NCBI GenBank assembly: GCA_023257815.1
Contig: JALRBJ010000008.1
Location: 1-42,089 of the forward strand
Direction of reading: 5' to 3'
Source: Candidatus Saccharimonadia bacterium
GTDB lineage: Bacteria > Patescibacteriota > Saccharimonadia > Saccharimonadales > Saccharimonadaceae
DNA length: 42,089 bases
Below the pieces are notes generated by a model, which saw only the letters and a program-made list of their open reading frames with translations, was not told where the DNA came from and did no database searches. The position numbers and the translations under genes are program-made. The number at the start of each line of letters is the position of its first letter. Position 1 is the stretch's first letter. This document shows, piece by piece, positions 1 through 42,089 of this stretch.

Positions 1-1099
1 CGTTAATAATGGAGAGCAACTGCTGAGAGGCTTCATTAGCTTTTTCCAAAAAACTCAGGACTTGCGGTTCATGGGTTTTTTTTATTGCCAAGGATTGCAT
101 CCCCATAATGCCATGTAATGGAGTACGCATTTCATGACTGGCAGTACTGATAAATTCGGCTTGCTCACGCTCCTCGGCCTTTTCTTTGGTCATATCACGA
201 AATACCATGATGGCACCGGTTGAAGGTGTGCCAATTGGCGAGACTATGAGTGATAGTAGGATTTTTTTGCCACTTTCGGTGGTAACTGAAAAATCTTCAG
301 AATGCACCTCGTGGTTAGTACTGAGCACTCGCGCGACAGGGTCGCTGGCATCAGTCGTTGGCTTGTCGGCTTTATCGTTTAGCTTAACGACTGATTTGTA
401 ACTTAGACCTATGGCATCATTTTGCCCCCAGCCAATGATACGCTGTGCAGCTGGATTAATAAGTTGAATCACGCCGTTTGTATCTACCAATACCACCCCG
501 TCGTTGATTGCTTTAATAACGGTTTCTGATTTGTTGGATTCGTGGCTTAATTCAGTCGCCAATTCGTTGTAGGCCTTATCTTTAGCGGTTTCTTTAGTGG
601 ATTTAGAATGCCAAATAATAAAACTGGCAATGAGTGGTGCGATTGATACAATCGAGCCAATGATGATTGCGTCAACTGAAGCATGTGTCAAGAATGCATA
701 TGCATCATATCCAACGACAAGTAGCGTAATGAGCAAGAAGCCTCGCCAGCCAAATACACCGGCAAACACGCCCATGACGATCCACAAGCCTATAAGTGGC
801 GAGCTGGTAGTTCCTGTTGTAAGCACGATGCTTGCGGTAAGCCCGACCATAAGAACATAGACTAAGAAAGTGCTTAGGTTTACGTTGCTTTTAGAGTGCC
901 AGAAATATAGGATAACTGATCCAACTGCTACGGCGCCGGCTACTACTGCGCTAACGAGCGACATTGGTAGTAATACGGCGAGTTGACTATCTGGTAATAC
1001 TATCGACACGGTAAACAGTGCTAATATAACGGCTGCGATAAATATCGAAGCTTCACTTATACGGCGATGCCAAAAGCGCGTTAGTTTGATCGGTTGAAT
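1..1099 (-). CDS. membrane-bound PAS sensor histidine kinase, C-terminus beyond the window
   Basis: Sensor kinase of a two-component system, reading leftward and cut by the window edge. The visible N-terminal part (about 366 residues) has several hydrophobic membrane segments within residues 15-150, then a PAS-like domain (motif INDGVVLVDTNGVI near residue 200), then a HisKA box ASHEMRTPLHGIMG with the phospho-acceptor His near residue 322. The ATP-binding domain lies outside. The frame is open only back to a TAG at 1112-1114 and holds no ATG, GTG or TTG before the first membrane helix. An ATT codon at 1099-1097 lies 8 nt after an AGGGGG ribosome-binding site and fits best as the start. An extended -10 (TGCGATAAT) sits upstream at 1133-1138. 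The partner regulator is not visible. The kinase class is certain; the start is inferred. Confidence 0.88.
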   Translation of the reverse strand, partial: MQPIKLTRFWHRRISEASIFIAAVILALFTVSIVLPDSQLAVLLPMSLVSAVVAGAVAVGSVILYFWHSKSNVNLSTFLVYVLMVGLTASIVLTTGTTSSPLIGLWIVMGVFAGVFGWRGFLLITLLVVGYDAYAFLTHASVDAIIIGSIVSIAPLIASFIIWHSKSTKETAKDKAYNELATELSHESNKSETVIKAINDGVVLVDTNGVIQLINPAAQRIIGWGQNDAIGLSYKSVVKLNDKADKPTTDASDPVARVLSTNHEVHSEDFSVTTESGKKILLSLIVSPIGTPSTGAIMVFRDMTKEKAEEREQAEFISTASHEMRTPLHGIMGMQSLAIKKTHEPQVLSFLEKANEASQQLLSIIN

Positions 1100-1161
1100 G
1101 AGTTTCGCCCCCTACTTTCTCGTATGTATGTTATTATCGCAAAACCCTTGGTAAAATGCTA

Positions 1162-1190
1162 TTGTTTTTTGCTAAGCACAGGCGTATTCT
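1162..1190 (+). promoter_or_regulatory. promoter for the 1220 gene
   Basis: TTGTTT (1162-1167), 17-nt spacer, TATTCT (1185-1190). The leader of about 23 nt contains a weak GAGAG ribosome-binding site before the ATG at 1220. Confidence 0.5.
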
Positions 1191-1219
1191 AGGCTCACAA
1201 CGTAACGAGAGAAACACAT

Positions 1220-2401
1220 ATGCTGAGCCAACTCAAACGTCAACGTGAGATTATATTGCCAACGCCAGATGTATTGCATGATAGAGCGGCACTTTGGTGG
1301 GAAGATGTTGAGATTGAGCATGGTAACATGCAGAAACTACCCCACTTTCAAAGCTGGGTCGATACAGTTGAACCAGCACTTGATAAAAGAAAAATAGTAA
1401 CCGACCACGATAAGAGCGTGGTCGGTATTCGTTACTGGGACGATGTTCGCACCGCTGATGGTGTTGATCGTGGTGTTACGACATATGTGCCATCTGACGA
1501 AATTCGGACAGGTTATCCATTTAGTCTTGTTATGGACACAGCTTGGTTTACAGGTCTTGAGGGTCATAACGATGTAATTGCTGAGACCTTTATGAAGGAA
1601 TTAGGCGTTAGTGTAGTTGTGGTTGGCCCTGAATTCACTGCAGCTCATCCAAATGCAGTTGGCGCCGAGACAAAACTAGGTAGAGTAGCTGCACTGTGTG
1701 CTGGATTTTCACAAATGCGTTCCATGGAAGCTTCGGCAATGATTTATGAAGCCCTGCAGTCTAGTAGGCCCTACTATGGTCTTACCAAAGACGTAATTGG
1801 TGTTGGTGAATCACGGGGTGCAATGGGTGAACAGATTAGACGTGCGTATATGCAACTAATGGGTGTTACTACAGTTCATTCAGATATTACTGATCCAAAT
1901 GTTCAAAATAGGGCTCTAGAATCATGGGGTGACGCGTATGATTTAGCTCGGTGGCCAGTTGGTGAGGCGATGGGATCTGTAGCAGTTGGGGCTGCCTTGT
2001 TACGTCGCGGTAAGCTTCATCGTCAAATTGACACTGTGCCACTATCAAGGCGGTATCTATTGGGCGCTTTGCTTGGCACTGGCCCTGCCCTGCTTAGCGG
2101 AGAAGAGGGCCTGTTTGCAGATTTTACACCACTTGATCATCCACAACATATTACAAACTTTAAGAATAATAAGATGGCGCATACTGACAGTCGGCGTGAA
2201 GCCTATGCGCTACATAGAAACACAACAATACATAAGCTTAAAGGTTGTCATCTTGGGCTTGCCTACCCCTCAATTCAAGAACGCGTGATTGATCGATCAA
2301 CTCAGATAGGAATTGCACTGCAGAATGGACAACCATTGAATTTTCAGGCAATTCATCAGACTGGACATAAATCCGCGGAGCTACTTGAAGAAGCTGCCTA
2401 A
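1220..2401 (+). CDS. alpha/beta-hydrolase-fold-like protein, function unknown
   Basis: A 393-residue soluble protein that I do not recognise as a named family. The segment DVIGVGESRGAMG (near residue 195) has the G-x-S-x-G form of a nucleophile elbow following a hydrophobic strand. The strand VSVVVVGPEF lies before it. Histidines that could complete a triad occur in LDHPQHITN and KGCHLGLAYP toward the C-terminus. No signal peptide or membrane helix is seen. It is monocistronic, with its own promoter, and is followed by a short hairpin at 2409-2427. Codon use matches the AT-leaning neighbours. The hydrolase fold is inferred from the elbow motif only; substrate and reaction are unknown. Confidence 0.75.
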   Translation: MLSQLKRQREIILPTPDVLHDRAALWWEDVEIEHGNMQKLPHFQSWVDTVEPALDKRKIVTDHDKSVVGIRYWDDVRTADGVDRGVTTYVPSDEIRTGYPFSLVMDTAWFTGLEGHNDVIAETFMKELGVSVVVVGPEFTAAHPNAVGAETKLGRVAALCAGFSQMRSMEASAMIYEALQSSRPYYGLTKDVIGVGESRGAMGEQIRRAYMQLMGVTTVHSDITDPNVQNRALESWGDAYDLARWPVGEAMGSVAVGAALLRRGKLHRQIDTVPLSRRYLLGALLGTGPALLSGEEGLFADFTPLDHPQHITNFKNNKMAHTDSRREAYALHRNTTIHKLKGCHLGLAYPSIQERVIDRSTQIGIALQNGQPLNFQAIHQTGHKSAELLEEAA

Positions 2402-2408
2402 AATAAAA

Positions 2409-2477
2409 ACTCCTTGTAATAAGGAGTATTTCCGGCGAACCGGAACCGCCCTACGTTGTGGGGCGGTTCCGGTTCGC
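2409..2477 (-). terminator. tandem hairpins ending cassette A
   Basis: Reading leftward from the cassette A stop codon, a perfect 17-bp stem (2477-2461 with 2451-2435, 9-nt loop) begins 14 nt after the stop. A second hairpin follows (ACTCCTT/AAGGAGT, 2427-2409) with a T-rich tail TTTTTATTT on the minus strand. The small hairpin can also end the plus-strand gene at 2401. The large stem has no T-tract of its own. Confidence 0.75.
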
Positions 2478-2491
2478 GCTCGGGAGCGGGA

Positions 2492-2848
2492 TCAGGCGAG
2501 CTGCTCGGCCAGCCAGGCCGTGGCCTGATCACGCCGGCGAGAGCTGGTTGCCATCTTGGCGCGCCGGCCGGTCATCCGCTTGATCGTGGAGCTGTGCTGC
2601 TTGGTGATGTTCACGCAGACGTTGTCGCTCCGCACCAGCTTGTGGTCGACGATCGCGTACTGCTTGGCGCTGATCAGCTGGATGAGCAGGGCGTCGATCT
2701 TGCCGATGAAGGAGGGATGCATGTTCTTGATCCGCACGATCGCGATGGCGATCTGCCGCGGGTTCTTGCCCTCGAAGTAGATCGACTCCTGGGATGCCGT
2801 CTTGACGGTGCGGTTGAGCCACTTGCGGTTGATCTGCTGCTTGGTCAT
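2492..2848 (-). CDS. cassette A: GC-rich orphan gene, unknown basic protein
   Basis: Predicted 118-residue basic protein (MTKQQINRKWLNRT...), unrecognised. It has an alternating hydrophobic middle (AIAIVRIKNMHPSFIGKI) and a Lys/Arg-rich C-terminal third. I chose the ATG at 2848, not the upstream frame extension to 2878, because a GAGAG site lies just before it. The base composition is clearly richer in G and C than the genes on both sides. The gene is a single unit with its own consensus-like promoter (2947-2975), a leader of about 90 nt and tandem terminator hairpins. The opposite strand is also open (2456-2872), a common effect of GC-rich codons. Promoter and hairpin orientation favour the minus strand. 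Confidence 0.7.
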   Translation of the reverse strand: MTKQQINRKWLNRTVKTASQESIYFEGKNPRQIAIAIVRIKNMHPSFIGKIDALLIQLISAKQYAIVDHKLVRSDNVCVNITKQHSSTIKRMTGRRAKMATSSRRRDQATAWLAEQLA

Positions 2849-2946
2849 GTTGCCGCTCTCGTTTCCCGATAGGTACACGCTACAAAGTCATCACTGGCTG
2901 CGATGGCTAGGGACACTCATCTGGAGTATTCCTTGCGTTAAATACT

Positions 2947-2975
2947 GTTGTACCACTATTGATTTTATTTGTCAA
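2947..2975 (-). promoter_or_regulatory. promoter of cassette A
   Basis: On the minus strand: TTGACA (2975-2970), 17-nt spacer, TACAAC (2952-2947). It is AT-rich, unlike the transcribed region. It lies between the stop of the 3011 gene and the cassette. Confidence 0.65.
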
Positions 2976-3010
2976 TAGTTATCTAATATGCATTATCAAG
3001 AACAATAGAC

Positions 3011-3508
3011 TCAGTGAGTGATAGCCACTAGATCATCCAATGCCCGCTGTATCGCTGATGCGTATAGTCGTGAAAATCTTGTAAGTTCAGCAGCATTTCC
3101 ATAATAGTTATATTCAAAGCCACCAGCTAGTAGTGTGCGAATTGGTGGTTGAATAGTAAATCGTCCGGCGTTCCCTTGTGATAGGTGAGTTTTTTCAAGC
3201 CGAGTAGTTTTCGGCGGAATTAACGTACGATGTGACCATCTTCCATCGCGTATTGATGATGCTGTTTCGCCGCTTGCTACTGAAATGAGTCCATTGTCAC
3301 CAGCACGCTGTGCGTACACAGCAAGTTGGGGTGACACCTTGGCTCTATCAATTGTATGCGCCCTTTGAGCACTGACACCGTGCTCGTCAACCAAAGCTGA
3401 GATTGATTCGTAGTATCCCCCCGATCCATATAATAGATCAAGAAGGTCGCTGACTTCAGGATTTGTTGAGGATATATCGCTTGGGTCAACTAGTCGAAAT
3501 TCAGTCAT
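3011..3508 (-). CDS. hypothetical protein co-transcribed with arginine deiminase
   Basis: A 165-residue protein of no recognised family. It is soluble, without signal or membrane segments, and begins MTEFRLVDPSDISS. It starts 9 nt after the arcA stop with an AAGGA ribosome-binding site, so it very likely shares the arcA transcript and may act with it. The C-terminal part (residues 105-150, containing RTLLAGGFEYNYYGNAAELTRF) is rich in aromatic and glycine residues. No terminator is evident after it; cassette A's promoter follows within about 35 nt. Linkage to arginine catabolism is inferred only from the operon. Confidence 0.72.
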   Translation of the reverse strand: MTEFRLVDPSDISSTNPEVSDLLDLLYGSGGYYESISALVDEHGVSAQRAHTIDRAKVSPQLAVYAQRAGDNGLISVASGETASSIRDGRWSHRTLIPPKTTRLEKTHLSQGNAGRFTIQPPIRTLLAGGFEYNYYGNAAELTRFSRLYASAIQRALDDLVAITH

Positions 3509-3517
3509 ACGTAATCC

Positions 3518-4762
3518 TTAGTAATCGTCACGTATAATCGGCATACTCATACAACGAGGTCCACCGCGTCCTCTTCCGAGTTCGGCACCAGGTACGGTTA
3601 TCACTTCAATTCCGGCTTCTTCCATTGCACGATTGGTTACGTAGTTTCGGTCATAGGTAACAACCACTCCTGGAGCAACTGCGAGTGTATTGGAACCATC
3701 GTTCCATTGCTCTCTGGCTGCTGCAACTGGGTCACCATTGCCGCATTCGATAAATATCACCTTTTCAAGCCCAAGCGCATCAGCTAGAACTGCCTTTAGG
3801 TCGTATTTTTCTGTGATTGAAATACCATCCTCAGCTGCTTCATCTTTTTGTAAAACGTAAATACTCATTTCGTGAATGCCCTGTTGGATTTCTGGGTGAA
3901 TGGAGAACTTATCCCTATCGATCATTGTAAACACAGTATCGAGGTGCATGAATGCGTGCGAGTCAGGAATTGAAATTGCAATAACTGTATCGAAGGTTGA
4001 ATCGTCGAAGAGTCGTTTGGCCGTAAGCTCTACTGCTTCTGGTGATGTACGTTGGCTTATGCCAATTGCGGCAACTCGTTCGCTCAGCACCAGCTCATCA
4101 CCGCCCTCCATGCTGTACGGACTCTCGCGGTCATACCATACAGGCACATCTTTATAAGCAAAACGTGGATGCGAACCAAGTACGTATTTCATGAACAATG
4201 ATTCGCGCTGGCGGGCCTGGTAGCGCATTCGATTAAGTGTTACGCCATCGCCAACTGCTGCAGCTGGGTCACGTGTGAAATAAAGATTCGGCATAGGAGC
4301 CATATGAAATGGAGAGCTTTCAGTCCCCGACAAAGCGGCTAACGCAAATCCATTACTACTTCCAGCTATCTCGCTTCTTCGAACGCCTGCCATAACTGCT
4401 CGAACCATATCCGGAGTTTGCATGCTATCAAGATGTTCAGTTACTGCATTGAAGCTGCGTGGATTAACCTGGGAACCCCTGACAATCTCGGCTATAAACT
4501 GTTCCCGAATACCAGCATCTTCAAGAGCTTCACTTGCAAGTGCATCAAGATAAAGTACTTCGGCACCACGTTGTCTAAGTACTTCGGCAAATATATCATG
4601 CTCTTCTTGGGCTTTCTCTAGATAAGGAATATCATCAAACAGAAGATCGGTCATTGTGCTTGGAGTGATATTCTCAAGCTCATGACCAGGGCGATGCAGT
4701 ATCACACTTTTCAGAGGTCCTATTTCAGATGTTACGTTAATAGGTCGCTCAAATGTCGGCAT
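3518..4762 (-). CDS. arcA: arginine deiminase
   Basis: Hydrolyses L-arginine to L-citrulline and ammonia in the cytoplasm. The 414-residue length is typical of the family. The family start is present (SEIGPLKSVILHRPG), as are FTRDP (substrate Asp), MEGGDELV (Glu), HLDTVFTMID (His/Asp) and the nucleophilic Cys in GRGGPRCMSMP near the C-terminus, so it should be active. I chose ATG 4762, preceded by AAGGGAG, over an in-frame GTG at 4798. The promoter (4818-4846) gives a leader of about 49 nt. It is divergent from the argGH leader. No ornithine carbamoyltransferase or carbamate kinase is in the window, so ATP gain from citrulline cannot be shown here. Confidence 0.96.
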   Translation of the reverse strand: MPTFERPINVTSEIGPLKSVILHRPGHELENITPSTMTDLLFDDIPYLEKAQEEHDIFAEVLRQRGAEVLYLDALASEALEDAGIREQFIAEIVRGSQVNPRSFNAVTEHLDSMQTPDMVRAVMAGVRRSEIAGSSNGFALAALSGTESSPFHMAPMPNLYFTRDPAAAVGDGVTLNRMRYQARQRESLFMKYVLGSHPRFAYKDVPVWYDRESPYSMEGGDELVLSERVAAIGISQRTSPEAVELTAKRLFDDSTFDTVIAISIPDSHAFMHLDTVFTMIDRDKFSIHPEIQQGIHEMSIYVLQKDEAAEDGISITEKYDLKAVLADALGLEKVIFIECGNGDPVAAAREQWNDGSNTLAVAPGVVVTYDRNYVTNRAMEEAGIEVITVPGAELGRGRGGPRCMSMPIIRDDY

Positions 4763-4817
4763 TACACACTCCCTTAAAATAGATAATCGGTGGGTCACCT
4801 CTTATTATTATGCAAGA

Positions 4818-4846
4818 ATAGTATCATTTGCTAGTGAAATTGTAAA
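4818..4846 (-). promoter_or_regulatory. promoter of arcA
   Basis: On the minus strand: TTTACA (4846-4841), 17-nt spacer, TACTAT (4823-4818). It lies back to back with the arg leader promoter, which starts 17 nt further right. Confidence 0.6.
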
Positions 4847-4862
4847 CAAACGTAAAACTAAT

Positions 4863-4891
4863 TTGATGTTTAATTACCTGCATGCTATAGT
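4863..4891 (+). promoter_or_regulatory. promoter of the argGH leader
   Basis: TTGATG (4863-4868), 17-nt spacer, TATAGT (4886-4891). The expected transcription start falls at about 4897-4899, which is the leader-peptide ATG itself. Confidence 0.7.
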
Positions 4892-4897
4892 CTTAGC

Positions 4898-4969
4898 ATG
4901 AACAAAAATGTTCGTGTAGATTCAGAGCGTCGTCGCCGGCTTATGGCGGGCCTTGCTGAAGTGAACTAG
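4898..4969 (+). CDS. arginine-rich attenuator leader peptide
   Basis: A 23-codon ORF that ends before a terminator hairpin upstream of argG. It contains the run SERRRRL, with four consecutive Arg codons (CGT CGT CGC CGG, residues 11-14) and one further Arg at residue 6. No ribosome-binding site is visible; the ATG sits 6 nt after the -10 box, so the mRNA is predicted to start at the ATG (leaderless). The codons after the Arg run (GCG GGC CTT GCT) form the antiterminator strand. This is the layout of amino-acid attenuators: stalling at Arg codons when charged tRNA-Arg is scarce would free the antiterminator. The peptide itself is probably functionless. The ORF is seen directly; its role is inferred. 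Confidence 0.85.
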   Translation: MNKNVRVDSERRRRLMAGLAEVN

Positions 4970-5003
4970 CGAACTAAAAACTAAGCCACATCATGCAAAG
5001 CCC
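4934..5003 (+). promoter_or_regulatory. attenuator: alternative antiterminator pairing
   Basis: GGGCCTTGC (4948-4956) can pair with GCAAAGCCC (4995-5003) with a single mismatch. The downstream partner overlaps the left arm of the terminator, so the two structures exclude each other. A small competing stem CGCC (4934-4937) with GGCG (4945-4948) covers the last Arg codons and would release the terminator when the ribosome is absent or beyond. Confidence 0.75.
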
Positions 5004-5024
5004 TCAATCAACGAGGGTTTTCTT
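4997..5024 (+). terminator. attenuator terminator upstream of argG
   Basis: AAAGCCCTC (4997-5005), 7-nt loop, GAGGGTTTT (5013-5021), with one G-T pair, running into a short T-rich tail. It lies 27 nt after the leader-peptide stop and just before the argG ribosome-binding site AAAGGAG. Confidence 0.8.
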
Positions 5025-5046
5025 ATTACGTCAAAGGAGCTAGGAC

Positions 5047-6312
5047 ATGCACAACAAAGAATCAGGCTATAAAAAAGTTGCGTCTTATGAAGCACGAAAA
5101 GGTGAATTTAAGAAGTGCTTGCTTCTCTACTCTGGTGGACTTGATACGTCTGTAATGTTGAAGTGGATACAAGAGCAGTATGATTGCGAGGTTATCACCC
5201 TTACTCTCGATATTGGTCAGCAGGTTGATGATTTACATGCGATTGAGCAGAAGGCTAAGAAGCTCGGAGCGGTCAAAACGATAACGTATGATGCGCGAGT
5301 GGATTTTGCCAATCTGCTTTTATCACAGGCTATCAAGGCGAATGCTGATTACCAAGGTGGCTATGCACTAAGTACGCCACTTGGGCGTGTAGTGATATCT
5401 CAATTGGCTGTTAAGTTTGCTAAAGAAAATGATTGTCAGGTTGTTGCCCATGGCGCTACTGGTAAGGGAAACGATCAAGTACGATTTGAATCGTATATTA
5501 CGACACTTGATCCATCGCTCAAGATACTAGCTCCGGTGCGCGAGTGGAGTATGGGGCGCGAAGAGGAACTTGCTTATGCTACAGAGCATGGTATTCCAGT
5601 TTCTCAAACGAGCGACTCTACATATTCAAAAGATGAGAATATGTGGGGTATCACCAGTGAAGGTGCAGAGATTGAACATCCGAACCTTGTACCAAAACTA
5701 AACAAGATACTTAGTTGGTGCAGTCCTATTGAAAAAACACCAGATAAACCAGAGCGTTTAGTAATTGAATTTGATCAAGGTATCCCAGTAGGATTGAACG
5801 GCACTAAGATGCCACTCCACGATATTATTACAGAAGCAAATTCTATTGGTGCACGACATGGTGTTGGCGTAGTTAATCTTGTAGAAGATCGTTTGGTGGG
5901 TCTTAAGGTTAGGGGCATTTATGAAAACCCTGGTGCGACTATTCTGATCGCTGCTCATAAAAAACTTGAACAATTAGTATCTACGCGTGTTGAGAATGAG
6001 TTGAAGGGATTCATTGATACCAAATGGGCATATATGGTATATGCAGCCGAATGGTATGAGCCTACTCTGCATCACTTAACGGCCTATATAGATGATCAGA
6101 ACAAAAAAGTCACCGGTAAGGTTACTGTTGAACTGTTTAAGGGCAATGTAACGGTGATATGTCTTGACTCTCCGTATAGTCTATTTGATCATAGTTTAGC
6201 CACCTTCAATAGTGACGAAAGCTTTAATCAGAACGCGTCGGCTGGCTTTATTGAAATCTACACTTTAGCGCAAAAGACAGCACGCGAGGCGTACGATTAT
6301 GACAAAGAGTAA
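5047..6312 (+). CDS. argG: argininosuccinate synthase
   Basis: ATP-dependent condensation of citrulline and aspartate to argininosuccinate. The PP-loop motif LLLYSGGLDTSVML lies near residue 25, followed by VITLTLDIGQ, the ATP/citrulline-binding AHGATGKGNDQVRFE and later TSDSTYSKDENMWG. Length (421) is close to the family norm; the N-terminus is about 20 residues longer than usual (MHNKESGYKKVASYEARKG). The start is set by AAAGGAG 11 nt upstream. It is the first gene after the attenuator. Its last 14 nt overlap argH, implying translational coupling. Confidence 0.97.
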   Translation: MHNKESGYKKVASYEARKGEFKKCLLLYSGGLDTSVMLKWIQEQYDCEVITLTLDIGQQVDDLHAIEQKAKKLGAVKTITYDARVDFANLLLSQAIKANADYQGGYALSTPLGRVVISQLAVKFAKENDCQVVAHGATGKGNDQVRFESYITTLDPSLKILAPVREWSMGREEELAYATEHGIPVSQTSDSTYSKDENMWGITSEGAEIEHPNLVPKLNKILSWCSPIEKTPDKPERLVIEFDQGIPVGLNGTKMPLHDIITEANSIGARHGVGVVNLVEDRLVGLKVRGIYENPGATILIAAHKKLEQLVSTRVENELKGFIDTKWAYMVYAAEWYEPTLHHLTAYIDDQNKKVTGKVTVELFKGNVTVICLDSPYSLFDHSLATFNSDESFNQNASAGFIEIYTLAQKTAREAYDYDKE

Positions 6313-7492
6313 ATTATGGCAAGCCAAGGATGGCGATGAACTACATGCTTCAATCGAAAAATATACGGTTGGTGATGATCGAGTCCTAGATCAACAACTT
6401 CTGGGTTACGATATTCAAGCAACTAAAGCTCATACACTCATGCTGAAGAAGATCGGCATTTTATCAGAAGATGAGTATACTAATCTGGCTGCAGCACTTG
6501 ATATGTTGCTTGAAAGATGGGAAAATGGCACATTTCAGGTGACTAAAGATCATGAAGATGGACATAGTGCCATTGAGCTGTATCTTACCGAGACTTTGGG
6601 TCAGACTGGTAAAAAAGTTCATACGGGTCGGAGTCGTAACGACCAAGCGCTTGTAATGATGCGCCTATTTTTAAAAGATAGCTTAGCAAAAGTGAGTGCC
6701 GCTACGGCTAATGTAGTGCAGGCTTACAGTAAGCAAATTGCTGGAGCTGGTGATCAACAAATGCCAGGCTATACACACTCACAAAAAGCTATGCCAACAA
6801 CAGTTGGAATGTGGCTCGGTTCTTACCACGATGCATTTAATGATTTAATCCCTCACTTCGAAGATACAACTACCCTGATTGATCAAAATCCTTTGGGTTC
6901 AGCTGCGGGGTTTGGCGTAACGTTGCCGTTAGATCGCAACTTAACTACGGCTGAGCTTGGTTTTGCTAGGGTTCAAGAAAATCCAATGTATTGCGGAATC
7001 TCACGTGGCGTATTTGAGCTCGCTACTGTTCAAGCGCTGGATCTTGTGATGGTCTTCGCTGGCAAATTTGCTGAAGACTTTCTACAGTTCACTATGCAAG
7101 AATCAAACTTCTTTGCTTTACCGAACAGTATGACTACTGGCTCATCAATCATGCCACATAAGCGTAATTATGATGTGTTTGAAATTATGCGTGCTAACTC
7201 GCATGAATTTGTAAGTCATAGTATGACATTACATGCTCTTGCATCAGGTGTTGGTAGTGGCTATCATCGTGATCTTCAACTCACAAAGCGAGTGGCTGTT
7301 CAGGCCGTTAGTACGACACTCGAAACATTAGAAGTTTTAGCGCTTTGTGTTAATCATTTGATTGTTAATAAAGCAGCGCTTGACGGTGCTATGACACAAG
7401 AGCTTGAAACGGTTGCTATGATCAACAAATTGGTTGAGCAAGGTATCCCATTTCGCGATGCCTACCGACAAGTTAAGGAATCTCTGCTGTAA
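6299..7492 (+). CDS. argH: argininosuccinate lyase
   Basis: Cleaves argininosuccinate to arginine and fumarate. Fumarase/lyase superfamily motifs are present: TGRSRNDQ, GYTHSQKAMPTT (catalytic His region) and the signature GSSIMPHKRNYDVFE. At 397 residues it is shorter than the usual 450-470; the C-terminal region ends soon after GIPFRDAYRQVKESLL, so the usual C-terminal subdomain is trimmed. It overlaps argG by 14 nt and shares its attenuator. The active-site loop is intact, so activity is expected. Confidence 0.96.
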   Translation: MTKSKLWQAKDGDELHASIEKYTVGDDRVLDQQLLGYDIQATKAHTLMLKKIGILSEDEYTNLAAALDMLLERWENGTFQVTKDHEDGHSAIELYLTETLGQTGKKVHTGRSRNDQALVMMRLFLKDSLAKVSAATANVVQAYSKQIAGAGDQQMPGYTHSQKAMPTTVGMWLGSYHDAFNDLIPHFEDTTTLIDQNPLGSAAGFGVTLPLDRNLTTAELGFARVQENPMYCGISRGVFELATVQALDLVMVFAGKFAEDFLQFTMQESNFFALPNSMTTGSSIMPHKRNYDVFEIMRANSHEFVSHSMTLHALASGVGSGYHRDLQLTKRVAVQAVSTTLETLEVLALCVNHLIVNKAALDGAMTQELETVAMINKLVEQGIPFRDAYRQVKESLL

Positions 7493-7509
7493 GCAAACAA
7501 GTGGTTTAT

Positions 7510-7537
7510 TTGACAATTCAGCGTACCATACTATAAT
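7510..7537 (+). promoter_or_regulatory. promoter of the 7560 gene
   Basis: TTGACA (7510-7515), 16-nt spacer, TATAAT (7532-7537): both boxes are perfect consensus. A very short leader carries AAGGAGA (7544-7550). Confidence 0.75.
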
Positions 7538-7559
7538 CCAATCAAGGAGAGATTGCGTT

Positions 7560-7910
7560 ATGACTTCCAAAGAAGTTTCTCGTATGGAACCAGGCAGCTT
7601 TCAAGAAGTTGAAAGGCTCGTCGATTTGATGCGCGATCCTGAACGAGACTTTTACGCTTTCACCATGCCATGCGATCTTACGCTTGTATTTGACGGACAT
7701 GAGTCAATTGAATTCTTTAAGGGGGATACTGTGACGCACTTCGGAAGAGGCGCGCTTTTTCTTGCTACAGTGAATAGCATTTCTCATAGCGTATCAATCA
7801 CATTAGATGGTGACGCGGAGATTATGAAGCGCGATCTAGAGCTAAGTGACCAAGAGCGGACGGCTTGGATGGTTGCCAATATGGATGATGACGTCTTTGA
7901 ACATTGGTAA
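7560..7910 (+). CDS. hypothetical acidic protein
   Basis: A 116-residue acidic protein starting MTSKEVSRMEPGSF, not recognised. It has no signal or membrane segment. Two short beta-rich stretches (CDLTLVFDGHESIEFF and SHSVSITLDGDAEIM) alternate with charged helices. The consensus promoter and strong Shine-Dalgarno suggest good expression, independent of argGH. The stop codon abuts the argS stop codon on the other strand with no gap, so there is no room for a terminator. A role in arginine metabolism is possible by location only. Confidence 0.75.
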   Translation: MTSKEVSRMEPGSFQEVERLVDLMRDPERDFYAFTMPCDLTLVFDGHESIEFFKGDTVTHFGRGALFLATVNSISHSVSITLDGDAEIMKRDLELSDQERTAWMVANMDDDVFEHW

Positions 7911-9929
7911 CTACATGCGGTCTGGTAGTTGCATGTGGAGAAGTCGCGAAGCGTTGTTAATCACCTGAGCAGCTGCTTCCACCAATGCAAGGCGGAACGC
8001 ACGAGCATCATTTGCAGCATGAATCACGCGCAGTTCGGAATTGCCTTGGAATGAGTTAAGTTCTTGGCATAACTCATTTAAGTAGGTTGCAATTCTATGA
8101 GGCGCGTTGTTGTCTGCTGCTTCTCTGACAATTTGTGGGAATTTAGATATCAGTATTAGGATGTTCTTTTCAGATTGATGAACATTGTCGGTGTATGGTT
8201 CGGCACCGTCTTTATACTCTTGTTCCATAGTAGTTTGTTCAAGTGCCTTCGCGAGGATACTACGGAGACGAGCGTACGTGTACTGAATGTAGATTGCTCC
8301 ACCATTCTTTAGCATATTTGGTACATCGGTTTCAGGGTCAAACTCAATATCTTTCGTTCTATCCTGTCTTAGGTCGTTAAAGATTGTGGCGCTTATTCCA
8401 ATTTGTTCAGTTAGATCATCAGCAAGACTATCTGTATCACGCCCTTGCTCCTGCATGAAGATTGCAGCGGCATCGCGAGCATCATCAAGTAATTGATCAA
8501 GTAGTATGATTTTGCCACTACGGCTACTCATCTTGCGTCCATCAACGTTCAGATGACCAAACGAAACATGCTGAGCATCGCCGAGTGCTACCGCACCCAT
8601 CCTGTGTACCATGTTGAATAGTTCTATACAGTGTCCACTCTGTTCTTTGCCAATAACATAGAGTATTTTTTTAGCACCAAGTTCGCGTGTACGGTAAAGG
8701 ATTGCTGCTAGGTCACGAGTTAGATAAACTGTTCCACCGGAAGGTTTGATGATGATTTCATCGCGCGCGTCGCCATCTTTGGTGAGCATAATCTGCGAAT
8801 TCTCTTTCATAGTTGCTGGATCAACAACGACCTGTGACGGAAAAACAACCGAACCATCCTCTCTTCGTTCCAGGGCGCCTTGATCTAGGCCTTCCTGCAC
8901 GGCTGCGGCCATTCGATCTTCGTAAAAGCTTTCACCTTGAATTGTGTCGAATTCTACGCCGTTAAGACGTTGATAGATTGGGTAAAAGTCAGCTAAGCTC
9001 CAATCACGGAACTGCTGCCATAGGTGCACATACTCAGGATTTCCTTGCTCTAATTCCAAAAACGCCTTTCGACCCTCATCAAGCAGTCGCTCTCTCTCCT
9101 CTTCAGAGCCATTCTTAGTTTGGTCGTTGAACTTACGATAAATAGTCATTAGAGTCTTAGCAGGATCTGCGGTTAGTTCGTCTGTAAATTCACTACCTCT
9201 CTCGGAAAGCTCCTGTTGGTATTGGTAAATAATATTACCAAAGTGCGTGCCCCAGTCACCAATGTGATTGACACCGAACGGAATATTGCCCGATGCTTCT
9301 TGGAGGTTCATCAAAGACTGCCCAATAATAGTTGAGCGTAAGTGGGCTACCGTGAGGTTCTTGGCGATATTTGGTGAGGAATAGTCGATAACAACGACAT
9401 CTGGATCACCATCACGGAACCACCCGTAATGCTCGTTCTGGGTTGTTACTTGGGAAAAAATTTGAGTGCTGGCTTTTGCAACATCAATTTCTATATTAAT
9501 GAAGGGACCCGAGACTTCAACGTTCTTAACGAGTTCATCATCAATGACTAGTTGGGCAACCTGGCTGGCAATTAGTTGAGTATCACCACCTAGCCTTCGT
9601 ACTAACGGAATAATATTGATCGAAAGATCAGTACCAGACGCTGCTTTTTTGCCCTTGATTGATGGGCGGTCAAGCTCAAGTGTAACATCGGTTGCGAATG
9701 TACGTTGGATTGCCGCATTAATTCGCGCACGAACTTGGTTTAGGGCATAGCTATTACTGCTAGGGAGTTCAAGTGATGTAAGTCGCTCAGTTTTCTCTGC
9801 AAGGGCTACTTTGGCTTGGCGATCAATCTCGGCATTTTGGAGTGAAAGCTCAGTTTGGTCATCGTCGCTGGTCTTGTCAATCACACCTGTGTCGGTCAAT
9901 CTTGGTTCGGTAGGTTCGCCTGTAGTCAT
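7911..9929 (-). CDS. argS: arginyl-tRNA synthetase
   Basis: Charges tRNA-Arg. Class I synthetase of 672 residues, longer than the usual 550-600 because of a charged N-terminal extension of about 45 residues before the Add-1-like domain. The Rossmann entry reads SSPNIAKNLTVAHLRST, where the usual HxGH signature is T-V-A-H: the first His and the Gly are both changed. The second signature GRKMSSRSGKI is normal, and the C-terminal anticodon-binding helical domain is complete. The start is supported by GAGGAGGCGGG just upstream. It has its own promoter (9970-9997). Location beside argGH and its attenuator links arginine supply and charging. Confidence 0.95.
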   Translation of the reverse strand: MTTGEPTEPRLTDTGVIDKTSDDDQTELSLQNAEIDRQAKVALAEKTERLTSLELPSSNSYALNQVRARINAAIQRTFATDVTLELDRPSIKGKKAASGTDLSINIIPLVRRLGGDTQLIASQVAQLVIDDELVKNVEVSGPFINIEIDVAKASTQIFSQVTTQNEHYGWFRDGDPDVVVIDYSSPNIAKNLTVAHLRSTIIGQSLMNLQEASGNIPFGVNHIGDWGTHFGNIIYQYQQELSERGSEFTDELTADPAKTLMTIYRKFNDQTKNGSEEERERLLDEGRKAFLELEQGNPEYVHLWQQFRDWSLADFYPIYQRLNGVEFDTIQGESFYEDRMAAAVQEGLDQGALERREDGSVVFPSQVVVDPATMKENSQIMLTKDGDARDEIIIKPSGGTVYLTRDLAAILYRTRELGAKKILYVIGKEQSGHCIELFNMVHRMGAVALGDAQHVSFGHLNVDGRKMSSRSGKIILLDQLLDDARDAAAIFMQEQGRDTDSLADDLTEQIGISATIFNDLRQDRTKDIEFDPETDVPNMLKNGGAIYIQYTYARLRSILAKALEQTTMEQEYKDGAEPYTDNVHQSEKNILILISKFPQIVREAADNNAPHRIATYLNELCQELNSFQGNSELRVIHAANDARAFRLALVEAAAQVINNASRLLHMQLPDRM

Positions 9930-9969
9930 ATCCCGCCTCCTCGCATTCGTATGGGTTCTGATGGAGTGT

Positions 9970-9997
9970 ATTGTATAGGCTTTTTATGTGCTGTCAA
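9970..9997 (-). promoter_or_regulatory. promoter of argS
   Basis: On the minus strand: TTGACA (9997-9992), 16-nt spacer, TACAAT (9975-9970). Confidence 0.7.
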
Positions 9998-10104
9998 CCG
10001 AACCGTAGGCTAAAGAGTGTATGCAGGTGTGCCTGATCTAAATTATTTGTGATTAGAATTAAATTACATAGCATCAAACAGTGGTTCATGATATGTAATT
10101 CAAC

Positions 10105-10140
10105 CACAACCTCACCCGACATGCGTCGGGTGAGGTTGTG
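10105..10140 (-). terminator. perfect 16-bp hairpin ending cassette B
   Basis: The arm 10105-10120 pairs perfectly with 10125-10140 around the loop ATGC. It begins 11 nt after the stop of the short ORF and has no T-tract, so it may protect or process the 3' end, not terminate alone. The bases 9998-10104 between it and argS hold nothing else that I recognise. Confidence 0.65.
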
Positions 10141-10151
10141 TGGGTGTTGAA

Positions 10152-10247
10152 TCAGTTGGCGTGCAGAATCTCGTTGAGGATGATGGTCTTCCCCTCGTGA
10201 GGCAGTGCCTCGACGCAGCCCGTGACAGAGTTGCGACGAAGCAGCAT
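10152..10247 (-). CDS. cassette B: short GC-rich ORF or remnant
   Basis: A 31-codon ORF (MLLRRNSVTGCVEALPHEG...) inside a GC-rich islet of only about 190 bp between the argS and aldo/keto-reductase promoters. Its stop lies 11 nt before a strong hairpin, as in the longer cassettes. No ribosome-binding site precedes the ATG. The frame is open upstream to about 10300 without a better start. A TATAGC element at about 10297-10302 could be its -10 box, with no convincing -35. It may encode a micropeptide, be a truncated cassette, or be a small structured RNA. Other frames run through the hairpin and were not preferred. It is the least certain of the nine cassettes. Confidence 0.4.
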   Translation of the reverse strand: MLLRRNSVTGCVEALPHEGKTIILNEILHAN

Positions 10248-10371
10248 GTTGGAAGCGCTCGACAGAGTGTTGGCATTGCTGGAACAAGTTGTTTATGCTA
10301 TAGCTAACTTTTCTGATCCATTTTAGTGCTTAAAAAATTAGTTTAATGTTCTGTGATGACTATTTATTGTA

Positions 10372-10406
10372 TTGACACATCAATAATATATCAATAAAGT
10401 TGATGT
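10372..10406 (+). promoter_or_regulatory. promoter with overlapping inverted repeat before the aldo/keto reductase
   Basis: TTGACA (10372-10377), 17-nt spacer, TAAAGT (10395-10400). An inverted repeat ACATCAA (10377-10383) and TTGATGT (10400-10406) spans the spacer and -10, where a repressor would block RNA polymerase. The ArsR-like gene at 11459-11755 is a candidate binder (inference). Confidence 0.55.
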
Positions 10407-10424
10407 ATAAAGCATAGGAGGAGT

Positions 10425-11456
10425 ATGGAATATCGTCAACTTGGTAAATCTGGCCTGAAGGTCTCGGCGCTTAGTTTGGGAACGGGAACATTTGGTGGAA
10501 CAGGAGAGCTGTTTTCAAACTGGGGCACGGCTGATGTAAAGGAAGCGAGTAAGCTTATCGATATAGCGATTGATGCAGGCGTGAACTTGTTCGATACGGC
10601 TGATGTATATTCTGATGGAAACTCTGAATCAATCTTAGGTGAGGCGTTGAAAGGACGACGAAGCAAGGTGCTTATCTCGACAAAGACTTCTTTGCCTATG
10701 AATGATGGAACTGGAGCGGGTTCGTCTAGAAGTCGTCTTATACAAGCGGTCGAAAACTCTTTGAAGCGTCTTAAAACTGACTATATCGATGTTTTGGAGC
10801 TTCATGCATTTGACGCGAATACCCCGATTGAGGAAGTATTGTATACACTTGATGTGCTGGTTAAAGAGGGTAAGATTCGTTACGTTGGTGTGTCGAATTT
10901 TTCTGGCTGGCAACTTATGAAATCACTCGCGCTAGCCGATCGTTATGGCTATTCACGGTATGTTACTCAGCAGGTGTATTACTCGTTGATTGGAAGAGAT
11001 TTTGAACATGAGCTTATGCCACTTGGAGTTGATCAAGGCGTGGGCGCCATGATCTGGAGCCCTTTGGGATGGGGTCGCTTGACTGGAAAAATTAGACGGG
11101 GCGAGAAGTTGCCTGCACAGAGCCGATTACACAAAACGGCAGCCTTTGGCCCTCCGGTCGATGATGAGAAACTGTTCGATATTGTGGACGTACTTGATGA
11201 GATTGCAGCTGAGACCGGAAAGAGCATACCCCAAATTGCTATCAATTGGCTGCTGAATCGCCCGACCGTTTCGAGTGTTATTATAGGCGCACGGAACGAG
11301 AAGCAACTTATTGATAATCTCGGTTCTGTTGGCTGGAGGCTATCAGATGAACAAATGGCTCGCCTAAATGAGGTGAGTAAAAAAGTTCCACCCTACCCAT
11401 ATTATCCATATCATATTCAAGATGGCTTTCGGCAGATTAACCCGCCATTAGTATAA
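10425..11456 (+). CDS. aldo/keto reductase
   Basis: NADPH-dependent oxidoreductase of the AKR superfamily, cytosolic TIM barrel, 343 residues (family-typical). Visible features: N-terminal MEYRQLGKSGLKVSALSLG, LFDTADVYSDG with the catalytic Asp and Tyr, ISTKTSLP with Lys, VLELHAFD with His, and the C-terminal cofactor region SSVIIGARNEKQL. The sequence resembles the YajO/IolS-like group acting on small carbonyl compounds; the substrate is unknown. A strong AGGAGGAG site precedes the ATG. The promoter overlaps an inverted repeat. It is convergent with an ArsR-like regulator with a 2-bp gap, suggesting a regulated pair. Confidence 0.94.
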   Translation: MEYRQLGKSGLKVSALSLGTGTFGGTGELFSNWGTADVKEASKLIDIAIDAGVNLFDTADVYSDGNSESILGEALKGRRSKVLISTKTSLPMNDGTGAGSSRSRLIQAVENSLKRLKTDYIDVLELHAFDANTPIEEVLYTLDVLVKEGKIRYVGVSNFSGWQLMKSLALADRYGYSRYVTQQVYYSLIGRDFEHELMPLGVDQGVGAMIWSPLGWGRLTGKIRRGEKLPAQSRLHKTAAFGPPVDDEKLFDIVDVLDEIAAETGKSIPQIAINWLLNRPTVSSVIIGARNEKQLIDNLGSVGWRLSDEQMARLNEVSKKVPPYPYYPYHIQDGFRQINPPLV

Positions 11457-11458
11457 GG

Positions 11459-11755
11459 CTAGGCCAGTAGTGCTTGCAGCACGCCTGGGAACTTTTGCTC
11501 AATTTCGTCCAACCGAATGGTATTCAAGCAATCCCTTCCCTGTTTAACAGACTGTATGACGCCGCCTTCACGTAAGATCTTAAAGCAATGCGACCTAGTT
11601 GAAATAGCAAGATTTTTAATATCCGCCACGGCCTGAGAGCATGTGATTGGCTGATCTGATGCGTAAATAACTTTTGCGATCGTAAGCCTGGTATCATCGC
11701 CAAGCGCGTGCAAGATTGAAGCCAGTGAAATTTCGTCTACTGAAGGGTGGTTCAT
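11459..11755 (-). CDS. ArsR-like winged-helix regulator
   Basis: A 98-residue DNA-binding protein. The pattern LHALGDDTRLTIAKVIY, then the recognition helix region AISTRSHCFKILREGGVI and a wing QSVKQGRDCLNTIRLDE match ArsR-type helix-turn-helix proteins. The three Cys residues are not in the classic ELCVCDL metal motif, so it may respond to redox or an organic ligand. No Shine-Dalgarno is seen before the ATG (upstream sequence TTTACTTGATATAA). It lies tail to tail with the aldo/keto reductase (2-bp gap), whose promoter carries an inverted repeat it might bind. Confidence 0.85.
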   Translation of the reverse strand: MNHPSVDEISLASILHALGDDTRLTIAKVIYASDQPITCSQAVADIKNLAISTRSHCFKILREGGVIQSVKQGRDCLNTIRLDEIEQKFPGVLQALLA

Positions 11756-11854
11756 TTATATCAAGTAAACAGATATTTTGTGTAAATAGCAATAGCTTGG
11801 CTTTTTTACTAAAAGCTCGTAATGTAGGTAGTCATAGTGTATTTGGTGTGTAGT

Positions 11855-12364
11855 CTAGTCTGGCCGAGCAATCTTAATTATGTCATTCACGACGAGCTCA
11901 ATTGGCTGCGAAGCATCCACGGTATGGTTGGATGTCTCCGCATACCATTTAGTACGCTGGTTGTATAGCTCAAGTGCTTTCAGTTTGTCTGCAAAGAGTG
12001 GTCTTTCGCGTCCAGGGTCCTGCGCAACTCGAAGGGCCGATTCACCAAAGGGTGCTTGTAGCCATACGACTGGATTGGCTGCGGCCAGTAAAGCGTTACG
12101 GCCAATTTCTGTGCTAACGATACCACCTCCAGTTGAAATAACACCTGGTTCTTGGCTAAGAATAGTCCCTAATGCTTCTGCTTCCAGCTTTCGAAAAGCT
12201 ATCATATCAGATTTAACAAGCTGAGGAATGTCTACGCCGGCTTCAGTTTCCATCCAACTATCGGTATCGTAATAACGAATCCCAAGGATACTTGCGGCTT
12301 TTGGCCCGACGGTAGATTTCCCAACTCCCATAAAACCAGTAAGTATAAGTCTCTCTTTAGCCAT
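11855..12364 (-). CDS. aroK: shikimate kinase
   Basis: Phosphorylates shikimate at the 3-OH using ATP. A 169-residue P-loop NMP-kinase-like protein: Walker A GFMGVGKST (residues 10-18), DTDSWME shikimate-binding Asp pair, GVISTGGGIV (Gly-rich substrate loop), and the lid RERPLFAD. Length and motifs match the family fully. No other shikimate-pathway gene is in the window, so its role is uncertain if the pathway is absent. Its promoter is probably TTGCTT-N17-GATACT upstream; the ribosome-binding site AAGAAG is weak. Confidence 0.9.
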   Translation of the reverse strand: MAKERLILTGFMGVGKSTVGPKAASILGIRYYDTDSWMETEAGVDIPQLVKSDMIAFRKLEAEALGTILSQEPGVISTGGGIVSTEIGRNALLAAANPVVWLQAPFGESALRVAQDPGRERPLFADKLKALELYNQRTKWYAETSNHTVDASQPIELVVNDIIKIARPD

Positions 12365-12514
12365 ATTTTCTTCTTGCGTAAAGTATCCTGCGTTTTCGCC
12401 TAATAAGCAAGCACTAGCAAAAAAACAAAATAGTGAAGTAGAATAAATTACTTAACTGATCAATAAAAATAGAGACCCACTTTTTCAAGCAAATCTCTAT
12501 CTGTTATTCAATCG

Positions 12515-12589
12515 TGGTGATCTCACGGGGAATCGAACCCCGATTGCCAGGATGAGAACCTGATGTCCTAACCGTTAGACGATGAGACC
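12515..12589 (-). tRNA. tRNA-Glu (anticodon CTC)
   Basis: A full cloverleaf reads on the minus strand: acceptor GGTCTCA with TGAGATC (one G-T pair), D-arm with TAACGGTTAGG, anticodon loop TTCTCAT in the stem CAGG/CCTG, T-arm GGGGTTCGATTCCCC, discriminator A and an encoded CCA (12517-12515). It reads GAG codons. Confidence 0.93.
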
Positions 12590-12625
12590 AATATTCCCTA
12601 CTCTATCAAAAACTACCCCTGTTGT

Positions 12626-13009
12626 CTAGCTGGCTTGGCTCATTTTTTCGATAACGGCAAGAAGCTTCTTAGGTGTAATCTCGGCTTTGATGAGGTAGCC
12701 ATCGGCATGTTCTTCCATTGATTGTCTGGCGTCTTCGGTTTGGTCAAAATTTGTAAGCACGATAACTTTTGTACCTGGTATAAGATCTTGGGCACCACCG
12801 CGCAGAATCTGCAGGATTTCACCGCCACGTCGTTCTGGCAACATGACATCAAGCAGCATTAGATCGTACGGTTTGTTGCGGGCAGCGATTAGCCCATCAT
12901 TACCATCGACCATCCAGTCTACGTCGTAGCCGGCCTTCTTAAGACTACGGACGTACATTTCACCGATGAATCGATCATCTTCTACAATTAGAATTCGCTT
13001 GATTGCCAT
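12626..13009 (-). CDS. single-domain response regulator
   Basis: A 127-residue receiver domain without an output domain. It has the acidic pair EDD (residues 10-12), the phospho-acceptor Asp in DLMLLDVMLP (about residue 54), the Thr in VIVLTNF and the Lys in YLIKAEITP. It follows the histidine kinase with a 3-nt gap, and its ribosome-binding site AGAGGA lies inside the kinase's last codons. Lacking a DNA-binding domain, it likely acts by protein contact or phosphorelay. Pairing with the adjacent kinase is strongly suggested by the operon. Confidence 0.95.
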   Translation of the reverse strand: MAIKRILIVEDDRFIGEMYVRSLKKAGYDVDWMVDGNDGLIAARNKPYDLMLLDVMLPERRGGEILQILRGGAQDLIPGTKVIVLTNFDQTEDARQSMEEHADGYLIKAEITPKKLLAVIEKMSQAS

Positions 13010-13012
13010 ATG

Positions 13013-14557
13013 TTATCCTCTGAATGCTCCATGATTTTTAATCCAGCCGCTTGATGATCGCTCTAGGAACACATCGTTATTGGCACCAGTTTTTGCTAGT
13101 TTGTCAGCAACGGTGGCGTAGATTGGCAACGATAACGTGAAGGTAGAGCCATGACCCTCGACACTCTTTACGCTTATTTTACCACCATTACTCTCGACGA
13201 TGGCTTTTGAAATGTAAAGCCCGATACCGGTGCCGGCTACGGTTTCGCGTGAACGATGTGAGCGGTAAAACTTATGGAACAAATTAGCGATGACATTGGC
13301 GGGCATACCAATGCCGTGATCGGTAACAGAAACTTCAACAAAATCGCCATTCGTAGCAGCAGAGACTTCAATTGAACCACCGTCATTAGAATACTTGATG
13401 GCGTTATCGATTAGGTTGGCGAATACTTCACTGATACTGTTAAGATCTGCAGCCACAGTCGGTAGACTGTCGGGGAAAGAGACACTTAGAAGACGCTGCT
13501 GCGCAGCAGCACGCATTTGCATGTCGTCGGATATGGTGGAGTAAATATCAGCCACGGTTTGCTCACCTATGTGAATCTTAAGGTGGCGTCTGTCAAAACG
13601 GCTGGCATTTAGAATATTACTTACATATCCGCTCAAACGGTTTGCGCTTACCATTAGACGCTGGAATAACTCCTTCTGATCAGGGTCAGTAATAGCGGCA
13701 AGCTCGTCGTTTAAAGTATCTAGATACCCGCGAATAACAGTAATTGGTCCACGTAGCTCATGAGCGGCAAATGCTATAAAGTCTAAATCATCATCTTCTG
13801 GCTGGTACTCACTGGTACGATCAAATAGTGTGACAATAGTTTCGGCTTCGCTACCCTTTTCGTATGATGCATATACGTCGAACAGGCGGCGATCAGGTTC
13901 GCCCGTAAGTTTGTTAGCAACACGCCGCCACACTTTTTCGGCGTGAATATCATGCTGGCCGCGCTCTGCTATCCAATCGTTAATGCTGGGATCAACATCA
14001 AATATAAGATCAAGCGATTTATAAGCCTTGGCGTCTATACTAATTGGGGCACTTTTGTTCGCGAAGATAATCTGCTTATTGCTATCTAGCATGATGACAC
14101 CAGTAGATGTATGATTGAGCTGGGCTGGAATATCAAGGCTTGAATCTTGGCCTTTAATCTTATGAGTTGAATCTGTCTGGCTAGTAGCGATGTCGTAGAT
14201 TAATTTGAGCAGTGGCCTTAGATGATTTTTTTGATAGCGATCATCATTTAAATTTGGGGGTGTTAACGCGCTTTGTTCTCCTGCGACATGAACTAGAGCT
14301 GCTGACAAATCCTTAAGCGGGCGCATAGCAGAAAGAATTAGTAGGAATGAGATTATAAGTGCAACCGCACTGAGCCCGATAAGGAGCATCCATGCGTTAG
14401 GCGGTAGACTTGGGTAAAGGAAAACCATTGCACCGATTGCTATGACTCCTATGAATATTTGGCTGGCGATAGCCTGCGCGATGATGCGACGTTTGTGGTT
14501 TGGCCAGAAACGATTGACTTGTTCTGATTCTGCCTTTTTAGTATCGTTTACTTCCAC
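13013..14557 (-). CDS. sensor histidine kinase
   Basis: A 514-residue membrane sensor kinase. Two N-terminal transmembrane helices (about residues 25-48 and 55-77) are followed by a PAS-like domain (STGVIMLDSNKQIIFANKSA), the HisKA box FAAHELRGPITVIRG (His near residue 266), the N-box NLIDNAIKYS, G1 DHGIGMP and G2 GTGIGLYISKAIVES. All ATPase motifs are intact. I chose GTG 14557, 9 nt after GGAGG; this overlaps the DUF3048 gene by 10 nt, so translation is coupled. Longer reading to an ATG at 14596 is possible. It probably phosphorylates the downstream receiver protein. Confidence 0.94.
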   Translation of the reverse strand: MEVNDTKKAESEQVNRFWPNHKRRIIAQAIASQIFIGVIAIGAMVFLYPSLPPNAWMLLIGLSAVALIISFLLILSAMRPLKDLSAALVHVAGEQSALTPPNLNDDRYQKNHLRPLLKLIYDIATSQTDSTHKIKGQDSSLDIPAQLNHTSTGVIMLDSNKQIIFANKSAPISIDAKAYKSLDLIFDVDPSINDWIAERGQHDIHAEKVWRRVANKLTGEPDRRLFDVYASYEKGSEAETIVTLFDRTSEYQPEDDDLDFIAFAAHELRGPITVIRGYLDTLNDELAAITDPDQKELFQRLMVSANRLSGYVSNILNASRFDRRHLKIHIGEQTVADIYSTISDDMQMRAAAQQRLLSVSFPDSLPTVAADLNSISEVFANLIDNAIKYSNDGGSIEVSAATNGDFVEVSVTDHGIGMPANVIANLFHKFYRSHRSRETVAGTGIGLYISKAIVESNGGKISVKSVEGHGSTFTLSLPIYATVADKLAKTGANNDVFLERSSSGWIKNHGAFRG

Positions 14558-15648
14558 GACACGTTGCCTCCGCTGTTCGGTATGGCAGATATCCAAGTGG
14601 TGCCACGGGCAAGTTTGACGGGTTGACCCGCTGCATCGGTGAATTTTAATTGGCTGGTTGGACTATCTTTTGCCCAGGTTGCTTGGATGGCATGGCCGTT
14701 TTGAAAAATCATAGCATTGCCGCTACCTACTGTGGTAATACTCTCACGATAGCCGTCTTCGAATACGGTGCTCATATTGACTCGCAGAGCTATAACTACC
14801 CTTGCCTGAATCTGGCCAGCTTCGCGATCAAGGTGGGGTGCGCCGCCTTCTGAGCGGGCGTATAATTTTGTAGATGCATCGTATGCGTACGAGGAATTGT
14901 ATAACGGACTGCTGATTGTGAGGTCAACTTGGGTACCATCCTGAACTGGCTGTTGCTTGCTATCATCGGCACGCTCAAATGGCTGTGGATTTGACGTCGT
15001 GTACCCTTTTGCGGCATTAAGTGCGTCGAGTTTAGCAAAATTGGTATATACGTTATGAGGTGCATAGCGGTCGGTAGCTCGCCAGTAAGAACCTGCATTA
15101 AAAAACTGATCAATGTCACGGTAATTGCCATTACGGACAGTGTCTAGAGCATTCTTACTTCCGCCTACATGAGCGATACTCCCGTCGTATGGAGTTGCCC
15201 AGTCGAGGTAGTATGGGCGTAAGCTTCTGACTGGACCAATAAGCTGGGGTTTATGCTGTTGGTACACAGCTAAGAATCTGGTAATGCCGCCTTCCGCGAC
15301 TGCTTCGTATACGACTTCAGCTTCCTTCAGACCAGACTGCGGCCTAGCATCAGGGCTGTTTTCCATCATGATTGCTGTTACAGGTTGAGTAATGGCAGCT
15401 TGGTCGGCAACCTGTTCGCCCGTTAGTAGAGAATAATATACTGGCTTAGGTACTTGCTTTGATACCACAGTCTTTTTGGTTGGTTTTACAGTAGTTTTTG
15501 GTTGCAATGCTATCACACCAAAAGTTACTAAGAAGCCAATGATAATCAGGCTGATTCCAGCTATCATCCAAGCTTTTTTGGGGTGTTTACGAATCCACAT
15601 CCTAAGACGCACAAACTTACCTGGCATTTTAAGTGATTCAGGTTCCAT
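14548..15648 (-). CDS. DUF3048 (YerB-like) membrane-anchored protein
   Basis: A 366-residue envelope protein with one N-terminal transmembrane anchor (about residues 29-50) and an external DUF3048 region. Conserved stretches include MMENSPDARPQSGL, VVYEAVAEGGITRFLAVY, GPVRSLRPYYLDW and the C-terminal RGTTWISAIPNSG. The biochemical function of the family is not well defined. It is the first gene of an operon with the kinase and receiver, so it may feed the sensor. The ATG has no ribosome-binding site; an extended -10 (TGATATACT, box at 15661-15656) lies 7 nt before it, so the mRNA is predicted to be leaderless. Confidence 0.9.
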   Translation of the reverse strand: MEPESLKMPGKFVRLRMWIRKHPKKAWMIAGISLIIIGFLVTFGVIALQPKTTVKPTKKTVVSKQVPKPVYYSLLTGEQVADQAAITQPVTAIMMENSPDARPQSGLKEAEVVYEAVAEGGITRFLAVYQQHKPQLIGPVRSLRPYYLDWATPYDGSIAHVGGSKNALDTVRNGNYRDIDQFFNAGSYWRATDRYAPHNVYTNFAKLDALNAAKGYTTSNPQPFERADDSKQQPVQDGTQVDLTISSPLYNSSYAYDASTKLYARSEGGAPHLDREAGQIQARVVIALRVNMSTVFEDGYRESITTVGSGNAMIFQNGHAIQATWAKDSPTSQLKFTDAAGQPVKLARGTTWISAIPNSGGNVSWK

Positions 15649-15695
15649 TGCAATTAGTATATCACGATGCTTATGCTTGATTTACGGAGTAAATA

Positions 15696-15725
15696 TTGAC
15701 TTATGTGATATTAGTATGGTGTAAT
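15696..15725 (+). promoter_or_regulatory. promoter of cassette C
   Basis: TTGACT (15696-15701), 18-nt spacer, TGTAAT (15720-15725). The expected transcription start is about 15732. Confidence 0.6.
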
Positions 15726-15736
15726 ATGTTTAGTCA

Positions 15737-15762
15737 TACCATATCCGCAGTGGATAGTGGTA
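15737..15762 (+). promoter_or_regulatory. leader hairpin of cassette C
   Basis: TACCATATCC (15737-15746) pairs with GGATA-G-TGGTA (15752-15762) with one bulged G: a 10-bp stem almost at the 5' end of the mRNA, ahead of the AAGGAG site at 15777-15782. It may stabilise the transcript or bind a regulator. Confidence 0.55.
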
Positions 15763-15786
15763 CCGAGCACTTCAATAAGGAGAACG

Positions 15787-16362
15787 ATGAGTATCAGGGC
15801 AGCTCTGCTGGACGTAATGCGGCTGCCGTTCCAACGGAGCTACGTTCCTAAGATCGGTGATGGTGAATTTATCGATCTACAAGATCAGCTGAAGCTATAT
15901 CGGTTGCTGATCGAGAACATGGCCGAGAGCTTCGCCTTCGCCATGCTACAACCAAGTATCGATCGTCCTAACCTTCCCCACTTTGACGAGTGGGACAGCC
16001 CCTATGTGTTCACCTGGTTTGTCTACGGATGGGGGCCAGAAGGTCATCGCTACATCGCCGACGCCGTACGTAAGCTGCGTGCGCTGCTGCGTACGGGCAA
16101 TGGTCAGGATTCATCGACACTGGCTCTTCGCCATCGTCGTCTGTGGGACTTCGTGGACTGTGTCGAATCGCAGGATGCGGACGGCAATTTTCCTTGGGGT
16201 GATTTTCCACATGGGGGCGCGGTTTGCATGGAGTACGGGTCACTGAAACTGGCTGGTGCAGTTGGTGGCCCGATGGAGTTCGAGAACGACATGATCGCTC
16301 GGTTCATCCTGGGCGGCCTAGCCAAGGAGATTCTCACCGTCGAGGGTCTGCTGATTCACTAG
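15787..16362 (+). CDS. cassette C: GC-rich orphan gene, unknown protein
   Basis: A 191-residue soluble protein of no recognised family, starting MSIRAALLDVMRLPF. It is rich in aromatic residues, with the central segment DSPYVFTWFVYGWGPEGHRYIADAV and a Gly-rich stretch GNFPWGDFPHGGAVCMEYGSL. No signal peptide or transmembrane segment is seen. ATG 15787 is chosen for its AAGGAG site; an upstream in-frame start at 15757 has none. Codons are visibly GC-richer than in the DUF3048 and gltX genes on each side. It is a single unit with its own promoter, leader hairpin and tandem 3' hairpins. Recent acquisition is likely but the source is unknown. Confidence 0.75.
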   Translation: MSIRAALLDVMRLPFQRSYVPKIGDGEFIDLQDQLKLYRLLIENMAESFAFAMLQPSIDRPNLPHFDEWDSPYVFTWFVYGWGPEGHRYIADAVRKLRALLRTGNGQDSSTLALRHRRLWDFVDCVESQDADGNFPWGDFPHGGAVCMEYGSLKLAGAVGGPMEFENDMIARFILGGLAKEILTVEGLLIH

Positions 16363-16374
16363 GATGATGCCTAA

Positions 16375-16453
16375 GTTCTCCAGCTTTGACTCCCCCTTCC
16401 AAGGTGTTCTCCAGCTTTTTGAAAGCGGAGATACCCCCGCAAGGGGGTATTTT
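16375..16453 (+). terminator. tandem hairpins and direct repeat after cassette C
   Basis: A 13-bp direct repeat GTTCTCCAGCTTT occurs at 16375-16387 and 16406-16418. The second copy forms a hairpin (16409-16430, one bulge). Directly after it, ATACCCCC-GCAA-GGGGGTAT (16431-16450) runs into TTTT, an intrinsic terminator. GTTCTCC in both repeats is complementary to GGAGAAC around the cassette's own ribosome-binding site (15779-15785). Confidence 0.75.
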
Positions 16454-16467
16454 CGTGAAGGACGATT

Positions 16468-17886
16468 TTAGAAAGCTGCCTCGATGCGACTAAGTGTACG
16501 ATCCTTACCAAGTAGTGCAAGCGTGTCATTAAGTTGCGGACTGAACGGTGCCCAAGTAGTGACGATACGGATCAAGCTGAATAGAATGCCTGGTTTTTGG
16601 CCGGTAATTTCGAGCAGCGAGTTCAAATAGTTTTGAATATTTTCAGCTGACCAGTCTTCAAGTTTTGCGAGTTCTTGATGAACTGTCTGTAGTAAAGTCG
16701 ACCTCTCGTCAGAACTCATCTTTTTAAGTTGCTTATTGTCATCAATGAGCGACATATCAGGTGTTGGCTCTTCAAAAAAGTAGCTAGTAATTCCTGGTAA
16801 ATCTTTGAGTGTCTTCAAGCGCTCCTGAGCTAATGCTAATACCTGCATTTTGTAGGCTGCTTGTGCATTTTTGGCGCTCTCAGGCCAGAAGAACTCAACG
16901 CGCTTGTAGAGTTCATCAAGCGGGAGCTCCCGAATGAAGTGCCCGTTTACCCAAAGTAAACGCTTTTCGTCAAAACGAGCACCGGAACGCTGAACACGTG
17001 ATAATGAGAACTTTTCAATCAGTTCTTGCATGGTAAATACTTCTTGTTCGGTGCCGTCGTTCCAGCCCATGGTAGCAATAAAGCTATCAAGTGCTTCCGG
17101 CAGGTAGCCGTCGCGAATGTAATCAACCACATCTTTAGCGCCGTCACGTTTGCCTAGTTTTTTGTTTCCCTGATCATTCATGATGTGTGGCATATGAGCG
17201 AAGATAGGTAGCTCTAGGCCTAGTGCTTCGTAGAGCGCCAAATAGTTTGGCATGCTGCTAATAAATTCTTGGCCACGAATAATATGAGTGATCTGCATTT
17301 CGGCATCATCTACAATATGCGCAAAGTTGTAGGTTGGGTAACCGTCACTTTTAATCAGAATAAAATCGTCAACTACTTCAGGGCTAGTCGTTATATCGCC
17401 CCACACTTCGTCGTGGTAGCTGTAGCTTTTTGGGTCGGACTTAAAGCGGAGCGGTTGGCTGCCATCCCAGACTGGGGAGTTTTCTGGGCGATGATCACGG
17501 TAACGAAAGGCTCGTTTTTCGGCTTGGGCTTTTTCGCGGAAGGCTTGAATTTCTTCTGAGGTGTAAGGATCGCCATAGGCTTTGCCGGCGTCGATTAATT
17601 TTTGTGCCCAGGCTTTGTAGCTGTCTAGCTTATCGGATTGTTTATAAGGCGCAAATGGCCCGCCAATGTCTGGACCCTCGTCGTACTGCAAGCCTAGCGA
17701 CTTCAGGCTGGCGATAAGGTGCTCCGCGCTCCCCGCTACCTCGCGAGCTTTGTCGGTATCTTCTAGTCGTAGTATAAATTTGCCGTTTGCCTGTTTAGCA
17801 ACCAAATACGCAAAAAGTGCCGTGCGGATACCCCCTACATGTAAATAACCGGTAGGGCTTGGAGCAAAACGAGTTCGAACAGTCAT
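16468..17886 (-). CDS. gltX: glutamyl-tRNA synthetase
   Basis: Charges tRNA-Glu (possibly also tRNA-Gln for amidation). A 472-residue class I enzyme: the HIGH-type motif reads FAPSPTGYLHVGGIRTALF at the N-terminus and the KMSKS-type motif reads KKLGKRDGAKDV near residue 240. The C-terminal anticodon-binding domain is complete. The ATG has no ribosome-binding site; an extended -10 (TGTTATAAT, box 17901-17896) lies 9 nt before it, predicting a leaderless or nearly leaderless mRNA. It is convergent with cassette C, whose terminator lies between them. Confidence 0.96.
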   Translation of the reverse strand: MTVRTRFAPSPTGYLHVGGIRTALFAYLVAKQANGKFILRLEDTDKAREVAGSAEHLIASLKSLGLQYDEGPDIGGPFAPYKQSDKLDSYKAWAQKLIDAGKAYGDPYTSEEIQAFREKAQAEKRAFRYRDHRPENSPVWDGSQPLRFKSDPKSYSYHDEVWGDITTSPEVVDDFILIKSDGYPTYNFAHIVDDAEMQITHIIRGQEFISSMPNYLALYEALGLELPIFAHMPHIMNDQGNKKLGKRDGAKDVVDYIRDGYLPEALDSFIATMGWNDGTEQEVFTMQELIEKFSLSRVQRSGARFDEKRLLWVNGHFIRELPLDELYKRVEFFWPESAKNAQAAYKMQVLALAQERLKTLKDLPGITSYFFEEPTPDMSLIDDNKQLKKMSSDERSTLLQTVHQELAKLEDWSAENIQNYLNSLLEITGQKPGILFSLIRIVTTWAPFSPQLNDTLALLGKDRTLSRIEAAF

Positions 17887-17936
17887 GTGAAACTCATTAT
17901 AACAGATTGAGTATCTATATTAGGGACAAGCCCTTC

Positions 17937-18872
17937 TTACATGCTAGTCGCGATTCGTCGAACTTGCTCATTGCTGAGCGTTGCGTCACCTTCAACTGTA
18001 TAAAGAATACCGCCATTCACCCAAGCGGCATCTGTGCCATAAGTGTAAATGGTTAATCCGGCATCATTATATGTAGCGTATTTACCACTAGAGTGCGGAT
18101 TAACATACTTCTCAAGTAATGCCGATGAATCCCAATTGCTCTTAGCTTGGTTTAGTGAAAAACCTACGGGGCTGGAATTCGACGTAAAATTCATGCTGAC
18201 CTCACCATTCTGATACGCGACTGGTCCGTTAAGATGATAGCCGACTGGTCGATATTCAGGGTACGTTGCATTAATGCCGGCCTGGGCTGCTGCTACTCGA
18301 ACAGATAAATTGGGTAGGTTTACATACGTGAAATAGCCTGCAAGTAACAGTAGGCCAAGACTTGCCATTGCTACATTGAACGTCTTGCTTCGACGTCGTG
18401 ACTTTTTAGTGATTGACGTATCTGACTTGGCGTTAGCAAGTGCTTTGCCGAGTTCGGCGTGCTTTATATCGCGAGCAGTTGGTGTTGCAGCTGCATGTTT
18501 GATGGCTGCTGCTTTGGCGGCAGCTGGGTGTTGAACCGGCGCGATGTCGGCTACTACGGCATGTGTTGGGGTAGCACTACGAGTATCTTTAGCGAACTTG
18601 GTGATAGCTGCACTTCGTTTTACTGTTGGGCGTACGTCCATGCTCTTCGTATTTGTATGAGCAGATTCAGATTGAGAATGTGACGCGGTTTTCTTAACGA
18701 ATTGTCGATTTAGAGCTGTCGAGCGTTGATGGGGTGTGTGAATGCCCTTAGCGGAAACTGATTGAGTGCGGCGCACGTCCCTGCGTACAGACGTCTGCGT
18801 GTTTTGAACCGCTAATCCAGTGTGACTATCGTAGTCGACTCCCCCTATCGAAACTACTTTTGATTGGCTCAT
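17937..18872 (-). CDS. membrane-anchored protein with external C-terminal domain
   Basis: A 311-residue protein of unknown function. Residues 1-165 are low-complexity, Ala/Lys/Ser/Thr-rich and basic (cytoplasmic or wall-spanning). One transmembrane helix (MASLGLLLLAGYFTYVNL, about 168-186) follows an Arg/Lys stop-transfer stretch KKSRRRSK. The C-terminal 120 residues form a beta-rich domain (PEYRPVGYHLNGPVAYQNG..., GFSLNQAKSNWDS) like the DUF4367 type seen in Gram-positive envelope proteins; that match is tentative. It lies between gltX and the divergent PEGA gene. The start is preceded by AAAAGGGAA. Confidence 0.78.
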   Translation of the reverse strand: MSQSKVVSIGGVDYDSHTGLAVQNTQTSVRRDVRRTQSVSAKGIHTPHQRSTALNRQFVKKTASHSQSESAHTNTKSMDVRPTVKRSAAITKFAKDTRSATPTHAVVADIAPVQHPAAAKAAAIKHAAATPTARDIKHAELGKALANAKSDTSITKKSRRRSKTFNVAMASLGLLLLAGYFTYVNLPNLSVRVAAAQAGINATYPEYRPVGYHLNGPVAYQNGEVSMNFTSNSSPVGFSLNQAKSNWDSSALLEKYVNPHSSGKYATYNDAGLTIYTYGTDAAWVNGGILYTVEGDATLSNEQVRRIATSM

Positions 18873-18973
18873 GTGTTTTATACGTTCCCTTTTTACCCTG
18901 GTGATTTGTATCTATCATACCGCCGCCATAAGCACGTTGCAATACCAGAGTGATTAATTTTAGATGCTCGTTG

Positions 18974-18979
18974 TATAAT
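18974..18979 (+). promoter_or_regulatory. -10 box of the PEGA-domain gene, leaderless start
   Basis: TATAAT (18974-18979) is a perfect -10 placed 7 nt before the ATG at 18987, with no ribosome-binding site and no room for a leader. It is an example of the leaderless class found across the window. Confidence 0.65.
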
Positions 18980-18986
18980 ACTACAT

Positions 18987-20429
18987 ATGTACCGAGCTCC
19001 TTCAAAGCGTATTCAGCTAATTAAAAGAGTCGTTATTTATACGGCTATGACCATCGCCGTTGCCATACTTGTTACCTTCTTGGTGTTTATAATGCAAGGG
19101 TATCGATTTAATCGTGATACAAGCCAAATTGAGCAAGGAGGATTGGTTCAATTCGCTTCACGGCCTGATACCGCCAATGTAACTATCGGTAGTGCAAACC
19201 TGGGTGATCAAACTCCCTCAAAGATCACAGTTAACCCAGGAACCTACAGAGTTTCTATGACGAAGCCTGGTTACTTTCAGTGGAATAAAAACGTTGATGT
19301 TCAGTCTGGCCAAGTATTATGGCTGAACTACGCTCAGCTAGTGCCTAAGAAAATTACTACTAAACAGCTCACCAAATTAGCAGCAGTTTCGGATGTCACC
19401 TCTTCGCCTAATGGTGATCGGTTTGCCGTGATTGCAGATGCGTCGAAGCCCGACATTACTTTTATTGATGTAACTGGTACCACTCCGAAACAGACAACAC
19501 TTACGCTGCCTTCAAATGTGGTGCCTGCTGACAAGACACCAACGTTTAGTTTGGACGCATGGGCAAGTGACTCCGACCATCTTCTTGTTACTATGGCCTA
19601 TGATGGTGTGGTTGAGCATTTATTTGTTGATCGAAATGATGCAAAGAAAACGGTAAATATTTCAACAACATTCGAAAAGGACATTGCCGAAGCGCTATTT
19701 GATCCTCGATCGCCTAATCGCTTGATTGTTCGTAGTTCAAATGGTGACATACGGCTTATCGACGTAGCGGATAGTTCGCTTTCGGCAGTTATTGCTACAT
19801 CGGTTACTTCAATGTCAATGTATGGCAATGATGCGATTGTGGTTGTGCGCAACCTAGCAGACGGGCAGTCTGTGGGATATGTGTCGTTTGGTAGCCAGAA
19901 GGTGCGTGAATTAAAGCGTGTTAGCTCAACCGATCAGGTAAGAGCTTCGGTAGCAAGTTACTTTTCTGAACCGTATCTTGCGGTCACGAGCGGTAATCGC
20001 TTGGAGGTCTATAAACTGCGCTCACTGCCTTCAAGTGAATCGAACGACTCAATTAGTATGAGTAGCGTGCACACTTTTGTAATGCCTGCGTCGGCTGATT
20101 ACCTATCTATTCGTTCAAGCGGTAGGTTTGTCTTTGCACAATATGGTAGCGGTACCCTTACCTACGACATTGAACTTAAAAAGCAGTCGCTTATGAGCCT
20201 GAAGACGCCTGTTGTATCAGAAGTTCGATGGATCGATAAATATCACTTTTATATAACCAACGGCTCTACTATTGAGGTTCTGGAGTTTGACGGTGCAAAC
20301 GCGCATACGATCACTTCACTTGCAACTCAATTTGATGTAGTTCAAAGCGATGACGGTAAGTACATCTACTCGATTAATTCAACTAGTGACGGATTCGCTA
20401 TTCAGCGTAGCCAAATGATTCTTGAATAG
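18987..20429 (+). CDS. PEGA-domain membrane protein with beta-propeller-like region
   Basis: A 480-residue envelope protein. An N-terminal transmembrane helix (about residues 14-36) is followed by a PEGA domain (about 50-110, FASRPDTANVTIGSANLG ... TVNPGTYRVSMTKPGYFQW) and then repeated beta-strand blocks with SPNGDRFAVIAD-type and DDGKYIYSIN-type motifs, as in WD40/TolB-like propellers. It probably lies outside the membrane and binds wall or protein ligands. The stop lies 2 bp from the sortase stop on the other strand. Family membership is well supported; the ligand is unknown. Confidence 0.88.
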   Translation: MYRAPSKRIQLIKRVVIYTAMTIAVAILVTFLVFIMQGYRFNRDTSQIEQGGLVQFASRPDTANVTIGSANLGDQTPSKITVNPGTYRVSMTKPGYFQWNKNVDVQSGQVLWLNYAQLVPKKITTKQLTKLAAVSDVTSSPNGDRFAVIADASKPDITFIDVTGTTPKQTTLTLPSNVVPADKTPTFSLDAWASDSDHLLVTMAYDGVVEHLFVDRNDAKKTVNISTTFEKDIAEALFDPRSPNRLIVRSSNGDIRLIDVADSSLSAVIATSVTSMSMYGNDAIVVVRNLADGQSVGYVSFGSQKVRELKRVSSTDQVRASVASYFSEPYLAVTSGNRLEVYKLRSLPSSESNDSISMSSVHTFVMPASADYLSIRSSGRFVFAQYGSGTLTYDIELKKQSLMSLKTPVVSEVRWIDKYHFYITNGSTIEVLEFDGANAHTITSLATQFDVVQSDDGKYIYSINSTSDGFAIQRSQMILE

Positions 20430-20431
20430 TG

Positions 20432-21619
20432 CTACGAAGCACCAAATATACGCTCAACAAAGGTTGGCGAACTACCAGGTATCTGCTGGCTTTGTTTAGA
20501 GCTAGTGTTACTTGTACTAGGTGCTGCACTTGCGGTGTTTGGATTTGGTGAGACTTGCTCTGCTGTAACAAGCAATCGATTTTGTGATGTACCAAGTGGT
20601 GTACAGGTAATCAATGTGGCAACTGGTTTTGTGGTGGGATATACAAGCGCGCTTACTTCGGTTGGTCGTACGACCTGAGTCTTAGTAATGCTGTAGGTAT
20701 AGCGTATTCCGTTATAGTGAAGATAGAAGATGTCGCCTGGTTTAAGGCGTTCCAAAAGTGCGAACACGAACTTGTATTGACCAGCATCTATAAAGTCGTT
20801 GCTTGAGTGGCCAGATAGAACAGTGTTACCAATCTGTCCCGGTTTACTATTAGCGCCTGGAATCCCAAAGTACGCGACACCGTTTTCCATTGCTTTCATT
20901 TGCGAGTCATAATTCGGCTGGGTATTGTAGTCTACGGGTACATTGACGTTGATTTTGGGAATAATTAAGAGTGGCTTCTGATCAACTTGTAAAGAGGCAT
21001 TAGGGTCGACGACTATATCTTGTTGATCAATCTCGCCTGGGGTTACGTACGCTTGTACATTGGCTATGATGACTCGGTTGTACTGCAAAAAGCTGAATAC
21101 TACTAATACGATGAGCGCAGCGGCGAGTGGAACGAAGTGGCGACTGCCCCGCACGGCTTTTGCTGCAGTCTTAACACGTCCAAGTAGTTGAGATCGAAGA
21201 TCTTGAATCGCTTCAGCCTTGGTTAACTCATCGCTAAATGTAGTACTGTCAGTGGTTTTGGTTGGTTCATTTGGCTGAAGCTTGGCTGCCTGCTCTGTAT
21301 ATGCCTGGTGGACTTGCTGGACGGCTCCAACGTAATAGTGTTCGTAGTACTTTTGATAGTAATCTTGCCATGCGGTATGGTATTGACGCCACTGTTGGTT
21401 GTGGGCTTCATGTGCGGCATCGTGGGTACGACGGTATGTATCTGGAAGCTGTTCGTTAATTTCGGTGGGCTGAGTAGTATGTTGATCTGAATAGATGGAA
21501 TTAATTTGAGTACGAGCTACGTTAGCAACTGCCGATTGGGCGGCTGATGTGTCCCGTTGAGGTGGTTGAATATTACCTCTTGGGTCACCGTTAACGATTT
21601 GTCGGTCTTCTGGACGCAT
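20432..21619 (-). CDS. sortase (class D/E-like)
   Basis: Cysteine transpeptidase anchoring surface proteins or building pili. At 395 residues it is longer than usual because of a Gln/Tyr/His-rich cytoplasmic N-terminal region of about 160 residues. A transmembrane anchor (LAAALIVLVVFSFLQYN, about 164-180) and the catalytic domain follow: ILIIPK-like strand LLIIPKINVNVPV, His in LSGHSS (about 270), Cys in TLITCTPLG (about 337) and Arg in QNRLLV (about 346). A Ser/Pro/Thr-rich tail ends the protein. The complete triad predicts activity. The PEGA neighbour and the 17937 protein may be part of the same surface programme; no LPxTG substrate was seen here. Confidence 0.92.
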   Translation of the reverse strand: MRPEDRQIVNGDPRGNIQPPQRDTSAAQSAVANVARTQINSIYSDQHTTQPTEINEQLPDTYRRTHDAAHEAHNQQWRQYHTAWQDYYQKYYEHYYVGAVQQVHQAYTEQAAKLQPNEPTKTTDSTTFSDELTKAEAIQDLRSQLLGRVKTAAKAVRGSRHFVPLAAALIVLVVFSFLQYNRVIIANVQAYVTPGEIDQQDIVVDPNASLQVDQKPLLIIPKINVNVPVDYNTQPNYDSQMKAMENGVAYFGIPGANSKPGQIGNTVLSGHSSNDFIDAGQYKFVFALLERLKPGDIFYLHYNGIRYTYSITKTQVVRPTEVSALVYPTTKPVATLITCTPLGTSQNRLLVTAEQVSPNPNTASAAPSTSNTSSKQSQQIPGSSPTFVERIFGAS

Positions 21620-21674
21620 TATCTATAGATTCCCACTTAGTATTATTGTACAATATCAGATGTAATTTGAGTAT

Positions 21675-21761
21675 GCCGCGATGGTGGAATTGGTAGACAC
21701 GTTAGACTCAAAATCTGATGTCCGTTTGGACGTGCCGGTTCAAGTCCGGCTCGCGGTACCA
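21675..21761 (+). tRNA. tRNA-Leu (anticodon CAA)
   Basis: A class II tRNA with a long variable arm (GTCCGTTTGGAC). The acceptor GCCGCGA pairs with TCGCGGT (first pair G-T). Anticodon stem TTAGA/TCTGA with loop CTCAAAA, T-arm GCCGGTTCAAGTCCGGC and an encoded CCA are present. It reads TTG codons. Confidence 0.94.
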
Positions 21762-21776
21762 AGTGAGTAAATAATG

Positions 21777-21810
21777 ACACAGTATCAACTTATGGTGATG
21801 CTGTGTTTTT
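21777..21810 (+). terminator. terminator of tRNA-Leu
   Basis: ACACAG (21777-21782) pairs with CTGTGT (21801-21806), extended by ATCA/TGAT, followed by TTTTT. Confidence 0.7.
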
Positions 21811-21855
21811 ATATGGTAAATTAGTACTATCAACTAACCCAAGGGGGGTAGAAAA

Positions 21856-22815
21856 ATGGATAATAATAATCAGCCGCTACCTCAGTCGCAGCCAGAAGTT
21901 AATCAGGCTTCCGTTGGGACTAGTAATATAGCCCAAAGTGTTAATACTTCACCGTCTATGCCGTCTAGTAGTGCTGATCCAGGTAAGACTCTCGGTATAA
22001 TTGGCCTAGTTTTAGCCTTCGTTAGTAGTCTTCTTGGTATGATTATTAGTATCATTGCTTTATCCAAGTCAAAAAAGGCTGGGTATAAAAATACCCCAGC
22101 TCTGCTAGGAATCATTGTTGGATCAGTACTATTTTTGCTGAGTGCCGTATTTTTAGTTTGGTTTGTTAGCCATGCTATTAGTACATCTAGCGCGTGCAGC
22201 CAATATACAGCTAGTAAGACCGCGTATAAGAATTGTATTGAACAGCGCGTTGTTGATGATGCTCCTGCTGCTTCCACTTCTGGTAGCACTTTGACTTATA
22301 CAAATCAGAATGTAACCTTCAACTATCCATCTAATTGGACAATCACTCCAGCTGGAAGTAGCGTCACTCATGTTGACAGTAATGGTGTTTCGGCTAGTGT
22401 CTGGCAAGATATCAGATATAACTCATCAGTATTTGCACAGTACGAGGCCTATGACTACGGCGAAAAAGATAGCTACACTATGGAAGCTATTCGTGGCCAG
22501 ATGCAGCCACTTGCTCCTAAATACACCGCGTCGGTGGCCAAGGGGGTTAACGCAACAACTGGTTCTGGCTGTGCCGATGAATCTGATGATTTTAGCTTTA
22601 TATCAAAACCAGAGTACATTGAGAAAGATGGTCTGGCTGGATTAACCTATACTTTCGAATGTACTGGCTATTCTGGGAAAGTAAAAGGCGTCTACTATAC
22701 TACGTACGACCAAGCTGGTAACCGCCACACCTTGGCTGGTACCGTGCGATATGGCGATAGTGCAAAATACTTCGGACAACTTGAGGCTATGGTAAAGAGC
22801 TTCAAGGCTGTATAA
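21856..22815 (+). CDS. DUF4190-like membrane protein with external domain
   Basis: A 319-residue protein. Residues 1-40 are Asn/Gln/Ser/Pro-rich and disordered. Two transmembrane helices (about 46-68 and 82-105) flank ALSKSKKAGYKNTPALLG, the layout of DUF4190-type proteins. The C-terminal 200 residues are external and beta-rich (VTFNYPSNWTITPAGSSVTHV resembles a PsbP/lipoprotein-type fold). Cys pairs (SACSQ, NCIEQ, GCADE, ECTGY) could form disulphides. An AAGGGGGG ribosome-binding site precedes the ATG. The ligand and role are unknown. Confidence 0.82.
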   Translation: MDNNNQPLPQSQPEVNQASVGTSNIAQSVNTSPSMPSSSADPGKTLGIIGLVLAFVSSLLGMIISIIALSKSKKAGYKNTPALLGIIVGSVLFLLSAVFLVWFVSHAISTSSACSQYTASKTAYKNCIEQRVVDDAPAASTSGSTLTYTNQNVTFNYPSNWTITPAGSSVTHVDSNGVSASVWQDIRYNSSVFAQYEAYDYGEKDSYTMEAIRGQMQPLAPKYTASVAKGVNATTGSGCADESDDFSFISKPEYIEKDGLAGLTYTFECTGYSGKVKGVYYTTYDQAGNRHTLAGTVRYGDSAKYFGQLEAMVKSFKAV

Positions 22816-22881
22816 GCCTAGGCTTGCCGCTGACTAGGTTGTTGTAAGAGACTGATCAGCAAAGCATTTAACGAACCATGA

Positions 22882-23766
22882 CTAGTCGTGCATAATAGCG
22901 TTAAAGACGCTACTCGATATACTATCTAGTGTTGATTTTGCTGACTGACTCAGACGTTTGCCCCTTCGCTCTGTGACGAGTCGTCGAGTTGTTGCGAATG
23001 GCCTATCGTCGTTTGGCCACCTTACAGATTTTTGTAAATTGCCCATTTGGCGAGCATTAATTTCAACAATAGATCTTGATATATGTGAATGACCAATGCT
23101 TGAAGAAGCAACTTGATAAGGCAAACGATGACCTGAAGGCCGATTTTGCCGATTATCATAATAAAAACCATCTATATGCATTGATAGATCAGGGTTAACG
23201 GCGTCATCAAACGCAAGAGACGGGAGTGCGTATTGTTTTGCTGTATTGTGTCGCGTGCCTAGTAAAAGGGGGGTTGCCTCGTTGATAAAGCCGCTTAATC
23301 CCCATATTCTTGAAGTTAATTTTTTACTTCGTTCACTGGGTGGAGTAGTTGACACCTCACTCAGTTGCTCAAGAGCATCTTCTGTAAGTTTAGCCGTTGC
23401 ATCTGCAGCTTCCGCAAGCTTGATATTTTCTGCAACATTCTTTGCTTGATGATCAGTTAATCCATCAAGATTTACGATATCTGACCAGATAATTGGAAGC
23501 ATCCATGCTTTTAGAAGTCGTGCTCGCAAGCTTGTTAATTGATCAATGCCGTCATTGGCTCGTGCTGCGTGGTCAAGGCGGTGTGCTACATCTTCAAGTG
23601 ATTGAGTATCGGGTTCAATACCATTATTGGCTGCTATCACAAGCTTTTCAAGCGCAAGATTCGCAAGCAAATACTTAGCTTTGGCAGGATGTCCATGTGT
23701 AAAATTCCAGTCAATTGTATCTCTATAAAGGCCCAGGCGAATGTCTGGATGATCGACGGCTAACAT
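22882..23766 (-). CDS. hypothetical protein
   Basis: A 294-residue soluble, mostly helical protein that I do not recognise. The N-terminal half has helical-repeat character (KAKYLLANLALEKLVIAANNG, LTSLRARLLKAWMLPIIW). The C-terminal half is basic and Ser/Arg-rich. No signal or membrane segment is seen. The promoter TTGCAC (23800-23795), 16 nt, TATAGT (23778-23773) lies only 6 nt before the ATG and no ribosome-binding site is present, so the mRNA should be leaderless. It is monocistronic. Confidence 0.75.
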   Translation of the reverse strand: MLAVDHPDIRLGLYRDTIDWNFTHGHPAKAKYLLANLALEKLVIAANNGIEPDTQSLEDVAHRLDHAARANDGIDQLTSLRARLLKAWMLPIIWSDIVNLDGLTDHQAKNVAENIKLAEAADATAKLTEDALEQLSEVSTTPPSERSKKLTSRIWGLSGFINEATPLLLGTRHNTAKQYALPSLAFDDAVNPDLSMHIDGFYYDNRQNRPSGHRLPYQVASSSIGHSHISRSIVEINARQMGNLQKSVRWPNDDRPFATTRRLVTERRGKRLSQSAKSTLDSISSSVFNAIMHD

Positions 23767-23810
23767 AAGTAAACTATATCATTTTATTACTAAAGTGCAA
23801 TATGGTGACT

Positions 23811-24599
23811 TTATAGAATAACGGATGCCGTTATGGCTGGCAATGTCTTCGTTGGATTCCACAGCCAGTAGCTTGCCGCCCTGGTTGCTACACTTCCTCG
23901 CCAAATGGCCATGGGCTCTTCCCAAGCCTGTGTAATAACTTCCCCACTCTCGGCAATAATAAGAGTGTCTTTATGAAGCGTCATAATGGTAACAGGATAC
24001 GTGATGGTGAATTTATGGAGTGCTTCTACGAGTTGCAGTAGCTGCATGCTAAACGTTAGAATTTTTGGATAATACACACCACTAAAGACTTTTTGTAGTT
24101 GAGCAAAGCTAGCAACGATGAGTGTATTGTTTCGTTCAGCAAGCAAACGAGGATTATTCTTTACAAGGTCGATTGCGTCGCGGGTAATCGTAAGCTGGCC
24201 TTTATAGTTCGCAATGAATTCTTCATATAGCAACGCCGTTTCGGCATTACGGCCTGCATCACCCACTAGCAATACACCGTTTGCCCATGCACTGCTTGCT
24301 GTTAGATCTGATAGTGCTTCCTTTGACATGCTGCCACTGGGTGTACAAGCGGTGAATAAAACGTCAAGTAGTGAGTTTGGTACGGATTTCTTTAGGCAAT
24401 CAGGCAGCAAAACTTTTACTTCGCCTACACCGGTAGCTAGTGCTATTTGGTAACTCTCGGCAGCAGCGGCAAAGCCCAGCTTATTTCCGCCTACTATTAG
24501 TAACTTACCGGCTTGATCACGGCGTTCCGGCTTTGACCACTCTATGTCTGGAAATAGCGGCTTAGAATCGGTCTGTCGTTTCCAGTACTGTGTTTCCAT
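23811..24599 (-). CDS. NnrD-like (YjeF C-terminal) protein, active site degenerate
   Basis: A ribokinase-fold protein of 262 residues resembling ADP-dependent NAD(P)H-hydrate dehydratase. KLLIVGGNKLGFAAAAESYQ and ATGVGEVKVLLPD match the family N-terminal region, and LIVASFAQLQKVF the middle. The expected C-terminal GTGD-type catalytic loop is replaced (IWRGSVATRAASY), lacking the Asp base, so the repair activity is doubtful. ATG 24599 with AAAGGGAG is preferred over 24626. It overlaps the HAD gene by 38 nt as the last gene of a four-gene operon. It could be a pseudoenzyme or act on another ligand. Confidence 0.72.
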   Translation of the reverse strand: METQYWKRQTDSKPLFPDIEWSKPERRDQAGKLLIVGGNKLGFAAAAESYQIALATGVGEVKVLLPDCLKKSVPNSLLDVLFTACTPSGSMSKEALSDLTASSAWANGVLLVGDAGRNAETALLYEEFIANYKGQLTITRDAIDLVKNNPRLLAERNNTLIVASFAQLQKVFSGVYYPKILTFSMQLLQLVEALHKFTITYPVTIMTLHKDTLIIAESGEVITQAWEEPMAIWRGSVATRAASYWLWNPTKTLPAITASVIL

Positions 24600-25290
24600 C
24601 GTCTCCCTTTGCAAGACTATAGGCAATGTTTTTGCGTTCGATCACGATTTTCCAGCCTTCTTGCAGTGCTTCATCTAGTAATTCCTGAGAAGGGTTAAAG
24701 GCAATCGCCTGATCGACAAGCTTTAACATGCCAATATCTCCACGACTATCACCGATCGCAAAACTGCCGGTAAGCGACATATCGTGCTCTTTAACATAGT
24801 CTTTAATCAAGGCAGCTTTATCGTGTACGGTGTTTCGCACTATCTTACCAGTAAAATAGCCTTCTTTCTGTTCGTATACCCAACCCATGCAGTCATCGAA
24901 TCCATATTTACGGACAAATGGTTCGGCAATTTCTTGTGGTGAGCCGCTGACTGCTAGCAAAAAGTAACCTTGTTGTTTGAGCACAAGAGCAAGGTTGCGT
25001 GTATATGCGTACGTTTTGTGGCTTAGGCGCTGCATGACATCGCTTACAACCTTGTTAAAATCTGCGCTGCTAAGCTGAGGCAAATGTTCGTTTAGTGCAG
25101 CAATTGCGATTTCTTCAAAATCACTAAAGCTTTTTTCTCTTGCTTCCCATGCCCTGAATGATTCATCAATCTGCTTGGCGGCCTCGACTGAAAAAAAATT
25201 ATTTTCGCGTAATTTCAGTACTATAGCGTAATATAATTGCCAACGAAACAATGTTCCATCAATGTCGAAAATGGCAAGACGCTGTTTCAT
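24562..25290 (-). CDS. HAD-superfamily phosphatase (phosphoserine-phosphatase-like)
   Basis: A 242-residue haloacid-dehalogenase hydrolase: motif I AIFDIDGTLFRW at the N-terminus, motif II LAVSGSPQEIAEPF, and motif III/IV FAIGDSRGDIGMLKLV. The helical C1 cap inserted after motif I resembles the HAD-IB group (SerB-like, YfhB-like). The substrate is unknown. Its ATG at 25290 overlaps the stop of the preceding membrane-protein gene by 1 nt (TAATG), so translation is coupled. The longer frame to 25401 runs into that gene and is not a real start. Confidence 0.9.
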   Translation of the reverse strand: MKQRLAIFDIDGTLFRWQLYYAIVLKLRENNFFSVEAAKQIDESFRAWEAREKSFSDFEEIAIAALNEHLPQLSSADFNKVVSDVMQRLSHKTYAYTRNLALVLKQQGYFLLAVSGSPQEIAEPFVRKYGFDDCMGWVYEQKEGYFTGKIVRNTVHDKAALIKDYVKEHDMSLTGSFAIGDSRGDIGMLKLVDQAIAFNPSQELLDEALQEGWKIVIERKNIAYSLAKGDDGNTVLETTDRF

Positions 25291-26171
25291 TACTGTGGAC
25301 TTGCACCGCTCGCTATTAGTATAAAGGCCATCAACACAATAAACCCGAATATAATGACGAATAGTGCAATGGGTAGAAATAGCGTAAGCCAACTGAGCCA
25401 ATGTGCGCTGGGTTTGGCTTGATTTGCATCAGTAACGTCACGTAGTTGACGGTATAGTAGAGCGTCTGCACCTGGTTGAAGTATCGTATCTATCTGACCG
25501 AATGTTATGAGATTCCAGATACCTTTGGCGGCATAGGTTGTAAGCCAAGCGCCTTTAGTGAGCTCAAGGCTTCGTTTGATAGCTGCATTACCCTTTTTAC
25601 CCTCTGCAAAAAAGATAGTTCCTGCTAATGAATATCGTATAGCCATAATAAAACCAGGAATAATGAATAGTAGCGACCATAGTAAGATTTTCGTGAATGC
25701 AATAATGTTTAACCAAAGGTATCCTGCAAGATGCCTACCTGATTCAACCAACGCCTCTTTAAGGGCTACCTGCTTGTCAGCCGCCAGTTGTGCGCTGGTA
25801 TAGCGAAAGGCACCAAAAATCCATATATTTAACACAATCACTCCAAATATGATGGTGCCAATTATGATAGCAACAACTGCCATTGTGGCGGCATTGATTG
25901 GCGCTTGACTTGCCGAATCGCCATAAATTGGAGCTTGCCAGGGCATACTTGTAGCCGGAAGCCGACTCGCTGACTGTCCTGTGTAGGATGAAAATTCAGG
26001 GCTGGTAACAATGTCGATAATATTGGAGGCTAGATTAGCTAAGAATCCCATCACGCAAAGTATGATTGCAAAGATTGCTACTGATTGAGCATGTGAAAAA
26101 AGTAATTTTATGCCATTAAGCCCAATGGTGAACGGATTATTTTCGTACGGATGTTTTGCATGCTTTGCCAT
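25290..26171 (-). CDS. polytopic membrane protein
   Basis: A 293-residue integral membrane protein with about five to six hydrophobic helices (near residues 28-52, 95-120, 150-178, 255-280). Between them is the conserved-looking RYSLAGTIFFAEGKKGNAAIKRSLELTKGAW motif area, similar to DUF975/YciC-like families in which a helix-rich core carries 'A...S..L.KG.W'. The start at 26171 is chosen for AAGAGAG. It sits between the guanylate-kinase-like gene (16-nt gap) and the HAD gene (overlap). Function unknown. Confidence 0.8.
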   Translation of the reverse strand: MAKHAKHPYENNPFTIGLNGIKLLFSHAQSVAIFAIILCVMGFLANLASNIIDIVTSPEFSSYTGQSASRLPATSMPWQAPIYGDSASQAPINAATMAVVAIIIGTIIFGVIVLNIWIFGAFRYTSAQLAADKQVALKEALVESGRHLAGYLWLNIIAFTKILLWSLLFIIPGFIMAIRYSLAGTIFFAEGKKGNAAIKRSLELTKGAWLTTYAAKGIWNLITFGQIDTILQPGADALLYRQLRDVTDANQAKPSAHWLSWLTLFLPIALFVIIFGFIVLMAFILIASGASPQ

Positions 26172-26187
26172 ATAGTTAGCTCTCTTT

Positions 26188-26823
26188 CTATTTGTATGAT
26201 AGCAAAGATTTGGCTTGTTCAAGCAGTTTCAGTGCCTCTTGGGGAGTTTGAGCAGATAATTTGTTGCCTAGTACCATTTCAATCAATTGCGAAGCAGTTT
26301 GTTCTAGATTATCCGGCGTATTAACGAGCCAGCTGTGATTGGTCGTTTGGTTAAGCGACCATTCAATCGATGAAATGGCTTCTTTGAGCCGTTTCGTGCG
26401 CTCGTCGGACGCGGTAGGATATCGTTCAAGTAGCCATGTGGTCCAGGCTTCCGGATCGGTAGTTACACTAATTGCGATAGTTTGCTTAAATGGTAACGCT
26501 TTATACATCGTGACCGTGCTCGATAGTGTATCGAGTAAGTTATATTTAGCAGTATAACTGCCAGATGTTGTGCCATAAATATTACCGGTTGTGGGGTGCT
26601 TGGCAAAAGTAACTGTACCTCCCTGCTCGTGCAGACGCTGGGCTTCAGATTCGGTTATGTGTGTATATGAACTTGTCTCGTTCTTTCGTGGAGGGCGCGT
26701 AGTGAACGAGTGTACGTAGCCAAAGCTAGAGTCAAGGCCGGTGACAGCACGCATCAGGCTTGATTTACCGACGGCGGCTGGGCCAATCACCATTACAAGC
26801 GTCTTATCTTGAAGAAGTTCCAT
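26188..26823 (-). CDS. guanylate-kinase-like P-loop protein
   Basis: A 211-residue nucleotide kinase-like protein. The Walker A loop GPAAVGKSSLM lies near residue 14. HSFTTRPPRKNE matches the GMP-binding TTRxPRxxE motif, and GNIYGTTSG the conserved YGT stretch. The middle is divergent and the lid is not obvious, so it may be a divergent Gmk or a paralogue with another nucleotide. It is the first gene of the minus-strand operon and starts only 22 nt after the cassette D terminator stem, with no clear promoter of its own. Confidence 0.8.
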   Translation of the reverse strand: MELLQDKTLVMVIGPAAVGKSSLMRAVTGLDSSFGYVHSFTTRPPRKNETSSYTHITESEAQRLHEQGGTVTFAKHPTTGNIYGTTSGSYTAKYNLLDTLSSTVTMYKALPFKQTIAISVTTDPEAWTTWLLERYPTASDERTKRLKEAISSIEWSLNQTTNHSWLVNTPDNLEQTASQLIEMVLGNKLSAQTPQEALKLLEQAKSLLSYK

Positions 26824-26836
26824 ACCTATAGCATAT

Positions 26837-26874
26837 CAATAAAAGATTCACCCCGCCTGCTCGACGGGGTGAAT
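26837..26874 (-). terminator. terminator of cassette D
   Basis: ATTCACCCCG (26846-26855) pairs perfectly with CGGGGTGAAT (26865-26874) around a 9-nt loop. On the minus strand the stem is followed by CTTTTATT, making an intrinsic terminator. Confidence 0.85.
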
Positions 26875-26895
26875 CCCTGGAGCTTGTGCGGGGTG

Positions 26896-27342
26896 TTACC
26901 AGCCAGATCTGGGCTGAACCTCGATGTTGCACCTGAAGGCCGGTGCCGGCGTGACGACGACCGGAAAGCCGCTAGGCCCAGGGTTGACGACGCAGCCGTT
27001 GGGAATGAGCCAGTTGTCAGGGATGACGACACCGGGTCGCACGATGACGTCCTGCTTGATGACGACACTAGTGCCGATCCGAACGTCATCGCCGATCGAC
27101 TGAGCCATGATGACGCAGTTATCGCCGATGACGACACGGTTGCCGATCGTGATAGATCTGTTCATGAGGAGGGTGACCTTGACGTTGTCGCCAAGCTGAC
27201 ACTTCTCGCCGAATCGCGCATCTCTGCTGATCATGCAGTCTTTCCCGATGACGAGACTCTCCGGTACCTTCATCGGCTGACAGCGGTCGTCCTCGATCTC
27301 CTTGTAGCTGCGGGCGCCCCTAGGGGCGGCTGCTTCGGTCAT
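26896..27342 (-). CDS. cassette D: hexapeptide-repeat (left-handed beta-helix) protein
   Basis: A 148-residue protein with imperfect hexapeptide repeats: VIGKDCMISRDARFGEKC, then SITIGNRVVIGDNCVI and DDVRIGTSVVIKQDVIV, ending in VVIPDNWLIPNGCVV. This pattern folds as a left-handed beta-helix, as in acyl/acetyltransferases and gamma-carbonic anhydrases. No acceptor-binding extension or catalytic His is evident, so it may be structural or a metal-binding trimer. ATG 27342 is preceded by AAGGAGAG; a GTG 9 nt upstream is less likely. Codons are GC-rich against AT-rich neighbours. Its -35 overlaps the last codon of xth. Confidence 0.78.
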   Translation of the reverse strand: MTEAAAPRGARSYKEIEDDRCQPMKVPESLVIGKDCMISRDARFGEKCQLGDNVKVTLLMNRSITIGNRVVIGDNCVIMAQSIGDDVRIGTSVVIKQDVIVRPGVVIPDNWLIPNGCVVNPGPSGFPVVVTPAPAFRCNIEVQPRSGW

Positions 27343-27391
27343 TGTGACCACTCTCCTTGCTTCTCATAGAGCGATAGGTGGAGCTAGACAA

Positions 27392-27420
27392 ACAATACAC
27401 TAAAATATAAAATATGTCAA
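27392..27420 (-). promoter_or_regulatory. promoter of cassette D
   Basis: On the minus strand: TTGACA (27420-27415), 17-nt spacer, TATTGT (27397-27392). The -35 box overlaps the xth stop codon. Confidence 0.7.
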
Positions 27421-28214
27421 CTAATTTCAATACTTACCGGACAGTGGTCAGACCCCATGACATCGGGGTGAATTTGTGGATTTTTTACATGACCAACTAA
27501 GTCTTTTGATGCTAACCAGTAATCGATTCGCCAGCCGATGTTACGCGCGCGCGCATTAGCCCAATGTGTCCACCAAGTGTATGCTTCTGTCTTGTCTGGA
27601 TGTGCATTTCGAAATGTATCGGTAAAACCTGCAGTTAAAAAATCACCAAAGCGTTCACGTTCTTCGTTGGTAAAGCCGTGCTTGCCCACATTGGTTTTGG
27701 GGTTCGACAGGTCTATCTCTTGATGAGCAACGTTCAAGTCGCCGCAAAATAATACAGGTTTCGATTGCTCAAGCTGCTGTACATACGCAAGAAATGCCTT
27801 ATCCCAGCGGTCGTACCGCAGATTTAAGCGACTTAGGTCGCGTTTTGAGTTAGGCGTGTACACTGTGACTACCCAAAAGTTATCGAACTCAGCGGCGGTT
27901 ACACGCCCTTCATCATTAGGATTACCATAAGCGTCACCAGTAACGTTGAATTTCTCAATGATATCCTGCGGAAAACCATCTTGGTAGCTGAGCGGTTTTT
28001 GTTTAGAAAATATGGCCGTGCCACTATATCCTTTTTTTACGGCCGAAAAAAAATGCTCGTGGTATTGGGGAAAATCAATCTCAAACTGATCGCGAGCAGC
28101 CTTGGTTTCTTGCAAACACAACACATCAGGATCATGTTCATTAATGAATTTTTGCAGCGCTCCTTTTGTAAGGACTGCCCTAATCCCGTTCACATTCCAA
28201 GAGTATAATTTCAT
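27417..28214 (-). CDS. xth: exodeoxyribonuclease III / AP endonuclease
   Basis: Cleaves DNA at abasic sites and removes 3' blocking groups in base excision repair. 265 residues, typical. Conserved motifs: MKLYSWNVNGIRA, VLCLQETKA (metal-binding Glu), VYTPNSKR, FCGDLNVAHQEIDL (catalytic Asp/Asn) and GSDHCPVSIEI (catalytic Asp-His). All are intact. An extended TATACT -10 (28227-28222) lies 7 nt before the ATG and there is no ribosome-binding site, predicting a leaderless mRNA. Cassettes D and E flank it on either side. Confidence 0.97.
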   Translation of the reverse strand: MKLYSWNVNGIRAVLTKGALQKFINEHDPDVLCLQETKAARDQFEIDFPQYHEHFFSAVKKGYSGTAIFSKQKPLSYQDGFPQDIIEKFNVTGDAYGNPNDEGRVTAAEFDNFWVVTVYTPNSKRDLSRLNLRYDRWDKAFLAYVQQLEQSKPVLFCGDLNVAHQEIDLSNPKTNVGKHGFTNEERERFGDFLTAGFTDTFRNAHPDKTEAYTWWTHWANARARNIGWRIDYWLASKDLVGHVKNPQIHPDVMGSDHCPVSIEIS

Positions 28215-28254
28215 ACGCTTAAGTATAGACTATGGTAATTTTTCACTAAAGTTG

Positions 28255-28276
28255 TATAGTATTAAATGTCCGTGAC
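28255..28276 (+). promoter_or_regulatory. -10 box and 5' end of cassette E
   Basis: TATAGT (28255-28260); no clear -35. Transcription should begin near 28267, where TGTCCGTGAC (28267-28276) starts. That stretch is complementary to GTCACGGGACA (28644-28654), just before the 3' hairpin, with one extra G. Confidence 0.55.
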
Positions 28277-28297
28277 CTCAAGTGGAAGATATTGGGC

Positions 28298-28642
28298 ATG
28301 TCGAATACTCAGATGTCGGCTCAGGAATGGGTCGATAGCACATATCGCAAGCACCATGCAGACGGCAGGAAGCGCTCGTATCGTTCGTACGGCGTCGGTA
28401 ACGGCAACGTGCGTGGTCGGTTCAGTGAATCGATGATCATCAGCGGTATTACCGTCGCGGCGGGTGTTGAGTTTTGCATCTACGGCACCATGGGTGGGAG
28501 TGGCACTGCTGCGACCATCTTCGATTCGGAGAATGGCGACATCACCATCTTCAAGAATGGCCGGATCAACAGAGCTCGGCCTCACGGCGGCGGTAACCCT
28601 GCAGGGCCACTTCGCATGAGCGTTCCGTTTGGAATCGGGTGA
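28298..28642 (+). CDS. cassette E: GC-rich orphan gene, unknown protein
   Basis: A 114-residue soluble protein, unrecognised, beginning MSNTQMSAQEWVDSTYRKHH. The N-terminal third is basic and polar. The rest is Gly-rich with short beta segments (GITVAAGVEFCIYGTMGGSG, DSENGDITIFKNGRI). The ATG at 28298 is 31 nt after the predicted transcript start; the ribosome-binding site is weak (GGAAG about 11 nt upstream). An in-frame TTG 6 nt upstream is possible. Codons are GC-rich compared with xth and smpB. It is a single unit with two 3' hairpins. Confidence 0.68.
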   Translation: MSNTQMSAQEWVDSTYRKHHADGRKRSYRSYGVGNGNVRGRFSESMIISGITVAAGVEFCIYGTMGGSGTAATIFDSENGDITIFKNGRINRARPHGGGNPAGPLRMSVPFGIG

Positions 28643-28654
28643 TGTCACGGGACA

Positions 28655-28725
28655 CCTGCGCACTTTCGAGTGCGCAGGGTACCCCATGAGTCTAACCATC
28701 GCCTCTTGAGTAGGGGCGTTTTTTT
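28655..28725 (+). terminator. tandem hairpins ending cassette E
   Basis: CCTGCGCACT-TTCG-AGTGCGCAGG (28655-28678) is a perfect 10-bp stem with a stable TTCG loop. A second stem CGCCTC/GGGGCG (28700-28718) is followed by seven T residues. It ends 3 nt before the smpB stop codon on the other strand. Confidence 0.85.
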
Positions 28726-28727
28726 AT

Positions 28728-29204
28728 CTACTGCGATTTTAAAATCCGCTGAGTGTCCCGATCTTGATCACGTCTTTTTATGGTTTCGCGTTTGTCATAG
28801 CCCTTTTTACCCTTACCTACCGCGATAACAAGCTTAATAAAACGACCGCTAGTAAGTAGCTTGGTAGGCACGATCGTCATGCCCTGTTGTTTACTTGCAG
28901 CGAACGCATCGATTTGCTTGCGACTGGCAAGTAATTTGCGCGGGTTGGTGTCTACTGTCCGAGCATTAGCTTGACCTTTTTCGTTTAATTTGAGACTAAA
29001 GCTGGCGTTATTTAGCCACAATTCATTGTCTTTGATGGTTACGAAGGCGCCTTTTAGCTGTACGTGATTATCACGTGCGGCACGTACTTCTTGGCCGGTT
29101 AGGGCTAAGCCGGCAACAATCTCATCGCCTAAGTCATAATCAAATCTAGCCCGTCGATTAATAACGGCACCTGAAGGCTGTTTATGATTCGGTTTTTTAG
29201 CCAT
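28728..29204 (-). CDS. smpB: SsrA-binding protein
   Basis: Partner of tmRNA in rescue of stalled ribosomes. 158 residues, typical. Conserved OB-fold stretches: INRRARFDYDLGDEIVAGLALTG, EVRAARDNHVQLKGAFVTI, PRKLLASRKQID, and the basic tail KGKKGYDKRETIKRRDQDRDTQ that enters the decoding site. No tmRNA gene is seen in the window. An extended -10 (TGTTACAAT, box 29218-29213) stands 8 nt before the ATG with no ribosome-binding site, so the mRNA is predicted to be leaderless. Confidence 0.97.
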   Translation of the reverse strand: MAKKPNHKQPSGAVINRRARFDYDLGDEIVAGLALTGQEVRAARDNHVQLKGAFVTIKDNELWLNNASFSLKLNEKGQANARTVDTNPRKLLASRKQIDAFAASKQQGMTIVPTKLLTSGRFIKLVIAVGKGKKGYDKRETIKRRDQDRDTQRILKSQ

Positions 29205-29232
29205 ATGTGCTTATTGTAACAGATGACGATGA

Positions 29233-29262
29233 TTGACTTTACAGCATTAATTATTGTATAGT
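29233..29262 (+). promoter_or_regulatory. promoter of cassette F
   Basis: TTGACT (29233-29238), 18-nt spacer, TATAGT (29257-29262). Back to back with the smpB -10. Confidence 0.7.
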
Positions 29263-29276
29263 ATTTATTAGATAAT

Positions 29277-29310
29277 GCCCTGCAAGACTAGTCTTGGGGC
29301 GTCATCGCCC
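29277..29310 (+). promoter_or_regulatory. leader with two mutually exclusive hairpins, cassette F
   Basis: GCCC-TG-CAAGACT pairs with AGTCTTG-GGGC (29277-29300), built on a perfect 14-nt palindrome (29283-29296). GGGCG (29297-29301) can instead pair with CGCCC (29306-29310) directly before the GAGAAAG ribosome-binding region. The shared GGGC makes the two exclusive, so the leader may regulate initiation. Confidence 0.5.
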
Positions 29311-29324
29311 TTTGTCAGAGAAAG

Positions 29325-30086
29325 ATGGTGATTCAAACCATGATGGTTCAGTTGGTGCGCAAGGGTTTCTTTGCGCTGTGGGACGGCCTGTGGGCTCTTG
29401 ATGAGCACTGCCTCCGTTACCAGCGGCAGTGGTTCATGACCATAGCTTCGATCGGAGGCGTGGTCGTGTTCTTTCTGCTGGGTCTGGTTCTTGTCGCTAC
29501 AGGTGACGATTGGTGGATGCTGATCATCCCCTGCGCGTGGCTGTTCTCTCCTGGAGTCATGGCCTTGCTACGCCTGTGCTACGAGAAGCCGTTCGGATCG
29601 AGCTGGGACTTCATGAATCCGAACGTGATGTCTTGGAGCTTCGTGCTGGGCGACTTCCTGTGCTTGCCGTTCGCGGCATACTTTGCGGGATTCGGCTTGA
29701 AAGAGTCACTCCCCAAGGTCGCCGGCTCTCCGATCTTCATAGCAATCTGCCTGATGGTCGGCTACGCGGTGGCCGCGATTTTCGTCATGCTCGACGGTAG
29801 GCGCTACATCAAGGCCGATGTACCGAGTGCTCGGTTTAGCCCCAGTAAGGTGTGGCACGATTGGGCTGTAGTGCCTGGCTGGACTTCGCTACTGGTCTGG
29901 TTGATCTATCCGCAGCTGGGCAGCGTGAGTCCTTGGGTGCTGTTCAATCTGACACTTTTCGGCATCTTCGTCGTGCTGGATCTGTTGATGCCCGTCGATC
30001 CGCGCAAACAGCACCCCGAGTGGAACCCGGCTAAATTCCGGACGGTCAGGCGTAGTGCGCCCGTGCAATTCCCCTGCTCCGGCTAA
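29325..30086 (+). CDS. cassette F: GC-rich orphan gene, polytopic membrane protein
   Basis: A 253-residue integral membrane protein with about six hydrophobic helices (near residues 38-60, 62-82, 108-125, 135-155, 185-205, 212-230). It is Trp- and Phe-rich at the interfaces and has a short basic C-terminus. No transporter or enzyme signature was recognised. The start could be ATG 29325 or 29340; the first is nearer the GAGAAAG site. GC-rich codons contrast with smpB and the kinase-like gene beside it. It is a single unit with its own promoter, structured leader and long 3' hairpin. Confidence 0.75.
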   Translation: MVIQTMMVQLVRKGFFALWDGLWALDEHCLRYQRQWFMTIASIGGVVVFFLLGLVLVATGDDWWMLIIPCAWLFSPGVMALLRLCYEKPFGSSWDFMNPNVMSWSFVLGDFLCLPFAAYFAGFGLKESLPKVAGSPIFIAICLMVGYAVAAIFVMLDGRRYIKADVPSARFSPSKVWHDWAVVPGWTSLLVWLIYPQLGSVSPWVLFNLTLFGIFVVLDLLMPVDPRKQHPEWNPAKFRTVRRSAPVQFPCSG

Positions 30087-30107
30087 CGGGAGCACTCTCT
30101 GATAATA

Positions 30108-30152
30108 GTCGCCCTAGTACCCGCAGAAACTTGTGGGGAACGGGCGGCTTTG
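30108..30152 (+). terminator. terminator of cassette F
   Basis: GTCGCCC (30108-30114) pairs with GGGCGGC (30142-30148), enclosing an inner stem CCCGCA/TGTGGG, and runs into TTT. The next gene's -35 box (TTGTCA, 30150-30155) begins within this tail. Confidence 0.75.
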
Positions 30153-30177
30153 TCATTTTATCGGCATCTGGTATAGT
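30150..30177 (+). promoter_or_regulatory. promoter of the cytidylate-kinase-like gene, leaderless start
   Basis: TTGTCA (30150-30155), 16-nt spacer, TATAGT (30172-30177). The ATG follows 8 nt later without a ribosome-binding site. Confidence 0.65.
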
Positions 30178-30185
30178 CGTTTGAA

Positions 30186-31004
30186 ATGGCTGAATTACCA
30201 AGATTGATTACTTTTGATGGTGAGGCGCGTAGTGGCAAAGGCACGATTGTGCAGGCTATTAAAGATATGCTTCGTGATGAACTTGGTTATAAAACAATGT
30301 TGATTGATGCCGGACAAGTGTTTAGGTGTTTGGTAGTAGCGGCAGCGGATGCTGGGATTAATCTTGAAGATCCAGCGGCAATCGATGCATTTTTATCGGA
30401 TGAGCAGTCGGCGCATAAGTGCGTCGAATTTGTTAAACAGGTCTACCGTATGGATAAAGACCAGCGTGATGCGTTGCTTTATACCAATGAAGTTGGCGCT
30501 AATAGTGCCAAAATAGGTGCTCGTCCACTAAGCCAGTCATTCAAGGATGACTTGCTCCGTAAGTGGTTACATGATGCTGGTGAAGAAGGGTATGAAATTG
30601 TTCTGCTGGATGGCCGAGCACTTGAGGAGATCGGTTTATGGTTACAGGGTGAAATGCTGTGTGATTTTGTAATGGGCTTATATTTTGTGTGTGATCCAGC
30701 AGTTGGTGCACGTCGAACACTTGGTTTTGCTGGTACTCAATATGCTGATTTGAAACCTGAGGAGCGTGCGCAAGTTGATGAGCTTGTTACACAGATTAAC
30801 GCCCGTAATGCGGCCGATAGCAAGCGTGCAGTCCAGCCAATTGTGCGTCCGACTGGTGCACCAGTATTCGTATTGCCTGACGTTACTCAGTTTTCGCCTG
30901 TCGAAGGGCTTTACATGGCTACGGTGGATACTAGTGGCAATATGACAAAAGAAGAAATGTCACAACCAATAGCGTCTATAATTGCACGGCAGCTTGGCAA
31001 TTGA
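30186..31004 (+). CDS. cytidylate-kinase-like P-loop kinase
   Basis: A 272-residue nucleotide-kinase-fold protein. LITFDGEARSGKGTIVQAI contains the P-loop in the form typical of CMP kinases, followed by LIDAGQVFRCLV (dTMP/CMP kinase-like base region), VLLDGRALEEIG (compare GRDIGT) and a C-terminal IVRPTGAPVFVLP stretch. It is longer than Cmk (about 225), with a central insertion (DALLYTNEVGANSAKIG). The substrate is probably CMP/dCMP but not certain. Predicted leaderless. The promoter of cassette G overlaps its stop codon. Confidence 0.82.
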   Translation: MAELPRLITFDGEARSGKGTIVQAIKDMLRDELGYKTMLIDAGQVFRCLVVAAADAGINLEDPAAIDAFLSDEQSAHKCVEFVKQVYRMDKDQRDALLYTNEVGANSAKIGARPLSQSFKDDLLRKWLHDAGEEGYEIVLLDGRALEEIGLWLQGEMLCDFVMGLYFVCDPAVGARRTLGFAGTQYADLKPEERAQVDELVTQINARNAADSKRAVQPIVRPTGAPVFVLPDVTQFSPVEGLYMATVDTSGNMTKEEMSQPIASIIARQLGN

Positions 31005-31029
31005 CAAAATTACAATAATTTGGTATAAT
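31002..31029 (+). promoter_or_regulatory. promoter of cassette G
   Basis: TTGACA (31002-31007), 16-nt spacer, TATAAT (31024-31029). Both boxes are perfect; the -35 overlaps the stop codon of the preceding gene. Confidence 0.8.
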
Positions 31030-31036
31030 TAAAAGA

Positions 31037-31046
31037 GTACCTTTAC
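31037..31046 (+). repeat. left arm of a 10-bp inverted repeat bounding cassette G
   Basis: GTACCTTTAC, beginning at about the first transcribed base, is the exact reverse complement of GTAAAGGTAC at 31921-31930, which overlaps the stop codon and lies 2 nt before the terminator stem. Confidence 0.7.
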
Positions 31047-31075
31047 GTTTCTGAACCCTGGAAGGGGGTGGCGCT

Positions 31076-31924
31076 GTGCGCCTGTGGCAATGGGGTATAT
31101 ACGCCCTGCTGTTGTCAGTGTTGTTGGTTCTGGTCGTCAGCCTGTTTGACGCCGGATTCCGCAGCCAGCTGAAGAGCAAGGTCGAGGTATCTCGCTTGGA
31201 TGGGCTGCCCGATGACACCTTGATCGTCTACCTGCCCGGGTTGGTGGCAGATGGCCAGTGGTCGGTTCGGAACTTGGTCGGCTCATGGCGTCACTACGGT
31301 GACGTCTGGCTGGTCAATCCGACCGGCGACCGCTTCCGTCCCGATCAGGTGGTGAACGAGGTGGTGACGCAGCTTGAAGATGACTCGCATCGACGAGTCA
31401 TCTTCATCGGCTCGTCGCTGGGCGCTCACCTTGCAACGGACGTGATGGCACGGCTAACACCCAGCAAACGCGAGTCAACCCTGTTCGGGTTGATCGCGGT
31501 GTGCGCGCCTGGTGGTGGAATCGATGACATTGAGCAGCCCCTGCAGGCACTGTCGGGGATCGCGAAGATGTTTCGGTTTGGGCCGCTGGCCAACCTCACC
31601 TGGGGCAAGCTGTTCACTCGGTCGATCACCGGCAAGCAGCCTCGCACGTTCGCTATGACGTACTACATCGATCAGGTGAACTACGTCAGAACTCACGGAG
31701 CACCTAGCCAGGCTGCACTCGACGGCGTTGAAGTCGTCTACCTGCAGGCCGAGCGTGACGAGATCGTGGCTTCAACCGCTGCGTACGCGTGGCGCGACGC
31801 TGCTGGAGAGTCGTTCGACGTGATCCAGGTCAACTCGAAGCACGTTGCGTACGATGCCGACCCGGTCACCTGGGAGAACGTCATCCGCGCACAGCTCAAC
31901 TGGTTCAATCGCAACATGCAGTAA
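31076..31924 (+). CDS. cassette G: GC-rich alpha/beta hydrolase with membrane anchor
   Basis: A 282-residue protein. An N-terminal transmembrane helix (GIYALLLSVLLVLVVSLF, about residues 7-24) is followed by an alpha/beta-hydrolase domain: strand TLIVYLPGLVADGQW, nucleophile elbow RRVIFIGSSLGAHLATDV (Ser near residue 115), acid region LQAERDEIV and the His in VNSKHVAYDADP. The triad looks complete, so it is likely an anchored, outward-facing esterase or lipase-like enzyme of unknown substrate. It starts at GTG after GGAAGGGGG. Codons are GC-rich and unlike the two flanking genes. Confidence 0.83.
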   Translation: MRLWQWGIYALLLSVLLVLVVSLFDAGFRSQLKSKVEVSRLDGLPDDTLIVYLPGLVADGQWSVRNLVGSWRHYGDVWLVNPTGDRFRPDQVVNEVVTQLEDDSHRRVIFIGSSLGAHLATDVMARLTPSKRESTLFGLIAVCAPGGGIDDIEQPLQALSGIAKMFRFGPLANLTWGKLFTRSITGKQPRTFAMTYYIDQVNYVRTHGAPSQAALDGVEVVYLQAERDEIVASTAAYAWRDAAGESFDVIQVNSKHVAYDADPVTWENVIRAQLNWFNRNMQ

Positions 31925-31930
31925 AGGTAC
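31921..31930 (+). repeat. right arm of the inverted repeat bounding cassette G
   Basis: GTAAAGGTAC, a perfect reverse complement of 31037-31046. In the mRNA the two ends could pair and close the whole transcript. Confidence 0.7.
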
Positions 31931-31932
31931 AT

Positions 31933-31975
31933 CGGCCCTCACTCGTTTATCGGGTGCAGGGTCGTTGTCCTTTTT
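31933..31975 (+). terminator. terminator of cassette G
   Basis: A 13-bp stem with one bulge (31933-31945 with 31951-31964, loop TTTAT) is followed by TTGTCCTTTTT. It ends at the stop codon of the convergent glycosyltransferase. Confidence 0.8.
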
Positions 31976-33053
31976 AGGCTAATTTTTTACATGCTTCAAG
32001 TAAGATTTCCGCAGAAGTGTGCCAGCTGAATCTTGCTACTGATTTTTTACCAGCTACAATGTATTTTTTTCGTATAGCAAGAGTATCAAGTAATGTAATA
32101 GCGCTAGCAAAACTTTTGGGGCTGTCGGGATCAGCGTAGACAGCTCCGTCGTCACTGGCAATTTCTCTAAAGTAGGGTTTGTCGCTTACGACTGCAGGCA
32201 CTCCAAGCTGCAAAGCTTCGGCAAGTGGCAATCCAAACCCTTCGGCTTTTGAAGCACTTACCATGATTGCGTCGTTGGCTAATAGCGCGGCATATTCTTC
32301 ATCGCTTACGCCGTTATGGAAAATAACATGACTTCCCTGTGGAATAAGCACCGATAATTCCTGTTTTCGCTTGGGTGATATTTTGCTACAAATGTGCAGT
32401 GTACGACCTGGTAAAAATTCCATCGCTTTTATAAGTGTCTCTGCATTTTTATACGGCAATGGGGTTCCCATAAATACCAAATTTTTTGGGGGTGTAGCCT
32501 TTTGTGTCACTGGTGTTTTAAGAAGTGATGTTAAATCACGTGCGGCGTTGCTTGCTACGATGAGTGGGCGCTTGGTTAGCTTGGCAGTTAGTATTTCTTG
32601 CTTGGAAGTCTCTGAAACGGTGGCCACTATGTCTGCCCTGTTTAGCACGAGCCGCTGCGGCCAGTACCACAAATGAAATAGCCGCCAGACTGGACGAACA
32701 ATCCCCTTTGCTCCTGGAGGCGGCAAACGATGTATGTAGTAAATCATGTCATGGAGAGTTAGAATCAACTTGAACTTGCGGCCAAAACTACCCATGGTTT
32801 GCATTGGGCTAAAAACCACATCGGGATGATATTTATTAAGAATAAGGCTAGTAAACGGCTCAAGCCACGAGTCAATTTTATGAATCTTGACTGTCTTTGC
32901 TCCTTTAGGTAGAAAGACAAGCTGAGCATCATCGCAAATGATGAACGTAATCGGATGAAGTCTGGCTAAGGCATGGCCTAACTCGAATGAATAACGGCTA
33001 ATGCCATCGTGAAAATCAGTGCGGATATAACGCGCATCGAAAAATAATTTCAT
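31974..33053 (-). CDS. family 4-type glycosyltransferase
   Basis: A 359-residue GT-B glycosyltransferase. N-terminal MKLFFDARYIRTDFHDGISRYS is the acceptor-side motif, and LILTLHDMIYY follows. The C-terminal nucleotide-sugar domain reads NLVFMGTPLPYKNAETLIKA, then HVIFHNGVSDEEYAALLA, and the E-x7-E motif in SKAEGFGLPLAEAL. It probably builds envelope polysaccharide. A TATACT -10 (33068-33063) lies 9 nt before the ATG, without a ribosome-binding site. It is divergent from a second glycosyltransferase 67 bp away. Confidence 0.93.
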   Translation of the reverse strand: MKLFFDARYIRTDFHDGISRYSFELGHALARLHPITFIICDDAQLVFLPKGAKTVKIHKIDSWLEPFTSLILNKYHPDVVFSPMQTMGSFGRKFKLILTLHDMIYYIHRLPPPGAKGIVRPVWRLFHLWYWPQRLVLNRADIVATVSETSKQEILTAKLTKRPLIVASNAARDLTSLLKTPVTQKATPPKNLVFMGTPLPYKNAETLIKAMEFLPGRTLHICSKISPKRKQELSVLIPQGSHVIFHNGVSDEEYAALLANDAIMVSASKAEGFGLPLAEALQLGVPAVVSDKPYFREIASDDGAVYADPDSPKSFASAITLLDTLAIRKKYIVAGKKSVARFSWHTSAEILLEACKKLA

Positions 33054-33120
33054 ACAAGTTCAAGTATAACGGACGCTTGTCTTTATTTCACTCGGCTCGC
33101 TGGTGTTATAATGAGAGCAT

Positions 33121-34335
33121 ATGAAAATCCTGATAGCGGCCGACCTGCATTGGCCGACCATTAACGGCGTTGCTACCTTTAGTCGTAATCTTGCGCAAGG
33201 ATTAGCCGAACATGGACATGAAGTGCTCGTAATCGCACCAAGCCAGCGACGTTCGGGACTTGCCGAAGAGGAGTGGGACGGTAAATATCTCATTAAACGA
33301 ACTATATCGGTACCCTTTCCTTTTTACCAAAACTTTCGCATTTCGGTTTCGCCACGTCGTGAAGTTAAGCGTATTATTGAGGACTTTGAACCGGATGTCG
33401 TTCATATTCAGATGCTACTTGGAATTGGTCAAGCTGCCATGCGCTACGCTAAGCGGTACAATATTCCTGTTGTTACAACTAATCATGCGATTCCAGAGAA
33501 TCTTATGGATAATATTCGCTTACTTGCGCCTATTTCTAAGCCAATTAATTATTTAATTACCGAGTACGGTGCGCGCTTCCACTCAAAGGCAGATTATGTA
33601 ACTATGCCAACCCAAGCTGCTATAGATATGCTGGTTGGCGGTCGCGATGATTTACCAAGTATTCCAATAGAAGCGGTATCGAACGGCATTAACCTAAGTC
33701 GCTTTAAGCCGACCAAGCCAAGTACGGCAATCTACAGCAAATTTAATATTCCAAAAGATCGGCTGGTCGTATCTTATATTGGTAGATTAGACAGTGAAAA
33801 GCATGTTTCGGTATTAGTGGATGCGTTTAATTATGTGCAGGCTTCAACCAACAAGCCGCTGCATCTGTTGATCGTTGGGTTTGGCACCGATAGCGATCGT
33901 CTTGAGAATCAAGTATATCAATTGAATCTGCACGATAAGGTAACATTTACGGGACGTGTGACGGATGAAGAAATCGTTGAGCTTCATAAGGTTGGTGATG
34001 TATTCTGTATGCCAAGTCCGGCGGAGTTACAGTGTATTGCAGCTATGGAAGCGATGGCAAGTGGCAAACCTGTGGTTGCGGTTGATGCCGGCGCTCTGCG
34101 TGAATTGTGTCAGGATGGACGAAACGGATTCCTTTGCGTTAAAGATGATGTAGATGGAATCGCTGAGTCTTTATTGGTCATTATCAATGATGATAAATTG
34201 CGAGCTAAATTTGCCAAAGAAAGCCTAGCAATCGCAGCTACTCACGATATTGAGTACACGTTGAATCGCTTTGAGGAAATCTATAGCGAACTTGTTGGCT
34301 CAAAGGTGCGTCAAGCCCCGCAGCGTCTGCTTTAA
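33121..34335 (+). CDS. family 4 glycosyltransferase
   Basis: A 404-residue GT-B enzyme similar to lipid-directed mannosyl/glucosyltransferases. MKILIAADLHWPTINGVATFSRNLA is the N-terminal glycine-loop region, followed by VVTTNHAIPENL, then the C-terminal donor domain VVSYIGRLDSEKHVSVLVDA, VTFTGRVTDEEIVELH and the E-x7-E in SPAELQCIAAMEAMASG. An extended -10 (TGTTATAAT, box 33107-33112) is 8 nt before the ATG, with GAGAG only inside that gap, so leaderless initiation is likely. It likely acts with the divergent glycosyltransferase in glycolipid or wall glycan assembly. Confidence 0.94.
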   Translation: MKILIAADLHWPTINGVATFSRNLAQGLAEHGHEVLVIAPSQRRSGLAEEEWDGKYLIKRTISVPFPFYQNFRISVSPRREVKRIIEDFEPDVVHIQMLLGIGQAAMRYAKRYNIPVVTTNHAIPENLMDNIRLLAPISKPINYLITEYGARFHSKADYVTMPTQAAIDMLVGGRDDLPSIPIEAVSNGINLSRFKPTKPSTAIYSKFNIPKDRLVVSYIGRLDSEKHVSVLVDAFNYVQASTNKPLHLLIVGFGTDSDRLENQVYQLNLHDKVTFTGRVTDEEIVELHKVGDVFCMPSPAELQCIAAMEAMASGKPVVAVDAGALRELCQDGRNGFLCVKDDVDGIAESLLVIINDDKLRAKFAKESLAIAATHDIEYTLNRFEEIYSELVGSKVRQAPQRLL

Positions 34336-34360
34336 GTCGTAACAATCTAGAAATTATTTA

Positions 34361-34442
34361 CCCCTCGGCACCTGTACGGGTGCCGAGGGGTTGGTGTGGT
34401 GCCTGGTTGCTGGTTGCTTCCTCCTTCGTCTCGGAAACGAAG
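34361..34442 (-). terminator. two hairpins at the 3' end of cassette H
   Basis: Reading leftward after the ORF stop there is a 6-bp stem CTTCGT/ACGAAG (34442-34424), then a perfect 12-bp stem (34390-34379 with 34372-34361). No T-tract follows either on the minus strand. Confidence 0.6.
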
Positions 34443-34453
34443 ATCATCGCGAG

Positions 34454-34600
34454 CTAGGACACCTGGCGTAAAATCGACTGATTGCATGTCTTCCCCTGGC
34501 TCAAGGCCAGCATGCGTTTAGCCAACGAATACGGTAACTCTCGCCGGACGAGAGAGTCATCATATGATACGCCGGATTTTGAGACTTGAAGCGTCTCCAT
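34454..34600 (-). CDS. cassette H: short ORF in a GC-richer islet
   Basis: A 48-codon ORF beginning METLQVSKSGVSYDDSL, basic toward the C-terminus, unrecognised. It lies in the 350-bp stretch between the glycosyltransferase and hydrolase genes. It has a good promoter (34648-34676), a leader of about 41 nt and two 3' hairpins, which is the cassette layout. No convincing ribosome-binding site lies next to the ATG (GGAAGG is about 20 nt upstream). The frame is open further upstream into the leader without a better start. It may be a micropeptide gene or a structured small RNA. Confidence 0.42.
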   Translation of the reverse strand: METLQVSKSGVSYDDSLVRRELPYSLAKRMLALSQGKTCNQSILRQVS

Positions 34601-34647
34601 CTCTGTTCGGACGGGTCGAGCCTTCCAAACAAAGAAGTCTACAGATG

Positions 34648-34676
34648 ATTTTAGAGGAATAACCCTAACTTGTAAA
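34648..34676 (-). promoter_or_regulatory. promoter of cassette H
   Basis: On the minus strand: TTTACA (34676-34671), 17-nt spacer, TAAAAT (34653-34648). It begins 10 nt after the hydrolase stop codon. Confidence 0.6.
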
Positions 34677-34685
34677 TAGTTTATT

Positions 34686-35519
34686 TTATTGTAAAAAATT
34701 GCGGATTGCATGAGCGACTGCATGCGGTTTTTCATAGTGAATGATATGGCCAACATCATCAAGCTCAACTAGTGTTGCCTGGGGGAGCTTAGCAGCAACT
34801 TCGCGTTGGTGTGCAAGCGGCGCAATTGTATCTTGCTTGCCTACTATCATGAGTGTAGGCATTGAAAGATAATCAACGTAACGATCAAGAGCGGTGGAAT
34901 TGGCAGATTCAAACGATTCTAGCAAGGATTTGCGATTAGCGAATCGTTTCATGTAGGTCACATGGTTCCAGTGAATAAGTTTTCGAAGGTTTTTATCTTT
35001 TGTCTTGGTCATCACCGTACTACCTAGCAAGAATAATTGTTTATTCTTCAAGATAGCGGTTCCAAGTGACTCTGGTAGGTATTTGCCAGCGATTCGGTGG
35101 TAAGCATAGCCTGGAAATAACTGGAGCATTGGAGGTTTCTTGGCTACGGAATTAACTAATATTAATTGGTCGAATGAATCAGGCCGTTGCTTTACCATTT
35201 CTGCAGCTACCACCGTTCCCATGGAGTGGCCAAGCAGGATGGGCCGTTTGACCCCAAGGCTATCAATGAGCTTGTTAACTACTGTCGCAAAGTTTTCAAT
35301 GGAATGTGATTTTTGTTTAAAGGCCGGCGTGTCACCAAATCCTGGTAGATCGGGTGTAATCACATAATAGCCCTTTAGGTGCTCAATAATATATTCCAGC
35401 CCATGATGGGTACCACGAAAACCATGAATCACAATGAGTGGCGTATCTTTTGATGAGCCATATGTCCAGTAGTGAAGGTTGGTATCATCTAAGGTGACTG
35501 TGTACTTTGTAGATTTCAT
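34686..35519 (-). CDS. alpha/beta hydrolase
   Basis: A 277-residue soluble alpha/beta hydrolase. PLIVIHGFRGTHHGLEY is the oxyanion HG motif, PDLPGFGDT the conserved turn, ILLGHSMGTVVAAEM the nucleophile elbow with Ser near residue 97. The acid is in MIVGKQDTIAP and the His in LDDVGHIIHYEKP. All triad residues are present. It resembles haloperoxidase/esterase-type enzymes; the substrate is unknown. AAGGATG upstream of the ATG is a moderate ribosome-binding site, with a TATAAT box 6 nt before it. Cassettes H and I flank it. Confidence 0.93.
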   Translation of the reverse strand: MKSTKYTVTLDDTNLHYWTYGSSKDTPLIVIHGFRGTHHGLEYIIEHLKGYYVITPDLPGFGDTPAFKQKSHSIENFATVVNKLIDSLGVKRPILLGHSMGTVVAAEMVKQRPDSFDQLILVNSVAKKPPMLQLFPGYAYHRIAGKYLPESLGTAILKNKQLFLLGSTVMTKTKDKNLRKLIHWNHVTYMKRFANRKSLLESFESANSTALDRYVDYLSMPTLMIVGKQDTIAPLAHQREVAAKLPQATLVELDDVGHIIHYEKPHAVAHAIRNFLQ

Positions 35520-35596
35520 AAAACATCCTTAATTATAGGGCAAAACTTATGCTATATCGAAGTACTTTTGTGTTGTAACTATCAGATAGCTGTAGA

Positions 35597-35662
35597 AAAG
35601 AAACAGCCGCCGAAGCGGAGCCTGAAGGAGCGGTGCTCCACTTCATTGGCTGTTTCGGCGGC
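35597..35662 (-). terminator. branched terminator of cassette I
   Basis: The outer stem GCCGCCGAA/TTCGGCGGC (35662-35654 with 35614-35606) encloses a second stem built on GGAGC/GCTCC. On the minus strand it is followed by TGTTTCTTTTC. AAACAGCC (35601-35608) can alternatively pair with GGCTGTTT (35648-35655), so two folds compete. Confidence 0.7.
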
Positions 35663-35667
35663 GTGGT

Positions 35668-35997
35668 TTAGACCGGATCGGGGCAAACCCGCTTGATCTG
35701 CTCGATCAGTTGCTTGTAGTCGGTGGTCTGTTCGACGAGCTGCTCAGGTGTTCCACTGAAGAGTTCGTGTCCATCCGGAGCAATGATCGTGACAGTGTGC
35801 TCCTGTGCGCCACGCAAGAAAGCGTGTTCGATCATCGTTCTATCAAACAACTCCTTGGTGATTTCCAGCTGGGACAGGAAGATTTCCTTACTGCAGAGGA
35901 TCGCATCTTTCTGGCCGGCTCCCCTTCCAAGCCTGAAGATGAAGTTGATCAGCCACAAGCACGCGAAGCCTCCAAGAACGATCAAAATAATGTGCAT
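35668..35997 (-). CDS. cassette I: GC-rich orphan gene, small membrane-anchored protein
   Basis: A 109-residue protein with an N-terminal transmembrane helix (IILIVLGGFACLWLINFIF, about residues 3-21), a short basic linker (RLGRGAGQK), a helical middle and a beta-hairpin-like segment TVTIIAPDGHELFSG, ending acidic/polar. I do not recognise a family. GGAG lies 4 nt before the ATG. Codons are GC-rich versus the hydrolase and ABC-F neighbours. The promoter is TTGCTT-N17-TATAAT (36062-36034), the leader is about 30 nt and the 3' end carries a branched terminator. It likely faces the cell exterior or the inner surface, depending on orientation. Confidence 0.72.
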   Translation of the reverse strand: MHIILIVLGGFACLWLINFIFRLGRGAGQKDAILCSKEIFLSQLEITKELFDRTMIEHAFLRGAQEHTVTIIAPDGHELFSGTPEQLVEQTTDYKQLIEQIKRVCPDPV

Positions 35998-36033
35998 GAT
36001 GCTCCAATCATCCGAGGTGCAACCATAAAATAT

Positions 36034-36062
36034 ATTATATCACTTTTTTAAATTCAAAGCAA
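36034..36062 (-). promoter_or_regulatory. promoter of cassette I
   Basis: On the minus strand: TTGCTT (36062-36057), 17-nt spacer, TATAAT (36039-36034). Confidence 0.65.
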
Positions 36063-36096
36063 TATTTTCTAATAACTCATGATACAATCAGTCAGT

Positions 36097-37818
36097 ATGA
36101 TCGCTGATATTTCTGTTGTTGAAAAATCATTTGGCTCCAAGACTTTAATGACCGGAGTAAAGTTTTCGATTGATGCCAAAGAAAAAGTTGGTGTGGTTGG
36201 CCGTAATGGTGTAGGTAAAAGTACCTTATTTGGAATCTTAAATGGAAGTGATACAGATTACACCGGTGATGTGATCTATAGGCGTGGAGTGCAAGTAGTT
36301 GCGACTGCTCAGGAACATCATGGTCTAGGCGAACAAACCGTGTTGCAGTACATTCTAGCTGGACTACCTGAATATGGTGAGCTAAGCCACATCATAGAAA
36401 CGTACCCTGCTACGATGGGTGACGACATGAAACTGATTGAGCGCTATAGTGAGGCGCTACAACGGTTTGACGATAAGGGATTTTATCAAATCGAAAGTGA
36501 CATTGAACGAGAATTGGAGACATTTCAGTTGCCTGACGTTGCTCACAAGCTGATGACTTCCCTGTCTGGTGGCCAAAAGCGCTTAGTGGAGGTTGTTAAG
36601 GTCATGCACTCTAAGGCTGATTTGGCACTGATTGATGAACCGACGAACCACATGGACTTTGTGGCAAAGAAACAATTCATTGACTGGATGAATCACGCAC
36701 CAGAGGCGATGCTTGTAATTACGCATGATCGTGACGTATTGGCACAGGTTGATAGGATTATTGAGCTCAAAGATGGCAGCTCGCAGAGCTTCAAGGGCAA
36801 TTATGATGATTATTTGAAGCAAAATGCCCATTCTACGGGTACAGCGATGAATGAATTCGAGCTGATTGAGAAACGGATTATTAATTTAAAGCAAAAAGTT
36901 ATTGACTATCAGCGCCTGAAAGAAAAATCGCGTAATCCCCAAACGATTCAAAAATTTAAACGACTTGAGCAAGAATCGCGTAAGGAACTTGCTGAATTGC
37001 AGGCTAAAGAAAAACCTACATTTTGGATTGATCGTGAATCGGCCGAAAATTTGAACTACAAAGTAGCAAATCAATACGAGAAATTTAAAGCGCGCAATAT
37101 CAAGATGAATATGAAAGATGCCTCGTCTCGTTCAAGCCATGTCTTGGTGAAGGCAGTGAATTTAAGTCTTGGGTATGATAAGCCTTTATTTGAAAGTGTA
37201 ACGATTGATTTGCGTGAGGGTGAAGCGATTGAGCTGCGTGGGCGGAATGGAGCCGGAAAATCGACCCTTATTAAGAAGTTGCTAGGCGGTAATCACTCAA
37301 CAACCGATTCTTTGCGCTCGCGTGCCGGTGGCTACGCTCCGGCAGGGGTAGCGAGCGACAAAGAACAGTTGTCGAGCTCTTCGATTACTGTCTTTGATGG
37401 TGAATTAATGCTTGATTCTAAGGTTCGAGTTGGTGTGTATGAACAAGAAGTGTCGCCTGATTACTTTGAGCTTACATTAAAGGATGCGATTGAGCGTACC
37501 TACCTAGATAGAAACCTGCCAATATCCGAAACTAAGATTCGCGGCCTAATGCACGATTATCTATTCATCGAAAGTGACGGTCATGTTCCCGTTGCAAAAT
37601 TATCTGGCGGCCAGAAGGCTCGGCTACAAATCATCGCTATGCTTGCCAATGATCCTCAGCTATTAATTTTGGACGAACCTACGAACCACCTAGACTTACC
37701 TAGTATTGAAGAACTTGAAGAAGCATTAAAAAAGTACAGTGGTGCTGTATTGTATGTAAGCCACGATGACTACTTTCGCCATGCAATTGCAGGTGAAGTA
37801 ATTATTATCGGTAATTAG
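36097..37818 (+). CDS. ABC-F family ATPase
   Basis: A cytosolic twin-ATPase protein of the ABC-F family, which binds ribosomes and lacks membrane domains. 573 residues. First domain: Walker A GRNGVGKST, signature LSGGQKRLVEVV, Walker B LALIDEPTNHMDF. A charged helical linker rich in Lys/Glu follows (IINLKQKVIDYQRLKEKSRN). Second domain: GRNGAGKST, LSGGQKARLQII, LLILDEPTNHLDLP. A Ser-rich insertion (GGYAPAGVASDKEQLSSSS) lies in the second domain. The ATG at 36097 is 8 nt after the extended -10 (TGATACAAT), so it is probably leaderless; the ATG at 36079 would lie upstream of that promoter. Function in translation or antibiotic protection is not resolved. Confidence 0.92.
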   Translation: MIADISVVEKSFGSKTLMTGVKFSIDAKEKVGVVGRNGVGKSTLFGILNGSDTDYTGDVIYRRGVQVVATAQEHHGLGEQTVLQYILAGLPEYGELSHIIETYPATMGDDMKLIERYSEALQRFDDKGFYQIESDIERELETFQLPDVAHKLMTSLSGGQKRLVEVVKVMHSKADLALIDEPTNHMDFVAKKQFIDWMNHAPEAMLVITHDRDVLAQVDRIIELKDGSSQSFKGNYDDYLKQNAHSTGTAMNEFELIEKRIINLKQKVIDYQRLKEKSRNPQTIQKFKRLEQESRKELAELQAKEKPTFWIDRESAENLNYKVANQYEKFKARNIKMNMKDASSRSSHVLVKAVNLSLGYDKPLFESVTIDLREGEAIELRGRNGAGKSTLIKKLLGGNHSTTDSLRSRAGGYAPAGVASDKEQLSSSSITVFDGELMLDSKVRVGVYEQEVSPDYFELTLKDAIERTYLDRNLPISETKIRGLMHDYLFIESDGHVPVAKLSGGQKARLQIIAMLANDPQLLILDEPTNHLDLPSIEELEEALKKYSGAVLYVSHDDYFRHAIAGEVIIIGN

Positions 37819-39056
37819 CGACCAAACTGTTGAATTTCGTTCAGTAAGTCTTGTTGAGTCACTGATTTTTTCTCTCCAGTTTGCTTAAAATGCATAAAGT
37901 GTTTTTTTCGCACTCTACTCAATACAACTTCAAAATCTGACCCCGTCATGCCGTCGGTTCGTTGTGCAAGCTCGGCAATGTTGATGTCTGGACTGTAGAG
38001 CGTAAAGCCTTGTGGGGGTAGATAGAATCCCTCGCTATCAAATTCAGGACTCTTGCTTTGGGTAGCGCGCTGCATAGATTTGAATAATATAATACCAAAG
38101 ATGTCGTATCGTTCCTGTTCGGTTGGGAGTGGGACACTGATTGGTTCTATGCGACCCGATCGAATAAGCGATGACTCAAGACTATCAAGCTCGGCGTTGG
38201 TAGCTGCAGCAATGATGATGTTAGGATGATTGTTAGTAATATCTTCAATCTCTGTGTTAAGAAGTTTCCGAACATCAGTGCGCTCGCCAGCGCCTGCACC
38301 ACTTCTGTGTGCAAGTGTGTCAAACTCGTCAAAAAATATAACAAGCGGTTCTGTGCCCTTTTTGGCTTTTTCAAATACGCGTTTTATATTCTTCCCCGAA
38401 GCCCCTACCCACTTGTCAACTATCTCTGAGGAGTTGATTTCTAGCAGTGTCGCATTGACCTCCCTACTAAATGCATTGATCAGACTAGTTTTTCCCGTAC
38501 CAGGTGGCCCATGAAGGAGAAAGTGACTCCCCTGAATATCAAACTCAGCGGCCTCGGCTGGTTGATTAATGATTGCGGCTAATTCTGCAAGACGATGTTT
38601 GGCGTATGTAGCACCCCCAACGCTATCAAGGCCGACCTCGGTGCTTTGGGAAATTCCTTCGATTTCACTCTTGTGCGGCTGACCAAGAACTGGTGTTGGT
38701 ATCGCCAGCTCTTTTGAAAGGCTGTGCTGGCTGAGAATATACTGCTTGTAGTGCTTTGGCGGGTCGCCATAAAATTCACGTAAATGATCCAGCGATATGC
38801 CAAGTATTGTTACAATGTGGCGAAGATTTTCTATTGACGTTAGCCTCTTGTTCGCGTAGGGTTCGGGGAGTGTTTCATGTGTAGCATTTTTGATGTCAGA
38901 AGTGACTTCTAGACTGATGTCAATTGCACATTCGGTGGCGGTTGATGATAGAGCTATTCGAAGTGTATGAGAAGGGTCGAGCGAGATGTAGGTTGCGGTA
39001 GTATCGTGTTCTTGACGAGCAGGATCATATTTGTAGCTTTGCAGGATTTCAGTCAA
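37815..39056 (-). CDS. AAA+ ATPase
   Basis: A 413-residue AAA+ protein. An N-terminal domain of about 150 residues of unknown type precedes one AAA module: Walker A LLHGPPGTGKTSLI (near residue 185), pore-loop-like region KWVGASGKNI, Walker B PLVIFFDEFDTLAHR, sensor 1 IIIAAATNAEL, arginine-finger region SLIRSGRIEP and the C-terminal lid GMTGSDFEVVLSRVRK. The form is close to the proteasomal/FtsH-type classic AAA clade. It starts at TTG, with translation probably coupled to the upstream small gene. Its stop overlaps the ABC-F stop by 4 nt on the other strand. Confidence 0.9.
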   Translation of the reverse strand: MTEILQSYKYDPARQEHDTTATYISLDPSHTLRIALSSTATECAIDISLEVTSDIKNATHETLPEPYANKRLTSIENLRHIVTILGISLDHLREFYGDPPKHYKQYILSQHSLSKELAIPTPVLGQPHKSEIEGISQSTEVGLDSVGGATYAKHRLAELAAIINQPAEAAEFDIQGSHFLLHGPPGTGKTSLINAFSREVNATLLEINSSEIVDKWVGASGKNIKRVFEKAKKGTEPLVIFFDEFDTLAHRSGAGAGERTDVRKLLNTEIEDITNNHPNIIIAAATNAELDSLESSLIRSGRIEPISVPLPTEQERYDIFGIILFKSMQRATQSKSPEFDSEGFYLPPQGFTLYSPDINIAELAQRTDGMTGSDFEVVLSRVRKKHFMHFKQTGEKKSVTQQDLLNEIQQFGR

Positions 39057-39077
39057 TGTTTCAAGGAATTGTCGTGG

Positions 39078-39353
39078 TCAAGTATTAGGAAATCGTTCAA
39101 GAGTTGTTGGCCTGAACGTAATTACTCCGTTAATCTTTGGCGTATCTGGGTCTTCGCTATACCAGGATTCAAGCTTCACTAGTCGTGCTGGATACGGTAG
39201 AATATCTTCATCGTTGAGGTCAAGAAAAGTTTGAGTCTGATCGTGAGCAGCAAGTTGCTCTGTAAGGCCTTCGTCGCTCGCTAGCTGTATATTGACATGT
39301 CTGCCTACAAAGCCATTTTCTTGGCTTTCGGGCATCGGTGGATACTCTGTCAT
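39078..39353 (-). CDS. small hypothetical protein upstream of the AAA+ gene
   Basis: A 91-residue acidic protein starting MTEYPPMPESQENGFV, unrecognised, without signal or membrane segment. It contains GRHVNIQLASDEG and PYPARLVKLESWY, giving a beta-rich impression. The promoter TTGATT (39389-39384), 18 nt, CATACT (39365-39360) is 6 nt before the ATG with no ribosome-binding site, so leaderless translation is likely. The AAA+ gene starts 21 nt after its stop, which suggests that it is an adaptor or partner (inference). Confidence 0.72.
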   Translation of the reverse strand: MTEYPPMPESQENGFVGRHVNIQLASDEGLTEQLAAHDQTQTFLDLNDEDILPYPARLVKLESWYSEDPDTPKINGVITFRPTTLERFPNT

Positions 39354-39433
39354 GAAAAGAGTATGCTGTAGGTATACTCTAAAAATCAAGCGTAAGCAGG
39401 AATCAATAAATCAGCAAGATTGCAGGTAATGAT

Positions 39434-39709
39434 TTACGCTGCAGCTGGAATCAGATCATTCTTGTTAAGCGCGTCTTGCAAGGCTGGGCGGTTGAAGCCT
39501 AGGATCATCTCGCCGGCGATATCAGTCACTGGAACACCTTGGAAATTGCCATCAAGCTTACTCATTAGCTCTTTGTTAGCTGCCTCATCTTCCTCTATGT
39601 TTTTAGCTACGTACTTAACGCCAAGCTTATCAAGCCATTGTTTTTCGGTTGCACAGAAGGCGCACCAAGTGGTGCTATAGATGGTGACTGTAGGTGTTGA
39701 ATCGCTCAT
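39434..39709 (-). CDS. glutaredoxin-like protein
   Basis: A 91-residue thioredoxin-fold redox protein. VTIYSTTWCAFCATEKQWLD contains the active-site CxxC (C-A-F-C), and GVPVTDIAGEMILGFNRPAL the cis-Pro substrate loop. The CAFC form resembles NrdH/mycoredoxin-type proteins that reduce ribonucleotide reductase or mixed disulphides. An AGGGGAT site precedes the ATG. It is monocistronic. Confidence 0.93.
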   Translation of the reverse strand: MSDSTPTVTIYSTTWCAFCATEKQWLDKLGVKYVAKNIEEDEAANKELMSKLDGNFQGVPVTDIAGEMILGFNRPALQDALNKNDLIPAAA

Positions 39710-39778
39710 TTGTGTGTAATCCCCTGTTTAGTTCGTTACTATACATTATACACTAAATTGTTACTAACAAGTAGATTT

Positions 39779-39961
39779 TTAAACAGCAGAGCTTAAATGC
39801 CAGCCTTTGCAGTAGGGGCACTTGTAGACTTTAAGTGTAACTTCGGTTGCCTGTTCGGCGGTTTCTAAGGCCTTTGCTTCGCTGTTAAAACGTTTTTTAC
39901 GCTTGCAAGGAATATCAACAACAAGGCGTGAGTGCTGTTTAGTTTGGTTACGACGCGGCAT
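39779..39961 (-). CDS. small zinc-ribbon-like protein
   Basis: A 60-residue basic protein, beginning MPRRNQTKQHSRLVVDIP. It ends with CPYCKGWHLSSAV, a CxxC plus His arrangement that can bind zinc together with the Cys in IPCKRKKRF. It may bind nucleic acid; the family is not named. TATACT (39973-39968) is 6 nt before the ATG and no ribosome-binding site is seen, so it is predicted leaderless. The longer frame upstream is not needed. Confidence 0.72.
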   Translation of the reverse strand: MPRRNQTKQHSRLVVDIPCKRKKRFNSEAKALETAEQATEVTLKVYKCPYCKGWHLSSAV

Positions 39962-40056
39962 AGACTTAGTATAAATTATACTTCGTTGGTACGAATGGCT
40001 TAAATCAACAAAGAGTATTTCGTTGCAACAGAAAAGATGATAAAATAACCTTGTAC

Positions 40057-40308
40057 ATGGGTAAATCACAAGATACGCGTGATGCGCCTTCACCGCCGGA
40101 TCGCTCGACGGTCATTTTATTGCTCGGCACCATTGCCGACACGACGTGGAGGATGTTTGTACCGACGCTAGGTCTAGCAGCGCTGGGCTTGTGGGCGGAC
40201 GAAAGTTGGACAACTGGTCCACTGTGGTCGCTCATCGGTGTGTTTACAGGCATAGGCATCGCAAGCCTTTTGGTACGACAACAATTTAAAACGATTAAGA
40301 GATTATGA
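40057..40308 (+). CDS. AtpI/AtpZ-like ATP synthase accessory membrane protein
   Basis: An 83-residue protein with two transmembrane helices (about residues 32-50 and 55-75), as in AtpI/AtpZ proteins that help assemble the c-ring or admit Mg2+. It precedes atpB directly: the stop overlaps the atpB start (ATGA). TAAAAT at 40041-40046 (extended TGA) lies 10 nt before ATG 40057; an in-frame TTG at 40051 is an alternative start. It heads the ATP synthase operon. Confidence 0.8.
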   Translation: MGKSQDTRDAPSPPDRSTVILLLGTIADTTWRMFVPTLGLAALGLWADESWTTGPLWSLIGVFTGIGIASLLVRQQFKTIKRL

Positions 40309-41117
40309 TTACAACTGTTGCTTCAACTGAAATTCCTGTCCATCTTGCCTCACAGAAGCTATTTTCGATTGGTGACTTTGGGGTTACTAACTCACTCTTA
40401 ACGGGTGCCATTAGTCTGTTACTTCTGCTAGCGGTGTTTGGTTATGTGGTGAGCATGGTAAAACATGGCCGTTATAATCGCTTTGTTGGGTTGGTGCAGT
40501 GGGCGTTTGAAGGTATGCTTTCGCAGATTGATAGCGTAATTCCAGACAAGAAGCTGGCGCGTAAGGTTGCACCACTTGCACTTACTATTTTCTTTTACAT
40601 GCTGTTTAGCTACTGGATGAGTGTATTGCCTGGCCTGGAATCGATTACTATTAACGGTGCTTCGGCTCTTCGTTCTATAGCAGCTGACCTTAACTTCACA
40701 TTCGCAGTAGCAATTATTGTTATGGTGATGGTGCAGTTTTATGCCTTTAGGGCTCATGGGGCGATTGGCAATGCTAAACGATACCTACGAAATCCATTTA
40801 AAGATTTTGTTGGTGCATTCGAGGGAATCCTAGAGCTAATTGGTGAATTTTCACGATATGCCGCACTTTCGCTGCGTATGTTCGGTAACTGTTTTGCTGG
40901 CGAGATCCTACTACTTATTATTGCTGTACTGACCAGCTATCTATCGGTTGCCTTATTGCCAGCCTTTATGGCATTTGAGCTATTTATTGGCTTTATTCAG
41001 GCCTACGTATTCTTTATCCTGACCGTTATCTTTACTGGCTTAGCTGTAGAGAGTCACGGTAGCCACGACGACCATTCACCTGCTGCTCACCCCAAAAAGG
41101 CCACTCAGCACGAATAA
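40305..41117 (+). CDS. atpB: F0F1 ATP synthase subunit a
   Basis: The F0 subunit forming the proton half-channels beside the c-ring. 270 residues with about five to six membrane helices. The key helix reads YAALSLRMFGNCFAGEILL, containing the essential Arg, and LLPAFMAFELFIGFIQAYVFFILT gives the conserved C-terminal helix with Glu and Gln. It overlaps the upstream gene by 4 nt. The tail is His-rich (GSHDDHSPAAHPKK). Confidence 0.96.
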   Translation: MITTVASTEIPVHLASQKLFSIGDFGVTNSLLTGAISLLLLLAVFGYVVSMVKHGRYNRFVGLVQWAFEGMLSQIDSVIPDKKLARKVAPLALTIFFYMLFSYWMSVLPGLESITINGASALRSIAADLNFTFAVAIIVMVMVQFYAFRAHGAIGNAKRYLRNPFKDFVGAFEGILELIGEFSRYAALSLRMFGNCFAGEILLLIIAVLTSYLSVALLPAFMAFELFIGFIQAYVFFILTVIFTGLAVESHGSHDDHSPAAHPKKATQHE

Positions 41118-41161
41118 CAGATGGTATATAATTTAAGTAAGTAAACAAGGAGTAATAATAA

Positions 41162-41374
41162 ATGGAACAACTAGCATTCGGTCTTGCCTACGCCCTACCA
41201 GCACTTGGTGCAGCAATCGGAATCGGCTTTATTGGTAATGGTGCACTTAGTGCTTTTGGCCGTAACCCAGAAAAACTATCAGACATTCGTACGTTGATGA
41301 TTACCGCCATTGTGTTCGCCGACTCACTGGCTATCATTGGTATCGTTGTAGCTATTATTGCGAAGTTCATCTAA
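41162..41374 (+). CDS. atpE: F0F1 ATP synthase subunit c
   Basis: The c-ring proteolipid, 70 residues in two helices. GAAIGIGFIGNGALSAFGRNPE holds the glycine-rich first helix and the polar loop R-N-P. The ion-binding carboxylate is Asp54 in IVFADSLAIIG. The usual Na+-ligand set is not obvious, so proton coupling is likely. A strong AAGGAG lies 9 nt before the ATG. Confidence 0.97.
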   Translation: MEQLAFGLAYALPALGAAIGIGFIGNGALSAFGRNPEKLSDIRTLMITAIVFADSLAIIGIVVAIIAKFI

Positions 41375-41397
41375 TCCGTAGGCTTGTTTAGGAACAT

Positions 41398-41946
41398 ATG
41401 TTACAAAACTTAACCTACTTAGCTGAAACGGCACACGCAGAGGCTTCGAGTGATCTGTTTTCATCACTTGGAATTAACTGGCAGATGCTGTTGTTTCAGG
41501 GTATAGCCTTTATTGTGCTAGTAGTTTTACTAGGTAAGTTCGTCTTCCCTACTCTTATGAAGGCCGTCGATGAACGTCAGGCTAAAATCGAAGAAGCTGG
41601 TAAGGCTGCTGCGAAGGCTGAAAAAAAAGCCGAAGAAGCCGAGGCTAAGATTGAGGATGTGCTAAAGAAGGCTCGCACTGAGGCAGCAGATATAGTAACG
41701 ACTGCCAAGAACGAAGCTACACAGATGATTGAGAAAGCCGAGTCGCAGGCGAAAACTCGATCAGACAGAATCGTTGCAGAAGCACACGAAGAAGTTCAAA
41801 AAGATGTGCTTGCAGCTCGTAAGACACTCGAAAAAGATACTATTAGCCTAGTTAAGAAAGCTGCTGGTTTGGCAGTTGCCAGTGTGGCCGATGACAAGCT
41901 TGATGCGGCTGTAATTAAGAAATCAGTTGAAGGGGCTCAGCGCTAA
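41398..41946 (+). CDS. atpF: F0F1 ATP synthase subunit b
   Basis: Peripheral stalk subunit, 182 residues. One membrane helix (about residues 29-50, LLFQGIAFIVLVVLLGKFVF) is followed by a long Ala/Glu/Lys-rich coiled coil (EAGKAAAKAEKKAEEAEAKI and onward) and a C-terminal region contacting delta. AGGAA lies upstream of the ATG. The next gene starts 1 nt after its stop. Confidence 0.95.
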   Translation: MLQNLTYLAETAHAEASSDLFSSLGINWQMLLFQGIAFIVLVVLLGKFVFPTLMKAVDERQAKIEEAGKAAAKAEKKAEEAEAKIEDVLKKARTEAADIVTTAKNEATQMIEKAESQAKTRSDRIVAEAHEEVQKDVLAARKTLEKDTISLVKKAAGLAVASVADDKLDAAVIKKSVEGAQR

Positions 41947-41947
41947 T

Positions 41948-42089
41948 ATGAGCACGCTTTCACGACGGAAACTTGCTGGCAATATCGCTGCTCGCTTGGC
42001 GAGCGGCGAAAGTCAAAGAGCAGTCTTAAAAGAACTGGCGGGATTTTTGATTGATACCGGTCGTAAAAAAGAAGCCAGCTTGATCGTAC
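41948..42089 (+). CDS. atpH: F0F1 ATP synthase subunit delta, partial
   Basis: The N-terminal 47 residues (MSTLSRRKLAGNIAARLASG...) of the delta/OSCP subunit, cut by the window edge. The call rests mainly on position after atpF in the conserved order and on the helical N-terminal pattern. Confidence 0.75.
   Translation, partial: MSTLSRRKLAGNIAARLASGESQRAVLKELAGFLIDTGRKKEASLIV

Follow-up and report, generated by a model that had tools for sequence, protein, structure and literature searches.

A putative leaderless arginine attenuator ahead of argGH in Saccharimonadales

The argGH operon of a Candidatus Saccharimonadia bacterium is preceded by a leader that is, very probably, a ribosome-mediated transcription attenuator like those of trp and his, sensing charged Arg-tRNA by means of a leaderless leader peptide. 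It occupies positions 4863-5046 of the window, i.e. the whole stretch of 42,089 nucleotides (contig JALRBJ010000008.1) that was analysed. The sequence anatomy of the leader and its conservation are shown below; transcription start, termination and response to arginine are inferred, without RNA data. A first-pass annotation of the window had interpreted the region as a classic attenuator for arginine, an interpretation supported here within those bounds, and had known of none described for this amino acid in Patescibacteria. The searchable literature, from which subscription papers and preprints are missing, holds no paper to the contrary: none was found there on leader peptide attenuation in Patescibacteria, nor on a leader-peptide attenuator of a bacterial arg operon. 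While this class of mechanism has been described before, its use for arginine, in this phylum and with a leaderless start across a whole regulon seems to be new as far as that literature goes, priority not being established.

Anatomy of the leader and its genomic setting

The features of the leader and of the genes behind it are as follows.

4863..4868, + strand: -35 hexamer TTGATG; together with the -10 it matches 9 of 12 consensus positions, with a 17-nt spacer
4886..4891, + strand: -10 hexamer TATAGT, ending 6 nt before the leader ATG
4898..4969, + strand: leader peptide ORF of 23 amino acids, MNKNVRVDSERRRRLMAGLAEVN then stop; predicted leaderless (ATG at the expected +1, without Shine-Dalgarno)
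4928..4939, + strand: regulatory codons CGT CGT CGC CGG, four Arg in a row, which are also the 5′ part of strand 1; Arg run retained in relatives
4944..4959, + strand: strand 2, the 5′ strand of the antiterminator (core 4948-4956); its counterpart in relatives covaries with strand 3
4991..5006, + strand: strand 3, common to the antiterminator (core 4995-5003) and the terminator (4997-5005)
5013..5021, + strand: strand 4, the 3′ strand of the terminator
5034..5039, + strand: Shine-Dalgarno of argG, AAGGAG, seen in the sequence
5047..6312, + strand: argG, argininosuccinate synthase, first regulated gene (NCBIfam NF001770 and TIGR00032 above cut-off)
6299..7492, + strand: argH, argininosuccinate lyase, second regulated gene, its start overlapping the end of argG (TIGR00838 above cut-off)

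The first-pass annotation had proposed a promoter-spaced ORF of 23 codons with four Arg codons and two alternative pairings, and every one of these elements was confirmed. The promoter is inferred, from sequence alone, to be sigma-70-like; that the leader ATG falls at the expected transcription start, as also proposed, holds as a matter of sequence, no start having been mapped. The antiterminator core, GGGCCTTGC at 4948-4956 paired with GCAAAGCCC at 4995-5003, has the single mismatch that had been claimed (C4952/A4999), and could be extended, with gaps, to about 4944-4959 / 4991-5006, giving a 2:3 duplex of -16.4 kcal/mol. The terminator pairs 4997-5005 with 5013-5021 (9 bp, -11.0 kcal/mol). 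The two structures have one strand in common and are mutually exclusive, which is one of the criteria of the class. The claim of a T-rich terminator tail held in part only: some of the apparent tail is inside the stem, and the remainder is CTTATTAC. The U-tract of the window copy (CTTATT, to 5027; tail CUUAUUAC) is thus weak, and a terminator scan with fixed thresholds listed none in the window leader; the terminator and its U-tract are good in most copies. The annotation had mentioned neither the protector hairpin formed by strands 1 and 2, which is weak in the window copy (not significant, p 0.70) and conserved in the wider set, nor the extent of the regulon.

Taken in isolation, the window copy is moderately significant, suggestive at most, and it is the comparison with relatives that is decisive. 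Its 2:3 duplex reaches p = 0.0145 against dinucleotide shuffles. The leader as a whole folds no better than shuffles (z -0.95) and, not being significant, this provides no argument for or against. No Rfam leader or riboswitch was found in the window at threshold: Trp_leader (RF00513) aligns over 4928-5026 with 16.4 bits for a cut-off of 41, i.e. below threshold and among chance matches, and the T-box model (RF00230) has no match.

The genome of the window (G000; 860 kb, 98.5% complete) carries arcA, encoding arginine deiminase, upstream of argGH and divergent from it (3518-4798), and argS at 7911-9929 on the strand opposite to argGH. The divergent arcA-argGH arrangement is also seen at the loci of two relatives, G013 and G005 (L050, L051). 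Despite the presence of arcA, no match to carbamate kinase was found in G000, and for ornithine-carbamoyltransferase there is one similar protein, below cut-off. An arcA without a carbamate kinase match possibly points to citrulline-arginine recycling rather than to the full ATP-yielding pathway. With this gene set, ArgGH would make arginine from citrulline, and switching the operon off when Arg-tRNA is charged would therefore be sensible. A different explanation for the control of the operon is that it obeys the DNA-binding repressor ArgR and that the leader is incidental, ArgR being the regulator of arg operons in many bacteria. This is all but excluded: no Arg_repressor domain was detected in G000, near-complete as it is, while the identical search was positive in 9 of 14 control genomes.

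Leaders of the same anatomy in relatives

ArgG was searched for in 151 relatives, 394 family genomes and 393 order genomes, these samples overlapping. In the family of the window, the arrangement recurs at 9 of 10 argG loci: a promoter-like sequence is followed by an ATG at or near +1, a short ORF containing RRR or RRRR and its stop, a terminator and then argG. Altogether, leaders of this anatomy precede argG or argH in 16 genomes found via the protein search, plus one argH (G510) found via an RNA model. One of them is present in G042 though ArgG there is only 39% identical. In other families the leader lies ahead of argG (G485, G467), ahead of argH in argHG operons (G466, G478, G472), or ahead of a short acetyltransferase-like gene preceding argG (G136, G121); the leader thus tracks the first gene of the operon and not argG itself. 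Relatives where none was detected directly upstream include G064, whose argG is divergent, G459, the f31 argG genes and G495. The last has, instead of a leader-peptide attenuator, a divergent T-box before argHG (L043 1528-1665, minus strand; RF00230, E 1.5e-5, 32.7 bits, below gathering).

A covariance model (R1) was built from eight leaders and searched in 295 order genomes, where it matched in 34 genomes and recovered leaders in unannotated genomes without the help of gene context. Every match above 56 bits, as well as a match of 43.5 bits in G094, proved to be an Arg-codon leader followed by a terminator. The total for this design comes to 34 Arg-codon leaders, spread over 32 genomes and 11 families of Saccharimonadales. 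Matches L086, L087 and L107 were weak and were rejected, no leader being present; L102 and L106 were set aside as unconvincing. On a phylum-wide sample of 240 genomes, for which no known positive is listed, R1 gave nothing at E 0.001. A second model (R2), made from the f1 leaders, gave clear matches in 295 family genomes to argG leaders only; it scores the window's own leader at just 14.8 bits, so that G000 may hold further leaders that went undetected.

In all 34 leaders the Arg codons are clustered, with at least 2 adjacent, and none of the 34 has an SD-like sequence within the 16 nt that precede the leader ATG. A TAnnnT box ends 6 nt before the ATG in 13 of them and 7 nt in 11 (24 of 34 together), compared with 1-7 leaders, mostly 1-3, for any other distance. 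Promoter spacing and absence of an SD are good sequence evidence that the peptide is likely to be leaderless across the set, an inference made from sequence alone, without 5′-end data.

The pairing scheme was assessed on an alignment of 26 similar leaders (A7), fitted to the 1:2 plus 3:4 structure; the 2:3 pairing took no part in the fit. The fitted structure is 89.4% paired, with two-sided changes in 8 pairs. For the 2:3 antiterminator, 91.2% of the cells are paired, two-sided changes occur in 7 of 11 pairs, and covariation is 0.417 versus 0.233 (sd 0.020) in shuffles. Kinship among leaders inflates such covariation counts; more trustworthy is a register control, in which shifting the partner by 1-3 columns lowers pairing to 37-50%. 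At column 85, in strand 3, C and U alternate in step with G and A at the partner positions of strands 2 and 4 alike, which would be expected if the two competing pairings are both important. In the set of 16 arg(GH) leaders, strands 2 and 3 pair at -18.5 kcal/mol with their own partner versus -12.8 kcal/mol when exchanged (permutation p about 5e-6), it being understood that cores were set by hand in this set and that pairing there is by construction. A MAFFT alignment of nine f1 leaders, in which G040 and G042 were misaligned, was discarded in favour of A7 and the hand-set cores. The 2:3 duplexes of nine leaders combined give p = 8.5e-15, and with the covariation this puts the arrangement far beyond chance on comparative evidence.

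The attenuator reading would have been refuted if relatives kept neither the Arg run nor the pairings. The comparison came out in its favour: 9 of the 10 family argG loci and the 34 leaders retain Arg codons, leaderless-looking start, antiterminator, terminator and compensatory changes. The same data bear on the possibility that the hairpin merely terminates a small-protein gene, the Arg run being part of a functional small basic peptide. Short basic peptides are indeed common, and most copies have a strong terminator hairpin. But the peptides, 14-25 amino acids in all, are not conserved in their N-terminal part, the upstream gene, arcA, is divergent, and the observed 2:3 covariation would have no reason to exist. 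We regard this explanation as all but excluded.

Ribosome position, proposed mechanism and known systems

Attenuation would proceed as follows. RNA polymerase would start at 4898 and a ribosome would initiate directly on the 5′-terminal AUG. With plentiful Arg-tRNA, the ribosome would reach the UAG at 4967-4969 and cover strand 2 (4944-4959), so that strand 3 would be available to strand 4 and transcription would end before argG. With scarce Arg-tRNA, it would stall on the CGN run (4928-4939); strand 2, left free, would pair with strand 3 once this is made, argGH would be transcribed and arginine produced from citrulline.

The masking and freeing of the antiterminator strand, already put forward in the first-pass annotation, is supported by constrained folding before strand 4. 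The RNA was folded up to the terminator loop, with a ribosome footprint that reaches, counted from the first base of the A-site codon, 15 nt upstream and 12 nt downstream; the size of a ribosome footprint was assumed from general knowledge. Mean 2:3 occupancy is then 0.86 when the ribosome stalls at the first Arg codon and 0.12 when it has reached the stop (0.82 versus 0.04 for the window). The model thus predicts that a stop-bound ribosome masks strand 2 and an Arg-stalled one frees it, as the class demands, although incompletely in G466, G472 and G121, where much of strand 2 is still free (0.35-0.72) when the ribosome is at the stop. When the finished transcript is folded at equilibrium with ribosome masks, the terminator is often favoured even with the ribosome at Arg, inconsistently across genomes; the scheme therefore depends on 2:3 forming before strand 4, i.e. 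on co-transcriptional kinetics. Attenuation of trp and his likewise relies on 2:3 preceding strand 4. Folding before strand 4 exists corresponds to the standard kinetic view, but it was chosen after the full-transcript result had been obtained.

The closest known system is the trp operon attenuator (Trp_leader, RF00513; enterobacteria, and trpL of S. meliloti), with which the leader shares a short ORF with tandem regulatory codons, strands 1-4, a 2:3 antiterminator and a 3:4 terminator. It differs by its Arg instead of Trp codons, by argGH instead of trp genes, by a sub-threshold Rfam score, by its occurrence in Saccharimonadota and by a predicted leaderless start that is general in the set. 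A leaderless leader peptide as such is already known, since rnTrpL of S. meliloti begins with the trpL ATG (PMC7298713). The T-box (RF00230) is also a sensor of tRNA charging with an antiterminator and a terminator, but it binds the tRNA directly and has no leader peptide.

Another possibility is that the leader is translated and responsive to arginine, but acts on argG translation or on mRNA decay rather than on termination. There are precedents. In the Salmonella speF leader, two consecutive Arg codons of orf34 sense arginine by ribosome pausing and RNA refolding, with involvement of RNase G (PMC6386406). Mycobacterial leaderless poly-Cys ORFs (Canestrari et al. 2020, cited in PMC13236596), which like the present leader are short, carry a run of the sensed amino acid and lie upstream of an operon, are reported to attenuate operonic genes by translation. 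Both differ from the window leader: orf34 acts on mRNA stability, RBS access and Rho-dependent termination, its target is ornithine decarboxylase and not arginine biosynthesis, and no intrinsic-terminator switch is described in that paper (PMC6386406); the poly-Cys ORFs concern cysteine and attenuation of translation, and no conserved terminator was found at those cys operons (PMC1262725). Against such control, the structure that is conserved as competitor of the antiterminator consists of a GC-rich hairpin with a T-rich stretch behind it and is not one that covers the first gene's SD, and the argG SD lies outside antiterminator and terminator alike. We consider this alternative very unlikely and retain transcription attenuation.

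Genes behind the leaders and exchange of codons

The Arg leaders likely form a regulon rather than serving argGH solely, although this is again an inference from sequences. Behind the 34 leaders are argGH, argHG, argH, argS, an argB-like kinase and a few other operons. According to HMM matches, R1 leaders precede argH (G510), argS after a short gene (G475, G463, G503), an argB-like kinase followed by an argS-like ORF (G505), an amino-acid kinase after a short gene (G523), an AstE/AspA-type deacylase (G456), an Asp/Glu-racemase family gene (G147, G143 and the second copy of G478) and GNAT acetyltransferases (G484, G470); the remaining downstream genes were assigned only by visible likeness of the translated sequences. 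With many of these being arginine genes (argG, argH, argS, argB-like), the operons concern the sensed amino acid, another criterion of the class.

Two recurrent neighbours may be pointed out. A short and varied acetyltransferase-like gene (GNAT by Pfam in several cases) is repeatedly the first behind an Arg attenuator, also before argG and argS (L065, L073, L075, L076, L068, L045, L044). The Asp/Glu-racemase-family gene (L063, L072, L101), sometimes with an uncharacterised neighbour of about 190 amino acids, has cysteate racemase as its best match, below cut-off, and its link with arginine is unexplained.

Two weak R1 matches in G102 are leaders with Cys codons: MKTFTTNTCCCSGSIISTRIC then stop (CCC; L105 1184-1249, + strand, E 0.0037), ahead of an operon with cysS, and MSNMITQKDCCSCKFLECGF then stop (CC.C; L111 rc 1477-1539, E 0.018), ahead of a cysteine-synthase-family gene. 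Both have terminators and a -10-like box 6-7 nt before the ATG, and look leaderless. These two agreements between codon run and gene function make a shared scaffold with exchangeable codons plausible, from one genome so far. A bolder reading, for which the case stands evenly balanced, is that one modular leaderless attenuator scaffold, with the codon run swapped (Arg, Cys and perhaps others), serves Saccharimonadales as the chief means of regulating their amino-acid metabolism and aminoacyl-tRNA synthetases, replacing protein repressors missing from their small genomes.

Separately, Trp/Tyr-rich leaders (GAWWNSRYAWECS, GAWRSSYYSWEY) with a terminator, apparently not leaderless, were seen in G535, G122 and G480 (L082 1459-1539, L083 1456-1539, L084 rc 1456-1539), preceding a conserved protein of about 275 amino acids without Pfam match and an LLM-oxidoreductase-like gene. 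A leader of the same scaffold in G544 (L081 1468-1539), MSNPNCNSHHNNHYRVRISGGCS then stop, has an SD and His/Asn codons, with RVR only; argS is found further down the region.

Gene regulation in Patescibacteria is little known and almost unstudied. The arginine deiminase system of TM7x has been described, and the switch between its energy pathways was called yet to be discovered (PMC12815258). If our reading is true, arginine would join the amino acids with classic biosynthetic attenuators, a 5′-terminal AUG could serve the timing needed by attenuation, and the leader would be a self-contained reporter element. Arginine metabolism of Saccharibacteria has already been tied to their life on host bacteria (PMC12815258); the leaders provide a concrete, testable arginine regulon, and we suggest that they may be the main arginine control in Saccharimonadales.
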